Shown: in pieces, positions 1 to 64,000 of the stretch
How positions within the stretch are numbered: position 1 is the stretch's first letter
Layout of the letters: every line of letters begins with the position of its first letter
Assembly (NCBI GenBank): GCA_021740785.1
Contig: JAIOZI010000004.1
Coordinates: 1 to 64,000 of the forward strand
DNA from: Melioribacteraceae bacterium
GTDB lineage: Bacteria; Bacteroidota; Ignavibacteria; Ignavibacteriales; Melioribacteraceae
Reading direction: 5' to 3'
DNA length: 64,000 nucleotides
Notes under the pieces: model-generated
What the model saw: only the letters and a program-made list of their open reading frames with translations
Told to the model about the DNA's origin: nothing
The model's database searches: none
Translations under genes and position numbers: made by a program

Positions 1-66
1 GCTTTGGGATATTAATTTTGTCTCGTTCGGATATAATGGTAGTTGTAATTGCATATTATACTTAAT

Positions 67-249
67 TTAATGCATTTTTATTTTGCGAACAACAACTCTT
101 AATTCCTTATTTTTATTCACGGGGTAAGGAGTTCTGAATCTGATTTTTAGATTTCGAAGTGCGATCTCATCTATTAAACCGAGTGAATATAATTCTCTGA
201 ATTTAGTATCAGAGGTTAGCTGCGATATGTCTGATATTTGTAACGCCAT
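67..249 (-). CDS. Small hypothetical protein downstream of the nuclease
   Basis: A 60-residue frame begins with ATG three bases after the TAA of the nuclease gene on the same strand, a spacing that suggests translational coupling. The protein is mixed hydrophobic and basic (ends RVVVRKIKMH) with no signal peptide, membrane segment or motif that I recognise. It could be a genuine small partner gene or chance read-through reading space. The only support is the tight spacing and an uninterrupted frame of sensible composition. Confidence 0.4.
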   Translation of the reverse strand: MALQISDISQLTSDTKFRELYSLGLIDEIALRNLKIRFRTPYPVNKNKELRVVVRKIKMH

Positions 250-252
250 AGT

Positions 253-777
253 TTACCGGGACCATATTCCTAAATTGTTTTTCATTGCTGTGCGTCGTAG
301 ATTGTAAAAAATCCCATAATAACGAGACCCTTTCGGATAGTAACGAATACGAGCGTAGCCTCGTTTTAGTAATTCCGCTTGAATGAATAATGAATCTTTT
401 CCGGTTTTATCTATGAGCCAAACGTGAGCTAATAACCTACCGAAAAAATCACGTGTTTTATTCTCAAAAGTCAGTTTTACAACATGTTTAGAAATGAGTG
501 AATCGAGATAGAATTTTGCACGATTAGCAAAGTAGCTTTTAAGCGAATCTGCAGCGTTAATTTCCGGAGTATCAACACCGAGAAGCCGCACACGTTGAGA
601 ATCTGATAATACGAATGTATCACCGTCTATAACGCGTGCAACTCTGGCGGTTGTTTGATAGCTGTGGGAAACGTTAAGCGGAATTTGACCGAATGTACAT
701 TGACGTAATGCAAGTATGAATATGAGTAAAAGAAGTATTATTAGAAAGAGATCGTATTTTGAATTTCGGAGAAACAT
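253..777 (-). CDS. Membrane-anchored thermonuclease (SNase-like) family protein
   Basis: Staphylococcal-nuclease-type phosphodiesterase, expected to cut DNA or RNA in a Ca2+-dependent way. One hydrophobic segment lies near residues 9-23, so the catalytic domain is probably exported and tethered to the membrane. The family motifs are clear: IDGDTFVL near residue 50, RVRLLGVDTPE (catalytic Arg and Glu) near 60-72, and FGRLLAHV (second catalytic Arg) near 115. The C-terminus ends in the usual NNLGIWSR. I chose the ATG at 777, not an upstream ATG at 834, because AGAGGG lies four bases before it. A small unknown gene follows three bases after the stop. Confidence 0.88.
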   Translation of the reverse strand: MFLRNSKYDLFLIILLLLIFILALRQCTFGQIPLNVSHSYQTTARVARVIDGDTFVLSDSQRVRLLGVDTPEINAADSLKSYFANRAKFYLDSLISKHVVKLTFENKTRDFFGRLLAHVWLIDKTGKDSLFIQAELLKRGYARIRYYPKGSRYYGIFYNLRRTAMKNNLGIWSR

Positions 778-872
778 ATTACCCTCTTTTTTATTTAGAA
801 AATAAATGGATGCGGTTGAGATTACAACGATCAATGGTTGGTTATGTTTGGCAATGGTTGCATAGGATTGAT

Positions 873-913
873 GGATTTGCGGATTTGCGGATTTGCGGAT
901 TTGCGGATTTTGC
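873..913. repeat. 8-bp tandem repeat (GGATTTGC)
   Basis: Four exact GGATTTGC units in tandem (873-904) are followed by a fifth with one extra T. Two other loci in the window have tandem repeats of the same 8-bp period but a different sequence. Confidence 0.9.
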
Positions 914-942
914 TAATGATGGAATTTCGATGGACACTCATA

Positions 943-1040
943 CTTCGACTTCGCTCAGTATGACAGCTTCGACTCACCCTTCGCTAAAGCTACGGGTGAC
1001 AAGTCCGCTCAGTATGGCAGCTTCGACTTCGCCCTCTTAC
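943..1040. repeat. CTTCGACT-CGCTCAG dispersed repeat cluster
   Basis: Three partial copies of CTTCGACT(T/C)CGCTCAG(T/C)A, separated by short spacers such as CTACGGGTGAC. A further copy lies in the 3' end of the excisionase-like gene (25950-25968). It is a dispersed short repeat of unknown function. Confidence 0.75.
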
Positions 1041-1201
1041 GCTTAAGCTTCAGAGGATAGGCCCGTCTTCGTCCTTCGGACTACGCCGGGGCAGGCAGGT
1101 GAAACGGAGCAAGTGTTTTGTTTTGTAAAACTCTTGCGGAGTGAGCGGTCACCCTGCCCCGTAACCCATGTGAATGGAATGGAGGCGGGCAAAAAATTAC
1201 C

Positions 1202-1232
1202 CACCCCTCGCCCCTCCCAAGAGGGGAATTTT
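1202..1232. repeat. CCCCTC/GAGGGG palindromic element
   Basis: Stem CCCCTC (1211-1216) and GAGGGG (1221-1226) with a CCAA loop, flanked by CACCCCTCG and AATTTT. It has the same architecture as elements near 3064, 26801 and 27152, the last two of which lie inside an integrase gene. Confidence 0.65.
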
Positions 1233-1394
1233 AAACCCGCCGGAATGAAATGCTGATGAGGCTGTGATTGGTTTTGTGCCGAGTTTACATAATGCCACAT
1301 TATGCGATTTAGATAGAAAGGTTTTATGTTAGGTTGGGACTGCTGCATTAAGTTGCATAATGTGTGTTATGTAAAACTGGCTGTCACATGTTGT

Positions 1395-1455
1395 CCCCGT
1401 GAAATAAAAATTAGAACTACATGTAAAGACTATTTTGAAAACTGATTTCACGGGG
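1395..1455. repeat. Inverted repeat CCCCGTGAAAT ... ATTTCACGGGG
   Basis: Perfect 11-bp arms at 1395-1405 and 1445-1455 separated by 39 bases. This could be a folded repeat element or a terminator-like structure, but no T-run follows. Function unknown. Confidence 0.7.
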
Positions 1456-1517
1456 CAGGTGACCCGCCTACGGTGGGCAAGGTTGAGACCTACACGTGAG
1501 AGGTTTGTATAATAATG

Positions 1518-2972
1518 TTAATCGATTATTAATAGTTTTCCTTCATTGGATTCGTAAAAAGCGTTATGTGATTCCAAGTAATTATAAAGATCATCATAGT
1601 TATCGAAATGAAGATTTTCGCTAAACTTATGCGCTTTAGTAAGCATTTCTGCATAAGGCACCGGGTCTTTTTGATTTGTCAGTCTCTTAAGTGTAAGAAG
1701 ATAATCATCCCGAAACACTGTAGGAATAATGATTTTGCACTGATTCTTATTCACAAGTTCTGCATTCATCATAACTCTTGCAATTCTACCATTGCCATCT
1801 TCAAACGGATGAACTTCGCTTACAAGAAACATAATATATGCTGCACGTGCAAAAGCATTCGTTAATGCTTTATAATATTCAAAACCTCGAATTAAGGTAC
1901 CGCGAACAAGTTTATAATCAACAAAAAAAGTGTTCCCGGCTCGATTGTTTCTTTCTTTGAACTGACCAGGATTCTTATCAACACGGGCTGAGAGTAAAAT
2001 TTTATGTCGTGATTGAAGAATTTTTATAAATTCATTTTCATCATCAGCAATTAATTTCATTTCGTTTCTATCGGAAACAATTTGATAAGTTCCTAGTACA
2101 TCGTGAGAATCACCGCTACGAGCAGGCATCGGTATGCCGGTATCAATTATTTCTTTTGCTTCGGACACTTCAAATTCAGTACCTTCAATATAGTTAGAGA
2201 AATAAGCTTCAAAAAAAGCAAAGTTTCTAAATGAGTTTGGTGATAAATTATTCTCTGCGCGTTCCTTAAATTCATAGTTATGCAAATATGTAAACAGCTT
2301 TTCAAAAAGGACGATTCTATTTCTATCATAAGGGAGACCGGCTGCACGTGAAAGTGCAAGATCGGACTTTAATACTCTCGACGGCTTTGTTGTAAGTAAG
2401 GCTCCTATTATTTTATTTAATGATTCAAACTCTTTATCCATATCAAGTTTTTCTGATAATTGTCTTGCCTTATCCCGTATGCTATTTAATCCATCTTCCC
2501 CGTTAATTCTTAGAATGTCGTCAAGCTTTTCTTCAATCTGTGGGATACTTAATGTCTTGGAATCGGGACCGGTTTTTTTTGTTATCTGAAGATTTTCGAG
2601 AAATGCTCTTTCTTTAGAAGAAGCGTAAAGTTCGCCAAATAATTTATTGTCTCCTTCAACCTGACCTTTGCCTTCAAGAAAATTTATTGTTACGCCGGGA
2701 AGTTTTATTTTTCTTGTATAGGAATACGTTACAAAAATCTGGTTAGTTGCCGTTGGTTTAAATTCAAATGCGGATCGGTGACTTAAAACAGCTCCCTCGT
2801 ATAAATTGCCCAGGATTTCAAGAATGTTTCTTTTGATTATTTCCGACGGTTCTTCTTCAAGGTTTGTTGAATAAATCCTTGGAGCAATCTTCCGAAGTTT
2901 TTTCTCTTGAAGCATTTTAGAGATTTTGTAACTCTCTTGACGGTTTGCTGAGGCAAATATTAACTCACCCAT
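1518..2972 (-). CDS. Fic family protein with AbiEi-like N-terminal domain
   Basis: Probable AMP-transferring (Fic) enzyme that modifies protein hydroxyl groups. The catalytic loop HPFEDGNGR is complete at residues 388-396. An inhibitory-helix motif of the form (S/T)xxxE(G/N) is present as SNYIEG at 259-264, on the N-terminal side of the Fic core as in class II Fic proteins, so the enzyme is probably self-inhibited. Residues 1-130 resemble the winged-helix/antitoxin-like half of AbiEi proteins (an SHRSAFEF segment and a VTYSYTRKIKLPG strand pair), which is inferred from pattern only. Monocistronic, ATG start, weak ribosome binding site. The context (defence island) suggests a toxin or anti-phage role. 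Confidence 0.85.
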   Translation of the reverse strand: MGELIFASANRQESYKISKMLQEKKLRKIAPRIYSTNLEEEPSEIIKRNILEILGNLYEGAVLSHRSAFEFKPTATNQIFVTYSYTRKIKLPGVTINFLEGKGQVEGDNKLFGELYASSKERAFLENLQITKKTGPDSKTLSIPQIEEKLDDILRINGEDGLNSIRDKARQLSEKLDMDKEFESLNKIIGALLTTKPSRVLKSDLALSRAAGLPYDRNRIVLFEKLFTYLHNYEFKERAENNLSPNSFRNFAFFEAYFSNYIEGTEFEVSEAKEIIDTGIPMPARSGDSHDVLGTYQIVSDRNEMKLIADDENEFIKILQSRHKILLSARVDKNPGQFKERNNRAGNTFFVDYKLVRGTLIRGFEYYKALTNAFARAAYIMFLVSEVHPFEDGNGRIARVMMNAELVNKNQCKIIIPTVFRDDYLLTLKRLTNQKDPVPYAEMLTKAHKFSENLHFDNYDDLYNYLESHNAFYESNEGKLLIID

Positions 2973-3389
2973 TGTAAAATTTTTCCATAATAATTATTTA
3001 TTTGCCTATAAATTGTAATAATTTTCCAAGATAAGCAAGTTTATTTGGAAATTTTTCCAGAGAACCCTCACCCTTGCCTTCTCCCAAAGGAGAGGGTGAA
3101 GCAGGGTTTGTAAAAATTTCTACTAAAAGTGGAAAGTTATATGAAATTTGGGATTATTTACGAGAATAGAGCTGGTTTTTGTAAAAATTTTCTAAAATCA
3201 TAAATACAGACTGATTGAGATATGGGATTTATGTACCAAATAACCGACATAGCCGCCAATTATCGGTCAATTCGGTCTACGATAGTTCTAATTTGTGTGC
3301 TTCGATTGGGCAATTATTGTGCAATCGATGTGCAATTTGTGCAAAGGGTATAATAAGATATAAAGACAAATAGCGAAGTGCCATGTAGT
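2973..3389. other. Intergenic region with palindromic element and direct repeats
   Basis: About 417 bases between the Fic gene and the STAND-like gene. It contains a CCCTCAC...GAGAGGGTGA palindrome (about 3064-3102), a possible ACCGAC...CGGTC stem near 3242-3270 and three TGTGCAAT/TGTGCAAA words near 3320-3345. No gene is visible. Confidence 0.55.
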
Positions 3390-6272
3390 TTAAGATCGCG
3401 AAATGATTGTTATGTCAAGCAGCTTAAATATTTCTCTTGATCTTTTTTCGTCTATTGTGCGTAGTTTTCTGAGAGAGTCTTTTATTAAAGATGTTTGGGA
3501 ATTTTTTGCTTTACGAACAAGCCAATTTATATCTAGAGCCTTATATATTTTTCGCGCAAGTCTTTTATTGAAACTGTTTAGATTCGTTAAAGAATTAGCC
3601 AATTGTGTAAATGTAATATTTTTACTTCGTTCAATAACTTTTTCCCAATTTAATTGTTCTGCGAAATGATATGCTGAGATTCTATCAAAATTTTTGAGTT
3701 TATTTAATGCCCCACCGATATTTTTAAGATGTTCTGATTGAGCTTTGAGCAATAGTTTCGCTTTGTCAATACTTTCCCAAAGTGTTAACGCTAGTTCTTT
3801 ATCGAAAGTTTTTAGAGACGCAATGGAAATACAAAAGTTATTAAAATCTACAGCAGAAGCCTTTTTAACAATATTTTTTCTATCAGTTTGTGAAAGAAGG
3901 TAGCGGATTTTTGAGAAATCATCGTCATATTTTTTAAAGTTATGTAGTATTACACCAATTTTCTGAAACGTGATATTCTTATTATGTAATTTGTTTAATA
4001 GAATATGATTATCCAGAGACCGGAAAAGTTTTTTCGTTTTTTCTTTATCTACAGCATTCATTTCGCTTAAACTTTGCGAAATCTGCTCTAAAGATGATCT
4101 ATTCAGCGAATCTAAAATTAATTGATCTTCTAACTGTAGAAATAATTCTCTAGCCTTCTCAGAATTGATTTTGTTAAATTCTATTAGCGATCTTCCGATA
4201 CCTTCTACTTCCAAGAGCTTTAGATTTTCTATTAATTTATTACTCTCAAGTGAATGAAACAATAAAATAGAAACATTTTGATCTAATTCAGATAATTCAT
4301 TCAACATTTTGCTGATGTATTTAATATTGTAGTCACTAAAACTGTGCTGTAATTTTTCTGTATCAAGTTGTTTAACAATAGATTTGGTTTTGATATTGTC
4401 GACTCTGTAGAGTTCGCTTAAACCTTTGCCGATATGTGAAAGAGATGAACCATATATTTTGTTTAGAAGCTCATCTGTTGAGAGAGCTTGGTATATTTTA
4501 TAACCGATTTTCTTTTGCCCGGATAATAAGTCGAGCTCCCTCAAAGAATTAGCGAGCAGATTAAATTTTGTTCTTCTGGAGAATTCTACTAATTCTTCAA
4601 GACCAAATTCTGATAAAACTTCCGAAGCTTTTTCAGGTGCAGTTTTATTCATCTTCAATAAACCAACGGATATACCGGCTATAGAGAAACTTCGGAAATC
4701 TTCCGCCCACTTTTTTGCAGGCAATTTATCTAAAATAGCTTTAACTAGACCTCTATTTTTCTTGCCAATACGATAAAGGATGAACAACAGTTTTAGGTAA
4801 TAACCGTTATTAAGGTAATAATTGATAAATTTATCAAATATATTAGTGCTTCTAAGCAATTTAACAGCAATGCTCTGACCTCGGTTATTTATTAAATTAT
4901 GAAATAGACCACCAAGGTTTAGTGGATAGTCATCAAAGGACAGAATGTAATCGCGAAGTTTTATGAAACATAAGTGCTCTAAATCTTTATATCTACGAAA
5001 AGATGTATGAACGGTAAATGAATTCAATAAAAGTTTGGCGAAAGAAGAATGATAAAGGTAGTAGTATGTTGATAAAGGATGGTTCCTAATCGTACCATCT
5101 AAGACAAGTTTATTTAATTCATTTTTCTCATTTTCTTTTGCTTCATAGTAAATTTCATATTTAGATAATGATGCAATCAAAAGAAGTTTTTCAAGATTTT
5201 TTCCCTTAAGATATTCATAAAATAAATCACGGAAAATTTTCTCTTTATCGATGTGCCTGTCTAACTGAGTAGATGGTTTCCAATACAATAAGTTATAGTA
5301 TAGAGTTATCAAATTATTATGAGAATTATTTATAACAAACTTTTCATTGCCTATTTGAAGCGATACTTTGTTTTTGTTTTCGTACCAATCTTTATACTTA
5401 TGTATAATACCGGAAGCCTTTTCAGTAAATGATTCTAGTGATATGTTGTAATAAGTAGATTCAAAATAATCTTTGAATGATACATTATCATATTCACTTA
5501 GCTGCTGTTCATATTTATCAGTTGGTCTTGATAAGAATAAAAAATAAAGGTTTTGTATCTTGTCATAATTCTGAACTATATAGGCTGCATCGTTTAATGA
5601 TATGTGACAATTATCAGCAATTACAAGCGTTTTACCAGTTGCATTAAGGAATAGTAAATCTTGCCATAAAAAGTTTTTATCGGGCAGAGTATCGAGTCTT
5701 ATATAGAAAACCGAATAACCTTTTTCTAAAAAGTTAAATCCAATTTTATAACCAAGTATTGATTTCCCGGTTTCAGGTATTCCAGATATAAGGGCATACT
5801 TATTTTTATTTTCAAAAAACTGCTTTTCGATTATATTGATAATATCAATCTCATCGCTCGGAAAGTAAACTAGATCATTGTCGAATAAAAATTTGTGCGG
5901 GTCTTTTGACGGAAGTTGAGAGAAATAAGTCTGAAGAGAGGTTAGAATTTGAGGGAAATGAAACTTAACCTTTAGCAGATTGAGAAACTCATGTCTTATT
6001 ATTTTTTGTTCTAGTAGAATTTCTTCAAGTTGAATCTTAATAGTAGTACTATCATCGGCTACTTGAAGCTGTGCTATCTTTAATTCATCTATATTCGCTT
6101 TAAGGAATTCAATAGTTTCATATAATAAAGCCTCTTCCCGAGCGTCTTTGAAGGCTAAAAGTAAATCGGTTGGTATACCAATAGAACTAAGAAACGCTCT
6201 GGCGAGTTTAAGCCACTTAGTTTTATCAAAATTATCTTCGCTATTCTTTTTTATTTGGTAAAGATCAACCAT
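3390..6272 (-). CDS. STAND-like P-loop NTPase with C-terminal helical repeats
   Basis: A 960-residue cytosolic protein. Residues 1-115 are helical and may form a coiled coil. A P-loop domain follows with Walker A GIPETGKS (164-171), Walker B-like LVIADN (216-221) and a sensor-like FLFLSRP (about 244-250). Residues 380-560 are alpha-helical without clear motifs. From about 590 to the end there are roughly ten degenerate 35-40-residue units of the pattern (I/L)GxxLxxLxx(I/L)(N/D)xxxAxxLFxxL. NTPase plus helical-repeat sensor is the architecture of STAND proteins, including the antiviral Avs and related families. I see no known effector domain, so the output is unknown. The gene stands alone on the minus strand among defence genes. 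Confidence 0.7.
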   Translation of the reverse strand: MVDLYQIKKNSEDNFDKTKWLKLARAFLSSIGIPTDLLLAFKDAREEALLYETIEFLKANIDELKIAQLQVADDSTTIKIQLEEILLEQKIIRHEFLNLLKVKFHFPQILTSLQTYFSQLPSKDPHKFLFDNDLVYFPSDEIDIINIIEKQFFENKNKYALISGIPETGKSILGYKIGFNFLEKGYSVFYIRLDTLPDKNFLWQDLLFLNATGKTLVIADNCHISLNDAAYIVQNYDKIQNLYFLFLSRPTDKYEQQLSEYDNVSFKDYFESTYYNISLESFTEKASGIIHKYKDWYENKNKVSLQIGNEKFVINNSHNNLITLYYNLLYWKPSTQLDRHIDKEKIFRDLFYEYLKGKNLEKLLLIASLSKYEIYYEAKENEKNELNKLVLDGTIRNHPLSTYYYLYHSSFAKLLLNSFTVHTSFRRYKDLEHLCFIKLRDYILSFDDYPLNLGGLFHNLINNRGQSIAVKLLRSTNIFDKFINYYLNNGYYLKLLFILYRIGKKNRGLVKAILDKLPAKKWAEDFRSFSIAGISVGLLKMNKTAPEKASEVLSEFGLEELVEFSRRTKFNLLANSLRELDLLSGQKKIGYKIYQALSTDELLNKIYGSSLSHIGKGLSELYRVDNIKTKSIVKQLDTEKLQHSFSDYNIKYISKMLNELSELDQNVSILLFHSLESNKLIENLKLLEVEGIGRSLIEFNKINSEKARELFLQLEDQLILDSLNRSSLEQISQSLSEMNAVDKEKTKKLFRSLDNHILLNKLHNKNITFQKIGVILHNFKKYDDDFSKIRYLLSQTDRKNIVKKASAVDFNNFCISIASLKTFDKELALTLWESIDKAKLLLKAQSEHLKNIGGALNKLKNFDRISAYHFAEQLNWEKVIERSKNITFTQLANSLTNLNSFNKRLARKIYKALDINWLVRKAKNSQTSLIKDSLRKLRTIDEKRSREIFKLLDITIISRS

Positions 6273-6319
6273 CTAACTCTAAAATAGTAAATATATATAG
6301 ATTGTCTGTAGGTAATCAT

Positions 6320-6351
6320 CCCCGACTAACCGGGGCAAGCTGTGCCAGCTT
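6320..6351. repeat. Two adjacent hairpins
   Basis: CCCCG-ACTAAC-CGGGG (6320-6335) and AAGCTG-TGC-CAGCTT (6337-6351) sit between the STAND-like gene and the 302-residue gene. They could end transcription from the upstream pair or be REP-type elements. Confidence 0.6.
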
Positions 6352-6448
6352 TGTTTGTATTCTATGTTGTGTTGTTCAGGCACAGATAAAATTATTGTGT
6401 GATGGAAAGATAACAAAATTTGCTAATGATCTTAACTATGCTAACAGT

Positions 6449-7357
6449 TCATGTTTCAAATATAGAAAGAATGTTAAAAACTACGGACATATTTATATCT
6501 ATATCTTTTTTAAGGATAATAGAATCTGCAAACTTAGAGAGCTCATTATCTGAGTTGACTGAATTAATAAATTCAACCAGATTTTTTGTGTTTTGTTTTT
6601 TAGTATTGTAGCCTTCCTCTAAAACCGATTTAATTACTTTTTCAAATACAAAGAATTTTTCAGAAGCTAGATCAAAATGTTCACTTATAACTTCGTCTTC
6701 TAAAATTGCTGAGAATAGTTGAGATATAATTTCTTTTGAACTGACTTTACTTGTATAGGATAATAAAATATTTCGAGATATGATGCTCGCAACAGCCCAA
6801 TTCTGATCTCTGAAATAATCAAGATTATAGTGATTCCGGAAATCGGTATACAGTTGAGCAGCAACTAAAATACCGAATGGGGAAAGTGACCAGTATTTAA
6901 AGAAATGTTTTTTGTCCGATCTTAACAAACCCAAATTCCTAAGTTCTAAAGATGCAAAACGGGTATTTGTGATAAACCGTTGAACACCGGTTTTGGTTTT
7001 AGCAAAATCACCGGGGCGTAAATGATCCTTACTTTGAAACATAAAATTCAGCGATGTCTCCAATGCGGGTTTGCGTATGTTGTGATTAACGAACAGGTAT
7101 ATCAGCAACGGAATTATTAGATGGTACTTGGTAAAGGCATTATCAGAAGAAAATGCAGCACGAAAGATTTTCATTTCGTTTGAGAAAAACTGTTTGTCAG
7201 GGTTTTCAATCAATAGTAATTTGTATTTCGTGTCCCAAGTTTGGTATGTGAGTTTTTGAAAAAAATATTCTATTGATTCAATAAGACTACTATTTTTTGT
7301 TATTAGAAATTCTTCGGAAAGTTGATTCAATTTTTTGATCAGTGATTCATCAATCAT
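6449..7357 (-). CDS. Hypothetical protein with winged-helix-like centre
   Basis: A 302-residue protein with no recognised family. Residues about 115-165 (FAKTKTGVQRFITNTRF ... SLSPFG) look like a winged helix: two helices, a recognition helix and a beta wing with a conserved-looking YWSLSPFG. The rest is alpha-helical. The ATG start is supported by AGAGGG seven bases upstream. It follows the 114-residue gene by 11 bases, so the two are probably one operon, located directly upstream of the STAND-like gene. It might be a regulator or a partner of that NTPase. Function not known. Confidence 0.7.
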   Translation of the reverse strand: MIDESLIKKLNQLSEEFLITKNSSLIESIEYFFQKLTYQTWDTKYKLLLIENPDKQFFSNEMKIFRAAFSSDNAFTKYHLIIPLLIYLFVNHNIRKPALETSLNFMFQSKDHLRPGDFAKTKTGVQRFITNTRFASLELRNLGLLRSDKKHFFKYWSLSPFGILVAAQLYTDFRNHYNLDYFRDQNWAVASIISRNILLSYTSKVSSKEIISQLFSAILEDEVISEHFDLASEKFFVFEKVIKSVLEEGYNTKKQNTKNLVEFINSVNSDNELSKFADSIILKKDIDINMSVVFNILSIFET

Positions 7358-7368
7358 GATGCCCTCTT

Positions 7369-7713
7369 TTACTTATGAATAGCATGAGGATTAAGAAGCG
7401 GATCGTACAAATTATTTTCACATAACCAATTTTTATACTGTTCAATTGTCGGCGTGGGATAAGGTGATTTTTCACCGAGACTAACTCTGGGTGTCTGAAC
7501 AACTATTTTATGATAAAAATCTTTTGCTTCTTCATAAGTATTAAAATTGTCTGATCTATGAGGAGGATAACCAGGAACATTTCTGCGAGTAATAACAGCC
7601 CATTTATTTTGAGGTTCGACTGCAGAAGTTAAATTGCTGACTTTTACTTGAGAGATTTCGAGTACAAACATCCGGTCATCATTGAAAAGATAGTCAAATA
7701 TTTTTGGTTTCAT
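7369..7713 (-). CDS. Hypothetical protein, first gene of a two-gene operon
   Basis: A 114-residue soluble protein of no family I recognise, with conserved-looking stretches WAVITRRNVPGYPPHRSDNF and YKNWLCENNLYDPLLNP. The ATG is preceded by AAGAGG at good spacing. The stop lies 11 bases before the 302-residue gene. No signal peptide or membrane helix. The strong ribosome binding site and coupling argue that it is real; no function is proposed. Confidence 0.6.
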   Translation of the reverse strand: MKPKIFDYLFNDDRMFVLEISQVKVSNLTSAVEPQNKWAVITRRNVPGYPPHRSDNFNTYEEAKDFYHKIVVQTPRVSLGEKSPYPTPTIEQYKNWLCENNLYDPLLNPHAIHK

Positions 7714-7793
7714 ACAGACCTCTTTGTTAAACTATTTTGGAGTTGCTTTCGCATAAAGATTTTTATGTCTTCTGGGAAATCTATTCTTTTCAT

Positions 7794-8102
7794 TCAACGA
7801 GCGTAACCAAGATGATCTGTTAATTGTTCTCCCCTATGTTTGCTAAAGCTGTAAATAAGCCTATTTTTTGTATTGAGTAATAATTTGCCGGCGATGTCCT
7901 CGAGACAGAGTTCGCAATAATCTGAGTAACTAGCAATGTTTTCACCGATGTCATTGTATTTTTCTACTTGTGCTTGGAAAACTTCATGTGTCGCGATTAT
8001 CTCAACTTCTTGGTCGCGTAAGCCTTCAAAGTCTTTGTCGGAATAATATTTCCCATAATTATCTGATTCATCATAGAAAATTATGTATTCTTTTTCAGGC
8101 AT
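7794..8102 (-). CDS. Small acidic hypothetical protein
   Basis: A 102-residue protein, acidic and Tyr-rich, beginning MPEKEYIIFYDESDNYGKYY. It contains two Cys in ELCLEDIAG and a neighbouring Cys in the SDYCEL stretch. The FYDESD segment superficially recalls DUF3800 nucleases, but the protein is far too short and lacks the rest of that fold. It starts 11 bases after the stop of the membrane-protein gene, so they are probably co-transcribed. No clear Shine-Dalgarno. Confidence 0.5.
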   Translation of the reverse strand: MPEKEYIIFYDESDNYGKYYSDKDFEGLRDQEVEIIATHEVFQAQVEKYNDIGENIASYSDYCELCLEDIAGKLLLNTKNRLIYSFSKHRGEQLTDHLGYAR

Positions 8103-8113
8103 ATAATTTGGTG

Positions 8114-8713
8114 TTAACTTTCTTGATTAGGTAAAATAATTTCATCCCTAAATTGCCAATAATTTCTTTGCCATTGGAAACGTAATCTGCACTTGACTAT
8201 TGTAAAAGCAGCAAGAGAAGAAAACACCAAAAGAATTATGTTTAGAAATAATATAAACCCATCGTCTTTTACAAAAACCATGAAAAGTCCCACTAAAATA
8301 CCTAAAATTGCACACGCAGCGAAATTAACATTGAGATGATATAAACCACTTAATAATTCTGTTTTGGTTTTTGATTTGTTCTCTGAATTCTCATACCAAG
8401 AATAATAAATGTGTTCATTTTCTCTACTTCTATCTTGAGGAAACTCATTTGGGAATTCTTGCTCCATCAAATTTGTAGGAAGAAAATTTATCTGATTCCT
8501 AAAAAGTCTTGGAAGATCGAATGAATAAATAAGTGAACCTAGTACTAGAGAAATGATTACAATTAAAAGTACAGAGTTAGACCAATGTAAATGACCAACA
8601 TTACGATCAAATATATCTTGTAAAACCAAATAACCAATAAGGGTTAAGTAAGAGCCGGGTAATAAAATGCGGAAATACTCATATAAGTTGAATTTAGATA
8701 TAATCGCGTTCAT
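8114..8713 (-). CDS. Hypothetical four-helix membrane protein
   Basis: A 199-residue integral membrane protein with two hydrophobic pairs, roughly residues 15-35, 45-63, 128-146 and 150-170, separated by a polar loop rich in E, N and S. The N-terminal LYEYFRILLPGSYLTLIGYL resembles the start of membrane subunits seen in several defence-linked operons. I chose the ATG at 8713, preceded by AGAGAAG, over a TTG seven codons upstream. It sits between the DUF4209 gene and a small acidic gene, which suggests a membrane-acting part of one operon. Family unknown. Confidence 0.6.
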   Translation of the reverse strand: MNAIISKFNLYEYFRILLPGSYLTLIGYLVLQDIFDRNVGHLHWSNSVLLIVIISLVLGSLIYSFDLPRLFRNQINFLPTNLMEQEFPNEFPQDRSRENEHIYYSWYENSENKSKTKTELLSGLYHLNVNFAACAILGILVGLFMVFVKDDGFILFLNIILLVFSSLAAFTIVKCRLRFQWQRNYWQFRDEIILPNQES

Positions 8714-8792
8714 TTTCTTCTCTGATGTGTTCAAATTAATTCTAGTGTAAAGTATGCTTAAAAAATATCATATTATTTCCAGAAATTTATTT

Positions 8793-10634
8793 TTATCTAT
8801 TTTCTTTGGAAATATCGAACTGCCCGATTTTTAACAATGCAATAAATAGCAGATGCATGAACTCAACACTATATTGCTGTGGTAGTAATAATGAATGAGC
8901 AACTTCATTTCTTAAATTGATGCCAGTTTTTTCAATAAACAAAATTCTTAAAAATAATAAGTCATCTTCATCAAAAAGCTCTTTTATTTTGCTGTGATAT
9001 AAAAAGTCATTAATATCCAATTCTTCTGTAGTCAAACCATGCTTCCCTTTAATTTGTTTAGTGGTGGGTACTTCTTGAATACTTAAAAAATCTCTTAATA
9101 ATCCTTCTATTTTTAACGTTAAGGAATCAATAGGTGTGACATAATTTGGGAAATAGTTATAACCATTTTCAAGTAACTTTAGATGAAATAGATAATCATG
9201 AATAGACGGCATAATTACATCAAGCCAATTATATACTAGCCTTTTATTAAAAACTTTTCTTTCGAGGTTTTTACCAAACCAAGATTTTTTTTGAAATAAT
9301 GTTACAAGTGATGTAGTAGTTATTTTGCTATTCAATGTAGAATAGTAAATAATCCAATGTATAAAAGGCAATTTCAAGTTGTTCAATTGTAGCATATAGT
9401 TGCTAATTAAAAATTCTTTTCCTTTATCTTCACGTCCAATATTTTTAACGACATTTCCTCTTAAATCATGAAAAGCACTATCAATTAGAGTTAAAAACAC
9501 ACTTTTCTGCATCATATCGTCGGCTGCTTTTTCCATATCTGTCTTATTTGGTAATATAAATTTATCAGTAGCTAGGAAGATTATAATTTCTTCAAATGAA
9601 AAATCGTTCGCTATTCTCTTTGCTTCCTTTTCGATACTTTCTAGTGTTTTACTTAAATCAATTCCAAGAGGGACACCATTCATTGGTAGTTTTTCGGTAA
9701 GCTTTTTATTTGCTTTCTCTAATTGAGTAACTTTTTTATCATTCCCAGATGATTTGTAATAATGAATAGCTTTTTGGCAAAAATCTATTGCGGCTAGTTC
9801 ACTTGAATTCATTTTTATAAGAAGCTCATAAATTGAACCGATTTTGTTGAACCATTTTATTTTATCACTACTTTGTTCAATGAATTTTTGTCCAATAACT
9901 AACATGTCAATCGCCGGCCAATATTCATTTTCATTTAGTAATTTTCTGTGAAGATCATAAAATTTATTTTCGATTTTAGTTTTAATTAGATTTTTGAAAT
10001 ACTTTTTTTCATTTAGCACAAGATTTCCGATCTCAAGTTTTATTCGGTACTCATTAATTAGTGTGAAATGTATTTTTTTAATATAACTGTATAAATACTT
10101 GGAGGATTCATTAAAGCTATACTTGATTTGTTTTGATAGATAATAAAGATTCTTAAGATGGTGAGTTAATTTCAGACTAATGTTTGCTGATGAATTTAAT
10201 ACTTGTTGATGAATCTCTGGAATAATCTTAAAATAATTTTCTATTGCAGTTACAGCATATTTTTTATGTTTTTTTGGTGTTAACCAAAGAAGATGAGAGT
10301 AATGCAATTTTAGATAGGGATTCCGGGTTACTTCATAACGTTTTATTAGTTGTTGATATGTTTCTTCATCAAATTTCTTAAGTGAAGGATATTCTGCAAC
10401 AACATCATTTTTTGAATAATCACTAAAAATTGGATGTAGTTTGTTTTCGGTAATATTAAAATCAAGAAATTCACAATTTCTTTGTGCTAACACTGCTTCT
10501 CCTTTATGCTTCTGTTGAAGAGCTTTGTCTACAAATTGTCTAAATAAATCAGAAACTTCTGATAATTCATCAATTTTATAATCGGACTGATCGATTTTAT
10601 TAAAAATTTCTTCAAGAGAATTATAATTATTCAT
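8793..10634 (-). CDS. DUF4209-like protein with HEPN-type C-terminus
   Basis: A 613-residue cytosolic, mostly helical protein. The C-terminal region matches the DUF4209 pattern: SLTLKIEGLLRDFL, then TTEELDINDFL, then a terminal LRNEVAHSLL (R575-H580). RNEVAH fits the Rx4H motif of HEPN ribonucleases, so RNA cleavage is a reasonable inference. The N-terminal 330 residues contain TPR-like helices. DUF4209 proteins are common in defence islands. The start codon follows the truncated exonuclease gene by nine bases, and the downstream membrane-protein gene is 79 bases away. Confidence 0.72.
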   Translation of the reverse strand: MNNYNSLEEIFNKIDQSDYKIDELSEVSDLFRQFVDKALQQKHKGEAVLAQRNCEFLDFNITENKLHPIFSDYSKNDVVAEYPSLKKFDEETYQQLIKRYEVTRNPYLKLHYSHLLWLTPKKHKKYAVTAIENYFKIIPEIHQQVLNSSANISLKLTHHLKNLYYLSKQIKYSFNESSKYLYSYIKKIHFTLINEYRIKLEIGNLVLNEKKYFKNLIKTKIENKFYDLHRKLLNENEYWPAIDMLVIGQKFIEQSSDKIKWFNKIGSIYELLIKMNSSELAAIDFCQKAIHYYKSSGNDKKVTQLEKANKKLTEKLPMNGVPLGIDLSKTLESIEKEAKRIANDFSFEEIIIFLATDKFILPNKTDMEKAADDMMQKSVFLTLIDSAFHDLRGNVVKNIGREDKGKEFLISNYMLQLNNLKLPFIHWIIYYSTLNSKITTTSLVTLFQKKSWFGKNLERKVFNKRLVYNWLDVIMPSIHDYLFHLKLLENGYNYFPNYVTPIDSLTLKIEGLLRDFLSIQEVPTTKQIKGKHGLTTEELDINDFLYHSKIKELFDEDDLLFLRILFIEKTGINLRNEVAHSLLLPQQYSVEFMHLLFIALLKIGQFDISKENR

Positions 10635-10643
10635 ATTATTATC

Positions 10644-10889
10644 TCATTTATCCTTATTTAGAATTTCTTCTGTTGGCTCGTCTTTTACCATCTCAGCAGT
10701 GATGATGTTAATATCCGCAGCTTCTTTTGGTATTGGAATACTTGGAATAACTAATAATGTTTTGATTTCTTCGGTACCGTCTGGATTATATTTAAGTAAA
10801 GAGATTTGAACGATACGGACTGAATCTACTTTTATACCGGTAGTTTCGAGATCGAAAAAGACTATTGGGCGGTTTAGTTTGAGAGCCAT
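10644..10889 (-). pseudogene. Truncated DnaQ-like 3'-5' exonuclease
   Basis: Only the first 81 residues of a DEDD exonuclease remain. The ExoI motif FFDLETTG (residues 11-18) and the segment up to ITAEMVKDEPTEE are well preserved, but the protein stops there, so the ExoII and ExoIII motifs that complete the metal site are absent. Family members usually run to 160-200 residues or more. The ATG overlaps the stop of the metallopeptidase gene by one base (TAATG). The DUF4209 gene starts nine bases after its end, so the missing part was probably replaced when that gene arrived. Catalytic activity is unlikely. Confidence 0.75.
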
Positions 10890-11569
10890 TAATATTGTTC
10901 CGACATTGACATTCTTTTAGCTTCTTTTTTTGGAATCATTGAATGACCAAATTGGGAAAGCAAGTTAATAGCTTTCTTATATTCCGGATATATAACACCA
11001 AGTTTAAGCCAAAATTTGGTAGAGTGATTTGGAATTTTTGTATGTAATAATTCGTGATAGATTATATAATCAATTACATATTTCGGAGTGTGAATTAAAC
11101 GCCAATTAAGAGATATGTTCTTCTTCTTTGAGCAGTTACCCCACTTTGTATATGATGAACGAATAAAAACACGATTGTATTTCATCTTTGATTTCTGCGA
11201 TAATTCTTGCAATCTATCCTTTAGGTAATTCTTTGCAAACTTCTTGATATGATATTCCAGCTTGTCTGCATTAGTAATAATAATTTTATCTTTTAATTCG
11301 ATCTCAAATTTCTTTGTATCTTCATCAATGACACGAAATGGAGAACCAAACAACAATACTGAATTTTTTTTAACCGGTAAAATGGAGGTTCTAGCTTTGA
11401 AAAAATCGAGTTTATTATTTATCCAGTCCCCTTTTTGAATTAATATTTTATCTAACCGTGATTTAGAAATGTTTTGGGGTACAATAACTTTTACTTGTAA
11501 ATCTTCACTTACCTTTATTCTAATATGCTTAACCGGCTTTCTTATTATGTTAATATTAGATGAAGTCAT
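10889..11569 (-). CDS. M48/YgjP-like zinc metallopeptidase
   Basis: A 226-residue YgjP/DUF45 (SprT-like) metalloprotein. The zinc site is complete: HELLH at 172-176 and the third ligand His182 in NHSTKFW. The family signature WGNCSKKKNISLNWRLIHTP precedes it. The ATG begins directly after the stop of hsdR, so it is part of the restriction operon. YgjP-like genes are often found beside type I hsdR genes, but their job there is not settled. No signal peptide, so it is cytosolic. Confidence 0.85.
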   Translation of the reverse strand: MTSSNINIIRKPVKHIRIKVSEDLQVKVIVPQNISKSRLDKILIQKGDWINNKLDFFKARTSILPVKKNSVLLFGSPFRVIDEDTKKFEIELKDKIIITNADKLEYHIKKFAKNYLKDRLQELSQKSKMKYNRVFIRSSYTKWGNCSKKKNISLNWRLIHTPKYVIDYIIYHELLHTKIPNHSTKFWLKLGVIYPEYKKAINLLSQFGHSMIPKKEAKRMSMSEQY

Positions 11570-14500
11570 TTAGTTAATGGCGTAATTTTTTACAAAAATA
11601 TTTAATAGGCCTTCCAATAACTCATCGTTATCATAAATAGATAAAGAATCATATTCATCAAATTGTGCAAAAAGATTAATTAGTGTTTTCATTCTGTATA
11701 ATTCCGCATCGTTATTTTGCCAACCGGAATAAATTGATTTCTTTATGTTGTCTGCAAGACCTTTAGAAAAATCTTTTAGCAATTCTACATCAACAACTGC
11801 TACCTTATTTTTTAAAAGAGAAAAAACATCAAATGCAGCTTTGTCATCAAAGCCCAATTTTTTAGGGAGTTCAGAAGCAGAGTTAACTTCCGTAAATAGT
11901 TCTGAAAGATCAACCAGTAAATCACTAATCTCTTTTGCTTGGTTATCTTTTTCATTAATTAGATTTTCTAATCTATCTTGAAATTCTTGATAGATCGGGC
12001 TTTCATTTTCATTTAACTTAATAATGGTTTCAATATCACGAATAATTTTCTCTGCTTTATCAGATGGCTCCAAATTTAAGCGTTCCAAATTTTCTAAATA
12101 ATTTTCGTCAATAGTTATTTCTGGTAAATCACGTTTGAAGTTGAGCATCTTAGAGTTTTCTTGAATTAGCTTTCTAGTTTTAGCAGCAAAAAACTCTGCA
12201 TCAAAAGATTGGCGAACAAACTCCTCTAGATAAATTTCGTAGATGGTTAAGAGCCATAGATATTGATCTCTGTACTTTATAAGTTCTGGATAGGGAGAAA
12301 TTGCTTCATACAGATTAACAACATCCATTACACTTTGTCTGAACTTGGTTTGATCAATAGAGGATAAACGCTGAACGATAGCTCTACTGCATTCATAAGA
12401 ATCTTCTAATTGTATACCATCAAAGTATGACATTGCCGTTTCAATTGCCGGAGAAAAATTTTCAAAAAGTTTATCGACATCTTCGAAGGTGCCAATATCT
12501 TCTGGATCATAGTTGAGAGCTTCGTTATAATTTTTGAATACACCGACATAGTCAACTATTCTACCGAATTCCTTTTTAATACCGGTTTCTTTTATTTCAT
12601 AAGGTCTGTTTGTTCTAGCAATTGCTTGTAAAAGATTGTGATCTTTTAATGGACTATCTAAATACATTGTTTGTTCTATTGGAGCATCGAAACCGGTCAG
12701 AAGCATATTACAGACGATGAAAACCTTTAGGTTATTTCCGTTTCGTTTTTCTTCTTCAGTTATTCTTCTTTTGAATTTTTTAATCAGCTTTTTAAGGTCA
12801 CCTTCAGCAAGGTAATGATCTTTATATAGATTATAACGATACTCATCATCATAATTGCCTTGTGAGAAAACAATAGAAATTTCCGAAGGATCGAAGTACT
12901 TAGTTAATTCATTATAATAAAGAACACACGCTTCTTTATCACAAGCAACTATCTGAGCTTTGAAACCATTGGGTTCAACCGATTCACGAAAATCTTTTGC
13001 AATGTCTTCAGATAGAGCTTTAATTCTATCAGGATGCTTGAGGAAAACTTTCCAGGCTTGAACTTGACGTGCAACTATAGTTGTTTGATCTTCGGTTAGT
13101 TCTGAAGTAATATTTTCCCAGCCCTCTTTAATTTTATCTTTATCTAAATGCCATTTTTGAGGACCAAAAGTGTAATGAACAGGAACTGTTGCACCATCTT
13201 CAATAGCTTCTTTAATTTTATATCGGTCTAGGTAGTCACGAAATGTTTGAGTTGTTTTTAGAATTGGAGTGCCGGTAAAAGCGAAACGGCGAGCGTTAGG
13301 TAAGACTCGCATTAATTCACTATGAAAATCACCATACTGTGTTCTATGTGCTTCATCGATTAGGACGATAATATTATCTCTATCATCAACTTCATCCCCC
13401 AGCGAATCAAATTTTTGAACTGTAGAAATAATTACTTCAGAGGGTCTGTCTTTAATTTTTGCACGAAGCTGTGAGATACTTGTAGGTTTTGTTGTATTTG
13501 GGAAATCACAGTCTACGAAAGTACCGCTAAGTTGATCGACTAAATCCTTTCTATCAATAACTATATAAACAGTTGGGTCTTTAAGTTTGTCATTGTTTCT
13601 CAATTTATAAGCTGTGTATAACATAGTAAGACTTTTTCCAGAACCTTGAGTATGCCAAATGATACCGGTTTTAAGATCTTCATCAACAACACGTTTTACA
13701 ATTTTGTTTGCAGCGCGAAGTTGTTGATAACGTGCTACTTTTTTAACAATGCCACTATCGTCGGTTCTTTCAAATACAATATAATTTTGAAGAATATCGA
13801 GAACACGAGCGGGCTGCATTAATCCAACAATGCCAAATTTCATTTGTTCATGACGTGGAATATCGAGGAAGTATTGACCGTGTTCTTCTTTGAATTTAAT
13901 ACTATCTACTGGTTTATCTATTATTGGGTTTGGTACACTGATATCAATTGAGGCATCTTTCCATTCGAAAAAGTATGCTGCGGATGAACCGGGAATACCG
14001 TATTTAGTTAAATGACCATTACACGCGACACCAAAGAGATGAGTTTGAAATAATTTAACGGCACGAATTGAATAAGTTGAGAACTGTTTAACTCCTTCCA
14101 ACCAATTTGTACCTTTTTTTGCACTCGTTTTTGCTTCGATGGGAACGAGAGGAATACCGTTTACGAAACAGACAATATCCGTCTTAACTATTTTATAACC
14201 TTGTACCCAATACTGACGTGTTACCCAAAAAGAATTATTCCAAATGTTTTCAAAGTCGATGTAGTAAATGTCTTTGTCTTCTTCATTGATTGTAAGTGTT
14301 GTTCCTTCAACAAGGCGTTCTAAGAATTTTTCATTTCCGTCAATTGGGTTAGGATAGTTAAGATTTTGAACTAGGATGTCGTAAGCCTTTTGGGCGTCTT
14401 CTTCACCGATTGAGTTGATTTGTTGAATTTTTGATACTAGTACTTGTTCGATGATAGGGTTTGATAAAGGGCGTTTGTAGATTTGAAGATATTCACTGGT

Positions 14501-14578
14501 CTTGTATTCCCAGCCAATATTTTCAAGCCAACCGGTAACCGGTTTTTCTACTGCAAGTTTTTCTGAGATTTTGCTCAT
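11570..14578 (-). CDS. hsdR: Type I restriction enzyme, R (translocase/nuclease) subunit
   Basis: A 1002-residue HsdR that cuts unmethylated DNA after ATP-driven translocation. The nuclease site is D134...E148-A-K150 (LVPIEAK). Motor motifs are Walker A TQGSGKS (310-316), DEAH (408-411) and FTGTP shortly after. The C-terminal helical region that docks to the methylase core is present, so length and motifs indicate an intact subunit. It lies 41 bases downstream of the DUF262/DUF1524 gene and directly upstream of the metallopeptidase gene. It works with HsdM and HsdS encoded upstream in the same operon. Confidence 0.95.
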   Translation of the reverse strand: MSKISEKLAVEKPVTGWLENIGWEYKTSEYLQIYKRPLSNPIIEQVLVSKIQQINSIGEEDAQKAYDILVQNLNYPNPIDGNEKFLERLVEGTTLTINEEDKDIYYIDFENIWNNSFWVTRQYWVQGYKIVKTDIVCFVNGIPLVPIEAKTSAKKGTNWLEGVKQFSTYSIRAVKLFQTHLFGVACNGHLTKYGIPGSSAAYFFEWKDASIDISVPNPIIDKPVDSIKFKEEHGQYFLDIPRHEQMKFGIVGLMQPARVLDILQNYIVFERTDDSGIVKKVARYQQLRAANKIVKRVVDEDLKTGIIWHTQGSGKSLTMLYTAYKLRNNDKLKDPTVYIVIDRKDLVDQLSGTFVDCDFPNTTKPTSISQLRAKIKDRPSEVIISTVQKFDSLGDEVDDRDNIIVLIDEAHRTQYGDFHSELMRVLPNARRFAFTGTPILKTTQTFRDYLDRYKIKEAIEDGATVPVHYTFGPQKWHLDKDKIKEGWENITSELTEDQTTIVARQVQAWKVFLKHPDRIKALSEDIAKDFRESVEPNGFKAQIVACDKEACVLYYNELTKYFDPSEISIVFSQGNYDDEYRYNLYKDHYLAEGDLKKLIKKFKRRITEEEKRNGNNLKVFIVCNMLLTGFDAPIEQTMYLDSPLKDHNLLQAIARTNRPYEIKETGIKKEFGRIVDYVGVFKNYNEALNYDPEDIGTFEDVDKLFENFSPAIETAMSYFDGIQLEDSYECSRAIVQRLSSIDQTKFRQSVMDVVNLYEAISPYPELIKYRDQYLWLLTIYEIYLEEFVRQSFDAEFFAAKTRKLIQENSKMLNFKRDLPEITIDENYLENLERLNLEPSDKAEKIIRDIETIIKLNENESPIYQEFQDRLENLINEKDNQAKEISDLLVDLSELFTEVNSASELPKKLGFDDKAAFDVFSLLKNKVAVVDVELLKDFSKGLADNIKKSIYSGWQNNDAELYRMKTLINLFAQFDEYDSLSIYDNDELLEGLLNIFVKNYAIN

Positions 14579-14619
14579 AAATAAGACCCAATAATTTATT
14601 TAGATATAAAATAGCTATC

Positions 14620-16713
14620 TTAAGTATTTATAAAACCAGGGAATAGCAAATCTTCTTTAACCTCTTCGTTAGGGAATTTGAAAGCCCATCTTTTTTCAAT
14701 AAATGAAAGGAGCTTCAAACCTCTTTTTTTAATTGCTTCCGCATCCCAAGTAGTGTACTCACTGACTTCTATCTCAGAATGAGAACCATCTGAATAACCA
14801 TTTCTCAATTTCGCAGACTTAGAACTATATTTAGGTTTCTTCTTGTTCTCAAATGTATCGTTTTGTAAAGATGAATTGATTGACTTAGAAAGAAGTAACA
14901 TATTACCAAGAGAAGCACTTAGCTTATAGATCGAAGTTTCATCAAAGCCAGAAAAAATTTTTTCCCAATAAGTACTTAGAGTTTGAGGGAGAATATGTTC
15001 AACCGTGACAGAATCTTTAGGAGAATTAATTAAATCTGTCCAATAAACTTTTTGTTGACGACCTTCATTTAATAAATCCATTTCATATTCATAAAGTAGA
15101 TAACGAAGACCGTTCCAAGTGTAGTAACCATTCACATTGTTATCGCTGAATTTCTTAGCTAAATAAGCTCGAAAACTATCAGTATTAATGAACCCATCAG
15201 AATCAAATGAACTCTTCTCTCTATTCTCAATTTTTTTGATCAAGGCAGCCACATCAATATCTTTATTATTTAATTCGCGGGCTGCATTGTAAAATTCACT
15301 ATCGCCGTAGTTCCTATATGCACGGTTAATTGAAAAAACTACAAAAATGAATCTCTCAATTCTTGTAAACAATCTCTCACGCTGAGATGAGCTTTTAACA
15401 TTTAGCAGAATAGACATAACTAAAGGACGAAAGTAGCCCATACCGATTCTATTTAGGCGATCAAGCCAAAGTTTATCAGTTTCTGAAAGACTTTCCGATA
15501 GTTCCGGATAAAATGTATTGAACCAATGCTTTGCAGAAGATCTTAAGCTTAGGATATAATTCTTGATTTCTTCCGGGCCGAGATGAGAGACACTAATAGT
15601 TTGTATAGTTTCATTTTCCTCATCTGCACTATCAATATCGAAATCAGTTTTTTGCTCAATGGGTGAATCAAGTTCAACCTTAACTTCCTTTTTTTTGTGA
15701 ATATTTTGGGGAGTGAATTTTTCATCTAGTAAATATCGAATATAATCGTTTCCTTTTTCGCGCGAATACTTGAAATACATAATCCAATGCGCTCTTAGAA
15801 AATCATCATCATTCAAAGGTTTCTTCTCATTACGTCCCAGCTGATGATATATTTCTTTCCAAGTAAGATTAATATTTTCCCGAATGCTTGATCTTTCGGA
15901 TTTCTTTAATTCTTTATCAGGATATAAAGTTGTAAGATAGATAAGACGGTTTTTCAAAAGTTCTAAGTCGGAGAGCTTTTTACCACGATTATTCATTGTT
16001 TCGAATGCTACAAAAACATCAAACTCGTCCTTAATAATATATTCATTGAACAAAAATTTCTTAGTTAGTTTTTTATAGATATACTCTAAGCCCTCGAGAC
16101 CTTCTATTTCATACAAGTTTTTGAGTTGAGATGAGAAATATTTTTTTGCATTTCTAAGATTAAGAGTATAAAATGTTTCTTCAATTTCTCCTTCACCATC
16201 TTCATTGAAAATTCTGTAGCGCAAGTATTGATAGCTTGGATTATCAACTTCATAACCAAATTTATATGTTCTAAGTATTTTCTTACCGGGGGAATCTCTA
16301 TAAATGAATTTGCCGATAATTGAACTGAGTTTAAGAGTATCAGTTAAAAATATCTCATCGTAAGATTTACCTTTATTATCTTCGAGTGAAGAAATTAATT
16401 CAATAAGTGATTGAAGGAAGATTATAAACGTAGTTAATCGCTGCTGACCATCAACAATATGATACATTTTATAAGAATGGTCTTCAACTAACCAATACTC
16501 GGAATCTTCTTCTTCAACTTCTTCTGTTACCTCGCGCAAAGTGAGAACACCGGTATAATGAGAGCGGTCCTCGCTAAGATTAACTAAATCTTCCCAGAAA
16601 TCACGGAGAGGGTTACGAGTGTCTGAGGTGTGCCAAGCGAAACCTCTTTGGAAATCGGGGATTCTAAAAATTTTTTCTTTGAATACGCTGTCTAATGGGA
16701 TTGGGTCGTTCAT
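14620..16713 (-). CDS. GmrSD-type DUF262/DUF1524 protein
   Basis: A 697-residue protein of the GmrSD/type IV restriction superfamily. The N-terminal DUF262 (ParB-like nucleotidase fold) shows RIPDFQRGFAW (17-27) and IVDGQQRLTTF (DGQQR at 88-92). The C-terminal DUF1524 HNH-type nuclease has VEHILPQ (E572, H573) followed by GNMLLLSKSINSSLQN. Such enzymes typically restrict modified DNA. Here the gene lies between hsdS and hsdR on the same strand, preceded by 230 bases of hairpin elements and followed by hsdR after 41 bases. It probably shares the operon and adds a second restriction activity. Confidence 0.88.
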   Translation of the reverse strand: MNDPIPLDSVFKEKIFRIPDFQRGFAWHTSDTRNPLRDFWEDLVNLSEDRSHYTGVLTLREVTEEVEEEDSEYWLVEDHSYKMYHIVDGQQRLTTFIIFLQSLIELISSLEDNKGKSYDEIFLTDTLKLSSIIGKFIYRDSPGKKILRTYKFGYEVDNPSYQYLRYRIFNEDGEGEIEETFYTLNLRNAKKYFSSQLKNLYEIEGLEGLEYIYKKLTKKFLFNEYIIKDEFDVFVAFETMNNRGKKLSDLELLKNRLIYLTTLYPDKELKKSERSSIRENINLTWKEIYHQLGRNEKKPLNDDDFLRAHWIMYFKYSREKGNDYIRYLLDEKFTPQNIHKKKEVKVELDSPIEQKTDFDIDSADEENETIQTISVSHLGPEEIKNYILSLRSSAKHWFNTFYPELSESLSETDKLWLDRLNRIGMGYFRPLVMSILLNVKSSSQRERLFTRIERFIFVVFSINRAYRNYGDSEFYNAARELNNKDIDVAALIKKIENREKSSFDSDGFINTDSFRAYLAKKFSDNNVNGYYTWNGLRYLLYEYEMDLLNEGRQQKVYWTDLINSPKDSVTVEHILPQTLSTYWEKIFSGFDETSIYKLSASLGNMLLLSKSINSSLQNDTFENKKKPKYSSKSAKLRNGYSDGSHSEIEVSEYTTWDAEAIKKRGLKLLSFIEKRWAFKFPNEEVKEDLLFPGFINT

Positions 16714-16745
16714 ATTTATAACTCGGCATTTATTTTGTTTTTGTA

Positions 16746-16883
16746 AACCGTTAAAACGGTTATTAATATGCTGAACAATACTGCTTCTCCCACAAATGAA
16801 TTTGTGGGTTAATGTTAAAATCTTATGGGGCTAAAGCCCGAGTATTTTTTTGCTTCTAGCTATCCGTCGGTTGAAACCGATGG
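16746..16883. repeat. Cluster of four REP-type hairpins
   Basis: Four stems in 138 bases: AACCGTT/AACGGTT (16746-16761), CCCACAAAT/ATTTGTGGG (16789-16808), GGGGCT/AGCCCG (about 16828-16840) and CCGTCGGTTgaaACCGATGG (16864-16883). The last resembles REP elements mobilised by Y1/RAYT transposases. The cluster splits hsdMS from the rest of the operon. Confidence 0.75.
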
Positions 16884-16943
16884 CAATTGATAAAGCTATT
16901 TATTTACCATACCACAATTAAAATCATGGTTAATAGTAATTTT

Positions 16944-18188
16944 CTACTCTTCCTCTTTGAGAAACTTTTGGAACTTGTTAAGGTCTATTCTTTTTTCGCC
17001 GGTTAATAGATTTTGCATTAAGGATTTTTTGAGTTTTTCTAAATTCTTTATTTTTTCATTTTTCTGATTAACCAAACCCGATAATGGTTTTATTTTTGCT
17101 GCAATTACATTTTGTTCTGATCTGGGTGGAAGTGGAATCGTAATTTTCTTAATAGAATTTTGAAACAAGTTAGATTGAACAGCAGATGATAACTCAACTT
17201 TAATTTGTTTCTGAATAATTGGTGATTGGAATAACATTTCAAAATAAATCGGATTAATAAATTGCTTTTCGTATTGTATTATAGCTACGCTACGAACCAT
17301 AGCAAAATCGAAATTATCTGGGACAAGACACACATTACCAATTGTACCAGAACAAGAAACTAATAGATCGTCTTTTTCTGGTTTAATTCGCTTGTAAATC
17401 TTTTTAAGGGTATCTTCGTCCACGTAGTCAACGTCATCTAATTGCAACGCACTATTCTTAATATTCCTAGCAGATAGTAGATAGTAACCTTTGGCCGATC
17501 TGGGAGGGGTTACGTGTTCTCCATCCGTCACACGCGTTGCCGCATCTTTTATTTTTAAAACCTTCCAGGTTTTGGGTAATAACCCAAGTTTCCTATCTTC
17601 ACATAATTCATCTTTTGCGTGCCAGGTGCCGTCGGGTTTAAGTTTGCCGGTTAGTAGATTTTGCATTAAGGATTTTTTTAGGCGTTCTGCTTTTGTGATT
17701 GTTTCTTTTGTTGCTTGTATAAGCTCGTCAACGGTTGAGAGGATTTTTGCTATGGCTTTTTGTTCAGGTAATTCTGGTTTGAAGATTGCCAAATTTTTAA
17801 GGATTCCCTTATCAACGTGAGGAATACCAGAACCAGCTGTTTTTGCTTTGAGAATATATTCAAGATATTTCATCGAGTAGATAAAATATCTTTTGTGAAA
17901 TTGATCTTCATCAATAATTAATTTCGTCATTGTAGAAGCTAATACACCAGACTTACTAATAAATATTTCGCCAGCATTCGAACCATCCCAAAGAACGATT
18001 ACTTCATCATCGTCGACTTCAACAAGTCTACCATTCGGCGAAACATAAATAGGTTGAGATATACCCCTTAAGTATTCAGGAGATAAATATGGTTTTAAAC
18101 CTTCTTTGTAAGAATCAAAAGTTTCGCTTGGAGCTTTACCTTTTTGGTAGGCTATATACGAACCAATTTTAACTATGCTATTACTCAT
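16944..18188 (-). CDS. hsdS: Type I restriction enzyme, S (specificity) subunit
   Basis: A HsdS subunit of about 414 residues that gives sequence recognition to both methylation and cleavage. It has two target-recognition domains, each followed by a conserved helical spacer: LPEQKAIAKILSTVDELI and SEQNVIAAKIKPL, both ending in the identical KKSLMQNLLTG. The ATG at 18188 overlaps the stop of hsdM (ATGAGTAA); a GTG one codon earlier is also possible. Two 33-bp direct repeats encode the repeated KKSLMQNLLTG segments, a possible substrate for domain swapping. Confidence 0.93.
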   Translation of the reverse strand: MSNSIVKIGSYIAYQKGKAPSETFDSYKEGLKPYLSPEYLRGISQPIYVSPNGRLVEVDDDEVIVLWDGSNAGEIFISKSGVLASTMTKLIIDEDQFHKRYFIYSMKYLEYILKAKTAGSGIPHVDKGILKNLAIFKPELPEQKAIAKILSTVDELIQATKETITKAERLKKSLMQNLLTGKLKPDGTWHAKDELCEDRKLGLLPKTWKVLKIKDAATRVTDGEHVTPPRSAKGYYLLSARNIKNSALQLDDVDYVDEDTLKKIYKRIKPEKDDLLVSCSGTIGNVCLVPDNFDFAMVRSVAIIQYEKQFINPIYFEMLFQSPIIQKQIKVELSSAVQSNLFQNSIKKITIPLPPRSEQNVIAAKIKPLSGLVNQKNEKIKNLEKLKKSLMQNLLTGEKRIDLNKFQKFLKEEE

Positions 18189-20211
18189 CACTTATTAAAT
18201 TCAATATTTTTGTAAGTCCTTTTTCTTTTTGAATCTCTAAGTGATGCATTTGTTCAAATTCATTTACAGCTTGTTCCAAATCAATTTCCTCTTCCGGTTC
18301 AAAAGTATCAACATAACGAGGGATGTTAAGGTTGAACTCGTTTTCTTCTATTTCTTCAATGTCAGCAATAGAGTAGTAACGTTTACGTTCTTCGGGATCG
18401 GAAAACATATTTATGAGTTCTGTTTTAACTCTCTCAATTTCAACCCGTTCTTTTTCAGAATTTTCTTCTGCTTCTTTTTTTCTATCTGCTTTTTTCTTAA
18501 GAATTTTTTCGAGACGTTCGAGACGCTTGGTTAGCGTATTCATTTCACTTTTTTTAAGATTTTCATTTTTTAATGATTCTATAGTTTCTCTGTATAGAGT
18601 TTCTTCCTCTTCATAATCAAGATCAATTTCACCGAGTGTAAAAAGAAGTTTTTCTTCAATCATTTTATGCAGCCGTTCTTCGTGTCTAGGTATTACTTGT
18701 TTTGCAACTTCAATATCACCCCAAGCTTCGAGCTGGACGAGGATTCGCAGAATATCATGAGGTAAAAGAATACTAAGATTAGATTCTTCTTTATACCATC
18801 CTTCACGAGCGGCGTAAACCATAAGTATCTTATCTTTTTTCTCTTCGGGTTTGTTCATATTAAAAAATAATATTGCCGCAGGTATTGGTGTACCATAGAA
18901 TAAATTTGCCGGAAGAACAATGATAGCTTCTATAATATTTTTATTTTCTATAATGTTATTGTTAAGATCACGTTTGCCTTCAATGAAGCCACGACGTATT
19001 AAATGTTCATCATCAGCTTTTCGATTTTGACCGTCTTCTTCTTCGGTTTTTTCGGGCTGACCACGGAAAAGAACCCCTTGCGGGCAAACAACACCGGCTC
19101 TACCGCTATCTTCCTCTAGAGAAGCGATTATGTGTTGAATGAAAGTAAAATCACCGTTTGAGTAAGGAGGAAGACCATAGTCGAATCTATTAAAAGGATC
19201 AGAAAAATCTTCTTTACTCGGATATTCCATTTGAGGGGAGCCGTCTTTTTTGTAGACGGTTTGCCCTTTTTTGTTCTTTTTAGGTCTACCGTTACCCCAC
19301 CAATTTTCTTGAGAGAAAGGGAAATTGGCAAAGATGTATTTGAATTTTTCTATTTCGTTATTTTCATCGAGAAATTTAGGATTCCGAATTGTATCACCTT
19401 GAGCAATCTTGCCCTCAAAGCCGTGAAGTACCAAGTTTATATTTGCGATAGCCCAAGTATTCCAAACAACTTCTTGACCGAAAATTTGTACCGGGTTTTT
19501 GCTGTTAGCTGTTGGGTCTGTTTCTTTAACAAATTTAGCAGAGTTAATGAGGAAGCCGCCAGAACCGCAGTAAGGATCGTAAACTTTACTTCCTTTTTCG
19601 GGTTTTATATATCGTACAATTATATCAACAACTTCTTGAGGTGTGTAGAACTGTGCAGCTACTTTACCGCCCTTGTTTTCATCTGCAAACTTTTTAATTA
19701 AGTATTCATAAGAGTCACCGAGAACATCAACAGAAACGTTATCGTTATCGAGCTTAACAGCATCCATATAATTTATAAGAGAAATAAGCAGATCAGGGGA
19801 AAGACGTTTACCACCTTTGCCATCGGGAGCGGGAGCATTCCAATTAACCGCGTTTATAATACCTTGCGGAAGAATGTTTGCATTTGCTTCTGCAATTGAT
19901 TGAACAGCATTAGCAAGAATTTCATTTTTCTTTTTTGGTGGAGCATCTTTTACATCTTGCCAAAAGCAGCCCTCAGGAATAATGAAGGTGTGTTTCTTTA
20001 CTTTTATTGTCTTCAGTTGTTTTGCATTCGGTTCACGTCCAAATTCTTCTTTGAAGGCTTTTATTTCATTTTGAGTTTCCCAATGGTAATTATCTGAGAT
20101 ACGTTTGAAGAAAAGTAAGGAAAGAATGTAGGTTTTATAATCTTCGACCTTGCTGTAGAGGATTTCGGCAAGACCCCAAAGGGTGTTACCAAGAGCTTGT
20201 TTAGATAGCAT
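18181..20211 (-). CDS. hsdM: Type I restriction enzyme, M (N6-adenine methylase) subunit
   Basis: A 676-residue HsdM. The N-terminal helical domain is followed by AAQFYTPQEVV, SAM motif I DPYCGSGGF (212-220) and catalytic motif IV as NFPF (296-299), where the general pattern is NPPF. A long acidic C-terminal extension with coiled-coil character (about 520-600) precedes the end. It is the first gene of the restriction operon and overlaps hsdS by eight bases. It forms the methylase with HsdS and the full endonuclease with HsdR. The NFPF variant is real in the DNA and deserves comparison with close relatives. Confidence 0.93.
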   Translation of the reverse strand: MLSKQALGNTLWGLAEILYSKVEDYKTYILSLLFFKRISDNYHWETQNEIKAFKEEFGREPNAKQLKTIKVKKHTFIIPEGCFWQDVKDAPPKKKNEILANAVQSIAEANANILPQGIINAVNWNAPAPDGKGGKRLSPDLLISLINYMDAVKLDNDNVSVDVLGDSYEYLIKKFADENKGGKVAAQFYTPQEVVDIIVRYIKPEKGSKVYDPYCGSGGFLINSAKFVKETDPTANSKNPVQIFGQEVVWNTWAIANINLVLHGFEGKIAQGDTIRNPKFLDENNEIEKFKYIFANFPFSQENWWGNGRPKKNKKGQTVYKKDGSPQMEYPSKEDFSDPFNRFDYGLPPYSNGDFTFIQHIIASLEEDSGRAGVVCPQGVLFRGQPEKTEEEDGQNRKADDEHLIRRGFIEGKRDLNNNIIENKNIIEAIIVLPANLFYGTPIPAAILFFNMNKPEEKKDKILMVYAAREGWYKEESNLSILLPHDILRILVQLEAWGDIEVAKQVIPRHEERLHKMIEEKLLFTLGEIDLDYEEEETLYRETIESLKNENLKKSEMNTLTKRLERLEKILKKKADRKKEAEENSEKERVEIERVKTELINMFSDPEERKRYYSIADIEEIEENEFNLNIPRYVDTFEPEEEIDLEQAVNEFEQMHHLEIQKEKGLTKILNLISDE

Positions 20212-20450
20212 AATTACAATAATGTTTAATTAAATGAGTATTTACAAAATACGAAAATTACATTGAATAATGAAAAAAAGGCAAGAAATAAAGCAGCACT
20301 AACCCCAAAAGCTGTCTTATTACCATAACTCGACCATCGGCGGAGGTTGTCTTTGAAATGCAGGGGCTCGGGTGTAAGAGAATTTTTGGAGTTTTTGATT
20401 TTGAGGGCATAAAAAATCTTACAGCTAAACAAGATTAGAGTGTGATAAAA

Positions 20451-21548
20451 TCATCCGAACAAATCGATTTTCACTTTAAGATCGTTAAACTTAGAGTGAT
20501 GTAATTTCTTATCATGCTGTAATCTACCGACAATAATACCAGGATGTGTTTTGAACTTTTTCGAGTATTTAAGAATCGCTTCTTTATTAACAGTGCGGTT
20601 TGAAATGAGTTCTTTATAATCCTCGTCATTAATTAACAAATGACGAGCAAACTTATCTGCTTCATTTTCTTTTTTATTATCGGGTTTTATTCCTTCGACC
20701 TCTTCAAGAAAAATATCTTTTTTGCCGTGAAGAATTATATGACCCGCTTCATGGAAGAAAGTAAACCAAAAATGATCGTTTGTTTTGTATCTGCCGGAAA
20801 GTTGAATTAAGGGAACAGACATATCAAAGATCCAACGAGCAGCGCCGCTTATAGCAGCCTTTGGGATATTCGGGGTATAAACGAGGGCAACCCCGGCGGA
20901 AGCACAAACGGTTTGTAATTTCTGCTTAAAATCCGTTGGATGTTTATACGAGATTTTTCTTGTTTCGGAAAGAGCTTGTTTGAATTTGTTTTTATCGAAT
21001 TCGTTTAGCTCAATTTTTTTAGCGTCAATCTCTCCTTTTCTTAACCATGCGGATATTGCTTCCGGTTCGTTAACACTTGCAAGCGACATTCTAAAAGCGA
21101 CCGATTCTTTATCTTTGATATAGATTTTATCCCACTGTTCCGGTGACGCAATACCGAAGAATCTTAGAAGCGCTTTTATTGTTTCGAGTGGAGTTAATAC
21201 ATTGGGCAGCCAGTTTAATTTTTTCATTTTTGAAACCGGGAAACGTGCAACCCACGCTCTGCATTTTTCGAGATATTGATCGAACTGGATTTCCGTAAGT
21301 TCACGGCGATATCTTTTTTCACGTTCAAGCCAAAAATCTGCGGGAATATCAAGTACTCTTTCCAGCGCGATAGCGGTTTCATAAGTTATCGGTTCTTTAC
21401 CTTTAATCATTTGATTGACATTTTTTATATTTTTGCCGAGACGTTCAGCAAGTTCATATTGATTCATTCCTACCACATCAATCGTTTCTTGAATTGTATC
21501 CCCGGGGGGAGACAGTAGATTTTCTTTTATTTTGTAATCACCGGACAT
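20451..21548 (-). CDS. XRE HTH / ImmA-IrrE metallopeptidase antitoxin
   Basis: A 365-residue fusion. An N-terminal XRE helix-turn-helix (about 16-70, MNQYELAERLGKNIKNVNQMIKG) is joined to an ImmA/IrrE zinc peptidase domain with HEAGH (266-270) and NEADKFARHLLI (E296 region). HigA-like antitoxins with this fusion pair with RelE/ParE-type toxins, and the toxin gene lies nine bases upstream. Start supported by GAGG before the ATG. The protein should bind the operon promoter and neutralise the toxin. Whether the peptidase part is active in antitoxin turnover is inference. Confidence 0.88.
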   Translation of the reverse strand: MSGDYKIKENLLSPPGDTIQETIDVVGMNQYELAERLGKNIKNVNQMIKGKEPITYETAIALERVLDIPADFWLEREKRYRRELTEIQFDQYLEKCRAWVARFPVSKMKKLNWLPNVLTPLETIKALLRFFGIASPEQWDKIYIKDKESVAFRMSLASVNEPEAISAWLRKGEIDAKKIELNEFDKNKFKQALSETRKISYKHPTDFKQKLQTVCASAGVALVYTPNIPKAAISGAARWIFDMSVPLIQLSGRYKTNDHFWFTFFHEAGHIILHGKKDIFLEEVEGIKPDNKKENEADKFARHLLINDEDYKELISNRTVNKEAILKYSKKFKTHPGIIVGRLQHDKKLHHSKFNDLKVKIDLFG

Positions 21549-21557
21549 ATTGTAACC

Positions 21558-21896
21558 TCATTTCTTATGGTAATCAATTACCTCAAGAATTTTTATATTA
21601 CTAACTAGTTCCCAATCAACTCCACCATCCTCTTTAACGGGAACAGGAATGTGATTGGGTACAAATATTATTCGCCAATTCCCGGAAATCGAAACTGAAA
21701 ATTGTTCTTTTCGGTTTCCTTCAAGTTGATGACAATCCGGACCGGGTAATTTACCCAACACAGCCAGATTTTTTGACGCTGTGAATTCATCCATTCTTTG
21801 TTTAATCTTTTTTGCAAGCTGCCCGTAAGTTTTTTGGATATCTTTTGGAATAGTTAGTGATTTTTCAAGTTTTTTGCTTTTGTAATTTATACGCAT
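21558..21896 (-). CDS. RelE/ParE (HigB-like) toxin
   Basis: A 112-residue toxin of the RelE/ParE superfamily, an expected ribosome-dependent mRNA interferase. Diagnostic features are LEKSLTIPKDIQKTYG, the central LPGPDCHQLEGNRKEQFSVSISGNWRI split over residues about 50-76 and a C-terminal VIDYHKK. It precedes its antitoxin, the HigBA order, with a nine-base gap. Probably bicistronic from a promoter in 21897-21965. It belongs to the defence/addiction set of the island. Confidence 0.87.
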   Translation of the reverse strand: MRINYKSKKLEKSLTIPKDIQKTYGQLAKKIKQRMDEFTASKNLAVLGKLPGPDCHQLEGNRKEQFSVSISGNWRIIFVPNHIPVPVKEDGGVDWELVSNIKILEVIDYHKK

Positions 21897-21965
21897 TGGT
21901 AATATATAAAATTATTTACAATTTTGGTAAATAAAAAAATAACAGCACTATGCTGAGATTATTTT

Positions 21966-23708
21966 CTAAAAATCCTTTCCCAATAATTTATTATTCTGCG
22001 ATAATTTTAGTTTCGCCATATCAGATACTTTTTTATGGTTAAGTATATCATCTTTATTACCATCTCCAATTTGGTTAAGTGTCACGATGTACTGAAAATC
22101 GTAACCTTCTTTTAGTTTTTTACTACAGTAAGAATATAACGCTGCTAAATGTGTGTTGTCTAAAGAATCAAAAATACCATCATGAATAATGAAGCGCGGT
22201 GAATTTAAGTTTTGTTGGATGGCATTAAATAATAGGGCTAAATCATAAACAAGTGTACGCCCTTGATTGCGACCATGTGAGTAGATATCATCAGGTAAAA
22301 TTCTAAGTTCAACATAATCTTTATCATTTTTATTTATTGAGAATACGGGGCTTTCACCAAGGGTATCAAAAATTGAATCGTAAATGTCAGACATAATGGA
22401 GCCAAATTCAGTGAACAATTCTCCATTATCACTAATAAACGTATCGATTGCATTTCGATGGATACCGATTTCATTTACCAGAGTATTCTTTTTCTTAACT
22501 AAATCTTCGTAGAGAGCAAGCTGAGATTCCAAATCCGACTTTTCGGAATTAAGTTGTGAGATGGTTGCATAAGTCCCTTTAATATCGTTTAATGTATTAT
22601 TGGATGATAGAGAACGAATAATATTTGACTGTTCTTCTTCGAGTTTTTTTATTTGTTCAATTCGATTACTAACCCGGAGTTGCAATTTTTCTTTAAGGTT
22701 TTTTAAGAACTCTACTCTGGATTGAGAAATAGAATTGCGGAAATGAATTGCATCGTCAAGCGTGTTTTTAATAAAACTTCCTAGTACGGGATTAATTTCA
22801 TCATAAATATTTTTCACTCTCTCCGTAGAAAATCTTGGACTGCCTTTAATAAATTGATCGTACTCAAGTATTTTTTTATTATCTATAGAGTTTTTTAGAA
22901 TGAGATTTTTAATTTGTGAAGTCAGTTCATCAGCCTTAGCAGAAAGCGTATCATATTGCTCACCGAGATGATAATTATCAATAGCCTTCTGTTTTCTACG
23001 AATTTTATATTTTAGTTTATCTATGGTGTTATGTGCTGCGCTTATGTTTTCTAATTTATGATTTTCTAACAGAAACTCTTTCGTTTTGTCCTTTGATTTA
23101 TCATAGGCGCTTATTTCTGAAGCTAGATTATTGAGTTTGTAAAACAGAGTATTATCAAAATTCAGCAGGAAAAAATGATAAAGGATTATTTCAGCATTGC
23201 TGCCTTTAGTGAATTTTACCGGGTTAATAAATTTTTCTTCAGAAACCTTCTGAATTTTGAGATAGAAAGAAATTAGTTTTGTGAACCAATTGTCTTCATA
23301 GTGCCCCTTATAACTCTTTCTTATAAAAATGATATCAAACAAATTTTTAGTTAAATGACCAACATATTTGTCTTTGATTTTTATCTTTTCAGAAAAAAGC
23401 GAAGCTTTAGTATGGTTTTCGAAAGAGCGAACAATGGTATAGATAATGTCATCAACCTCAAATTTCAGATTTACGCTGCAATTTTTTAATAACTTTTTAT
23501 TATAAGCACGTGATAAACGAGAATTGTGTTGAGGACTGAAATAACCAAGCAAACCGAAATCAATAAAATCCAGGAATAATGATTTACCGATACAATTTAG
23601 AGAGTCTCCCGGCAAATCCCTAATGCCATAGATAAAGTTTAAACCAGAATCAAACTCCACAGCGGGGAACAGCTCGTTAGGTTGAGTTGAGATACTAACT
23701 AATTTCAT
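21966..23708 (-). CDS. DUF2326 SMC-like ATPase of an ABC-three-component system
   Basis: A 580-residue RecN/SMC-like ATPase. The N-terminal half carries LNFIYGIRD and a Walker A-like CIGKSLF (about 39-45). The middle (about 205-430) is a long coiled coil with a hinge-like break. The C-terminus has the signature-like GRNQGRTLVYDLALLFNA and Walker B FIIHDGIFDSLD, the DUF2326 pattern. It is the last of three overlapping genes and overlaps the 75-residue gene by 14 bases. ABC-3C systems have been proposed as conflict systems in which the ATPase senses foreign DNA. Confidence 0.82.
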   Translation of the reverse strand: MKLVSISTQPNELFPAVEFDSGLNFIYGIRDLPGDSLNCIGKSLFLDFIDFGLLGYFSPQHNSRLSRAYNKKLLKNCSVNLKFEVDDIIYTIVRSFENHTKASLFSEKIKIKDKYVGHLTKNLFDIIFIRKSYKGHYEDNWFTKLISFYLKIQKVSEEKFINPVKFTKGSNAEIILYHFFLLNFDNTLFYKLNNLASEISAYDKSKDKTKEFLLENHKLENISAAHNTIDKLKYKIRRKQKAIDNYHLGEQYDTLSAKADELTSQIKNLILKNSIDNKKILEYDQFIKGSPRFSTERVKNIYDEINPVLGSFIKNTLDDAIHFRNSISQSRVEFLKNLKEKLQLRVSNRIEQIKKLEEEQSNIIRSLSSNNTLNDIKGTYATISQLNSEKSDLESQLALYEDLVKKKNTLVNEIGIHRNAIDTFISDNGELFTEFGSIMSDIYDSIFDTLGESPVFSINKNDKDYVELRILPDDIYSHGRNQGRTLVYDLALLFNAIQQNLNSPRFIIHDGIFDSLDNTHLAALYSYCSKKLKEGYDFQYIVTLNQIGDGNKDDILNHKKVSDMAKLKLSQNNKLLGKDF

Positions 23709-23922
23709 TGATTAACACCAATTTGTTATTAAGAAAGTCTACTTCACCAAGCAGATAAAGAAATACGAGAATATCAAAGAATTTATCAGGGCTGATGATT
23801 TCTTCGAAGAAACCATAGAGAGTATTTATATCATCATTCCCTTGATTAAGATAGTTAATAATCTCAGCACCTATTTTGAGTGAATTATACTTTGGATTTT
23901 CAAATTTATTCGGCAAGATCAT
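23695..23922 (-). CDS. ABC-three-component middle component (MC6-like)
   Basis: A 75-residue protein starting MILPNKFENPKYNSLKIGAE and ending with a helical block FFDILVFLYLLGEVDF. This size, order and N-terminal MILPNK pattern match middle-component proteins of ABC-3C systems, best MC6 from memory. It overlaps both neighbours (ATGA with the upstream gene, 14 bases with the ATPase), so the three are translated as a unit. It is thought to link the ATPase to the effector-like component. Confidence 0.78.
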   Translation of the reverse strand: MILPNKFENPKYNSLKIGAEIINYLNQGNDDINTLYGFFEEIISPDKFFDILVFLYLLGEVDFLNNKLVLINEIS

Positions 23923-24875
23923 TTTCGTTCGACGCGTTTGTGAAAAAGTGATAATTGTTCGCCTTCTTGTTTACAACCAAACTCACATAATTCAAAGAAG
24001 TATAATACGAGAGCTTTGGCACAGGCTAATGATTCCGCATAATCAGTTATGTCTCGCGGGATAATATTAGATGCTAACATATCTATATGGCGAACATAAT
24101 TAACCGGAGAATTTATTTCATGAAAATGGTTGAGTTCTTTATACTGGTCCAAGACTTGATTTAGAAGCGAATTTATTTTTGCAAAATCTGAAGCGTAATA
24201 GATTTCGATATAGTAATCGACCAACATTATTTGAGGCCATAACTTCTCGTACATATCTAAAACAGTCTGCGCGCCCTCATGTACGGAAAAATTAGCACCG
24301 ATTTTATTTTTTAGAGGTAAAGAGGAAAAATCCCTTTTCCAGGTGAAACTAATTTGCGCGGAATTTTCATTAATGTAATCAAGTATGCGTTGAAAAATTT
24401 TTATGTTATGAGATTGATTATCAATAACCATCTCCCAAAGAGTATGGGGATCGATAGACTTATGAATTTCATCATACTTTGCCTGAGAACCCTCAGATAA
24501 TTTCTCCAACAGGTATTTACTTGGAATGATTGAGACGCTTTTATTTTGGGATTTTATTTTGGAAAGGATAAAGCGCTCAACAAATTTATTGTTAAATAAA
24601 TTGGAGGTAGTAAAATATATGTAGTTCTCAAACTTTTTGTTTTTGATAGCGGTGATGTTTTTTAAGATATAATCTTCAGTTTGTTTCAACTGGAGCTTGG
24701 GCAGAATAAAAAAGATTGACCGGTTATCAACACCAATTGTATTTGAGGGTAGATTAGAAGACTTTGTCATTTCTGAGTAATTAGGATGGTACACTTCTAA
24801 ATACTTATTACACAACATTTGAAATGTATCTTTAGGGATAATCTCAGCGCTATGTTTTATATGAGATGAGTTCAA
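23919..24875 (-). CDS. ABC-three-component system large/effector component
   Basis: A 318-residue protein, first gene of the ABC-3C operon. Residues about 45-130 (IGVDNRSIFFILPKLQLKQTE onward) form an alternating strand-helix region that may be a nuclease-like or NTPase-like fold. The C-terminal half (about 170-300) is helical and is the likely ABC-3C C-terminal domain that contacts the middle component. The start is uncertain: the frame opens with TTG at 24875 and the first internal ATG is at residue 20, with no strong ribosome binding site for either. The effector type is not identified. Confidence 0.65.
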   Translation of the reverse strand: MNSSHIKHSAEIIPKDTFQMLCNKYLEVYHPNYSEMTKSSNLPSNTIGVDNRSIFFILPKLQLKQTEDYILKNITAIKNKKFENYIYFTTSNLFNNKFVERFILSKIKSQNKSVSIIPSKYLLEKLSEGSQAKYDEIHKSIDPHTLWEMVIDNQSHNIKIFQRILDYINENSAQISFTWKRDFSSLPLKNKIGANFSVHEGAQTVLDMYEKLWPQIMLVDYYIEIYYASDFAKINSLLNQVLDQYKELNHFHEINSPVNYVRHIDMLASNIIPRDITDYAESLACAKALVLYFFELCEFGCKQEGEQLSLFHKRVERK

Positions 24876-25001
24876 TCTATAATTAAAGCCGCTCGTTAAA
24901 AAAAACCACCAAATTGTAAAAAAGTCGGAAAAAGTAATCTGTCTTTTATTAATTTAAGGAAATTCAAAATATAAAAGCAAGAACAAATTGAAGGAGCAGT
25001 T

Positions 25002-25565
25002 ATGGAAGAATATGATATGAAAGGATTTGTTTATGAAGATGTAATAAAACAATGTAATGCATATGGAAGTGTCAATGATCAAATTCGATATTTGAAAGCA
25101 ATATATCATAAATGGATGAATAACAGACCGAAGCATGATCCAAATGGAGATATGACACCTAATTTTCAAGAAAGGATAAGTAATGAAATTAAGTTTAGAG
25201 AAGAAATTATAAAAGAAGATGACAAAAATATTATTAGTAGTGACATCGTAAAGATAGTTGGGAAAACCGGCTTAATAGATATTTCAAGAATATTTATTGC
25301 AATGGAGAAAAGCGGGATAATAAGCAGCAAAACAGAGGCTTCTCAAATTGCACGGATATTTTTTTCTGAGCCAATTGATAAAGAGAAATTAGCACGAAAA
25401 TTTATCTCTAATCGGAATGATCAAGATAAAAATCAACGCAATTCCAATAGCAATGAATTAGCAGAATTTATAAAAATACTTATAGAAAATAATTTTAATA
25501 AGAAGGAAAAAGTGCTCAGCGATTTAGAGACACACATCAATAAACTCCAAAAAAATCTTATATAA
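25002..25565 (+). CDS. Hypothetical protein at the start of the mobile-element core
   Basis: A 187-residue soluble protein with GGAG at proper spacing before the ATG. The first 75 residues (YGSVNDQIRYLKAIYHKWMNN ... FREEIIKE) and a helical segment near 80-130 look folded. The tail (135-187) is Lys/Asn-rich and probably a coiled coil. It is the first plus-strand gene after the minus-strand island, transcribed divergently from the ABC-3C operon across about 126 bases. No family is recognised. It may be a regulator for the excisionase and integrase that follow. Confidence 0.65.
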   Translation: MEEYDMKGFVYEDVIKQCNAYGSVNDQIRYLKAIYHKWMNNRPKHDPNGDMTPNFQERISNEIKFREEIIKEDDKNIISSDIVKIVGKTGLIDISRIFIAMEKSGIISSKTEASQIARIFFSEPIDKEKLARKFISNRNDQDKNQRNSNSNELAEFIKILIENNFNKKEKVLSDLETHINKLQKNLI

Positions 25566-25648
25566 GAGATATAAGAACTTTCATAAGGTTTTCTACATAG
25601 CTTAACGTTAGAGATTTTGGAAACACAATAAATAAAGGAACGTAAGCT

Positions 25649-25999
25649 ATGACACAATCAGATGAAGTATTAAAGAAGTTACACAAAATTGAACATCTTC
25701 TCGAAGAGAGAAAGAACATACCCCTCAACCTAGTTCAAGCTGCCGAGTACTTGAGCATTTCACAATCACATCTTTACAGATTAACAAGCAAAAGGAAGAT
25801 ACCTTGTCACAAACCCAACGGGAAGTACTTGTACTTTTTTAAGGATGAGTTGGATGAGTGGATTGTTAACAATAATCGGATAAATAGCCCTCACCCCGAT
25901 ACTATTTCCACGCAAAAAAATGCAGAGCAGGCTACGAGCGAGGGGAATGCTTCGACTCCGCTCAGCACGGAGGATGAGGAAGATGAGGAGCCGCCGTAA
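25649..25999 (+). CDS. Excisionase-like HTH protein (MerR/HTH_17)
   Basis: A 116-residue DNA-binding protein. Residues about 25-75 (LVQAAEYLSISQSHLYRLTSKRKIP, KYLYFFKDELDEWI) are a typical HTH_17 excisionase domain. AAAGGA precedes the ATG. It lies 139 bases upstream of the tyrosine recombinase, the usual Xis-Int arrangement, so it probably directs excision. The C-terminal 30 residues are low complexity (ends EDEEDEEPP) and are partly encoded by a copy of the dispersed CTTCGACTCCGCTCAG repeat, so the tail appears to be recent repeat-derived sequence. Confidence 0.85.
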   Translation: MTQSDEVLKKLHKIEHLLEERKNIPLNLVQAAEYLSISQSHLYRLTSKRKIPCHKPNGKYLYFFKDELDEWIVNNNRINSPHPDTISTQKNAEQATSEGNASTPLSTEDEEDEEPP

Positions 26000-26054
26000 G
26001 TGTGCTTCGATACAATCACAAAAAACGTGATTTACTCAGCAACCGGAAATACGT

Positions 26055-26086
26055 GGATTGGTTGATTGAGTGATTGGATGATTGGC
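26055..26086. repeat. 8-bp tandem repeat (GATTGGNT)
   Basis: Four consecutive 8-base units: GATTGGTT, GATTGAGT, GATTGGAT, GATTGGCA. They lie between the excisionase-like gene and the integrase, in the probable promoter or attachment region. Confidence 0.75.
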
Positions 26087-26137
26087 ACAAAATTATAGCT
26101 AATAGTTAATCTTTGGAAGGATTAAAGTAAGACTGCA

Positions 26138-27232
26138 ATGGATGGGATAAGCAACATATTAGATAAATTATCTTTGGACGATGTCCAAAAGCTGAAGATG
26201 CTGTTTTCGATTTCTCAAGATTCGCCGGGGAAACCGCTGGTTACTTTACGTGTTTTTCGTGATGAATATGAGGTAATGATTGAGAATAACAGGTCGGCGA
26301 ATTATTGTAAGTCCGTTAGAATTGCAATGAAACATTTATGTGATTTTTTCGGATTGCAAAAGCCTATCGGTTCAATTTCTCTGAAGGATATGGAAGATTT
26401 TATGATGCATCTGCAGCGCCATGTGAAGAAAGGATACCGTGTTTATTATAGAACTCTGAAAGCTGCATTTACTAAGGCTGTTGAATGGGGGTACATCGAA
26501 AAAAATCATTTCACAAAAATTAAACTTCCGAAGAAGAATAAGCTGCATCCCACTTTTATTACCGAAAAGCAATTAAAAATAATACTTGAGAAGATACCAA
26601 ATGAGGTTGTGAGTGATTTTGTCTTGTTCGCTTATTATACGGGAATGCGTCTGGATGAGATTATAAATCTGAAATGGAGAAATCTAGATTTGGAAAACAT
26701 GATAATTATTGTAGGAGATGATGAGTTTGTTACGAAGGGAAAGAATCAGCGTTATGTACCGATTGGGGATGAGGTGGCTAGGGTTCTGAAGAATACGCGT
26801 AATTCATACCCACCCCATAATCCCCTCCCGGGAAGGGACAAATTTTCTAACGGATATGTGTTTTGTAAGGGTGACGGGAGAAAATATACTGGTGATTATT
26901 TTTCCCGCCGGTTTAAGAGGGCTTGCCGAGCTGCCGGTATGGATGAATCAATTCATTTTCATTCTTTAAGACATTCGTTTGCATCGAATCTTGTTCAACG
27001 CGGGGTTTCGCTTTATGTTGTTAAGGAGCTGCTCGGTCATGCGTCGATTTCTACAACGGAAATTTATTCGCATTTGAATGTGGATAGTTTGAGGGATGCG
27101 GTTAGCAGGTTGAATGCGAGAGGTGAAGACGGGAAGCATGAAAACACTGAACCCCCTCTAAATCTCCCCCTTAACAAGGGGGAGACTTTTAAACGTGGAC
27201 TGAGATTGGTTAGTGGAGAAAATTTGTTATGA
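26138..27232 (+). CDS. Tyrosine recombinase / integrase (first copy)
   Basis: A 364-residue site-specific recombinase. The catalytic set is complete: R171 (TGMRLDEI), K200, H275-xx-R278 (HSLRHSF), H301 (LLGH) and Y310 (IYSH). An N-terminal SAM-like core-binding domain covers about 30-125. Compared with the related recombinase at 35.6 kb it has about 14 extra residues at 222-236, in the loop before NGYVF, and an extra C-terminal tail. Both are encoded by palindromic repeat elements. Its stop overlaps the start of the primase gene (ATGA). It should integrate and excise this element. Confidence 0.92.
   Translation: MDGISNILDKLSLDDVQKLKMLFSISQDSPGKPLVTLRVFRDEYEVMIENNRSANYCKSVRIAMKHLCDFFGLQKPIGSISLKDMEDFMMHLQRHVKKGYRVYYRTLKAAFTKAVEWGYIEKNHFTKIKLPKKNKLHPTFITEKQLKIILEKIPNEVVSDFVLFAYYTGMRLDEIINLKWRNLDLENMIIIVGDDEFVTKGKNQRYVPIGDEVARVLKNTRNSYPPHNPLPGRDKFSNGYVFCKGDGRKYTGDYFSRRFKRACRAAGMDESIHFHSLRHSFASNLVQRGVSLYVVKELLGHASISTTEIYSHLNVDSLRDAVSRLNARGEDGKHENTEPPLNLPLNKGETFKRGLRLVSGENLL
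26801..26845 (+). repeat. Palindromic repeat inserted in frame inside the integrase gene
   Basis: The stretch holds CCCCTCCC-GGGAAGGG and encodes SYPPHNPLPGRDKF. It has the layout of the intergenic CCCCTC/GAGGGG elements near 1202 and 3064, and the paralogous integrase lacks these residues. Confidence 0.7.
27152..27190 (+). repeat. CTCCCCCTT/AAGGGGGAG palindrome in the 3' end of the integrase gene
   Basis: The near-perfect stem CTCCCCCTT-AAC-AAGGGGGAG is read in frame as part of the C-terminal tail (TEPPLNLPLNKGETF). The tail lies beyond the catalytic Tyr and has no counterpart in the second integrase. Confidence 0.8.
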
Positions 27233-29577
27233 GTTATCGGGATGTGGCAAAGGATTATAATGATGCGTTCGGATTTAATGTTATTCCTCTTGTAAATAAG
27301 ATTCCAATAATGGATTGGAGCAGATGGCATGTTGAGGAAATGCGCTTTGATGATATTGATAAATTAGGCTGGCATGTGAGGGTGAATGGTCTTGGCACAA
27401 TTTCCGGAGTAAATGATTTGCGATGTTTGGATTTTGATAATGTTGTTGATGAGAATTTTGTATATGAGTTTGCAGAGGCACTTGGGCTTGGTAAGGATTA
27501 TGTCTGGATAGTTAAGAGCGGCAGCGGAAAGGGTTTTCATATATGGTTTTATTGTGAGAATGAAGATTATTATTTGGAGGGTATCGGTGGTGAAAAATCC
27601 TATTATAAATTTGAGCCGAGAAAGAATAAGAAATGTGACCATGTCGAATTGAGATGGAAAAATTGCCAGACGGTCCTACCCCCTTCCAAACATCCAAGCG
27701 GTAATGAGTATAAGTTTGTGAATATGAAAAGCAGCGGCATCCCGGAATTGGAGCCGGGAAAAGTCTGGATCGGTAAACTGCTTGAGTCGATAAAGAAGTT
27801 ATGTGTTATAGAAGATTCTAACAGCGATAAGAAAACGGTTAATTCAAAGTCCGGTTCAAACAACGGTAGAAAGAGAACTTTATATAAGTACGAAAAGAAA
27901 CTGCTTGATGATGCTTCTGATTTTATTAAGGGTACAATCGATAATTATGATGACTGGCTAAAGCTTGGTTTTGCTCTTGCGGAAATTGGTGAAGCCGGGC
28001 GAGAATATTTTGTTAGAATCAGCAGCGATAATAAAAAATATAATGATTGTGAAGAATCGATTAACAAAAAGTTTGACGGACTGCTAAAAGATTATAGAGG
28101 TGATATAACATTAGGGACCTTCTTTGAGATTGCCAAAAAATACGGATGGGTAAAACCGCGAAAACATTTCTGGCGAATTGATGATAACAAGGCTGTGATA
28201 ATACGAGCGGAACTGATTGAGTTGCTGGAGGAAGAGGGTTTCGGGAAAATATTTATTGGTGATGAAAATATTTTTGTGCGGGTTTGTAATAATGTCGCAA
28301 CTGAAACAAACAACGTGAGAATAAAGGATTTTGTGCTGGATTATATTGATGATGTTATTAATGAAGATTGGGTAAAACGGCTAGTGAAAGAAAGTCTGAT
28401 AAAAGGTGCGCGAACAATATTTGGTGATGCGACACTGGAGTGCATGCAGACTTTAGAATTGCATTTCTTACGTGATAATAAGGAAACATCATATTTCTTT
28501 TTTGATAATTATTTTGTTGAAGTGAATAAAGGTTATGTGAATGTAAAAGGTTATGATTTACTGGAAGGTGTTATCTGGGAGCGACAAAAAATCGATCGGA
28601 AGTTTGTCAGGGGTAATAGTGATTGTGTGTTTAAGGAGTTCTTAAAAAATATCTGTAGAAATGAGTCAAAAAGATTATCTGCTTTGAAAAGTGCGATTGG
28701 TTATTTGCTGCATAATTATAAGAATCCGGCTTGTACTAAAGCAATAATTTTCGTTGATGAGAAATTGAGCGAGAATGCGTTTGGAAGATCCGGAAAGGGA
28801 TTAATTGGCGGGGCAGTTTCAAAGTTAAGAAATGCCGTAAAGATTGACGGGAAGAATTTCAATTTTGATAAGTCGTTTGCTTTCCAGGCTGTGGATATTG
28901 ATACTGAAATTATGTTCTTTGATGATGTGATTAAGAAATTCGAATTCGAGAGGTTGTTCAGCATATTAACAGAGGGATTAACGATTGAAAAGAAAAACCG
29001 GAATTCAATTCATATAGATTTTGAAGATTCACCAAAGGTACTGATTACAACTAATTATTCGGTTAATGGTTCTGATGATTCGAGTAAAGACAGGCAATTT
29101 GTAGTTGAATTTTCTGATCACTACAATGCCAGGCATAAGCCAACTGATGATTTTGGAAAACTCTTTTTCAGCGAGTGGGATAATGATGAGTTTAACCGTT
29201 TTGATAATTTTATGACCGGGTGTTGTCAGTATTATCTGCAGCATGGTTTGGTTGAGTATGACTATGTGAATCTTACCCGTAAAAAATTGATTGATGAAAC
29301 TAGTACTGAGTTTGAGGAGTTTATCAGCGGAATTGTTTTGGGAACTGAGCATAATAAGAAGGAACTATTCAAAAGGTTCCAGGAAGAGTATGAGGATTAT
29401 GAAAAGCTGCGTCAAAACACTTTCACTAAGTGGACAAAAGTCTATGCTAATTTGTACGAATTGGACGTTCACGAGAGGAAGTCCGGGCGGGAGCGCTATT
29501 TTGCATTGACGAAAAAGGGTGAAAGATTTATTGCACAAACGGAATCTGGACGAAGTGATGATGAGTTGGGTTTTTAG
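27229..29577 (+). CDS. Primase-polymerase with SF3-type helicase domain
   Basis: A 782-residue replication protein of a mobile element. The N-terminal archaeo-eukaryotic primase/PrimPol domain has CLDFD (D68, D70), GKGFHIWF (H104) and VLPPSKHPSG. A PriCT-2-like linker lies at about 235-300 (DYDDWLKLGFALAEIG). The C-terminal ATPase has Walker A FGRSGKGL (518-525), Walker B IMFFDD (about 561-566) and the SF3-like sensor PKVLITTNYSVNG (about 602-614), ending in a winged-helix-like DNA-binding region. Its ATG overlaps the integrase stop. It probably replicates the excised circle, as in phage satellites and plasmid-like elements. Confidence 0.87.
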   Translation: MSYRDVAKDYNDAFGFNVIPLVNKIPIMDWSRWHVEEMRFDDIDKLGWHVRVNGLGTISGVNDLRCLDFDNVVDENFVYEFAEALGLGKDYVWIVKSGSGKGFHIWFYCENEDYYLEGIGGEKSYYKFEPRKNKKCDHVELRWKNCQTVLPPSKHPSGNEYKFVNMKSSGIPELEPGKVWIGKLLESIKKLCVIEDSNSDKKTVNSKSGSNNGRKRTLYKYEKKLLDDASDFIKGTIDNYDDWLKLGFALAEIGEAGREYFVRISSDNKKYNDCEESINKKFDGLLKDYRGDITLGTFFEIAKKYGWVKPRKHFWRIDDNKAVIIRAELIELLEEEGFGKIFIGDENIFVRVCNNVATETNNVRIKDFVLDYIDDVINEDWVKRLVKESLIKGARTIFGDATLECMQTLELHFLRDNKETSYFFFDNYFVEVNKGYVNVKGYDLLEGVIWERQKIDRKFVRGNSDCVFKEFLKNICRNESKRLSALKSAIGYLLHNYKNPACTKAIIFVDEKLSENAFGRSGKGLIGGAVSKLRNAVKIDGKNFNFDKSFAFQAVDIDTEIMFFDDVIKKFEFERLFSILTEGLTIEKKNRNSIHIDFEDSPKVLITTNYSVNGSDDSSKDRQFVVEFSDHYNARHKPTDDFGKLFFSEWDNDEFNRFDNFMTGCCQYYLQHGLVEYDYVNLTRKKLIDETSTEFEEFISGIVLGTEHNKKELFKRFQEEYEDYEKLRQNTFTKWTKVYANLYELDVHERKSGRERYFALTKKGERFIAQTESGRSDDELGF

Positions 29578-29592
29578 TGGATGCTAAAACTA

Positions 29593-29690
29593 CTCTATTT
29601 TGTCCGCCAAATTGTTTGATTTTAGTTTACAAATGCATAGTTGGACGTTTGGACAATAGAGGGACTTATAATTGATAAATAATTAAGTCC
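29593..29690. terminator. Inverted repeats after the primase gene
   Basis: CTCTATTTTGTCC (29593-29605) pairs with GGACAATAGAG (29651-29661), and a second stem GGACTTA...TAAGTCC spans 29662-29690. They separate the replication genes from the radical SAM cassette and could terminate transcription or bind a replication protein. Confidence 0.45.
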
Positions 29691-29818
29691 GACAAGTTTT
29701 GTGATGGTACTGCAGATAGATAATGAAGGTAGAATTTTTTACAATTGATTTCATATTGAAAATGCACTAAATTAAACATCATTTGAGATAAAATAATACA
29801 AAATTAGAGGCAAAACAA

Positions 29819-30802
29819 ATGAGTGGAGCAATAGCAGGCACAGCAATATTAAAAAATTCACGCCTTTCTGATGAACTAAATACAATCACCCTAACAATCA
29901 ACAATAATTGTAATCTTTCATGCCCCCATTGTTATTTGCAATATAATAAAAAGAATTTTTTGTTAGCAGAACCAACTATAGATTCAGTTTTCAAATCTGA
30001 TTTTAAACATTTAGCGATTGTTGGGAAAGAACCTTTATTAAACAGAGAATCGATAAAACTTGTGCATGATTTAATCAATAGGTGCAAGAAAATGGGTAAA
30101 AGTATATCACTGATTACAAATGGCACTGGCTTAGAAAAATTAAATCCAATATCGATTGGTGAGATTGACTATATAGATGTTAGTTTTGATGGTGGACCAA
30201 AAACATATGAGATGAATAGGAAAGGAACTTTTGATAGAATTATTGACTCAATTAATAACATTCAAGAAAAAAGTAGGACGATTTTTAACGCACTTCACAC
30301 TATCCACTCAGCTAATATAAATAACATTGATGATATGCTCGAAATTAGAAATTATGCTGATTTTGATATTATTATGTTTTCACCATATTTAAAAACCCAT
30401 AATGATGGGACTAATGAAATTGAAAGTGTTAAACTCGAAGATATTCTAAAAAAATTGAGCTCATCATACAGCTTTAACAATACTAATAGTGCATACCTTT
30501 TAATTGATACTTATCATTTAGCACAAGAATCTATCACCGAATCAGTTATAGAAGAATTGATTTCTAAGTATTCACTTGAGTCAAAGGTAAAGCTATTTGC
30601 AAAAGATGCATTACTTTATGGTATAATCAGAGTGACCTTTGATGATCTTGTCCTTACACCAGAAGAATCTTTACATCCTATATATTATTTTGATTCTTTC
30701 CGTTATGCCTCGAATCATGATTTGAATCAAATCTTTTCTGAACTAAAAGAAAAATCTTATAAAAATAAATATGATTATAAAAGGGCTGAACTTTTCTTAT
30801 GA
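29819..30802 (+). CDS. Radical SAM enzyme, first gene of an importer cassette
   Basis: A 327-residue radical SAM protein. The 4Fe-4S site is C31-x3-C35-x2-C38 (NCNLSCPHCY), followed by the expected strands: AIVGKEPLL (GGEP-like), SLITNGTG and YIDVSFDGGP (SAM-binding strands). There is no SPASM-type Cys cluster at the C-terminus. The ATG follows AGAGGC at about eight bases. Its end overlaps the ABC ATPase gene by 32 bases, so it belongs to one operon with the importer and the dehydrogenase-like gene. The substrate is unknown. A role in modifying or making the imported compound is inference. Confidence 0.88.
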   Translation: MSGAIAGTAILKNSRLSDELNTITLTINNNCNLSCPHCYLQYNKKNFLLAEPTIDSVFKSDFKHLAIVGKEPLLNRESIKLVHDLINRCKKMGKSISLITNGTGLEKLNPISIGEIDYIDVSFDGGPKTYEMNRKGTFDRIIDSINNIQEKSRTIFNALHTIHSANINNIDDMLEIRNYADFDIIMFSPYLKTHNDGTNEIESVKLEDILKKLSSSYSFNNTNSAYLLIDTYHLAQESITESVIEELISKYSLESKVKLFAKDALLYGIIRVTFDDLVLTPEESLHPIYYFDSFRYASNHDLNQIFSELKEKSYKNKYDYKRAELFL

Positions 30803-31373
30803 TGAGAAACCCCTATATGAGGATTTCTGTTTTGAATCAGAAAGTAAAATCATAGCATTAAAGGGTCCATCGGGCTGTGGTAAAACAACATTGTTAAAGA
30901 TTCTATCTAAGAATCTTATTCCTCAAAAGTATTCCGAAATAGATTTTAGGACTAATACTTTTTTGGTGATTCAAGAAGACGGCTTATTCCCTTGGTTATC
31001 TGGAGAACAGAATATTCTACATTTCATAGATATTGATTACAAATCAATAACAGAAAATGAAATATTTGAGAATATAAAAACTTATTGGAAAAAGAAGGCA
31101 TTTGAAATGTCATTTGGCCAAAGAAGAATGATTGAACTTTTTCGAGCTATCTTATTACAACCAGATTTATTACTCTTAGATGAACCTTTTAATTTTCTTG
31201 ATAAGAAGAACAGAAAAATAATAACTAAAACTCTGTTGGAGATTTCAAAGCGCAATACTGAAATAATCTTTACAAGTCACTATAAAGAAGAAAATCTAAG
31301 TTATGACATAAATACTTACTATTATAATGGTAGTTTTCCAATCAGAAGGTTAGAAAATGAAAAACAAAATTAA
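30771..31373 (+). CDS. ABC importer ATP-binding subunit (NitT/TauT type)
   Basis: A 200-residue nucleotide-binding subunit that powers uptake. It has Walker A GPSGCGKTT (32-40), a Q-loop (VIQEDGLFPWLSG), signature SFGQRR (about 115) and Walker B LLLLDEP (about 132-138), followed by the H-loop ending IIFTSH. DGLFPWLS is characteristic of the nitrate/taurine/sulfonate branch. It overlaps the radical SAM gene upstream and the permease gene downstream. The protein is shorter than the usual 240-260 residues but retains all motifs. Confidence 0.92.
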   Translation: MIIKGLNFSYDEKPLYEDFCFESESKIIALKGPSGCGKTTLLKILSKNLIPQKYSEIDFRTNTFLVIQEDGLFPWLSGEQNILHFIDIDYKSITENEIFENIKTYWKKKAFEMSFGQRRMIELFRAILLQPDLLLLDEPFNFLDKKNRKIITKTLLEISKRNTEIIFTSHYKEENLSYDINTYYYNGSFPIRRLENEKQN

Positions 31374-32106
31374 GAAAATTGCCTTGACTACAAGCGGAAT
31401 AATATTGATACCAGTAGTTTGGATTGTTTTAAAGTATTTAGATGTTATCTCAGATAGATATCTCCCTTCTATACAATCAGTAATTGATGCTTTTTTATCA
31501 ATAGAACCTAACATCCTAATACATTCTTATTGGTCACTTTTAAGGTTGGTGGTTGGTTTTACAGGAGGAACAGTAATAGGAATTGTATTAGGGTTATATT
31601 TATTTAAAAGTCGTGTTCTTAACAAATTATTATACCCAGGTATTCAATCTTTAAGATCTATACCAGCTGCTGCAACAGTTCCTTTTTTTTTGTTATGGTT
31701 TGGTTTTGAAGAGACTGGTAAACTACTGTTAATATTTACCGGAATAGCTTTTAACCTATCTATTACAACTTTGGAGGTCTTATCACGCATTCCAGAAAAA
31801 TATTTGATTTTTTTTAGTAGTATTAAAAGTAGTCCGAGAGATAAACTAAATTATTTCGCATTACCTTTTGTTTTAGAAAAAATACTACCAACTTTACGTT
31901 TTTCTCTTTCAACAGCTATTAGTTTAGTTGTTATTTCAGAATTACTCGGTTCTCAAGTTGGATTAGGTTATTTGATTCAAACTGCACGTTCAACATTCTC
32001 TATGAATGTTATCTTTGCCTCAATGATTCTTTTAGGAATTATGAACTACACTGCTGATAAAATATTAATTGTCTCATGGAAAAAATTAATTTATTGGAGG
32101 ATATAG
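31357..32106 (+). CDS. ABC importer permease (NitT/TauT type)
   Basis: A 249-residue inner-membrane permease with about six hydrophobic segments. The EAA-type cytoplasmic loop region is visible around ISELLGSQVGLGYLIQTA, and the family signature RSIPAAATVPFFLLWFGFEETGK lies in two parts near 95-117. AGAAGG precedes the ATG, which overlaps the ATPase gene by 17 bases. It should form the channel with the ATPase and receive substrate from the lipoprotein encoded next. Confidence 0.92.
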   Translation: MKNKIKKIALTTSGIILIPVVWIVLKYLDVISDRYLPSIQSVIDAFLSIEPNILIHSYWSLLRLVVGFTGGTVIGIVLGLYLFKSRVLNKLLYPGIQSLRSIPAAATVPFFLLWFGFEETGKLLLIFTGIAFNLSITTLEVLSRIPEKYLIFFSSIKSSPRDKLNYFALPFVLEKILPTLRFSLSTAISLVVISELLGSQVGLGYLIQTARSTFSMNVIFASMILLGIMNYTADKILIVSWKKLIYWRI

Positions 32107-33140
32107 TGAGATTAATCAAATTATATATAATCATTCCTTTCTTACTCTTTTTCACAATTATGTCATGTGATGAATCAACTAATGAAAAATCATTAAAGGT
32201 GGGAATTTCACCTTATCAAGACATTGCAATGATTGTTAATTATGAGCACCTTGATTTGGAAAGAAAATATAACATGTCACTTGATCTAATCACTATGAAT
32301 TGGGAGGATATTATACCAGCTATTGCAAGTTCAGGTGAAACTATTGATCTAGGATTTGCAAGTATTATTGAATACTTAACAAAAGAAAATAATATCAATA
32401 ATGATACCGAGGATTCATTATTATTTATTTATCCGGCTTATCTTTACAAAGGTGGAAGTTTTATTACATTTGATGAGAGCATTCAAGTGCTAGATAAATC
32501 TAATTTAACGAATAAAGATGTTATAAGTAATTTTTTACAATACAAGATTGGTGCCCAGAAAAATTCTGTATATGAAATGATGTTATATAGTTTGGCAAGG
32601 AAGAACAATATTAGTATTAAAGAATTAAAAATTTATGATACTCCACTAAACGATGGATTACTTGCAACGCAAAATGGGAGTTTGGATATATCATCTGCTG
32701 GACTTACCCAATTAACTGAAGCAAAAAAAAGAGGTGGTCGAGTAGTGCTAAATATGGAAACTATGGATTTCGCAAATGATATGATGGGCTTTGTCTGTAA
32801 AAAAAGCACATTACAAAGTAGAGAAAAAGAAATTAAAAATTTTATAAAAATGTGGTATGAATGTGTTGATTATGTTTTTAAAAATTTGGATGAAAATTCA
32901 AAAGTGAGTTTAGAGTATCTTGATGAAAAAGCAGCAACTAAATATACACTATCGCAATATAAATCAGCGTTAAGTCAAGAATATTTTCCCAAATCAATAG
33001 ATGAAGTTAATGAAGTATTTATTTCTGACACAGGTAAGTATTATTATAAACGAGTGGCTGATGATATTATTCAATATTTACTCGAGAACAACATCGTAAG
33101 AGCACGACCTAAAGTTCCCGAATTTATCAAAATAAAATAA
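32106..33140 (+). CDS. Substrate-binding lipoprotein of the importer
   Basis: A 344-residue periplasmic-binding lipoprotein of the TauA/NMT1-like family. I chose the GTG at 32106 because GGAGG lies five bases before it and it overlaps the permease TAG by one base. An upstream ATG at 32076 has no such site. The signal peptide ends in a lipobox FTIMSC with the lipidated Cys21. The mature part follows the family order: VGISPYQDIA, LDLITMNWEDIIPAIASG-like segment, LGFASI, and a hinge region NSVYEMMLYSLARKNNI. The ligand cannot be read from sequence. Confidence 0.88.
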   Translation: MRLIKLYIIIPFLLFFTIMSCDESTNEKSLKVGISPYQDIAMIVNYEHLDLERKYNMSLDLITMNWEDIIPAIASSGETIDLGFASIIEYLTKENNINNDTEDSLLFIYPAYLYKGGSFITFDESIQVLDKSNLTNKDVISNFLQYKIGAQKNSVYEMMLYSLARKNNISIKELKIYDTPLNDGLLATQNGSLDISSAGLTQLTEAKKRGGRVVLNMETMDFANDMMGFVCKKSTLQSREKEIKNFIKMWYECVDYVFKNLDENSKVSLEYLDEKAATKYTLSQYKSALSQEYFPKSIDEVNEVFISDTGKYYYKRVADDIIQYLLENNIVRARPKVPEFIKIK

Positions 33141-33148
33141 GAACAATA

Positions 33149-35578
33149 ATGAATTCATTTGACAAAAAACAGATTGAAATCTTAACTCCACTATATAAGA
33201 ATAAAGTTGTTTTACATTTTGCTTTTTTTGCTAATACTTTCCCAATTGCCTATCATTATACTCAACTATTGAAAGGGGAAAAAGATACTAAAATCAAGGA
33301 TTATATAAAATTACACGATTGGAATAATTTATTACCTTCTGGAACACCTAAGGGGAAATTTTGGGAAGAAAAATTACAGGCGGCGTTAAATCATACTGAA
33401 GAAAGATGGAAATTTCCCCAAAATATAAATTTATTTTATGCATCTGATATACATTATAAAAATAACTATGCTAACCCTCTTGAAAAAATTCGGCAATATT
33501 TCATAAAAGATTTTAAGGATTTAGAATTTTTAACTGAAGTTCCCTTTACAAAATATGCACCACGTTTTGTTTTTCTTAAAAATAATCTGTTCAATTATAA
33601 AATTGCTGAGCCGAAAAATTGTCAATATGATATTGACACACTAATTTTTAAGCAGTATTCAGTTGTAAAAAATTATTTTACAGAATTAGCCCTTGTATTA
33701 AGAAGAGCCCGCTCTAATGGAATAAAGAACTTTATTGTATATACAGACTTAGTTCATGAAGCTAAAGATATCTTTGCTGGTTATAAACTAACGGACGAAA
33801 ACACTGATTTCTATGACAAAGATGACTTGGGAACGTTAGTCAGCTTTAATCATTTGGATAAAGCTAATACTTTACAAATTTATTATTACGGTGCACCTAC
33901 ATCATTTGATTTATTACAGAAGAAGGACCGTTATATTCCAGTTATTCTTGAAGAAGGAAAACTACATGATGGATTAAGAGCGGTTGCTTGTTTACATTAT
34001 AATTCAACACACAAAAGTAAAATACGTTCAATTGAATCTGCCATTGTTCAGTATCAAAATGGACTGTTTGAAAAAGCAGCTGACTCTGATGCACCAGAAA
34101 AACTTAATAATATTCGTTTAGCATATAATAGATTTGCTTCACTGATAAGGCATGATACCCGGTTTGATACACCGGAATCATTTTCTAATTGTATTACACT
34201 TTTCAATAAATCTTATTCTGAGAAGGAAGAGGAAATTAAAGATAAATCAAAAATGATAACAATTAAACCTTCCAAGGATATTTATCATTTCCATTTTGGA
34301 GCAGGCAGACTATCGATTGGTTTAGTACTTCCTTCATTTAAAGCATCAGATAAAGAAGAAAAGAAATATATCTATGTTTTTCAAAAAAGAAGAGAAGAGT
34401 GGCGAAAGAGAATTCGAATAGATAATAAGAAAATAAAACTTATCAATAACATTGATTACAATCTAGAATTCAAACTATTTGGTAAATGTCCACGGCTAAC
34501 GAAAAACAATACATTTGTATTATATAATAATCTTCAAGAACTCAAAGAAATAATTACACGAGCCTCATCTATTTCATATTCTCTTGATAATAAAAATATG
34601 GAAAAAGAGTTGGTTAATTTTCTTTTAAGTAACGAGTATATAAGCAAAAAAGTATATTTATTCCCGTTTGAAAATAATCCAATAAATCACAATGAAGAGC
34701 CCGAACTTATGAACCATTTGAATAATCATGATCAATTGATATTTACAAGGGTGAAAGCAGACCGGATTTGTATACAAAGAAATTTTGAATCAAATAATAC
34801 AATAAATGTTGAATGTGAAGAACATGCAGAAATTATAATTGACAATTCTGATGACTATGTCAAATCACTATTTTCTTCTCTTTATAGATTATCTAATAAT
34901 ATTATTTTTACTTCCTCAAAAGAACAATTTCAATTTTTGGCCAATCGAAAAAAATTATTATTGAATGAGCTTCATTTCATTTTAGCTATTTATGGGTATG
35001 CTTTTTTAGTATCAAAAGAAATCATTCATTGGGAGCATCAATATGTAACAATATTGCAAGCAGCTTTGGAAAATGATCCAAACTATAGTATACCAATCAA
35101 CACATTTATAAAATTACAAATAATTCGTTTGTTTTTATCAGACAAATATACTATTGATACTATGAACGATATATATGGGGTTAGTGGAAATGATTATGAG
35201 ATGCTTTATGAAAATCTTTTAAAATATGCTGAAAAAGTAAAAGCCCGTTTTAATAATTCAAAAGAAGATTCGATTTCAAGAGTATTCAACACACTTGATG
35301 TACCCACTATAAAAAGGAAATATAATTCTATTATAAAAGAAATAGAGCTATTCTTATTCAATAAACAGATACAAATAGAAAAATTCCCTCTTGTTAGCGG
35401 AAGTACTTACGGCGAATTTAGATATTTTCTAGAAGATGTTAAAAGCAGAGTATCTGAGATATTTAAGATGAGAGTTAAAATTCAGGATATGCAAATCAAA
35501 GAGATTGCAAAAGAACATCTAGCAAGGAAGCAAGATCTTAAATTCTACTCGAAAGAAATAAGACAAATACTTACATAG
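33149..35578 (+). CDS. Unknown N-terminal domain fused to a mannitol-dehydrogenase-type domain
   Basis: An 809-residue cytosolic protein. Residues 1-370 match nothing I know. Residues about 377-800 look like a polyol-specific long-chain dehydrogenase (MtlD/mannitol 2-dehydrogenase type). The NAD-binding loop is HFGAGRLSIG (GAGRLSIG at 384-391), VDRI-like KADRICIQR lies near 537-544, and the catalytic K-x4-N-x2-H is kept as K601, N606, H609 in NRKKLLLNELH, followed by the usual AIYGYAFLV. The gene starts eight bases after the lipoprotein gene, so it is the last gene of the cassette. Dehydrogenation of an imported polyol-like compound is a reasonable inference. The N-terminal domain function is unknown. 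Confidence 0.72.
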   Translation: MNSFDKKQIEILTPLYKNKVVLHFAFFANTFPIAYHYTQLLKGEKDTKIKDYIKLHDWNNLLPSGTPKGKFWEEKLQAALNHTEERWKFPQNINLFYASDIHYKNNYANPLEKIRQYFIKDFKDLEFLTEVPFTKYAPRFVFLKNNLFNYKIAEPKNCQYDIDTLIFKQYSVVKNYFTELALVLRRARSNGIKNFIVYTDLVHEAKDIFAGYKLTDENTDFYDKDDLGTLVSFNHLDKANTLQIYYYGAPTSFDLLQKKDRYIPVILEEGKLHDGLRAVACLHYNSTHKSKIRSIESAIVQYQNGLFEKAADSDAPEKLNNIRLAYNRFASLIRHDTRFDTPESFSNCITLFNKSYSEKEEEIKDKSKMITIKPSKDIYHFHFGAGRLSIGLVLPSFKASDKEEKKYIYVFQKRREEWRKRIRIDNKKIKLINNIDYNLEFKLFGKCPRLTKNNTFVLYNNLQELKEIITRASSISYSLDNKNMEKELVNFLLSNEYISKKVYLFPFENNPINHNEEPELMNHLNNHDQLIFTRVKADRICIQRNFESNNTINVECEEHAEIIIDNSDDYVKSLFSSLYRLSNNIIFTSSKEQFQFLANRKKLLLNELHFILAIYGYAFLVSKEIIHWEHQYVTILQAALENDPNYSIPINTFIKLQIIRLFLSDKYTIDTMNDIYGVSGNDYEMLYENLLKYAEKVKARFNNSKEDSISRVFNTLDVPTIKRKYNSIIKEIELFLFNKQIQIEKFPLVSGSTYGEFRYFLEDVKSRVSEIFKMRVKIQDMQIKEIAKEHLARKQDLKFYSKEIRQILT

Positions 35579-35613
35579 TTTATCAGTACGATATATTCGT
35601 AGATAATAGTTTG

Positions 35614-36651
35614 TTACAGTAAGTAAATTGCGTTTTTTAAATTCTGCCGCTGCAAATGAGAATAAATCTGAGTGGTTGACAAGTCCTCATGCCCCAACAA
35701 CTCTTTAACAACATAAAGAGAAACTCCCTTTTGCACCAAATTAGAAGCGAATGAATGCCGCAAAGTATGGAAATGAATTTCATCATTTAATTTTGCTGCT
35801 CTAACGGATTTCTTGAATTTCTTGCTTACAAAATCTTCATTTAGCTTCTCCCCTTTTTCGTTGGTAAAGACATAATCATTCTTTTCACTGGAACCGAGAA
35901 GCGCTTTAATTATTTCACTAACTTTTTTATTCATTGGAATGATTCTTTCTTTTTTGCTCTTGGTCTGGAAGCTACCGGCAATTTTTGTTGTGATAGTCGA
36001 ATTATTAAAATCAATCCAATCCCATTTCATATTTACTAATTCACCTTGACGCATACCGGTATAAAACGTAATTGTAAATAGATCAGCAAGAATCGGTTCT
36101 TTTGTTTTCGATAAGATGAGTTCAAATTCTGATGTTGATATAAAAACCGGATGACTCTTTGCTATTCTTGGGAATTTAATTTTCTTAAATGGATTTTCTG
36201 CTAGGTATCCCCAAGCCACAGCTTTTGTGAAGGCTGCCTTTAATGTTCTGTAGTAGAGATGCGCCCCTTTCTGAGCTCTTGTAAAAGTGATGGTAATAAA
36301 TTTGTCTATTGTTTTTACATCAATTGCCGATAAAGGTAGGTTGCCAATAGTATTTTCAAACTGGCGGAACGATAGCTTGATTGACTTAATATATTTGGCT
36401 GATTTAATGGGTTGTATATATGCGAGGTATTCTTTTTTGAATTCGTTTAGGTAGACTAATTCAATTAATTGCGGTTCCGGTGATTTGATTTTTACCGGTG
36501 GCTGTGGATGATTCAAAGAATTTTTGAATTCTTCTAAAAATTCATTTGCTTTCTTTTCATCTTTAGTTTTGGTTGAAATGGTTGTTCTTTTACCATTAAC
36601 AAAATATACAACTTGATAATTAGGTGACTTTGAGTTTTTGACCAGGAACAT
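35614..36651 (-). CDS. Tyrosine recombinase / integrase (second copy)
   Basis: A 345-residue recombinase related to the one at 26.1 kb. The catalytic residues are R201 (TGMRQGEL), K231, H295-xx-R298 (HTLRHSF), H321 (LLGH) and Y330 (IYSH). I chose the ATG at 36651, preceded by GGGAGG at six bases, over a TTG 15 codons upstream. The segment LYYRTLKAAFTKAV is shared almost exactly with the first copy. The gene points away from the tRNA-Thr fragment about 80 bases upstream, the normal layout for an island integrase beside its attachment site. Confidence 0.92.
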   Translation of the reverse strand: MFLVKNSKSPNYQVVYFVNGKRTTISTKTKDEKKANEFLEEFKNSLNHPQPPVKIKSPEPQLIELVYLNEFKKEYLAYIQPIKSAKYIKSIKLSFRQFENTIGNLPLSAIDVKTIDKFITITFTRAQKGAHLYYRTLKAAFTKAVAWGYLAENPFKKIKFPRIAKSHPVFISTSEFELILSKTKEPILADLFTITFYTGMRQGELVNMKWDWIDFNNSTITTKIAGSFQTKSKKERIIPMNKKVSEIIKALLGSSEKNDYVFTNEKGEKLNEDFVSKKFKKSVRAAKLNDEIHFHTLRHSFASNLVQKGVSLYVVKELLGHEDLSTTQIYSHLQRQNLKNAIYLL

Positions 36652-36733
36652 GTTTTTCCTCCCGGTCTTGTATGGACTTTTGTATGGAGTGCCCAAAATC
36701 CTTCAAAAACAGCGTATAAACAACGAATCCCGA

Positions 36734-36778
36734 TGATTTGTAATCAGCCGGTCGGCGGTTCAAGTCCGTCCGCCAGCT
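36734..36778 (+). other. 3' fragment of tRNA-Thr(TGT): probable attachment site
   Basis: The stretch contains the 3' half of a threonine tRNA: the anticodon arm TGATTTGTAATCA (36734-36746), a T-arm GGCGGTTCAAGTCCGTC, then the acceptor 3' strand CGCCAGC (36771-36777) and discriminator T. No D-arm or 5' acceptor strand (GCTGGCG) precedes it, so it is not a complete gene. Duplicated 3' tRNA ends are the usual footprint of tyrosine-recombinase islands. A terminator follows at 36803-36835. Confidence 0.8.
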
Positions 36779-36802
36779 CACATTATGACCAAAAACAAAG
36801 AA

Positions 36803-36835
36803 AACCGCCTCTCAATTTGGCGGTTGTTCTTTTTT
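36803..36835 (+). terminator. Rho-independent terminator after the tRNA fragment
   Basis: Stem AACCGCC (36803-36809) and GGCGGTT (36819-36825) followed by GTTCTTTTTT. It is probably the original terminator of the tRNA-Thr gene before the island inserted. The remaining bases up to 37009 hold no gene that I can see. Confidence 0.85.
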
Positions 36836-37009
36836 AAACCCACTTATTCAATCTAATTAATCTGCCCTTTCAAATAATAGATGTTTCTGGCTATTTGTAG
36901 AAAATATTACATATAAAATTTTATTTCGAAAATAACAGATTCTAATATCGCACTGAGCGCCTGGGAAAATCAAACGATCGGTTAAAATATCAGAACAACA
37001 TTCTCAAAT

Positions 37010-37984
37010 TTACCATCCGAGGTATTCATTCTTTAAAAGATAATTTTGCACATAATCTTTTACACCATCTTCAATCGAAGTGATTTCATTATTGTATCCG
37101 GCATTTCTAAGTTTATCCAATTCGGCTTCGGTGAAGTACTGATATTTTGGTTTTAGGTAACCGGGCATTTCGATGTATTCAATGTTTACCGGTTTATCAA
37201 CAGCTTTGAAAAGAGCCGTTACCAAATCATTCCATGTTCTGGCGCTTCCCGTTCCGATATTATAAATACCATTCTTTTCCCGGTTCTCGTAAAAGTATAG
37301 TGTCATGTCAACGGCATCTTTAACATAGATAAAATCACGCATCTGCTCGCCGTCTCCGTATTTATCATTATAGGATTTGAATAATTTTACCTTTCCTTCA
37401 TTCATTACCTGTTCAAATGCTTTATGCACTACGCTTCGCATATCAGCTTTGTGATATTCATTCGGACCGTACACATTGAAGTATTTTAATCCAACAACTT
37501 GATCAACCAGACTGTTATTAATCACCCACATATCAAACATTTGCTTTGAATATCCGTACATGTTTAGAGGACGCAGTTTCCCGGAATTTAATTCATCATC
37601 CCTATACCCGTTTTCACCTGCGCCGTAGGTTGCCGCCGATGAAGCATATATAAAACGTATGTGATTCTCAATCGAATACTCGGCAAGCGCTTGAGAATAC
37701 TTAAAATTATTGTACAAAAGATAATCGGCATCTCTTTCGGTAGTTGAAGAACATGCACCAAGATGAATTATCGAATCGATGTAAAAATCAATATCATCAT
37801 CTAAAATCATATCAATGAAATCATCCTTATGGATAATGTCGGAATAATGAAGCCCGTTAAGATTTTTCCACTTCTCTCCTTCTCCCAATCTATCCACGAT
37901 TATTATTTCATCAATTCCCATTTGGTTTAGTCTCCAAACAACTGCGCTGCCTATAAATCCGGCACCTCCGGTTACAACTATCAT
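37010..37984 (-). CDS. hldD: ADP-L-glycero-D-manno-heptose 6-epimerase
   Basis: A 324-residue extended short-chain dehydrogenase that converts ADP-D-glycero-D-manno-heptose to the L-glycero form for lipopolysaccharide inner core. The NAD-binding motif GGAGFIG (6-12) is at the N-terminus, the YxxxK pair lies in MYGYSKQ near 140, and the HldD-specific stretches IHLGACSSTTERDADYL and KYFNVYGPNEYHKADMRS are present. Full length. It is the first housekeeping gene beyond the island boundary and is divergent from metH. Confidence 0.93.
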   Translation of the reverse strand: MIVVTGGAGFIGSAVVWRLNQMGIDEIIIVDRLGEGEKWKNLNGLHYSDIIHKDDFIDMILDDDIDFYIDSIIHLGACSSTTERDADYLLYNNFKYSQALAEYSIENHIRFIYASSAATYGAGENGYRDDELNSGKLRPLNMYGYSKQMFDMWVINNSLVDQVVGLKYFNVYGPNEYHKADMRSVVHKAFEQVMNEGKVKLFKSYNDKYGDGEQMRDFIYVKDAVDMTLYFYENREKNGIYNIGTGSARTWNDLVTALFKAVDKPVNIEYIEMPGYLKPKYQYFTEAELDKLRNAGYNNEITSIEDGVKDYVQNYLLKNEYLGW

Positions 37985-38100
37985 TATTTACTCCTATCGG
38001 TTTCCATTCAATTTTTATTGAAAGGCAATTTAATTATATTGTGGCTTATCTTCAAAATAATCAATGCTCATTGAATAAATATAATTAGAAAGTACGAATA

Positions 38101-41100
38101 ATGTTACTAAATGAATTAAGAAAAATTTTAGACGAACGAATACTTGTTCTCGACGGCGCAATGGGAACTATGATTCAGCAATACAAACTTTCGGAAGAAG
38201 ATTTCAGAGGCGAAAGATTTAAAGATCACCCGAAAGACCTGAAAGGTAATAATGATCTGCTGTCTCTAACCCAGCCCGAAATAATTAAAGAAATTCATAA
38301 AAAATATTTGGAAGCCGGAAGTGATATCGTTGAGACCAATACTTTCAACGGGACTTCAATCTCACAATCCGATTACGGAATGCAGCACCTCGCATACGAA
38401 ATTAATAAAGCCTCGGCTCAAATTGCGAAAGAAGCCGTCGAAGAGTTTACAAAAATGAATCCCGCCAAACCCCGCTTTGTTGCCGGTGCGCTGGGACCAA
38501 CAAACCGTACCGCTTCACTCTCGCCCGATGTTAATGATCCCGGTTACCGTGCAGCTACGTTTGATGACTTTTACACGGCATACAAGGAGCAGGCAAAAGG
38601 ATTGATTGACGGCGGCGCAGATATTCTACTAATCGAAACGATCTTTGATACTCTTAACGCTAAAGCCGCAATTAAAGCATGTCATGATCTAATGGATGAA
38701 ACCGGGACCGAATTCCCAATTATGCTCAGCGGAACAATCGTTGATCAATCGGGACGAACATTGTCAGGCCAAACAACCGAAGCGTTTTGGATTTCAATCG
38801 CACATACGAGAAATCTTCTGAGTGTCGGATTGAATTGTTCGCTCGGACCCAAACAGATGCGCCCTTTCATCGAAGAGCTTTCATCAATTACAAACTGTTA
38901 CGTGAGCCTCTATCCAAACGCAGGACTGCCGAATGAATTCGGGGAGTATGATGAATCACCCGGAGCAATGGCAAATGTTTTAGACGATTTCGCCGGAAGC
39001 GGATTTTACAATATCGTCGGCGGATGCTGCGGCACAACTCCCGATCATATTAAAGCGTTTACCGAAATGGCGGCTAAACACAAACCCAGAAAATTAAATG
39101 AAGTAAAGCCGTACTTAAGATTAAGCGGATTGGAACCGCTGGTCGTGCGTCCCGATTCGAACTTCATAAATGTTGGTGAAAGAACCAACGTAACGGGAAG
39201 TAAAAAGTTTTCACGGTTAATTAAATCCGAGAATTATGAAGAAGCTTTGAGCGTTGCACGAGATCAAGTTGACGGCGGCGCGCAGGTAATTGATATCAAC
39301 ATGGATGAAGCCATGATCGATTCGGAAAAGACCATGGTGAAATTTCTGAATCTATTAGCTGCCGAACCCGATATCGCTAAACTGCCTATTATGCTTGATT
39401 CATCAAAGTGGAGCGTAATTGAAGCCGGGTTGAAATGCCTTCAGGGAAAAGGAATTGTAAACTCGATAAGTATGAAGGAAGGCGAAGCGCAGTTTATTGA
39501 ACATGCAAAAAAAATCCTGAACTACGGCGCCGCTGCAATTGTAATGGCGTTTGATGAAGACGGGCAGGCTGACACTTACGAACGTAAAATAAAAATTTGT
39601 GAAAGAGCTTATAAAATTCTTACGGAGCAAGTCGGATTTGCACCACAGGATATCATATTCGATCCCAATATCTTCGCCATTGCAACCGGCATCGAAGAGC
39701 ATAACAATTATGCCGTAAATTATATTGAAGCGGCTCGATGGATAAAACAAAACCTTCCTATGGCAAAGATTTCGGGCGGAGTCAGCAACGTTTCATTTTC
39801 ATTCCGCGGGAACAACACAGTCCGCGAAGCAATTCATTCAGCATTCCTCTATCATGCGATTGAAGCCGGGATGGATATGGGAATTGTAAATGCCGGACAA
39901 TTAGCCGTCTATGAAGACATCGATAAAGAATTGCTTGAACTTGTTGAAGATGTAATTCTTAATAGAAGAAATGATGCAACGGAAAGATTAATTGAATTTG
40001 CGGAAAGCATTGTTAAATCCGGCGAGAAAGTCGCCGCAAAAAAAGAAGAGTGGCGCGAAACAACAGTTGAAGAAAGACTAAAGCATTCATTAATCAAAGG
40101 GATTGTTGATTACATCGAACAGGATGTGGAAGAAGCCCGATTGAAACTCCCCGCTGCTTTGGATGTAATTGAAGGTCCGCTTATGGACGGTATGAATGTT
40201 GTCGGTGATCTTTTCGGATCTGGTAAAATGTTTCTTCCCCAGGTAGTAAAAAGCGCCCGTGTAATGAAAAAGGCAGTCGCATATTTGATTCCGTATATCG
40301 AAGAGGAGAAAAAACAGAGCGGATCAATTGAAGCTAAGGGTAAAATTTTGATGGCAACTGTTAAAGGTGATGTTCACGATATCGGGAAGAACATTGTAGG
40401 AGTTGTACTCGGCTGCAATAATTATGATGTAATAGATTTGGGCGTGATGGTTCCCGCCGATAAAATTCTTTCTACCGCAATTGAAGAGAAGGTTGATATC
40501 ATCGGGTTAAGCGGATTGATAACACCATCCCTCGACGAAATGGTGCACGTTGCAAAAGAAATGGAGCGGACGGGATTCAAACTTCCCCTGCTGATCGGAG
40601 GAGCAACAACTTCAAGAATTCATACGGCTGTAAAGATTGCTCCGAGTTATCACGGTGCAGTAATTCACGTGCTGGATGCATCTAAAAGTGTGTCCGTCGT
40701 TTCGGAATTGCTTAACAAAAATAATCGTGAAGGTTATGCAAATAAAATCCGCGATGAATATATCCAGCTGCATAAAAAGCATTCGGAACGGCAGTCGGCA
40801 AAAAATTATTTATCGATAGAAGAAGCGCGTAAGAACAAACCACAAATTGATTGGAAGAACTATGCCCCTGCCGAACCCAAGAAGACAGGTATCACTGTAA
40901 TAAAAGATTATCCCATTGATGAAATAAGAAAATTTATCGATTGGACCCCTTTCTTCATTACATGGGAATTGAAAGGAAAGTATCCCGATATATTTGAAAA
41001 CAAAAATTACGGAACCGAAGCAAAGAAACTTTTTAACGATGCAAATAAACTGATTGATAAAATTATTGAAGAGAAATGGCTTACCGCCAACGGTGTATTC

Positions 41101-41790
41101 GGATTATTCCAGGCAAACTCTGTCGGTGATGATATCGAAGTTTATTGTGACGAATCATGCGAAGGATTGAAAGGAGTTTTCCACACTTTGCGTCAGCAGA
41201 TAAAAAAAGCAAAAGACGTTCCCAACATTGCGCTTTCGGATTTTATTCTTCCCAAAGATCAGAATAGGAAAGATTATATCGGAGCTTTTGCAGTAACTGC
41301 CGGTTTAGGTATTGAAGCTCATTTGGAAAGATTCGAAAAGGAGAATGATGATTATAATTCAATATTGCTGAAAGCCGCTGCAGACCGCCTCGCAGAAGCT
41401 TTCACCGAACTTCTGCATCAGAAAGTTAGAAAGGAATACTGGGGATACGCACCGGATGAAAACCTTTCGAACGAAGATTTGATTAAAGAAAATTATGAAG
41501 GAATAAGACCGGCGCCCGGTTATCCCGCTCAGCCTGATCACACGGAAAAAATCACATTATTCAAAATGCTTAACGCGGAAAACGAAACCGGTATTTCACT
41601 TACGGAAAATCTTGCGATGTATCCCGCCGCTTCTGTCTGCGGTTTATATATTGCACATCCCGGGGCAAAGTATTTTAATGTAGGTAAAATAAATAAGGAT
41701 CAAGTTGAAGATTATCATGTAAGAAAAGGTATGAGCTTAACCGAAATAGAAAAATGGTTATCACCAATTTTAAATTATGATATTGATTAA
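38101..41790 (+). CDS. metH: Cobalamin-dependent methionine synthase
   Basis: A 1229-residue complete MetH that methylates homocysteine from methyl-tetrahydrofolate. Domains in order: homocysteine/zinc domain (1-325, zinc ligands C246, C309, C310 in LNCSLG and GGCCGTT), pterin-binding domain (about 350-640, [11 protein letters not shown]), cobalamin cap and B12 domain (about 650-890, DVHDIG with axial H759), and the SAM-dependent activation domain (about 900-1229, [12 protein letters not shown]). I see no cobalamin or SAM riboswitch in the 116 bases upstream. A CocE-type hydrolase gene follows after 14 bases. Confidence 0.96.
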
Positions 41791-41804
41791 AAGATGAGAC
41801 GGGA

Positions 41805-43658
41805 ATGAAAACAAAAATTATATTTATTTTATTAGTCCTGTTTACGGTAACAGCCGCACAGCAAAAGATTTATATAAAAGAGAATTATTACAAGAAAGAA
41901 TATCGCGTACCGGTTCGGGACGGGATAACATTATTCACATCGGTTTATATACCGAAAGATGATTCTAAAACTTACCCGGTTTTGTTAGTCAGAACGCCCT
42001 ATTCTGTTAGTCCCTACGGTGAAGATACGATGAGAACTTATCTTGCAAACGACAACCTGGTTAAAGAGGGATACATATTCGCCTTCCAGGATGTGCGTGG
42101 GAAATTTATGTCCGAAGGCGAGTTCGTTGATATGCGTCCTTTTAATCCCAACAAGACAGGAAACGAAACCGACGAAGCAAGCGACACATACGATACGATT
42201 GAATGGATGATTAACAACATTCCCAACAATAACGGTAAGGTTGGGATATACGGAATTTCATATCCCGGATTCTATGCGGCTCAGGCGGCAATGAGTAATC
42301 ATCCTGCATTAAAAGCTGTTTCACCTCAAGCGCCGATCAGTGATTGGTTTATCGGTGACGATATGCATCACAACGGGGCTTTCACTCTTCTGCTGAGTTT
42401 TAATTTCTTTAAAGTGTTCGGGCAGCCGCGCGATACGCTTACAACTTCATGGGGAAAATCGCCCGAATATGATTCACCGGATGCATACACATTCTTCTTG
42501 AATATGGGTCCGCTGCAGAATGCAAATAACTATTATCTTAACGATGGAATTCCGTTTTGGAATGAACAGATGCAGCACGGAAGTTATGATGATTTCTGGC
42601 AGTCGCGAAGTACGCTTTTTCATTTCGATGATATTAAAACAAACGTGATGACCGTCGGCGGATGGTTTGACGGTGAGGATCTATTCGGCGCCGTAAACAC
42701 ATACCAGGTAATTGAACAGAAGAATCCCAAAAAGCAGAATACAATTGTGATGGGACCATGGACACACGGCGGATGGGCGCGCAGCGCAGGCACTTCACTA
42801 GGTGAAATGAAGTTTGATTTGGAAACGAGCAAATACTATCAAGATGAAATTGAACTCCCATTTTTCAATTTTTATTTGAAGGGCAAAGGCAGTCTCAAAA
42901 TCCCCGAAGCGCTGATCTTTGAAACCGGCGGTAATAAATGGCATAAGTTTAATCAATGGCCTCCTAAAAACGTCGATAATGTTTCTCTCTACTTTGCTAC
43001 CAATGAAGAATTAAAGTTTGACGAAAAGAACACATCAATGAGTTATGATGAATTTCCCAGCGACCCCGGTAATCCCGTTCCTTATACTGCGGCAATCCGG
43101 GACAGCAGATCATTTTACAATAAGACCTACATGGTTGAGGACCAACGGTTTGCATCTAATAGACCGGATGTTTTGATCTATCAAACCGAACCGCTTGAAG
43201 AAGATTTTACAATTGCCGGACCAATTACTGCCGACCTTTTCGTATCAACTACCGGAACCGATGCAGATTGGGTTGTGAAGGTGATTGATGTGTTTCCTTA
43301 TGATGCGGAGAATCCCGACCCGAATCCAGCCAAGGTTGAGATGGGCGGATACCAGTTGATGGTTCGTTATGAAATATTCCGCGGTAAGTTCCGCAATACT
43401 TATGATAAACCGGAACCGTTCGTGCCGAACCAGGTAACGAATGTGAATTTTATTCTGCCGGATATAATGCACACTTTTAAGAAGGGACATAGAATAATGG
43501 TGCAGGTTCAGAGCAGTATGTTCCCGTTGTTCGATAGGAATCCCCAAACTTTTTGTGATATTTATACGGCGGGAGAGGAAGATTTTCAAAAGGCGACGCA
43601 CCGTGTCTATACATCCTATGATCATCCGTCCCGAATTGTTGTGAAAAAATTCGATTGA
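41805..43658 (+). CDS. Secreted CocE/NonD family hydrolase
   Basis: A 617-residue alpha/beta hydrolase of the X-Pro dipeptidyl-peptidase (S15)/cocaine-esterase group. A signal peptide covers about residues 1-18. The N-terminal RVPVRDGITLFTSVYIP is typical. The triad is S152 (GISYPG), D289 (GGWFDGED) and H321 (GPWTHGGW), followed by a C-terminal jelly-roll domain (about 400-617). It probably acts in the periplasm or outside on peptides or acylated substrates. It starts 14 bases after metH and may be co-transcribed, although no functional link is obvious. Confidence 0.9.
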   Translation: MKTKIIFILLVLFTVTAAQQKIYIKENYYKKEYRVPVRDGITLFTSVYIPKDDSKTYPVLLVRTPYSVSPYGEDTMRTYLANDNLVKEGYIFAFQDVRGKFMSEGEFVDMRPFNPNKTGNETDEASDTYDTIEWMINNIPNNNGKVGIYGISYPGFYAAQAAMSNHPALKAVSPQAPISDWFIGDDMHHNGAFTLLLSFNFFKVFGQPRDTLTTSWGKSPEYDSPDAYTFFLNMGPLQNANNYYLNDGIPFWNEQMQHGSYDDFWQSRSTLFHFDDIKTNVMTVGGWFDGEDLFGAVNTYQVIEQKNPKKQNTIVMGPWTHGGWARSAGTSLGEMKFDLETSKYYQDEIELPFFNFYLKGKGSLKIPEALIFETGGNKWHKFNQWPPKNVDNVSLYFATNEELKFDEKNTSMSYDEFPSDPGNPVPYTAAIRDSRSFYNKTYMVEDQRFASNRPDVLIYQTEPLEEDFTIAGPITADLFVSTTGTDADWVVKVIDVFPYDAENPDPNPAKVEMGGYQLMVRYEIFRGKFRNTYDKPEPFVPNQVTNVNFILPDIMHTFKKGHRIMVQVQSSMFPLFDRNPQTFCDIYTAGEEDFQKATHRVYTSYDHPSRIVVKKFD

Positions 43659-44032
43659 TCTCGATCTGCGTGAAACCATAGTTCTTGATAGAACACGGAC
43701 GACGCCGACGACGCTGACTATCACGGAGGTATTATTTATTGAAACCGGCTGCATTCCTCCGGTAGACGAATTTTCATGAATGAATTCAGGCTGAAGATCA
43801 CGGATATGAATTATTAAATCCAATAGTGTTACTGATGCTGACGATTCACAACTTTATGACAGTCATGCATTCGTTTCTCACAGTCATGCACCCGTATCAT
43901 ACAGACTTGCATTAAAGAGCGACTTGAAATGGCTTAAAACTTAAGGAGTAAAAATGAAATCATAAGAAGGCATGGAAATGTTTCCAATCATCAATTCCCC
44001 TCCTCACCAACCAAATAACTCAACAACTCAAT

Positions 44033-44128
44033 GACCCAATGACCCAATGACCTAATGACTGAATTACCGAATGACGGAATGACCCAATGACTGAATGACC
44101 TAATGACCTAATGACCTAATGACCTAAT
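44033..44128. repeat. 8-bp tandem repeat (GACCTAAT), 12 units
   Basis: Twelve tandem octamers, variants of GACCTAAT (GACCCAAT, GACTGAAT, GACGGAAT, TACCGAAT), ending with four identical GACCTAAT units. The unit length is constant throughout, so length changes occur in steps of eight bases. Confidence 0.93.
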
Positions 44129-44244
44129 TACTCCCTCTTCTCTACTCTGTTTCTATAAAAAAAATTCAGATTAAAAAATGGTTTGAAATTAGATAAGATT
44201 TACATTATGTTGTATTTAGACTTGAATTTAAGGGGAGTTAAAAC

Positions 44245-44409
44245 TTGTACCAATTTACTTTTATTCTTGATTCACCTTTCGAAATTAATCTAACTGATCT
44301 TACAGGTAAAAATAAATCTTTAACAACAATTAAGCAGACTCAAAATCTACCGTGCAGCCCGCGTTTGGTTTTGAGGAGTGAAAATAAAGTATACAGATTC
44401 AACGATTAG
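44245..44409 (+). CDS. Possible small protein or gene remnant
   Basis: A 54-codon frame opens with TTG seven bases after AGGGGAG and runs to TAG. The product begins YQFTFILDSPFEINLTDL and ends NKVYRFND, a balanced composition unlike random DNA. It could be a small gene with a TTG start or the end of a decayed gene. No family is recognised. Confidence 0.3.
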   Translation: MYQFTFILDSPFEINLTDLTGKNKSLTTIKQTQNLPCSPRLVLRSENKVYRFND

Positions 44410-44511
44410 GCGGAAAGATTATTTGAAAGAGAAAGCAATATTCGCAAATCCTATAGCGGCTTCTAAATAATTCTTTGAGCTTATATATTTGTTAGCTTTC
44501 TTGGAAAAATT

Positions 44512-45348
44512 ATGAAAAAAGTAAAAGATGATGGATTATTAATTGACTCAGCTGGTTGTTGGGCTGAACGTAAATATGATCTGATCGATCAATATGCAAA
44601 TATGTTCGCAACTAGCATGAAAAACAGATGGGATAATAGGATTTATATTGATCTATTTTCATCTAGTGGGTATGCACAGATTCGAGGTACAGATAATATT
44701 GTAATGACATCGCCCTTAATTGCTGCTGACGTACGAAATAAGTTTGATAAATATATCTTTTGCGATTGCGATCCTGTTAAAATTGATTCTTTGAAACGAA
44801 GAGTAACGAGAGATTTCCCAGAGATTATTGCAGATTATGTAATTGGTGATATAAATGATTCTGTAAATGAGGTTCTTAAAAAGCTTCCAAAATTTTCTAG
44901 CGATTTTACTGGTTTAACATTTTGCCTTGTCGATCCATATAAACTTGATAATCTTTCATTTGAAACCATTCTTTCATTATCTAAATACAGAATCGATTTT
45001 ATGATTCTCATCCCATCTTTTATGGATATTAATAGGAATGAAAAGAATTATATTAAGGAAGATTCAAACTTAGTTTCGAAGTTTCTTGATACACGAAACT
45101 GGAGAGAATTATGGGAGGAGACTAAAAATAATGGAATGACATTTGGCACTTTTTTCGTAAAATTATTTAATCAAAGAATGGAATCAGCTGGATTTCTTAA
45201 ATTATACGACAATGAATTTGTACTAATTAGAAATCCAGAGAATAAATCACCGCTTTATCATTTAGCCTTTTATAGCAAAAGTGAATTAGGCAAGAAATTC
45301 TGGAATAATGCTATAAAAGGCACATCAAACCAAATAGAATTATTTTAG
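44512..45348 (+). CDS. tcmP: Three-Cys-motif partner protein TcmP
   Basis: A 278-residue protein of the TcmP family. Its features are an N-terminal [22 protein letters not shown], a strand-rich core with [16 protein letters not shown] (a methyltransferase-like loop), YIFCDCDP and FCLVDPYKL. The fold looks Rossmann-like and may bind a nucleotide or SAM. TcmP genes occur beside genes for three-Cys-motif (DUF5131/Gp37-Gp68) proteins, exactly as here: the DUF5131 gene follows after 13 bases. The biological role of the pair is not established. Low GC and position in an accessory region suggest transfer. Confidence 0.88.
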
Positions 45349-45361
45349 AAAGGGCGATATT

Positions 45362-46084
45362 ATGAGTTTAAAATCATCAATTGAATGGACAGAATCTACA
45401 TGGAATCCTTTAACTGGATGCACCAAAATTAGTCCTGGATGTAAAAATTGTTATGCAGAAAGAATGGCACTTAGGCTAAAATCAATGGGGGTAGAAAATT
45501 ATAAGAATGGTTTTAAACTAACTGAACACGAGAATTCTATTTTATTACCCATTTCTTGGAAAAAACCACAGATGATTTTTGTTAACTCCATGAGTGACTT
45601 GTTTCATAAGGATGTATCAAATGATTTTATTTTCAGAGTCTTTGAAACTATGAATATAGCAGATTGGCATATTTTTCAAGTTCTCACAAAACGACCTGAA
45701 AGATTACTTGAACTTGATAAGTATTTAAATTGGTCTGATAATATCTGGATGGGGGTAAGTGTTGAAAATAAAGACTATTTAGGTAGAATACGAATGTTAA
45801 AAAAAATTCACGCAAAGGTTAAGTTTATTTCTTTTGAACCGCTACTTGGTTCAATTCAAAAAGTAAGTTTAAAAAATATTGATTGGGTTATTGCGGGCGG
45901 AGAGTCTGGTCCTAAAGCGAGAAATGTTGATAAAAAATGGATAAGAAACATTAGAGACTTATGCATAAAATATGATGTGCCTTTCTTCTTCAAACAATGG
46001 GGTGGTTTTAACAAGAAGAAGAATGGGAGAACTTTAGATGGTAGGACATGGGAAGAAACGCCTCCAATAAGATTAGTAATTTGA
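45362..46084 (+). CDS. DUF5131 (phage Gp37/Gp68-like) three-Cys-motif protein
   Basis: A 240-residue protein with [14 protein letters not shown] at the N-terminus and the three Cys C20-x6-C27-x2-C30 ([18 protein letters not shown]), which probably bind an Fe-S cluster in a radical-SAM-like fold. Further family motifs: [49 protein letters not shown] and FFKQWGG. AAAGGG precedes the ATG. It is paired with tcmP. Homologues are common in phages and mobile elements. The reaction is unknown. Confidence 0.92.
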
Positions 46085-46295
46085 AAGCAACTAGTATTGC
46101 AAGCGGAATGCTTCAGCAAGTCGTAATATTAGGAGTTCGGCTTTGATTTGTTTTAAATTAGGATGTAACTAAATAACATAATCAGTAAAACATAATATTT
46201 GGCGGTGCAAACCCCGCCTTCGTTGAAAGAAAACTAAGACGGACAGGTTTCGGGCATCCGCTTAAACACAACGCCGTTATGCATTTTTGAAAATT

Positions 46296-46838
46296 ATGAA
46301 AAATGAAAGTTATATAATACTACGTGTAATTCTGATTTTTATTTTAATTACTAATTACAACCTCTTTTCACTAGAGGAACAAGATTCTACGGTAAATAAA
46401 TTAGAGTTTATTCCATCATTTCATTCGATTCAAATTGAAGGAAATATATTCATTATTTCTTATGAATTTGGTGGAAATATTGATTTCGACTTATTTCGCT
46501 CAAAAAATAATATTTGTATTGGATCGAGATTTAGTGTTGAACATTATTCTTTAGGTGATTTTGGGGGAAGTAAATTGGGCTCACCATTCACAAATTATAA
46601 TTTATTCTTAAGACTAAGCACAAATCATATTTATTTTTCAACAGATGTATATGGTGGAATAAGTTATTATGTAACTAGCGCATCTAATTATTACCCAAAT
46701 GATTATTTACCAAGAATAGGTTTTGAAATTAAATATGGCAATATCATTGGAATAATTTTAAGAGGTTCAACATCATTCAAAGATAGAACGGGATTTTTCG
46801 GAATAGGAATATATTTGGGATATGATCATTTCTTATAA
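46296..46838 (+). CDS. Secreted small beta-barrel-like hypothetical protein
   Basis: About 180 residues. A hydrophobic N-terminal signal (about 1-22, LRVILIFILITNYNLFS) is followed by alternating hydrophobic/aromatic strands such as NIDFDLFRSKNNICIGSRF and FFGIGIYLGYDHF, ending in an aromatic residue. This suggests a small outer-membrane barrel. I used the ATG at 46296; a TTG three codons upstream is possible. A copy of the ~70-bp repeat begins just after the stop. No family is recognised. Confidence 0.6.
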   Translation: MKNESYIILRVILIFILITNYNLFSLEEQDSTVNKLEFIPSFHSIQIEGNIFIISYEFGGNIDFDLFRSKNNICIGSRFSVEHYSLGDFGGSKLGSPFTNYNLFLRLSTNHIYFSTDVYGGISYYVTSASNYYPNDYLPRIGFEIKYGNIIGIILRGSTSFKDRTGFFGIGIYLGYDHFL

Positions 46839-46845
46839 CAATGTA

Positions 46846-46910
46846 TAACCAGTTATCCCGATTAAAGTCAATGCTAAGCTGCAGCAATAAATTTAGTAAA
46901 AGAGGCAATA
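46846..46910 (+). repeat. ~70-bp accessory-region repeat, copy 1
   Basis: Reads ATAACCAGTTATCCCGATTA, then AAGTCAATGCTAAG, and ends AAATTTAGTAAAAGAGGC. It shares the two blocks GTTATnCCGATTAAAGTCAA and AAATAAATTTTGTAAAAGAGG with the other copies. It starts about eight bases after the stop of the preceding gene. Confidence 0.8.
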
Positions 46911-46988
46911 GAAGTTAGAATTAACTAAACATGGGAATGTTGTTCTTATAATTGATGACATTTTAAAAGAATATAAAAGCGATATCCA

Positions 46989-47321
46989 ATGAGAATTAAA
47001 ATATTAGGTGGCAGATATAAGTTCCTAATCAAACTTGAACTATATGACAAAGATTTTTCCTTTGAAATATTGAGCTTATATACTGCTAAAAATCAAAGAT
47101 CTGCGATAACAAATCTAAATTTCATAATAGCAGAATTAATTTTTCCTGTTATAGAAACAACAGATATTGATACTACTATTTTTTTGAATAAAACAAGTGG
47201 GATCAAGTTGTTTCAAGAATCCATTTTGGCTTTTAAGAACAAATATTGGATCAATTTACTCGAAGAAAAGTTAGATGAAGATAGAAATTATGGGGGCTGG
47301 AATTCTAATTTTGAAATCTAG
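46989..47321 (+). CDS. Hypothetical cytosolic protein
   Basis: A 110-residue protein without a signal peptide, starting MRIKILGGRYKFLIKLELYD and with an internal IIAELIFPVIETTDIDTT. Its ATG overlaps the stop of a short upstream open frame (46912-46992, reading KLELTKHGNVVLIIDDILKE), which has no start codon and looks like the end of a lost gene. So this may be the second gene of a broken pair. No family is recognised. Confidence 0.5.
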   Translation: MRIKILGGRYKFLIKLELYDKDFSFEILSLYTAKNQRSAITNLNFIIAELIFPVIETTDIDTTIFLNKTSGIKLFQESILAFKNKYWINLLEEKLDEDRNYGGWNSNFEI

Positions 47322-47406
47322 CATCCTATTTATGCAGTTAGGCATAAACTAACGAGAATCGTTTGTTGGTGTGGGATCAGTATTCTTTTATTAAAACAAA
47401 AATAAA

Positions 47407-47916
47407 ATGAAACGAACGTTTATAATATTATTAGTAGTAATTATACAGCAAAATTGCTTTCCGCAACAAGCCAAGCCAGCTAATCCCGAAGATGATATTG
47501 GTTGGTTTAGTTTAGGTTTGGGAGCTGGCAGTCCATATGAGTTATCATCTGTAATAAGCTTAAATTATGGCAGAGAAAACATTATACAAGTAGTATACCA
47601 TTCCAACGTTGATTTTGCATTATCCGGCAGACCTAATGGTGTATCATCAATAGCAATAAATTATGGAGTTTCAAGAGTTACAGATTTATTAAGGCTGGCA
47701 ATTTCGATAGGGCCCGGCTATGTATTCGGTAAAGACAATTCAGCGGCTAATCATAAGAACATTACATTTAATACGATTGGATTGATAAGTAATTTACAAA
47801 TGATATTTTCCCCGTTCAAAGAACTGGGAATAGGTTTGGATTTGTTTCTAAATCTAAATAACAAGCAGGCTGTTAGTGGGATTTCTTTAACATTTGTTTT
47901 AGAAGGTAACAAATAG
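47407..47916 (+). CDS. Secreted barrel-like hypothetical protein
   Basis: A 169-residue protein with a signal peptide (about 1-20, FIILLVVIIQQNCFPQ) and a mature region of amphipathic strands (WFSLGLGAGSPYELSSVISLNYG, SSIAINYGVSR, AISIGPGYVFG) that resembles small outer-membrane barrels. Repeat copy 2 begins about six bases after the stop. Similar in style to the genes at 46.3, 50.9, 51.7 and 53.2 kb, but the sequences are not obviously homologous. Function unknown. Confidence 0.6.
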   Translation: MKRTFIILLVVIIQQNCFPQQAKPANPEDDIGWFSLGLGAGSPYELSSVISLNYGRENIIQVVYHSNVDFALSGRPNGVSSIAINYGVSRVTDLLRLAISIGPGYVFGKDNSAANHKNITFNTIGLISNLQMIFSPFKELGIGLDLFLNLNNKQAVSGISLTFVLEGNK

Positions 47917-47922
47917 AATAAG

Positions 47923-47995
47923 CGTTATAACCAGAAATCCCAATTAAAGTCAACGAAAAGTATATTGAAATAAATTTTGTAAAAGAGGCAATAGA
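47923..47995 (+). repeat. ~70-bp accessory-region repeat, copy 2
   Basis: Begins GCGTTATAACCAGAAATCCC, continues AATTAAAGTCAACG and ends AAATAAATTTTGTAAAAGAG plus GCAATAG. It lies immediately 3' of the 169-residue gene. Confidence 0.85.
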
Positions 47996-48125
47996 GTTTA
48001 ACGAAATTTTGTTCGCAAAAAATTATTGAGTGAGTAAGTGTGTATACAGCAAATCAACCGAGCGGACCCGATAAAAAGTACCGGGGCAGGAGGGTAAAAC
48101 AGCAACGAAATATGAGGGTAAAATT

Positions 48126-50459
48126 ATGCTGAAATTATCAGTTGGAATAATTGCAGTTTTCATGTTATTGTTTGTTAATATCTATGCTCAGGATTACTAT
48201 TGGAGCAAATCAGATAATCCTGAAGGAGGTGTAGTTTACTCGGTACTTGTTCAAAACGATACTCTAATTATTGGAAGCAAGGGAGGTATATATTATAGTG
48301 AAAATTGGGGAGAAGTTTGGAAACCAATGGGGCTGCACTCTGTAGAAGTTTGGAGCATTTCTTATTGTGTTGATTACCTTATCGCAAGAACAAGTGATGG
48401 TTGTTATAGGAAAAAAACAACTGATACTGATTGGTTAAAAATCAAGGATGGTAGATTCCAAGCCTTGGCAACAAAAGACTCTTTAATTTTTTTAGGCTCA
48501 GGGTATGCTGGAATTTATCGTTCAAAAGATTGCGGACTGAGTTGGCAGCAGATAAACAATGGAATTGATAATCGAGATATTGAAAAAATCCATATAACTG
48601 CATCAAATATTATTTTAGCCTCTGCTGCCGGAGCATCAGGTTCAGGTGTATTTAGAAGTCTTGATTTTGGAGATAGTTGGACAAGAATAGATCCTTATCA
48701 ATATGCATGGAATTTTCATGGTATTTCAGAAGTTAATAAGATTCTATATGCATTTGATTCCAATAATAGTGCGAAAGTTTATAAAAGCACCGATAGTGGA
48801 TTAACATGGTTCTTACCAAGTAGAAGCAGCGCCCCATCAGATATAATAAATTCAATTCATGCAGATAGTGATAATTTATTTGCCGGTGTTTATCACTACG
48901 GTTTTTTTTGTTCGAGTAATGAAGGTGCAGGTTGGTCGAATAAAAATACTGGTTTGCAAAATTTTACAATCTTAGAAATAAATAGCAACTCATCCGAGTT
49001 ATTTATGGGTACTTATGACGGATTCTATAAAACCGATAAGGATGCAATAAATTGGGAAAAACATATGAATGGCATAAGTGACGTGCATATTCATTCAATT
49101 TCGCAGAACTCCGACTATGTATTTCTCGGGTCTTATGGTTCCGGTTTGTTCAGGGTTGATAAAAATTTGGAAAATTGGCAAAAAATGTACATGGGGCAAA
49201 ATAACATGTATGTATCATCTGTTTTGGCACTTGATGAGATTGTTTTTGTTTTAATATCATCTTGGACAGGTACCATGTATCAAAAATTGTTCGTTTCTAC
49301 CAATAACGGTGCGTCATGGTCAAAGCTAAATCCAGACATAGATTCTGCTGAGTTGGAAACAATAGTTGGAAATGATGATGTTCAGTTTATCGGCAGTGGT
49401 TACGGTGTTTACCGGAGCACAAACCTTGGAAACAGTTGGATAAAAATGGGTAACGGAATGCCGAATAATGTTAATAGTTCATCAATTGCAGTTTATGATT
49501 CAGTTGTTATTGTTACGGATGGGACATCCGGTGTTTATCGTTCAGTAGATTTAGGGGAAAACTGGACATACAATTATGTGCCGAATTTGAATTCAGGAAA
49601 AGCAATATCGGTATCATCAGAAGGTGTTTTCTATTTGGGCTCAGCATCAATCAATAGATTATTTAAAAGTGAAGATTTTGGACAGACATGGGCTAAATTA
49701 AATACTCCATTATCCAACTCTGATGTAAATTCCATAGGAATTAATGGCAATACAATACTATGTGGATTATCCAATAATGGTGTAATTATGAGTTCTGACG
49801 GCGGGGTGAGATGGGTTGAAAACAATTTGGGATTAGCTAGTGAAAAAGTAAATTGTGTTAGTATTTCCGACGGTCAAAAATTAATTGGGACTAATTCAGG
49901 TCTATACTCAGCTATTAGTTCAGAGATTACGCCCATTATTGATCATACCGATGAATTAAATCAAAACTCATTTCAATTGCGCTGGGAAAAATCACCGGGA
50001 ATAGATAAATACCATATACAGATATCGACAGATTCATTATTTCAATCAACACTCATTGATCAAGAAATAAATGATACTTCCTTTGCTGTGAACAACTTAG
50101 AATTTATGACCACTTATTTTTGGCGAGTTTCAACTGTAACGGATTATTGGAAAAACAAATTTTCACCTATTCAAAAAGTGTTTGTTGGCAATCCAATTAA
50201 CTATGAGTTGTATGATATTTATCCAAATCCTTTCAATAATGAAACAAATATTAGAATTGACGTTCCGTTTAAGTCAGAAATTAATTTGATAATATTTAAC
50301 ATTTTGGGAGAAAAGGTAATAACAATAGCTAATTCAGTTGTTGAAGCAGGCAGTCATCATTATAAATTGAGATCCGATAATTTAGCTTCAGGCATATATT
50401 TAGTAAGATTACTTGGTGATAATTATTCAAATACGAAAAAAATAGTGCTTTTACGCTAA
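48126..50459 (+). CDS. Secreted Asp-box/BNR repeat protein with type IX sorting domain
   Basis: A 777-residue secreted protein. Signal peptide 1-21 (VFMLLFVNIYAQ). About ten Asp-box (BNR) motifs of the form SxDxGxxW run from residue 55 to 570 (SKDCGLSW, SLDFGDSW, STDSGLTW, STNNGASW, SEDFGQTW, SSDGGVRW), predicting one or more beta-propellers. A fibronectin-III-like segment (about 600-690) precedes the type IX C-terminal domain (IYPNPFNNETNIRI ... GIYLVRLL, about 695-777). The protein should be exported by the PorSS/T9SS and anchored on the surface. Ligand unknown. Repeat copy 3 follows the stop. Confidence 0.88.
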   Translation: MLKLSVGIIAVFMLLFVNIYAQDYYWSKSDNPEGGVVYSVLVQNDTLIIGSKGGIYYSENWGEVWKPMGLHSVEVWSISYCVDYLIARTSDGCYRKKTTDTDWLKIKDGRFQALATKDSLIFLGSGYAGIYRSKDCGLSWQQINNGIDNRDIEKIHITASNIILASAAGASGSGVFRSLDFGDSWTRIDPYQYAWNFHGISEVNKILYAFDSNNSAKVYKSTDSGLTWFLPSRSSAPSDIINSIHADSDNLFAGVYHYGFFCSSNEGAGWSNKNTGLQNFTILEINSNSSELFMGTYDGFYKTDKDAINWEKHMNGISDVHIHSISQNSDYVFLGSYGSGLFRVDKNLENWQKMYMGQNNMYVSSVLALDEIVFVLISSWTGTMYQKLFVSTNNGASWSKLNPDIDSAELETIVGNDDVQFIGSGYGVYRSTNLGNSWIKMGNGMPNNVNSSSIAVYDSVVIVTDGTSGVYRSVDLGENWTYNYVPNLNSGKAISVSSEGVFYLGSASINRLFKSEDFGQTWAKLNTPLSNSDVNSIGINGNTILCGLSNNGVIMSSDGGVRWVENNLGLASEKVNCVSISDGQKLIGTNSGLYSAISSEITPIIDHTDELNQNSFQLRWEKSPGIDKYHIQISTDSLFQSTLIDQEINDTSFAVNNLEFMTTYFWRVSTVTDYWKNKFSPIQKVFVGNPINYELYDIYPNPFNNETNIRIDVPFKSEINLIIFNILGEKVITIANSVVEAGSHHYKLRSDNLASGIYLVRLLGDNYSNTKKIVLLR

Positions 50460-50463
50460 ACAA

Positions 50464-50532
50464 TATTCAACAAGTTATACCGGTGAAAGTCAACGGAATG
50501 CAGATTGAAATAAATTTTGTAAAAGAGGCATA
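50464..50532 (+). repeat. ~70-bp accessory-region repeat, copy 3
   Basis: CAACAAGTTATACCGGTGAA then AGTCAACGGAATGCAGATTG and AAATAAATTTTGTAAAAGAG. It starts about four bases after the stop of the Asp-box gene. The rest of the 434-base spacer holds only the paired repeat at 50691-50788. Confidence 0.87.
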
Positions 50533-50690
50533 TGGATGTCCGCCCAATAAAACGGCGGACATGCCTTAATACGTCAAGATAGTTCATTGACAATCTGATA
50601 AAAACTTTTTTCCCTTATTGCTATGGTGTTCATGCAATGGACTTCTTATATTTTTGTTGTTGGAAATCAAAAATATATTTTCCGGGAAAA

Positions 50691-50788
50691 AGGCATACCA
50701 AAAATAAGGTGTGTAAACACAATTTTTTTATCAGGCCTGCCCTTCGAAGTCCGGCAGCTGCCGGACGTAGTAGGGTGTGAAGGATAGA
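50691..50788. repeat. Paired ~100-bp repeat with CCGGCAGCTGCCGG palindrome, copy A
   Basis: Nearly identical to 57517-57618 over the core TATCAGGCCTGCCCTTCgAA, GTCCGGCAGCTGCCGGACG and TAGTAGGgTGTGAAGGATAG (two differences), with weaker similarity beyond. On the minus strand it leads into an ATG whose frame stops after nine codons here. Confidence 0.9.
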
Positions 50789-50893
50789 ATTTATTAGTTT
50801 GTTAAGTTGTACAATAATTGATGGCAAACCTATTAGGTGGAAAGAAAAGAATCGAAACTTTAGATTGGTCAACTAGTAAAAGATATTTCTATT

Positions 50894-51484
50894 GTGAAAA
50901 AATATTATCTGATTTTTATGCTTCTACTGAATATTACAATATTAGCACAAACAAATTGTAAAAATTCTTTTTGGGGGCAGATTGGCAGCGGTTTTAACTT
51001 CTCCAACTTTTCTGATTCAAAATTAGGCTCTAATCTATATTTGTCTCTGAATTATAAGTTTCAAAATGATGTAATATCATTTAGTTATTTGAATAGCAAC
51101 GAATTTTTTACTTTTGATAAGCCAAATGAATATATCAGATCGTATCAAATTAAATATGGTAAGTCTTTTGATTTTACTATGAGAGGATTGATTTTTCCAT
51201 TCCCATTTCTTCTCATAGTAAAAAAAGATTTCAACTATTCCATTATTGGAAGAATAGGACTTTCATATAACAAAGGAATAAAAAGAACTACTCTGATTAA
51301 TGAAGAATTCTTTGGGGATTCGTATAATTCAAAATATGTTAATGGATTTGGTTTGCCAATCGAAGTTGAAATAAAAGAAGACATAACAAATTTCTTAGGA
51401 TTAGGTTTATCGGTTTTTGCAAATTTTAATAAAGTTTCAAATTATTCTGGCTTCAGTTTCAATTTGTATATCGGGAAATTCTAA
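50894..51484 (+). CDS. Secreted barrel-like hypothetical protein
   Basis: A 196-residue protein with a GTG start, a signal peptide (about 1-18, LIFMLLLNITILAQ) and a strand-rich mature region (FWGQIGSGFNFSNFSDSKLG, LYLSLNYKFQND, GLGLSVFANFNK, FNLYIGKF) ending in an aromatic residue, the pattern of a small outer-membrane barrel. Repeat copy 4 follows the stop within five bases. No family recognised. Confidence 0.6.
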   Translation: MKKYYLIFMLLLNITILAQTNCKNSFWGQIGSGFNFSNFSDSKLGSNLYLSLNYKFQNDVISFSYLNSNEFFTFDKPNEYIRSYQIKYGKSFDFTMRGLIFPFPFLLIVKKDFNYSIIGRIGLSYNKGIKRTTLINEEFFGDSYNSKYVNGFGLPIEVEIKEDITNFLGLGLSVFANFNKVSNYSGFSFNLYIGKF

Positions 51485-51485
51485 G

Positions 51486-51560
51486 AAGCAACGTAACAGG
51501 TTAACCCGATTAAAATCAACGTGAAGTTGATTGAAATAAATTTTGTAAAAGAGGGAAAAG
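51486..51560 (+). repeat. ~70-bp accessory-region repeat, copy 4
   Basis: AACAGGTTAACCCGATTAAA, then AATCAAC-GTGAA-GTTGATT, a perfect 7-bp stem in this copy, then GAAATAAATTTTGTAAAAGA. Beyond it lie TTTAACTTGTTG and, about 50 bases on, CGTTAGGTG, an arrangement that resembles an attC site in size only. Confidence 0.85.
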
Positions 51561-51655
51561 TGTTTTTAACTTGTTGATTAGGCAGAACTTTTACGGGGAG
51601 TTTTTTTCTATCGACGACACCGTTAGGTGCTTTAGTAAAAATAAAATGTGATTAA

Positions 51656-52153
51656 ATGAAAACAATAATTCTTTTTTTATTCATTATTTGTCTACTAATT
51701 AATTACTCTATTCTATCTCAAACTAAATATACCGGTAAACCAGAAGTTTATTATGAAATAAAAATTGGTGGTGAAATAAACCGTATAGTTCCATCGTTTG
51801 GAATTGGTAAAAATTTTTATCTCACAAAGTATGTTTCATTAGCTCCTGAATTAATAGTTATTGGGGCTCCGGTTTTAGGAGGCACATTTCGAATAAATAT
51901 TCCAATAATGAAATCATTTAAATTATCGCCGGAAGCTGGATTTGGATTAACCCCGGTCGGATTCCCTATATCAGCAGTTGGGATTCTTGGGCTAAATATT
52001 TCATACAAGTTAAATAATCATGTCAGTATATTTATTGAACCAAGGATTTATTATTATCATGAAAAAATTGTTTCTATTGGCAGTGGATTTTTTGGAATAG
52101 ATGATTTAAATAAAAATAAACCATTGGTAATAACAGTTGGAGTCGGTCTATAA
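51656..52153 (+). CDS. Secreted barrel-like hypothetical protein
   Basis: A 165-residue protein with a clear signal peptide (about 1-20, FLFIICLLINYSILSQ) and a Gly/Ile-rich barrel-like mature part (EIKIGGEINRIVPSFGIGKN, FRINIPIMKSFKLSPEAGFG, ILGLNISYKLNNHVSIFIEP). It ends VGVGL. Small eight-strand outer-membrane barrels have this appearance. Repeat copy 5 follows 53 bases after the stop. Function unknown. Confidence 0.6.
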   Translation: MKTIILFLFIICLLINYSILSQTKYTGKPEVYYEIKIGGEINRIVPSFGIGKNFYLTKYVSLAPELIVIGAPVLGGTFRINIPIMKSFKLSPEAGFGLTPVGFPISAVGILGLNISYKLNNHVSIFIEPRIYYYHEKIVSIGSGFFGIDDLNKNKPLVITVGVGL

Positions 52154-52205
52154 TGTTTTCTTACATTCAACAGAAATTATATAATGGTCGTTGTCAATAT
52201 ATAAA

Positions 52206-52290
52206 GCAGCATTACAGGATATTCCAATTAAAGCCAATGTAAATAGTTAGAAATAAATTTAGTAAAAGAGGGAGAACTGTTTTTCACTTG
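52206..52290 (+). repeat. ~70-bp accessory-region repeat, copy 5
   Basis: ACAGGATATTCCAATTAAAG then CCAATGTAAATAG and AAATAAATTTAGTAAAAGAG plus GGAGAACTGTTTTTCACTTG. It is more diverged in the first block than copies 1-4. Confidence 0.75.
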
Positions 52291-52373
52291 TTTTACACAC
52301 AGAGTTTTTAACATGAGGATTTTCTATTGGCGGCATAGGAATGTATTTAAATAATATTTAGCGGGGTGATAAT

Positions 52374-53024
52374 ATGAAATTCATAATATTTGTCTCAATA
52401 TTTTTTCTTTCACAATTATTAACAGCACAACCAAATTACCAAGTTGATTCATTAGTTGTTAAGATTTCTAATGATACTGTTTATGTTTGGGATTACAATG
52501 CTTGGGAGCAATGTGCTTTTGAATTAGATTACACAGTTGAGGTGGAAGATTCGATTATTACGATTACACAGATCGATACGGCTTCCGATGCAACAACTTG
52601 TTATGGCTATCATAATTTCGTTGTTCCGGTTGTTGGATTATCCGAGGGTAATTATCGCGCTGATATTTATCGTGATTGTCTTTATCAAGATGTAAGATTT
52701 ATTAAGTCAATCAGTTTTGATTATATCATAAGCGGAATAAGTGCTAGTAAAACCAATCCGGCTGAATTTCGACTACATAATGCTTATCCCAATCCGTTCA
52801 ATCCTACGACAAAAATTTCATACACTATTCCGGAAGAAGGTTTTGTCTCGTTGAAAGTATATAACTCAATCGGGCAAGAGATTTCAACATTGGTTTATGG
52901 TAATCAATCCAAAGGGTATTATGAGGTTGAATTCAAAGGGGATCAATTAAAAACAGGTATTTACTTCTACAGTTTGCAGTTTAATGAACAAATAATAACG
53001 AAGAAATTAATATTGCTAAGATAA
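52374..53024 (+). CDS. Secreted protein with type IX sorting domain
   Basis: A 216-residue secreted protein. Signal peptide 1-18 (FIIFVSIFFLSQLLTAQ). Residues 20-125 form a small beta domain with several Cys (EQCAFEL, TTCYGYHNF, DCLYQD) that could make disulphides. The type IX C-terminal domain (AYPNPFNPTTKISYTIPEEG at about 138, then GIYFYSLQF ... LILLR) is textbook Ignavibacteria style. It should be carried across the outer membrane by T9SS. The passenger domain is unrecognised. Confidence 0.83.
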   Translation: MKFIIFVSIFFLSQLLTAQPNYQVDSLVVKISNDTVYVWDYNAWEQCAFELDYTVEVEDSIITITQIDTASDATTCYGYHNFVVPVVGLSEGNYRADIYRDCLYQDVRFIKSISFDYIISGISASKTNPAEFRLHNAYPNPFNPTTKISYTIPEEGFVSLKVYNSIGQEISTLVYGNQSKGYYEVEFKGDQLKTGIYFYSLQFNEQIITKKLILLR

Positions 53025-53226
53025 AACACATAACATTTGGAATTAGTTAAAAAATATCCGAGATCAAAACTTATGGTTTTATATGTTTCTGTATCAGTTC
53101 AACCGGAAAGTAAGCTGTGACTTTTTGCCACAACATAAAAATAAGTATATTAATCGGATACCGTTTTCAAAACTATTAATGTAAGCCGAAATAATAAATT
53201 CAGATTCAAAAACAAAAAGGAGTAAA

Positions 53227-53862
53227 ATGAAAAACTTACTTTTAACCATATTATTATCTCTTCTCCTCAGCGGACCTGTTGCAAGTCAGTCATTAAAATT
53301 AAACTTGTTTGGCGGTGGAGGAACATCGAACATACCATACGGTTTTTCTGATTTGTATCACAGCTTTGTCGTGGCAAATGTTACGGGTCAATACAGTATT
53401 CAAGGATATTACATGTGGGGAGGTAATATTTCATATCCAATCTACAAGAATGAATTCGGTTTATATATTGAGACAAATAATAGATTTACCAATGTAGAAC
53501 CAATTTCATACCGAAGTAATTTATTAACAGCAGGTTTAAATTGGTATAAGCCATTTTCTGTTTTAGCCGTGGAACTATCAGCGGGTTATGGTTTTTCATG
53601 GGATGAATACGAAATTGAGAAATCGGCTTATGAAAAATATAATATTACAAATAGGATGACAGTATTTCAAGGCGGGTTTAATATCTATTTCCCAATTACC
53701 GATATTATTCAATTAACAGTGGGCGGAAGAATAATATTTAATAATCAATCCCATGTTTCAGTTACTTCTTATTATGTTGATAAAAGTGATATTGAAGTGC
53801 CAAGCACAACTTATGGAGGAATAGTGGGAATTAGTATTGATATTTTAAAAATAGGCGGTTAA
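53227..53862 (+). CDS. Secreted outer-membrane-barrel-like protein
   Basis: A 211-residue protein with AAGGAG before the ATG and a signal peptide (about 1-20, LLLTILLSLLLSGPVASQS). Alternating strands follow (MWGGNISYPIYKNEFGLYIE, LAVELSAGYGFSWDEYEIE, QGGFNIYFPITD, QLTVGGRIIFNN), ending in SIDILKIGG. It resembles outer-membrane protein beta-barrel (OMP_b-brl-like) families without a specific match. Only a weak repeat-like sequence precedes it (about 53165-53222); repeat copy 6 lies about 170 bases downstream. Confidence 0.62.
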   Translation: MKNLLLTILLSLLLSGPVASQSLKLNLFGGGGTSNIPYGFSDLYHSFVVANVTGQYSIQGYYMWGGNISYPIYKNEFGLYIETNNRFTNVEPISYRSNLLTAGLNWYKPFSVLAVELSAGYGFSWDEYEIEKSAYEKYNITNRMTVFQGGFNIYFPITDIIQLTVGGRIIFNNQSHVSVTSYYVDKSDIEVPSTTYGGIVGISIDILKIGG

Positions 53863-54030
53863 ACAAAAAGTAAAAAAGAAGATAGCCGTCCAATGCCAAT
53901 TACCACAATTTGAATCGGTTTATAAGCCGGGCGTGGGTTTGTGAGAATATAAGTATAAGTGTTTTTATCTAGGTAAATGTCAGGATAGAAACGGTAAATT
54001 TATAATGAATCAATTCGGCAAAAAAATGTA

Positions 54031-54100
54031 CCTAACAATTTATTCCGATTAACATCTATATAAGTAGGTGCAAATAATTTTATAAAATTGCATGGAAAGT
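54031..54100 (+). repeat. ~70-bp accessory-region repeat, degenerate copy 6
   Basis: TAACAATTTATTCCGATTAA then CATCTATATAAG and CAAATAATTTTATAAAATTG. The first block is recognisable and the second is decayed. It lies in a 316-base spacer that otherwise holds only the AT-rich region upstream of the PIN gene. Confidence 0.5.
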
Positions 54101-54178
54101 TAGACGAAAATTTTTACTGTAAAAAAATTTTTTATTTTTGGTATTGAAAAATGTAGTTATATATGCTATCATTATAAT

Positions 54179-54610
54179 ATGATTATAACAGCAGATACAA
54201 ATGTGATTTTTTCAGCACTTTACTCAAATAAAGGTGCATCTCATCAAATTGTTCGAATGATTGTTGAGGAAGAATTTAAATTGGCAATATCACCACAAAT
54301 CTATTTTGAATATTATGAAGTATTGATGAGAGAGAGAAACCTTGAGATGTTTAATCTTTCACAAAGAGAAGTAGAAGATTTTCTTGATTTGTTAGCATTG
54401 CTATCACAAAAACATTCAATATATTATTTATTACGACCAAATCTTCAGGATGAAGATGATAATATTTTTATGGAATGTGCTTATGCAAGCAATAGTGATT
54501 ATTTGGTTACATCCAATATTCGAGATTTTAGACAAAGCGAATTAAGGGGATTTGATTTTGAAATTATTACTCCAAAAGATTTTTATCAAAAATTTGGGAA
54601 AAAGAAATGA
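54179..54610 (+). CDS. PIN-domain toxin
   Basis: A 143-residue PIN ribonuclease of the kind annotated as a toxin-antitoxin PIN component. The acidic metal-binding residues are visible: DTNV (residues 5-8), E near YFEYYEVL (about 45), DEDDNIF (about 97-103) and TSNIRDF (about 117-123). It should cut RNA when free of its antitoxin. The antitoxin gene overlaps its stop by four bases. The gene begins with ATG in an AT-rich promoter-like region. It belongs to the plus-strand accessory array and has a repeat copy downstream of the pair. Confidence 0.9.
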   Translation: MIITADTNVIFSALYSNKGASHQIVRMIVEEEFKLAISPQIYFEYYEVLMRERNLEMFNLSQREVEDFLDLLALLSQKHSIYYLLRPNLQDEDDNIFMECAYASNSDYLVTSNIRDFRQSELRGFDFEIITPKDFYQKFGKKK

Positions 54611-54867
54611 GTAATACACAAGTAGTAACATTGAGATTACCAAAAGATTTAAAAAGAAGGCTTGAAAGAGAAGCAAAATATCAAGGTGTTTCTATAAATC
54701 AATTATCAAACTATTTACTGAACTCACAATTAACACATTTAGAATCAATTTCAATTTTGGAATCAAGATTATCGAAAAAATCTGTTAGTAGTTTAAAAAG
54801 AAAGGTAAGTCAGACATTAGATAAAGTTCCGTCTCGGAAGGTCCCAGGTTGGGATAAGGTTAATTAA
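54607..54867 (+). CDS. Ribbon-helix-helix antitoxin
   Basis: An 86-residue DNA-binding antitoxin. Its N-terminus VVTLRLPKDLKRRLEREAKY and GVSINQLSNYLL form a ribbon-helix-helix (HicB/CopG-like) motif. The remaining tail, rich in Ser and Lys and ending VPGWDKVN, probably wraps the PIN toxin. Its ATG overlaps the toxin stop (ATGA), the less common toxin-first order. Expected to repress its own promoter. Confidence 0.87.
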   Translation: MSNTQVVTLRLPKDLKRRLEREAKYQGVSINQLSNYLLNSQLTHLESISILESRLSKKSVSSLKRKVSQTLDKVPSRKVPGWDKVN

Positions 54868-54894
54868 CAGTCGAGAGTTAACAAAGAAGTAAAC

Positions 54895-54985
54895 CCAACA
54901 AGTTATATCGATTAAAGTCGATTCGGAGCTGACAGTAAAATTTTTATGAAAAGAGGCAAAAGAGAAGAATAGTTTTCACTCGTTC
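54895..54985 (+). repeat. ~70-bp accessory-region repeat, copy 7
   Basis: CAACAAGTTATATCGATTAA then AGTCGATTCGGAGCTGACAG and AATTTTTATGAAAAGAGGCA, followed by GTTTTCACTCGTTCACTCC. It lies about 28 bases 3' of the antitoxin gene. The rest of the 385-base spacer to mazE holds a tandem ATATTTCTTAATC pair (55033-55060). Confidence 0.8.
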
Positions 54986-55252
54986 ACTCCGAAGATCTAT
55001 TGCAGTGAGTTTTAATCTATAGTCAACACGTTATATTTCTTAATCATATATTTCTTAATCATATCTTTCCCAAATATATTTCATAGTTTACATTGTGGCT
55101 GCGGTACTATTCCGATATACAATGTTGGTCAGTTATGCGATGAATAATTCAAAACATTATTACCGGATATATGTCAGAGACCAATTGAAAAAGTGATTGA
55201 TTATTATAGTCATAGTAATTACATTGTGACTACGATATTAAAAAGGGAAGAG

Positions 55253-55510
55253 ATGAAAACAAAAATTATACAAATAGGAAATTCACGCGGGGTAAGAATT
55301 CCCAAATCCTTTATAGATGAAAGCGGGCTCAAAAATGAAGTTGAAATTGAAATTGACGACGGCAAAATTGTAATAAAACCGATTTCAATAAATCGTGAAT
55401 CTTGGGATTCGGCTTTTCAAAAGATGGCTAAAAAAGGAGATGATGTTTTAATGGATTCCAAAACATTATCAAAACAAACAAAATGGGATGAAGAAGAATG
55501 GGAATGGTAA
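55253..55510 (+). CDS. mazE: MazE/AbrB-type antitoxin
   Basis: An 85-residue antitoxin. A SpoVT-AbrB DNA-binding fold is clear: KIIQIGNSRGVRIPKSFIDE (about 4-23) and VEIEIDDGKIVIKPI. The acidic, Trp-rich tail (TKWDEEEWEW) is the expected MazF-binding segment. I chose the ATG at 55253, preceded by AAGGGAAG, over an in-frame GTG 20 codons earlier. The stop abuts the mazF ATG. Expected to repress the mazEF promoter and neutralise MazF. Confidence 0.92.
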   Translation: MKTKIIQIGNSRGVRIPKSFIDESGLKNEVEIEIDDGKIVIKPISINRESWDSAFQKMAKKGDDVLMDSKTLSKQTKWDEEEWEW

Positions 55511-55831
55511 ATGGTCTCACGCTTTGAGATTTATTATGTTAATTTAGATCCCACAATTGGGTATGAAATAAAAAAGACTCGTCCTTGTGTAGTTATATCC
55601 CCGGATGAGATGAATCACAATATACGAACGGTAATAATAGCTCCGCTTACAAAAGTATTGCGGAACTATCCGACTCGCGTTCCTTGCAAAGTAGATGGAA
55701 AGAAAGGTCAAATCGTATTAGATCAAATCAGAACGATAGACAAAGCAAGACTTATTACAAAAATAGATGTGCTAACAAAAACGACACAGAAAAAAGTATT
55801 AAACATACTCAAGGAAATGTTTTCTGAATAA
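55511..55831 (+). CDS. mazF: MazF endoribonuclease toxin
   Basis: A 106-residue MazF/PemK toxin, a sequence-specific mRNA interferase. Family motifs: FEIYYVNLDPTIGYEIKKTR, RPCVVISPDEMN, VIIAPLTK, YPTRVPC and GQIVLDQIRTIDKARL. It begins directly after the mazE stop. Repeat copy 8 starts within a few bases of its own stop. With the PIN and HEPN modules it makes three addiction-type modules in 4.5 kb. Confidence 0.95.
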   Translation: MVSRFEIYYVNLDPTIGYEIKKTRPCVVISPDEMNHNIRTVIIAPLTKVLRNYPTRVPCKVDGKKGQIVLDQIRTIDKARLITKIDVLTKTTQKKVLNILKEMFSE

Positions 55832-55920
55832 GCAGCAGATCAAGTTCCCGGCAAAAGGCACGGATAGTTGAAATAATAAATTTACAAAAGAGGAAAAAGA
55901 GGAGAATTGCTTCTCAATTG
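55830..55920 (+). repeat. ~70-bp accessory-region repeat, copy 8
   Basis: CAGATCAAGTTCCCGGCAAA then AGGCACGGATAGTTG and AAATAATAAATTTACAAAAG, followed by AGGAAAAAGAGG. The first block is diverged and the second is clear. Confidence 0.65.
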
Positions 55921-56090
55921 TTTTCTCGCAGAAATATCTACAAAAAGTTCTGCCCGGCAGGCATGAAGATTATAAAGCTGAAGGCAAATATATTGATAAA
56001 CGTTCTTGCCTTAGAATACAGTGTTGATAATTAGGTATTCACAATTTTCAAATAAGTGTGGTGTCAGGTATCAAAATACAAGGGAGAATT

Positions 56091-57332
56091 ATGAGAACTA
56101 AAAATCTTATTTTCGTAATACTAATTTCTTCGATTAGTTTATTAAAAGCCCAGGGGGAAGCGGCACTGTTCTTCTTAACAGTTCCACAATCTGTATTGAA
56201 CCAAAGCGCAGGAAGTATCGGAGTTTCAAATGTCTCTGACGACATTTTTAATTTTTACAGAAATCCTGCAATGCTTGGTCAAACATCAAAGCAGAATTTT
56301 GCGGGGGTTTTTCTATCGCCAATACAACAATTTAATCAACAAGTAGGTCCTTTAGTCAATTCAAATAACTACGGTTTCTCTGCCGGGTACAATTTTGAGA
56401 AGACAAAGCTTGCTGTACCTATTTCTGTTGGTATTGGATTTTTACACAACAAGTTCAGTTATGGTGTTATTTATTTTGGTGAACCTTTATCTTCATCGCT
56501 GACATCATTTGAATCGTACGATGTATTCAATAGCTTTAGTATAGGGTTAGGACTTAAATATCTATTAAATCTAAATCTAGGGATGTCAATTAAGTCTATT
56601 GAATCACAATTGGGTCCCTACCCAAATACAGAAGGCGGTAAGGTAGAAGTAACTGCAATGGATTACGGTGCAACACTAACAGCTCCAATATCAAGCTTAT
56701 TTTTTCCTAACACAAAATTCAATTTAGATAAAACCTATTACCTATATCCAACTACAAATTTAACAATCGGATTAGCTCTGCTCAACTTCGGCGATGATAT
56801 TTTTTATTTTGATGAATCACAAATCGACCCGTTACCAAGGATGTCTGTATTAGGCATAACATATGATCTCGGCATATCAATGAAGTTAGAATCGGGTAAA
56901 ATTAAGATGATAAACTATTCATTCAGTTCTGAAGTTGAAGATTATTTAATCAAAAGAAATTACAGCGATTATCATTACGAATATCAATCGATTTTGAGTG
57001 ATGTACAATTGATAGACAATCTATTTGGATTAAATTACAACAGCAATATACGAGTACACAAAGGACATATTATTGAAATCATGGAAACGGTAAAACTTGC
57101 TACCGGCAGCTATGATGGTAAAGGAGAGAGAAAAACAAACAGATCATATGGAGTCGCGATATCAACAAAAGGAATATTTCAACTGTTATCGGAAATTACA
57201 GACAATACAACTATAGATTTCATCAGTAATCACATAGAATTAAATTATTACAACAGTTCCTCACATAGAGGGAATAATTATAGGTCTAATTTTGAAAGTG
57301 TATCACTATTATTTAAAGGAATAATATTGTAA
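56091..57332 (+). CDS. PorV/PorQ-like outer-membrane protein
   Basis: A 413-residue outer-membrane barrel of the PorV/PorQ (UPF0164-like) group. A signal peptide (about 1-21, LIFVILISSISLLKAQG) precedes the family start LNQSAGSIGVSNVSDDIFNF, with the NPAMLG turn near 60. Many amphipathic strands follow (FSIGLGLKYLLNLNLGMSI, LTIGLALLNFGDDIF). I chose the ATG at 56091, after AGGGAGA, over an earlier GTG. PorV proteins assist export or attachment of type IX secretion substrates, of which two are encoded upstream. A dedicated link is inference. Confidence 0.75.
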   Translation: MRTKNLIFVILISSISLLKAQGEAALFFLTVPQSVLNQSAGSIGVSNVSDDIFNFYRNPAMLGQTSKQNFAGVFLSPIQQFNQQVGPLVNSNNYGFSAGYNFEKTKLAVPISVGIGFLHNKFSYGVIYFGEPLSSSLTSFESYDVFNSFSIGLGLKYLLNLNLGMSIKSIESQLGPYPNTEGGKVEVTAMDYGATLTAPISSLFFPNTKFNLDKTYYLYPTTNLTIGLALLNFGDDIFYFDESQIDPLPRMSVLGITYDLGISMKLESGKIKMINYSFSSEVEDYLIKRNYSDYHYEYQSILSDVQLIDNLFGLNYNSNIRVHKGHIIEIMETVKLATGSYDGKGERKTNRSYGVAISTKGIFQLLSEITDNTTIDFISNHIELNYYNSSSHRGNNYRSNFESVSLLFKGIIL

Positions 57333-57416
57333 AATTTTGTTCATGCTGAGAAATTGGTTTTCCTTGGCTTTTTACTTTCTTATAGTCTTTTTTGAATTGA
57401 GAAGAATAAATTAGTC

Positions 57417-57530
57417 TCAATTATTAAGTTCCTTGAAAAGTTGTTTAAAGTCAGAAACCTCATGAAGTTCTTCACCATTTTCATGGAACTTATCAGCAAG
57501 CGTCAATAGTTGCTTTCGGAAAAATGTCAT
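57417..57530 (-). CDS. Possible 37-residue protein or gene remnant
   Basis: A short minus-strand frame, ATG at 57530, product beginning MTFFRKQLLTLADKFHENGE and ending QLFKELNN. Its start region is inside the repeat at 57517-57618. The other copy of that repeat (50691-50788) leads into a related start (MPFSRK) that stops early, so this may be the better preserved of two copies of a tiny gene. Opposite in strand to its neighbours. Confidence 0.35.
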   Translation of the reverse strand: MTFFRKQLLTLADKFHENGEELHEVSDFKQLFKELNN

Positions 57531-57618
57531 CAAAAATATTGTGTATAAGTACATTTTTTATCAGGCCTGCCCTTCAAAGTCCGGCAGCTGCCGGACGTAG
57601 TAGGTTGTGAAGGATAGA
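57517..57618. repeat. Paired ~100-bp repeat with CCGGCAGCTGCCGG palindrome, copy B
   Basis: Second copy of the repeat at 50691-50788. The core around GTCCGGCAGCTGCCGGACG differs from copy A at two positions. It occupies part of the 367-base spacer between the PorV-like gene and the HEPN gene. Confidence 0.9.
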
Positions 57619-57699
57619 TAACACTTGGGAATCACTCAAGATTGAGTAAGAATTGATTATTTTTGTTATTTTTATTGAGATAAATGATAATATTTAAGT

Positions 57700-58091
57700 A
57701 TGACAAAAGAAGAACATATTAATTATTGGGTTGAAAGCGCTGAACACGATTTAGAAACTTCGGATACACTGTTCGATGCCGGTAAATATGATTGGTCGCT
57801 TTTTATTGGTCATTTGGTTTTAGAGAAACTATTAAAAGCGATTTATGTAAAAAAAATGAGAGCAAAATTCCACCAAAACTTCACAACTTAGTTAGATTAG
57901 CAAAATTAGCGCTTATTGAAATTGATGAAGAAAGGATTGTACTGTTAGATAAGATAAATGACTTCAATTTAGAAGTCCGGTATCCAGAATATAAAAATGA
58001 ACTTTATAAAACTTGTACAAAACAGTTTGCTGAAGAGAATAAAAATCATATTAAAGAGTTATATAAATGGTTAAAATCCCGGATAAAATAA
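57700..58091 (+). pseudogene. HEPN-domain protein gene with a frameshift at A8
   Basis: The first frame (57700-57891) encodes the HEPN N-terminus (YWVESAEHDLETSDTLFDAG, HLVLEKLLKAIYVKK). The second frame (to 58091) encodes the rest (PPKLHNLVRLAKLAL, INDFNLEVRYPEYKNELYK). The break lies at eight A residues, about 57848-57855. One more A, or a -1 slip, would restore a normal HEPN protein of about 130 residues. The A AAA AAA run is a possible slippery site, so programmed frameshifting or transcript slippage cannot be excluded. The intact nucleotidyltransferase gene overlaps its end, as in HEPN/MNT modules. Confidence 0.85.
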
Positions 58092-58384
58092 GAGCCATTA
58101 TCGATAATTATATCTCGGTGCTGAGAGATAATAATATTCCAATAAAAAATGCATACCTATTTGGAAGTTATGCAAGAGGTGCCGGGAATGAATGGAGCGA
58201 TATTGATATAGCATTGGTTTCAGATTCATTTGAAGGAATACGTATAAAAGATAAAGATAAAATAAGAAGAATTACTCTTTCAGTAAGTTCCTATTTAGAA
58301 ATTCTTCCATTTAGACCAGACGATTTTTCATTAGAAAATCCATTAGCAAAAGAAATAATTGAAACCGGAATAAGACTAGTTTAA
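58067..58384 (+). CDS. MNT nucleotidyltransferase-domain antitoxin
   Basis: A 105-residue minimal nucleotidyltransferase. The active-site motif GSYARG...SDIDI (about 32-47) is complete, with a third acidic residue expected in the SYLEILPFRPDD region. In HEPN/MNT systems this protein neutralises the HEPN ribonuclease, in studied cases by AMP transfer. Here it overlaps the 3' end of the HEPN gene by 25 bases. The toxin frame is broken, so the antitoxin may now be free-standing unless the frameshift is recoded. Confidence 0.9.
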   Translation: MVKIPDKIRAIIDNYISVLRDNNIPIKNAYLFGSYARGAGNEWSDIDIALVSDSFEGIRIKDKDKIRRITLSVSSYLEILPFRPDDFSLENPLAKEIIETGIRLV

Positions 58385-58536
58385 CTCATATTTCTCGATG
58401 GAAAACCTGGGTTAATGAATTTTCAACTGCGCTTAATAAAATCAAGTAAATGCAGCCTCACATCAAATTAAATTCGTCCGGATTTCTTATATTAATCAAT
58501 CAGATTAATTTTCCAAAAGCAGGAAGCGGAGGTAAA

Positions 58537-59712
58537 ATGAAAGCAGTTATATCACAGGAAGATTTGAACACCTGGGCGGATTATTTATTAAACTATTCAC
58601 TCAACGGCATTAATAGTAATGATGTTATTATGATAAAGGGTGAACATATCTGCTGGCCGTTAATTTCAGTTCTGCAGGATAAAATATTTAAAGTCGGGGC
58701 AATTGCAGATATCAATCTTATCGCACCGGACAACGACCGGGGAAAAGTTTGGGGCGCTTCGATCGCAAAATTCGGAAGTGAGGAACAAATTAAACTGGTT
58801 CCGGAATGGCATGTAAAGCGATATGAAGCAATGACGAAGTACATCGAAATATTGGGTGTTGAGGATCCGGATCTATTTAGCGGAGTTGATGAAAAGCTTG
58901 CTCAAGCAGTTATGCGTGCCGATGAACCGGTTAAAAATATTCGACTTGCAAAACCGTGGGTGCTTACGTTGTTCCCCACCAAAGGATTCGCCGATCTCGA
59001 AGGAATGAGCCTTGAAGATTACACGCGTGTAATTGTAAGCGCATCAACTGTTGACCCGCAATTACTCGAAGAAGTTGAAGAAGAAATTTATAAAGTGATG
59101 CACAACAGCAGTACAATTAAAATCGAAACCGAACATCCAAAAACCGGGAAACTATTAACGTTGCAAATGAATATTGCCGGCAGACATATTGTAAAATGTA
59201 CGGGCAAGAGAAATTTCCCGGATGGCGAAGTGTTTACCAGTCCCGATGCCAACACACCCGAAGGCGAAATATTTGTTGATCTCCCGGTATTCCAAGGCGG
59301 CACAACGATACAAGGGATCTATTTAAAATTTGAAGGCGGAAAAATAACAGATTATTCAGCCGAGAAAGGAAATGAAACGTTAGCAAAAATAATTGAAACT
59401 GATGATGGTTCTCACCGTCTCGGTGAAGTTGCGCTGGGAATGAACAACGGGATAGAAAAAGTATTGAAACATCCTTTGTTTGTTGAAAAAGTAGGCGGCA
59501 CCTTCCACATTGCAATCGGCGCAAGTTACCCGGAATGTTTCAGTGAGGATAATGATCAAAACAAAGAATATCTTGAAAAAGGAATAATGAATAAATCAGC
59601 CCAGCATGTAGATATAGTTACCGATTTCCGTCCCGGCGGAACAGGGCGAGCCGTTTACCTTGATGATACAAAATTAGAAATCGAAAATAACATTTGGGTA
59701 GTTCCAAAATAA
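58537..59712 (+). CDS. M29-family metallo-aminopeptidase
   Basis: A 391-residue thermophilic-type aminopeptidase (AmpS/PepS, M29) that removes N-terminal residues from peptides in the cytosol. The metal-binding pattern is present: FTSPDANTPEG with its preceding Glu, EKGNETL, RLGEVALGMN (Glu), FHIAIGASYP (His) and QHVDIVTDF (His, Asp). I chose the ATG at 58537 because GGAGG lies a few bases upstream, over an ATG 29 codons earlier. The arginine deiminase gene starts 20 bases after its stop, so the two probably form an operon for peptide/arginine use. Confidence 0.9.
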   Translation: MKAVISQEDLNTWADYLLNYSLNGINSNDVIMIKGEHICWPLISVLQDKIFKVGAIADINLIAPDNDRGKVWGASIAKFGSEEQIKLVPEWHVKRYEAMTKYIEILGVEDPDLFSGVDEKLAQAVMRADEPVKNIRLAKPWVLTLFPTKGFADLEGMSLEDYTRVIVSASTVDPQLLEEVEEEIYKVMHNSSTIKIETEHPKTGKLLTLQMNIAGRHIVKCTGKRNFPDGEVFTSPDANTPEGEIFVDLPVFQGGTTIQGIYLKFEGGKITDYSAEKGNETLAKIIETDDGSHRLGEVALGMNNGIEKVLKHPLFVEKVGGTFHIAIGASYPECFSEDNDQNKEYLEKGIMNKSAQHVDIVTDFRPGGTGRAVYLDDTKLEIENNIWVVPK

Positions 59713-59732
59713 TTTGGGAAATTGAAACTAAT

Positions 59733-60983
59733 ATGCAAATTAAAGTTGACTCAGAAATCGGGAAAATCAACGGTGTAATTATTCATACACCAGGCAACGA
59801 AGTACAGAACATGACGCCCAGTAACGCAGAACGTGCTCTGTACAGTGACATTTTAAATCTTGCGGTAGCTTCAAAAGAATATAAGCAGTTCAAAGGAGTA
59901 TTAAAGAAATTCACCGAAGTATTTGAAGTGACAAGTTTATTGCTGGATATTCTCAAAATTCCCGAAGCAAAGAATTCAATACTCGATGATATCTGCATCA
60001 ACGAAAATGCTACAACAGTAAAAGATAAACTTATATCGCTTCGTCCAAAAGATCTTGCCCGCCAGTTAATTGAAGGCGTTCCGCTGAAGGTAGATAACCT
60101 TACGAAATATTTAAGTTATGAAAGATACACGCTTCAGCCGCTGCATAATATGTTTTTTACACGTGATCCGTCGATGGCAATAGGTGGAAATATATTGATC
60201 GCAAAAATGAAGAGTGTTGTCAGGGAACGCGAAGCAATTATTATGCAGGCTATTTTCAACCATCATCCCAACTTTAAAACAAAAACAATAAGTCCGATCA
60301 ACGATAGGAATTTCAATGTCCCGGTTTCAATAGAGGGCGGTGATGTTCTCATTGCGCGTGATGATATATTGCTGATCGGTACAGGCGCACGGACATCTAC
60401 ACAGGGAATCGATTGGATAATCGAATGCATAAAACAGCACAACGAGAAAAAGCATATAATTGTACAGGTGCTTCCGCTTAAACCGGAATCATTTATTCAT
60501 CTTGATATGGTATTCACTTTATTAGGTAAAGATAAATGCCTGATATATGAACCTGTTGTTTATAATCAGCATGACTTTGAAACGGTACATATCTATATCG
60601 AAAACGGCGATGTTGAATTTATCCGTGAAGAAAAAAACATAATGTCAGCTCTCAGAAAATTGGGAATGGATTTAGAACCGATTTCTTGCGGCGGCGGTAA
60701 AGATGAATGGATACAAGAACGGGAGCAGTGGCACAGCGGAACAAACTTTTTTGCAATTGCGCCCGATAAACTTTTGGGCTACGACCGTAATGCATACACA
60801 TTAGAAGAAATGAATTCATACGGTTATGAAATACTGAAAGCAAAAGATGTGGTTGAAGGGAAAATCAATATTGATGATTACAAACAATGCTTAATAACTA
60901 TCGATGGCTCGGAACTTCCCCGCGGAGGCGGCGGATGTAGATGTATGACGATGCCGGTTAACCGTGAAAAGATAGATTGGTGA
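59733..60983 (+). CDS. arcA: Arginine deiminase
   Basis: A 416-residue guanidino-modifying enzyme that converts arginine to citrulline and ammonia. Diagnostic motifs are FTRDPS, SIEGGDVLIARDD, FIHLDMVFT (catalytic His) and the C-terminal catalytic Cys404 in GGCRCMTMP. The ATG at 59733 was preferred over an in-frame ATG 13 codons earlier that lies inside the aminopeptidase gene. No carbamate kinase or ornithine carbamoyltransferase gene is in the window, so the rest of the pathway must be elsewhere or absent. A hairpin terminator follows. Confidence 0.94.
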   Translation: MQIKVDSEIGKINGVIIHTPGNEVQNMTPSNAERALYSDILNLAVASKEYKQFKGVLKKFTEVFEVTSLLLDILKIPEAKNSILDDICINENATTVKDKLISLRPKDLARQLIEGVPLKVDNLTKYLSYERYTLQPLHNMFFTRDPSMAIGGNILIAKMKSVVREREAIIMQAIFNHHPNFKTKTISPINDRNFNVPVSIEGGDVLIARDDILLIGTGARTSTQGIDWIIECIKQHNEKKHIIVQVLPLKPESFIHLDMVFTLLGKDKCLIYEPVVYNQHDFETVHIYIENGDVEFIREEKNIMSALRKLGMDLEPISCGGGKDEWIQEREQWHSGTNFFAIAPDKLLGYDRNAYTLEEMNSYGYEILKAKDVVEGKINIDDYKQCLITIDGSELPRGGGGCRCMTMPVNREKIDW

Positions 60984-61004
60984 TTGACTGAAATTATAAT
61001 ATAG

Positions 61005-61033
61005 ACCGGACTGTGTTTCCGCAGTCCGGTTTA
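61005..61033. terminator. Bidirectional rho-independent terminator
   Basis: Stem ACCGGACTG (61005-61013) and CAGTCCGGT (61022-61030) with an 8-base loop, followed by TTATTT. It sits between convergent arcA and the DUF2892 gene. Confidence 0.85.
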
Positions 61034-61053
61034 TTTAAATAACCTACCTAAAA

Positions 61054-61254
61054 TTATTTTGAATCCGGAACTTTGGTTTTGCAGGTGCTCATACCGAACG
61101 GCAGATAAACAGGGCACCAATTAATTGTTGCTGTAATTATGGGAATAGCGCCGATAATTCCCCACCAGCTTTCATAATAAAAACCGGCTGCAATAATTAA
61201 GACACCTAATATATATCGAATAATTTTATCCGCACTTCCAATATTTTTTATCAT
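61054..61254 (-). CDS. DUF2892 small membrane protein
   Basis: A 66-residue membrane protein with the DUF2892 (YgaP C-terminal-like) pattern: MIKNIGSADKIIRYILGVLI, a second hydrophobic stretch IIGAIPIITATINWCPVYLP, and the Cys pair in NWCPVYLPFGMSTC. The ATG follows GGAGGA. In related proteins this region accompanies rhodanese domains, but here it is alone. Function unknown. Confidence 0.88.
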   Translation of the reverse strand: MIKNIGSADKIIRYILGVLIIAAGFYYESWWGIIGAIPIITATINWCPVYLPFGMSTCKTKVPDSK

Positions 61255-61310
61255 ATCTCCTCCGAGATTTAGTTGTTCACAGGTTTGATGATAAATATTA
61301 CAGAAGGATT

Positions 61311-61799
61311 CTAAAATCTATCATCCACATCATCGAGAGGCAGATCATCGTCTTTGAAAAAATCATCATCATCGAACTTGAATCCATCTTCCAAATCATC
61401 TTCATCATCGACATCATCATTTCGGAAATATGATCTTTCCTCGTCATCAATATAATTTGATCCCGAATCAATTTCCTCAAGAATTCTATTTAATACTTCT
61501 TCACGAATTTCGAGTTTAACCTTAGAGTCCGAGTTATCCGCTTCGGCATCATAATTTTCCATTGCAGCTTCGGTTTGTTCCCACAATACTCGTAATTCTT
61601 TATCGCTAAGTTTAGATAGATTTTCATCAATTTTTGATTCAACAGATCCGAGGAGGTCTTCATTCCATTCACCTTCCTCATTCACCTGGTTATTAAGGCT
61701 TTGCCACAAGGTAGCTTTTTTGTCTTCGGGATCAGGACTTTTTTTCAATTGTCCGATAACATCCTTTGTAATTTTTTTTAATGTTGCAGCCACTTTCAT
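61311..61799 (-). CDS. Highly acidic hypothetical protein
   Basis: A protein of about 162 residues whose C-terminal third is dominated by Asp and Glu (DDEDDLEDGF, FDDDDFFKDDDLPLDDVDDRF). The N-terminal two thirds are helical and basic-acidic mixed (VAATLKKITKDVIGQLKKS). I used the ATG at 61799; a TTG seven codons upstream is an alternative. No domain is recognised. It lies between the S9 peptidase gene and the DUF2892 gene on the same strand. Such acidic tails occur in small regulators and chaperone-like proteins, but nothing specific supports that here. Confidence 0.6.
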   Translation of the reverse strand: MKVAATLKKITKDVIGQLKKSPDPEDKKATLWQSLNNQVNEEGEWNEDLLGSVESKIDENLSKLSDKELRVLWEQTEAAMENYDAEADNSDSKVKLEIREEVLNRILEEIDSGSNYIDDEERSYFRNDDVDDEDDLEDGFKFDDDDFFKDDDLPLDDVDDRF

Positions 61800-61877
61800 T
61801 CTCTCTTTTTTGTTAAACAATCCAATAATTGAGCGAGAAAATATATATTAAAAGTTTTTTAAAAGTATATTAATTTT

Positions 61878-64000
61878 TCACAAATTTCTTTTCCAAAAAT
61901 CCACCATAGTTTTCATCAAATGGGTGAATGCCGGCATATCCGAAATTCCATGTTTCCGCATCGGGTAAATCATCATCTCGAACAGTTTACCGGCTTTGAA
62001 TAATTCATCGGCAAACGCCCATGCATTCTGGATATGCACATTATCATCGTATGTACCGTGAACTAGCAAAAGTCTGCCGTGTAAATTTTTAGCACTCTTT
62101 ACAAAAGATGTAATTTCATAACCTTTGGGATTAATATCAGGAGTTTTCATTGCGAACTCCGCCCATTTCGTATCGTAATAATGCCAGTCGCTAACGGCTG
62201 CAACTGCAATTCCGGCTTTAAATTCCGTCGAGTTTGTCATGGCATTAAGAGTAAAACTCCCGCCGCCGCTCCATCCCCAGATTCCAACCCTGTTTTCATC
62301 AATCCATTTTTGATTCTTAAACCAACGAACCGCATCAACCAGATCCTTTAATTCCTTCGGACCGGACATTACCATCGAAACCGTATTTTCTAATTTTTTA
62401 CTTATCCCGGTTGCGCTGCGGTTATCGATCAAAGCAACAAGGTATCCTTCATTTAGCAGTACGTTGTTGAAATAAGTCCAGAAAGTCCAACTATCCTGCA
62501 CCTGCGGAGCCGAGGGACCGCCGTAAATAAAAACAACAAGCGGATAAGCTTTATCTTCATCAAAGTCAGCCGGCTTGTAGAGCATGGCAGGAAGATCAAA
62601 ACCATCTTCGGCTTCAATTGTAAAAATTTCCGGCAAAGCAATTTTATTTTCTTCAACCAAATCAACTCTCGATTCTGCAAATGTTTCCAGAAGCTCTCCG
62701 TTTTCATTAAAAAGTTTCAATGAGTTTGGCTGACTTGCGCTATTAAATTTATCAACAAAAAAATCTCCAACAGGCGAACAGGCAACTGCATGTGTCCCTT
62801 CTCCTTGGGTAAGTTTCACCAAACTGCTTCCGTCAAAATTAATTTTATAGAGATGTTTTTCAAGGTGAGATTCTTTTTGTGAAGTAAAGTAAATAATTTC
62901 GCTTTCCTCATTTACGGCTGTAATACCGCCGCGAAGCCAGGCTACTCCCGAAGCGGATGATTTTACAGCCCACTCTCCGTCTGTGATTTGATTAATCAGG
63001 TTTCCCTCATAATCATAAAGATAAAGATGCGCATAACCGTTTCGCTCCGATCCCCAAATGAATCTATCCGAGTTTTTCAAAAAGTACAGGTCGTCATTTA
63101 TATTTACCCAGGCAGTATCTGTTTCCTTTAAAATATGTTTTACCTTCCCGGTTGACTTATCGGCGAAGTATAGATCAAGTTGGGTCTGCATTCTATTCAT
63201 TGTTTGAATGCTTACATGCTTATTATCCGGCAGCCAATTCACACGGCAGACATATTCATAATCATTTATATCAATCCATGTTATGTTTTGATCTATCAAT
63301 GATGCGACTCCGACTTTCACAATTGGGTTAACTCCGCCGGCTTTAGGATACCGTTGTGTAATTACTTCGGGTATTTGCTGACGGTAATCAACATAATGCA
63401 TAATACTTACCGGAGAATCGTCAGTCTGAAGAAAAGCAATTGATTCACCGTCACCCGACCACCAATAACCCGTATCATTTCTACCGAATATTTCTTCCCA
63501 GTAAACCCAAGAAAGAGTTCCATTGAGTAATGTTTCGGAACCGTCTTTTGTTAACCGGATTTCACTGTATTCATCAATATCATATGCGTAAAGATCATTA
63601 TCACGGATGAATGCGAGCTTTGAATTGTCGGGCGAGAGATTCACGGATTTTTCTTCTGCTTCTGTTTCCGTTACCCTTATACATTCATTGTAGTCCGAGC
63701 TCAATAAAAAGATATCTCCATTAATCAAATAGAGCGCCCATTTACCGTCCGACGATATTTGATCCGGCCACCGGAGTGAAAACATTTTATCTTCTCCGAG
63801 ATAACTATTGATACTTTCCAATGCTTGATCCTTATCAAACATCGGTTTGGTTTCATTTGTCCGGGGATTATAAATTTCAATCTCTCTTTCGGATGCAGGC
63901 TTCCTGTAATTTAGAATTACCAAATTACCATCACTAAGCCATTGATAAGAAGCAGTAGTTGAAATCTGTGAAGATGCGCCGCTGAAAATCCAGTCTAGGG
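61878..64000 (-). CDS. DPP-IV-like S9 prolyl peptidase (5' end outside the window)
   Basis: The open frame runs through the right edge without a stop, so the N-terminus is missing and more than 700 residues are visible. An eight-bladed propeller region (YQWLSDG, YAYDIDEYSEIRLT, SWVYWEEIFGRNDTGYWWSG) is followed by an alpha/beta hydrolase domain with nucleophile Ser in GIWGWSGGGSF and the Asp and His in VHGTYDDNVHIQNAW, then the terminal His in MRKHGIS. The ERE-like YWEEIFGR matches the DPP-IV subfamily glutamates that bind the peptide N-terminus. It should release X-Pro dipeptides, usually in the periplasm. A signal peptide would be outside the window. Confidence 0.93.
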   Translation of the reverse strand, partial: LDWIFSGASSQISTTASYQWLSDGNLVILNYRKPASEREIEIYNPRTNETKPMFDKDQALESINSYLGEDKMFSLRWPDQISSDGKWALYLINGDIFLLSSDYNECIRVTETEAEEKSVNLSPDNSKLAFIRDNDLYAYDIDEYSEIRLTKDGSETLLNGTLSWVYWEEIFGRNDTGYWWSGDGESIAFLQTDDSPVSIMHYVDYRQQIPEVITQRYPKAGGVNPIVKVGVASLIDQNITWIDINDYEYVCRVNWLPDNKHVSIQTMNRMQTQLDLYFADKSTGKVKHILKETDTAWVNINDDLYFLKNSDRFIWGSERNGYAHLYLYDYEGNLINQITDGEWAVKSSASGVAWLRGGITAVNEESEIIYFTSQKESHLEKHLYKINFDGSSLVKLTQGEGTHAVACSPVGDFFVDKFNSASQPNSLKLFNENGELLETFAESRVDLVEENKIALPEIFTIEAEDGFDLPAMLYKPADFDEDKAYPLVVFIYGGPSAPQVQDSWTFWTYFNNVLLNEGYLVALIDNRSATGISKKLENTVSMVMSGPKELKDLVDAVRWFKNQKWIDENRVGIWGWSGGGSFTLNAMTNSTEFKAGIAVAAVSDWHYYDTKWAEFAMKTPDINPKGYEITSFVKSAKNLHGRLLLVHGTYDDNVHIQNAWAFADELFKAGKLFEMMIYPMRKHGISDMPAFTHLMKTMVDFWKRNL

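Follow-up and report, generated by a model that had tools for sequence, protein, structure and literature searches.

The window, a 64,000-nucleotide stretch from a Melioribacteraceae bacterium, carries five closely spaced genes between two tyrosine recombinase genes, and the last of the five encodes an 809-residue fusion protein. The genes and features of this region are listed below, with identities given to the relative described in the next paragraph:

25649..25999, plus strand: small helix-turn-helix (excisionase-like) protein (PF12728, 6.6e-12)
26138..27232, plus strand: tyrosine recombinase, a mobile element gene (PF00589, 1e-38)
27229..29577, plus strand: primase-polymerase/replication protein of the mobile element (PF09250, PF08707; PHROG DNA primase)
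29819..30802, plus strand: radical SAM enzyme (CxxxCxxC), 327 aa (PF04055, 6e-13; 58% identical in the relative)
30771..31373, plus strand: ABC transporter ATPase, 200 aa (PF00005, 1.8e-19; 54% identical in the relative)
31357..32106, plus strand: ABC permease of the nitrate/taurine/sulfonate type, 249 aa (PF00528, 6e-17; CmpB/NrtB structures; 72% in the relative)
32076..33140, plus strand: substrate-binding protein (SsuA/NMT1-like, weak) with a lipoprotein-like N-terminus (TIGR01728, 1e-6; 61% in the relative)
33149..35578, plus strand: fusion protein, 809 aa, ATG start and one TAG stop, with an N-terminal domain matching no known family and a polyol-dehydrogenase-like C-terminal domain
33149..34243, plus strand: N-terminal domain, residues 1-365 (no Pfam, NCBIfam, PHROGs or PDB match)
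34277..35353, plus strand: MtlD-like dehydrogenase region, residues 377-735 (hhalign 29.3 against a shuffle maximum of 22.2; residue mapping)
34298..34321, plus strand: predicted nucleotide-binding loop GAGRLSIG, residues 384-391 (in register with MtlD residues 4-24, E=0.0028)
34949..34975, plus strand: predicted catalytic motif K601-KLLL-N606-EL-H609; the second oxyanion-hole Asn would be N509 (codon 34673-34675)
35614..36696, minus strand: second, inward-facing tyrosine recombinase, at the right-hand border of the cargo (PF00589, 1.4e-41)
36734..36780, plus strand: 47-nt duplicate of the tRNA-Thr(TGT) 3' half, identical to the intact tRNA-Thr gene in contig C37

A sole full-length relative of the fusion protein was found, in Bacteroidetes bacterium UWPOB_BACT1 (L021:8458-11598, G399:C82), which belongs to another class of the same phylum. 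The relative has 1046 residues and is 42% identical to the window protein over its full length; the shared part spans about 830 residues and is followed by a HAD_2 phosphatase domain (E=1e-23) with intact DVDGT (DxDGT) and GDxxxD motifs, a domain that the window protein lacks. In both genomes the genes follow the same order, i.e., radical SAM enzyme, ABC ATPase, permease, binding protein and, as the fifth of five, the fusion, with start-minus-end spacings of -31, -16, -30 and +9 in the window and +9, 0, -3 and +2 in the relative. Judged from this arrangement, the genes almost certainly form a tight operon, conserved across two classes, in which the fusion comes last. Codon positions 1 and 2 are 54-86% identical between the copies of all five genes, compared with 21-36% at fourfold-degenerate sites; because the former are far more conserved, all five genes are under selection at the protein level, and the codon comparison indicates that the two operon copies have diverged for a long time under selection for protein sequence. 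With its whole architecture conserved in so distant a relative, the fusion is likewise to be regarded as no chance joining of genes.

The cassette is rare. No further full-length relative was detected in at least 1,200 genomes of the phylum (in partly overlapping samples), viral contigs, plasmids or phages. The genomes covered were those of the whole order (164), two samples at class level (391 and 375), two further classes (245 and 4), one sample at phylum level (395) and a final sample of a class (166); viral contigs were queried with the fusion, whole or in parts, and with its operon neighbours, and contigs of one-per-species genomes were scanned for fusion relatives by short peptide patterns. 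A profile of the binding protein recovered only the same two genomes among 198. Weak matches (E 0.003-0.5), inspected in part, were put down to chance (an unrelated exported-type protein in L009/L011; L004), and matches to the HAD domain only were rejected as ordinary phosphatases. The relative's cassette is flanked by two copies, 82% identical, of a phage-type gene (PHROG 3000; L021 3097-3396 and 11624-11923); this duplication may mark the way in which the cassette was inserted there. Nearby (L084 3880-4668) lies a gene for a 262-aa protein whose start, FISHSHGDEKLA, looks TIR-like as judged by eye only.

Ordinary annotation fails on the fusion protein, since neither half matches anything in Pfam, NCBIfam, PADLOC models or PDB sequences (phmmer/HMMER), and literature searches returned no description of such a fusion or of the five-gene cassette. 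AlphaFold, given the whole 809-residue protein as a single sequence, reached a mean pLDDT of 31.8, too low for a usable model. The sequence-only reading had located GAGRLSIG at residues 384-391 and K601-x4-N606-x2-H609 further on, and had described the first 370 residues as matching no family; both motifs stand exactly there in the translation and recur in the relative (GAGKLGIG; K-EYLV-N-EL-H), and the N-terminus has likewise stayed without a family after searches of Pfam, NCBIfam, PHROGs and the PDB.

At 42% identity to the relative, the N-terminal domain is as well conserved as the rest of the protein, and is therefore an integral part of it rather than junk. Among its conserved stretches are NKVVLHF, ANTFPIAYHY, KYAPRFVFL, NNIRLAYN and TPESFxNC. 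AlphaFold with the two sequences gave an uninformative model (mean pLDDT 34.8), marginally better around residues 190-225, where strands alternate with helices. Three candidate assignments were discarded: a polyol dehydrogenase (alignment score only 12.6), a duplicate of the C-terminal half (14.5), and a tryptophan methyltransferase suggested by an NCBIfam match (E=0.04) that the relative does not share.

For the C-terminal half, a reference set of 17 polyol-specific long-chain dehydrogenases was collected and aligned, including E. coli MtlD, UxaB, UxuB, YdfI and YeiQ, the MtlD proteins of Priestia, Paenibacillus and Enterococcus, D-arabinitol dehydrogenase, several plasmid members and a HAD-fused Acinetobacter enzyme. 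KxxxxNxxH, which PMC4022671 (citing Klimacek & Nidetzky 2002) gives as the catalytic signature of this group, is carried by all 17 as well as by the window protein and its relative. Residues 377-735 hold, in order, HFGAGRLSIG, EN508-509, ADRI537-540, CE556-557, K601-x4-N606-x2-H609 and RFNN...R711. A two-sequence alignment of the C-terminal half (window and relative) scored 29.3 by hhalign against the 17-member alignment, more than any of 200 column shuffles (mean 14.6, SD 2.35, max 22.2), while other protein pairs within the same cassette scored 11-19. EN508-509, ADRI537-540, CE556-557 and K601/N606/H609 were aligned collinearly in one block, with E508-N509 opposite the second oxyanion-hole Asn and ADRI (A537-DRI) in place of (M)VDRI; against the MtlD proteins alone, the best segment was a separate one, the glycine-rich loop (GxGxxxxG), in exact register (E=0.0028). 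When all were aligned jointly, the RF-N-R positions of the family were occupied by RFNN...R711 and R723.

In S. aureus mannitol-1-phosphate dehydrogenase (M1PDH), the catalytic triad is N119, K200 and N205, and the phosphate pocket is formed by R283/R287/R294, with R280 also among the residues whose roles were taken from the same source (PMC6623548). The triad has its counterparts in N509, K601 and N606; of the three pocket arginines, only R294 has one (R723, across an alignment gap), and R283 and R287 are unmatched. The ExxK glutamate of mannitol 2-dehydrogenase was not found, its place being taken by A598 in the window protein and by Ser in the relative, and E. coli MtlD likewise lacks a Glu exactly three residues before the catalytic Lys. 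Pfam Mannitol_dh and Mannitol_dh_C do not match the fusion protein even at E=5, so that the likeness is visible by profile-profile comparison and residue mapping only.

One could regard the C-terminal half as a non-catalytic or unrelated Rossmann protein resembling MtlD by convergence, as the silence of the HMM libraries and of the PDB sequence search on this half would allow. This is very improbable: two separate segments are collinear, the catalytic residues coincide, no column shuffle reaches the score, and all those residues are kept in a relative 42% identical. It is highly probable that this half is homologous to the polyol-specific long-chain dehydrogenases, though very divergent from them. 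Against the mannitol 2-dehydrogenase branch, the hhalign score falls to 19.4, and the alignments place the half nearest to mannitol-1-phosphate dehydrogenase (MtlD), not to mannitol 2-dehydrogenase. PF01232 is missing from 38 near relatives, the bacterium's own genome included, so no local mannitol enzyme was the source of the dehydrogenase domain. We infer a putative NAD(P)H-dependent reductase or dehydrogenase acting on a sugar phosphate or a comparable polyhydroxy compound, the proposed substrate class (a phosphorylated or polyhydroxy metabolite) being a tentative suggestion that is somewhat likelier to be wrong than right. The family placement given by the sequence-only reading, MtlD or mannitol 2-dehydrogenase with the NAD loop and catalytic Lys/Asn/His retained, thus survives and narrows to the MtlD side; it agrees with the profile-profile comparison against the 17 members, while the Pfam HMMs find nothing. 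The operon and the HAD domain of the relative had escaped it. What is new here is the mobile operon of five genes, the relative with its HAD domain and the affinity to MtlD.

The setting of the cassette is that of mobile DNA. The GC content of the cargo is 28-30%, compared with about 42% at metH, and conserved chromosome begins at 37010 with an rfaD-like gene and metH, two genes that stand side by side in four relatives as well. Lying right of the cassette and beside the integrase, the 47-nt tRNA-Thr fragment is probably the remnant of an attachment site; no left-hand tRNA-Thr fragment bounding the element was seen in the window or the genome. The far end of the island lies outside the window, because its first base is the start of the contig. 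The same genome holds a second, unrelated integrase, HTH and primase element (L089, G000:C50, 3426-8293) with the same 45-nt tRNA-Thr fragment, and the two elements therefore appear to share one attachment sequence.

Left of the element, at 1518-23708, the window contains a dense defence island with a Fic protein, DUF4209 (PDC-S39), type I restriction HsdR/S/M, a GmrSD-type enzyme, a PD-Lambda-2_B-like HTH-protease and a DUF2326 ATPase (PDC-M68B). Within it, a 960-aa protein (3390-6272) whose only match, to nSTAND3 NTPases, is weak (E=2.5e-4) is possibly an unrecognised defence protein of the NTPase type. The relative's cassette is followed by OLD nuclease and type III restriction genes. The location of both copies in defence islands is suggestive of a defence role, and the cassette has accordingly to be weighed as an anti-phage system in which a small molecule or modified nucleotide, made or imported, poisons phage replication. 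Such a reading gains from these defence-gene neighbours of both the window copy and the relative's copy, from the position of the cassette as cargo of a recombinase/primase element, and from the radical SAM enzyme. Viperins are radical SAM proteins that make antiviral nucleotides, and the enzyme matches the viperin profile in a PADLOC search at E ~1e-12.

However, this likeness is no better than that to RiPP maturases. The nearest profiles of the radical SAM enzyme are RiPP maturases, viperin and MoaA, all at superfamily level; among solved structures, radical SAM maturases such as 5wgg and SkfB match it most closely by profile, and its C-terminus lacks SPASM cysteines. No small precursor-peptide ORF conserved across both loci was seen upstream of its gene, which weighs against a RiPP reading in turn. 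Moreover, no PADLOC model matches the fusion, the recombinase, or the relative's fusion and binding protein; mobile hotspots and islands gather non-defence cargo too; and only two instances are at hand. We consider a defence function plausible but rather unlikely, and more doubtful still its specific form, a new mobile chemical defence in which an imported precursor, the radical SAM enzyme and the reductase/phosphatase/N-terminal-domain enzyme would yield a phage-blocking small molecule. If defence proved true, it would represent a new chemical mode of defence.

A plainer possibility is that the operon serves nutrient use, combining catabolic enzymes with an ABC importer that takes up some rare sulfonate, phosphonate or sugar acid. 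The permease and binding protein do belong to the nitrate/taurine/sulfonate transport branch, and polyol dehydrogenases usually serve carbohydrate catabolism. On the other hand, such an operon would hardly be expected to be so extremely rare or to sit in mobile DNA rich in defence genes, neither a kinase nor an aldolase nor a regulator lies nearby, and a radical SAM enzyme would be unusual in operons of this kind. This explanation is unlikely, if somewhat less so than defence.

The reading to which we lean, by a modest degree of belief, is a rare, horizontally moving cassette for the uptake and biosynthesis of a small molecule, whose last enzyme would be a reductase of a sugar-phosphate-type or other polyhydroxy metabolite. 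The importer (ATPase, permease and binding protein) would bring in a precursor, which the radical SAM enzyme would modify; the C-terminal half would reduce or oxidise a phosphorylated sugar or similar compound, presumably by the Lys-base/Asn-oxyanion mechanism of its family, and the N-terminal domain may make, bind or further convert that metabolite. In the relative, the HAD phosphatase would add to the reductase step. The cassette as a whole would salvage or make a small molecule benefiting its carrier. We counted in favour the MtlD-type alignment, the relative's HAD domain, the same gene order, the selection, the low GC content and the flanking recombinases, and against it the missing Pfam, NCBIfam and PDB matches, the unmatched ExxK Glu and two phosphate Arg, the window copy without a HAD domain, the number of sequences, two only, and AlphaFold models too poor to support a fold. 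Were the cassette to make or salvage a metabolite, it would stand for an unexplored pathway spread by mobile DNA. In either case, standard annotation is blind to a protein that appears to join a distant offshoot of a classic family of carbohydrate enzymes to a domain matching no known family, and the 365-residue N-terminal domain is a target for structure determination.

Compared with known systems, the importer resembles those of the SsuABC/TauABC/NrtABC type in having a permease, an ATPase and a binding protein of the general type, and differs in its binding protein, whose matches stay below every curated cutoff and which has no sequence relative among solved structures. MtlD (mannitol-1-phosphate 5-dehydrogenase; Pfam Mannitol_dh/Mannitol_dh_C), the best-scoring subfamily, shares the order of GxGxxxxG, EN, DRI, K-x4-N-x2-H and RF...R; the fusions differ from it in their length of 809-1046 aa instead of about 380, in lying below all HMM thresholds, in a phosphate Arg set that is matched in part, and in the extra N-terminal domain. 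The HAD-fused MtlD-type enzyme of Acinetobacter (a 700-aa ORF in L048) combines a HAD phosphatase with an MtlD-type dehydrogenase as the relative does, but its HAD domain is N-terminal, whereas that of the relative is C-terminal and the window protein has none, and it lacks the familyless N-terminal domain. We know of no radical SAM/importer operon reported for this enzyme. Finally, the brown-algal mannitol 2-dehydrogenase SjM2DH is also a polyol-specific long-chain dehydrogenase with an N-terminal extension; according to PMC4022671, that extension comprises about 150 aa and is found only in algae, and the dehydrogenase part of SjM2DH is close to bacterial mannitol 2-dehydrogenase.
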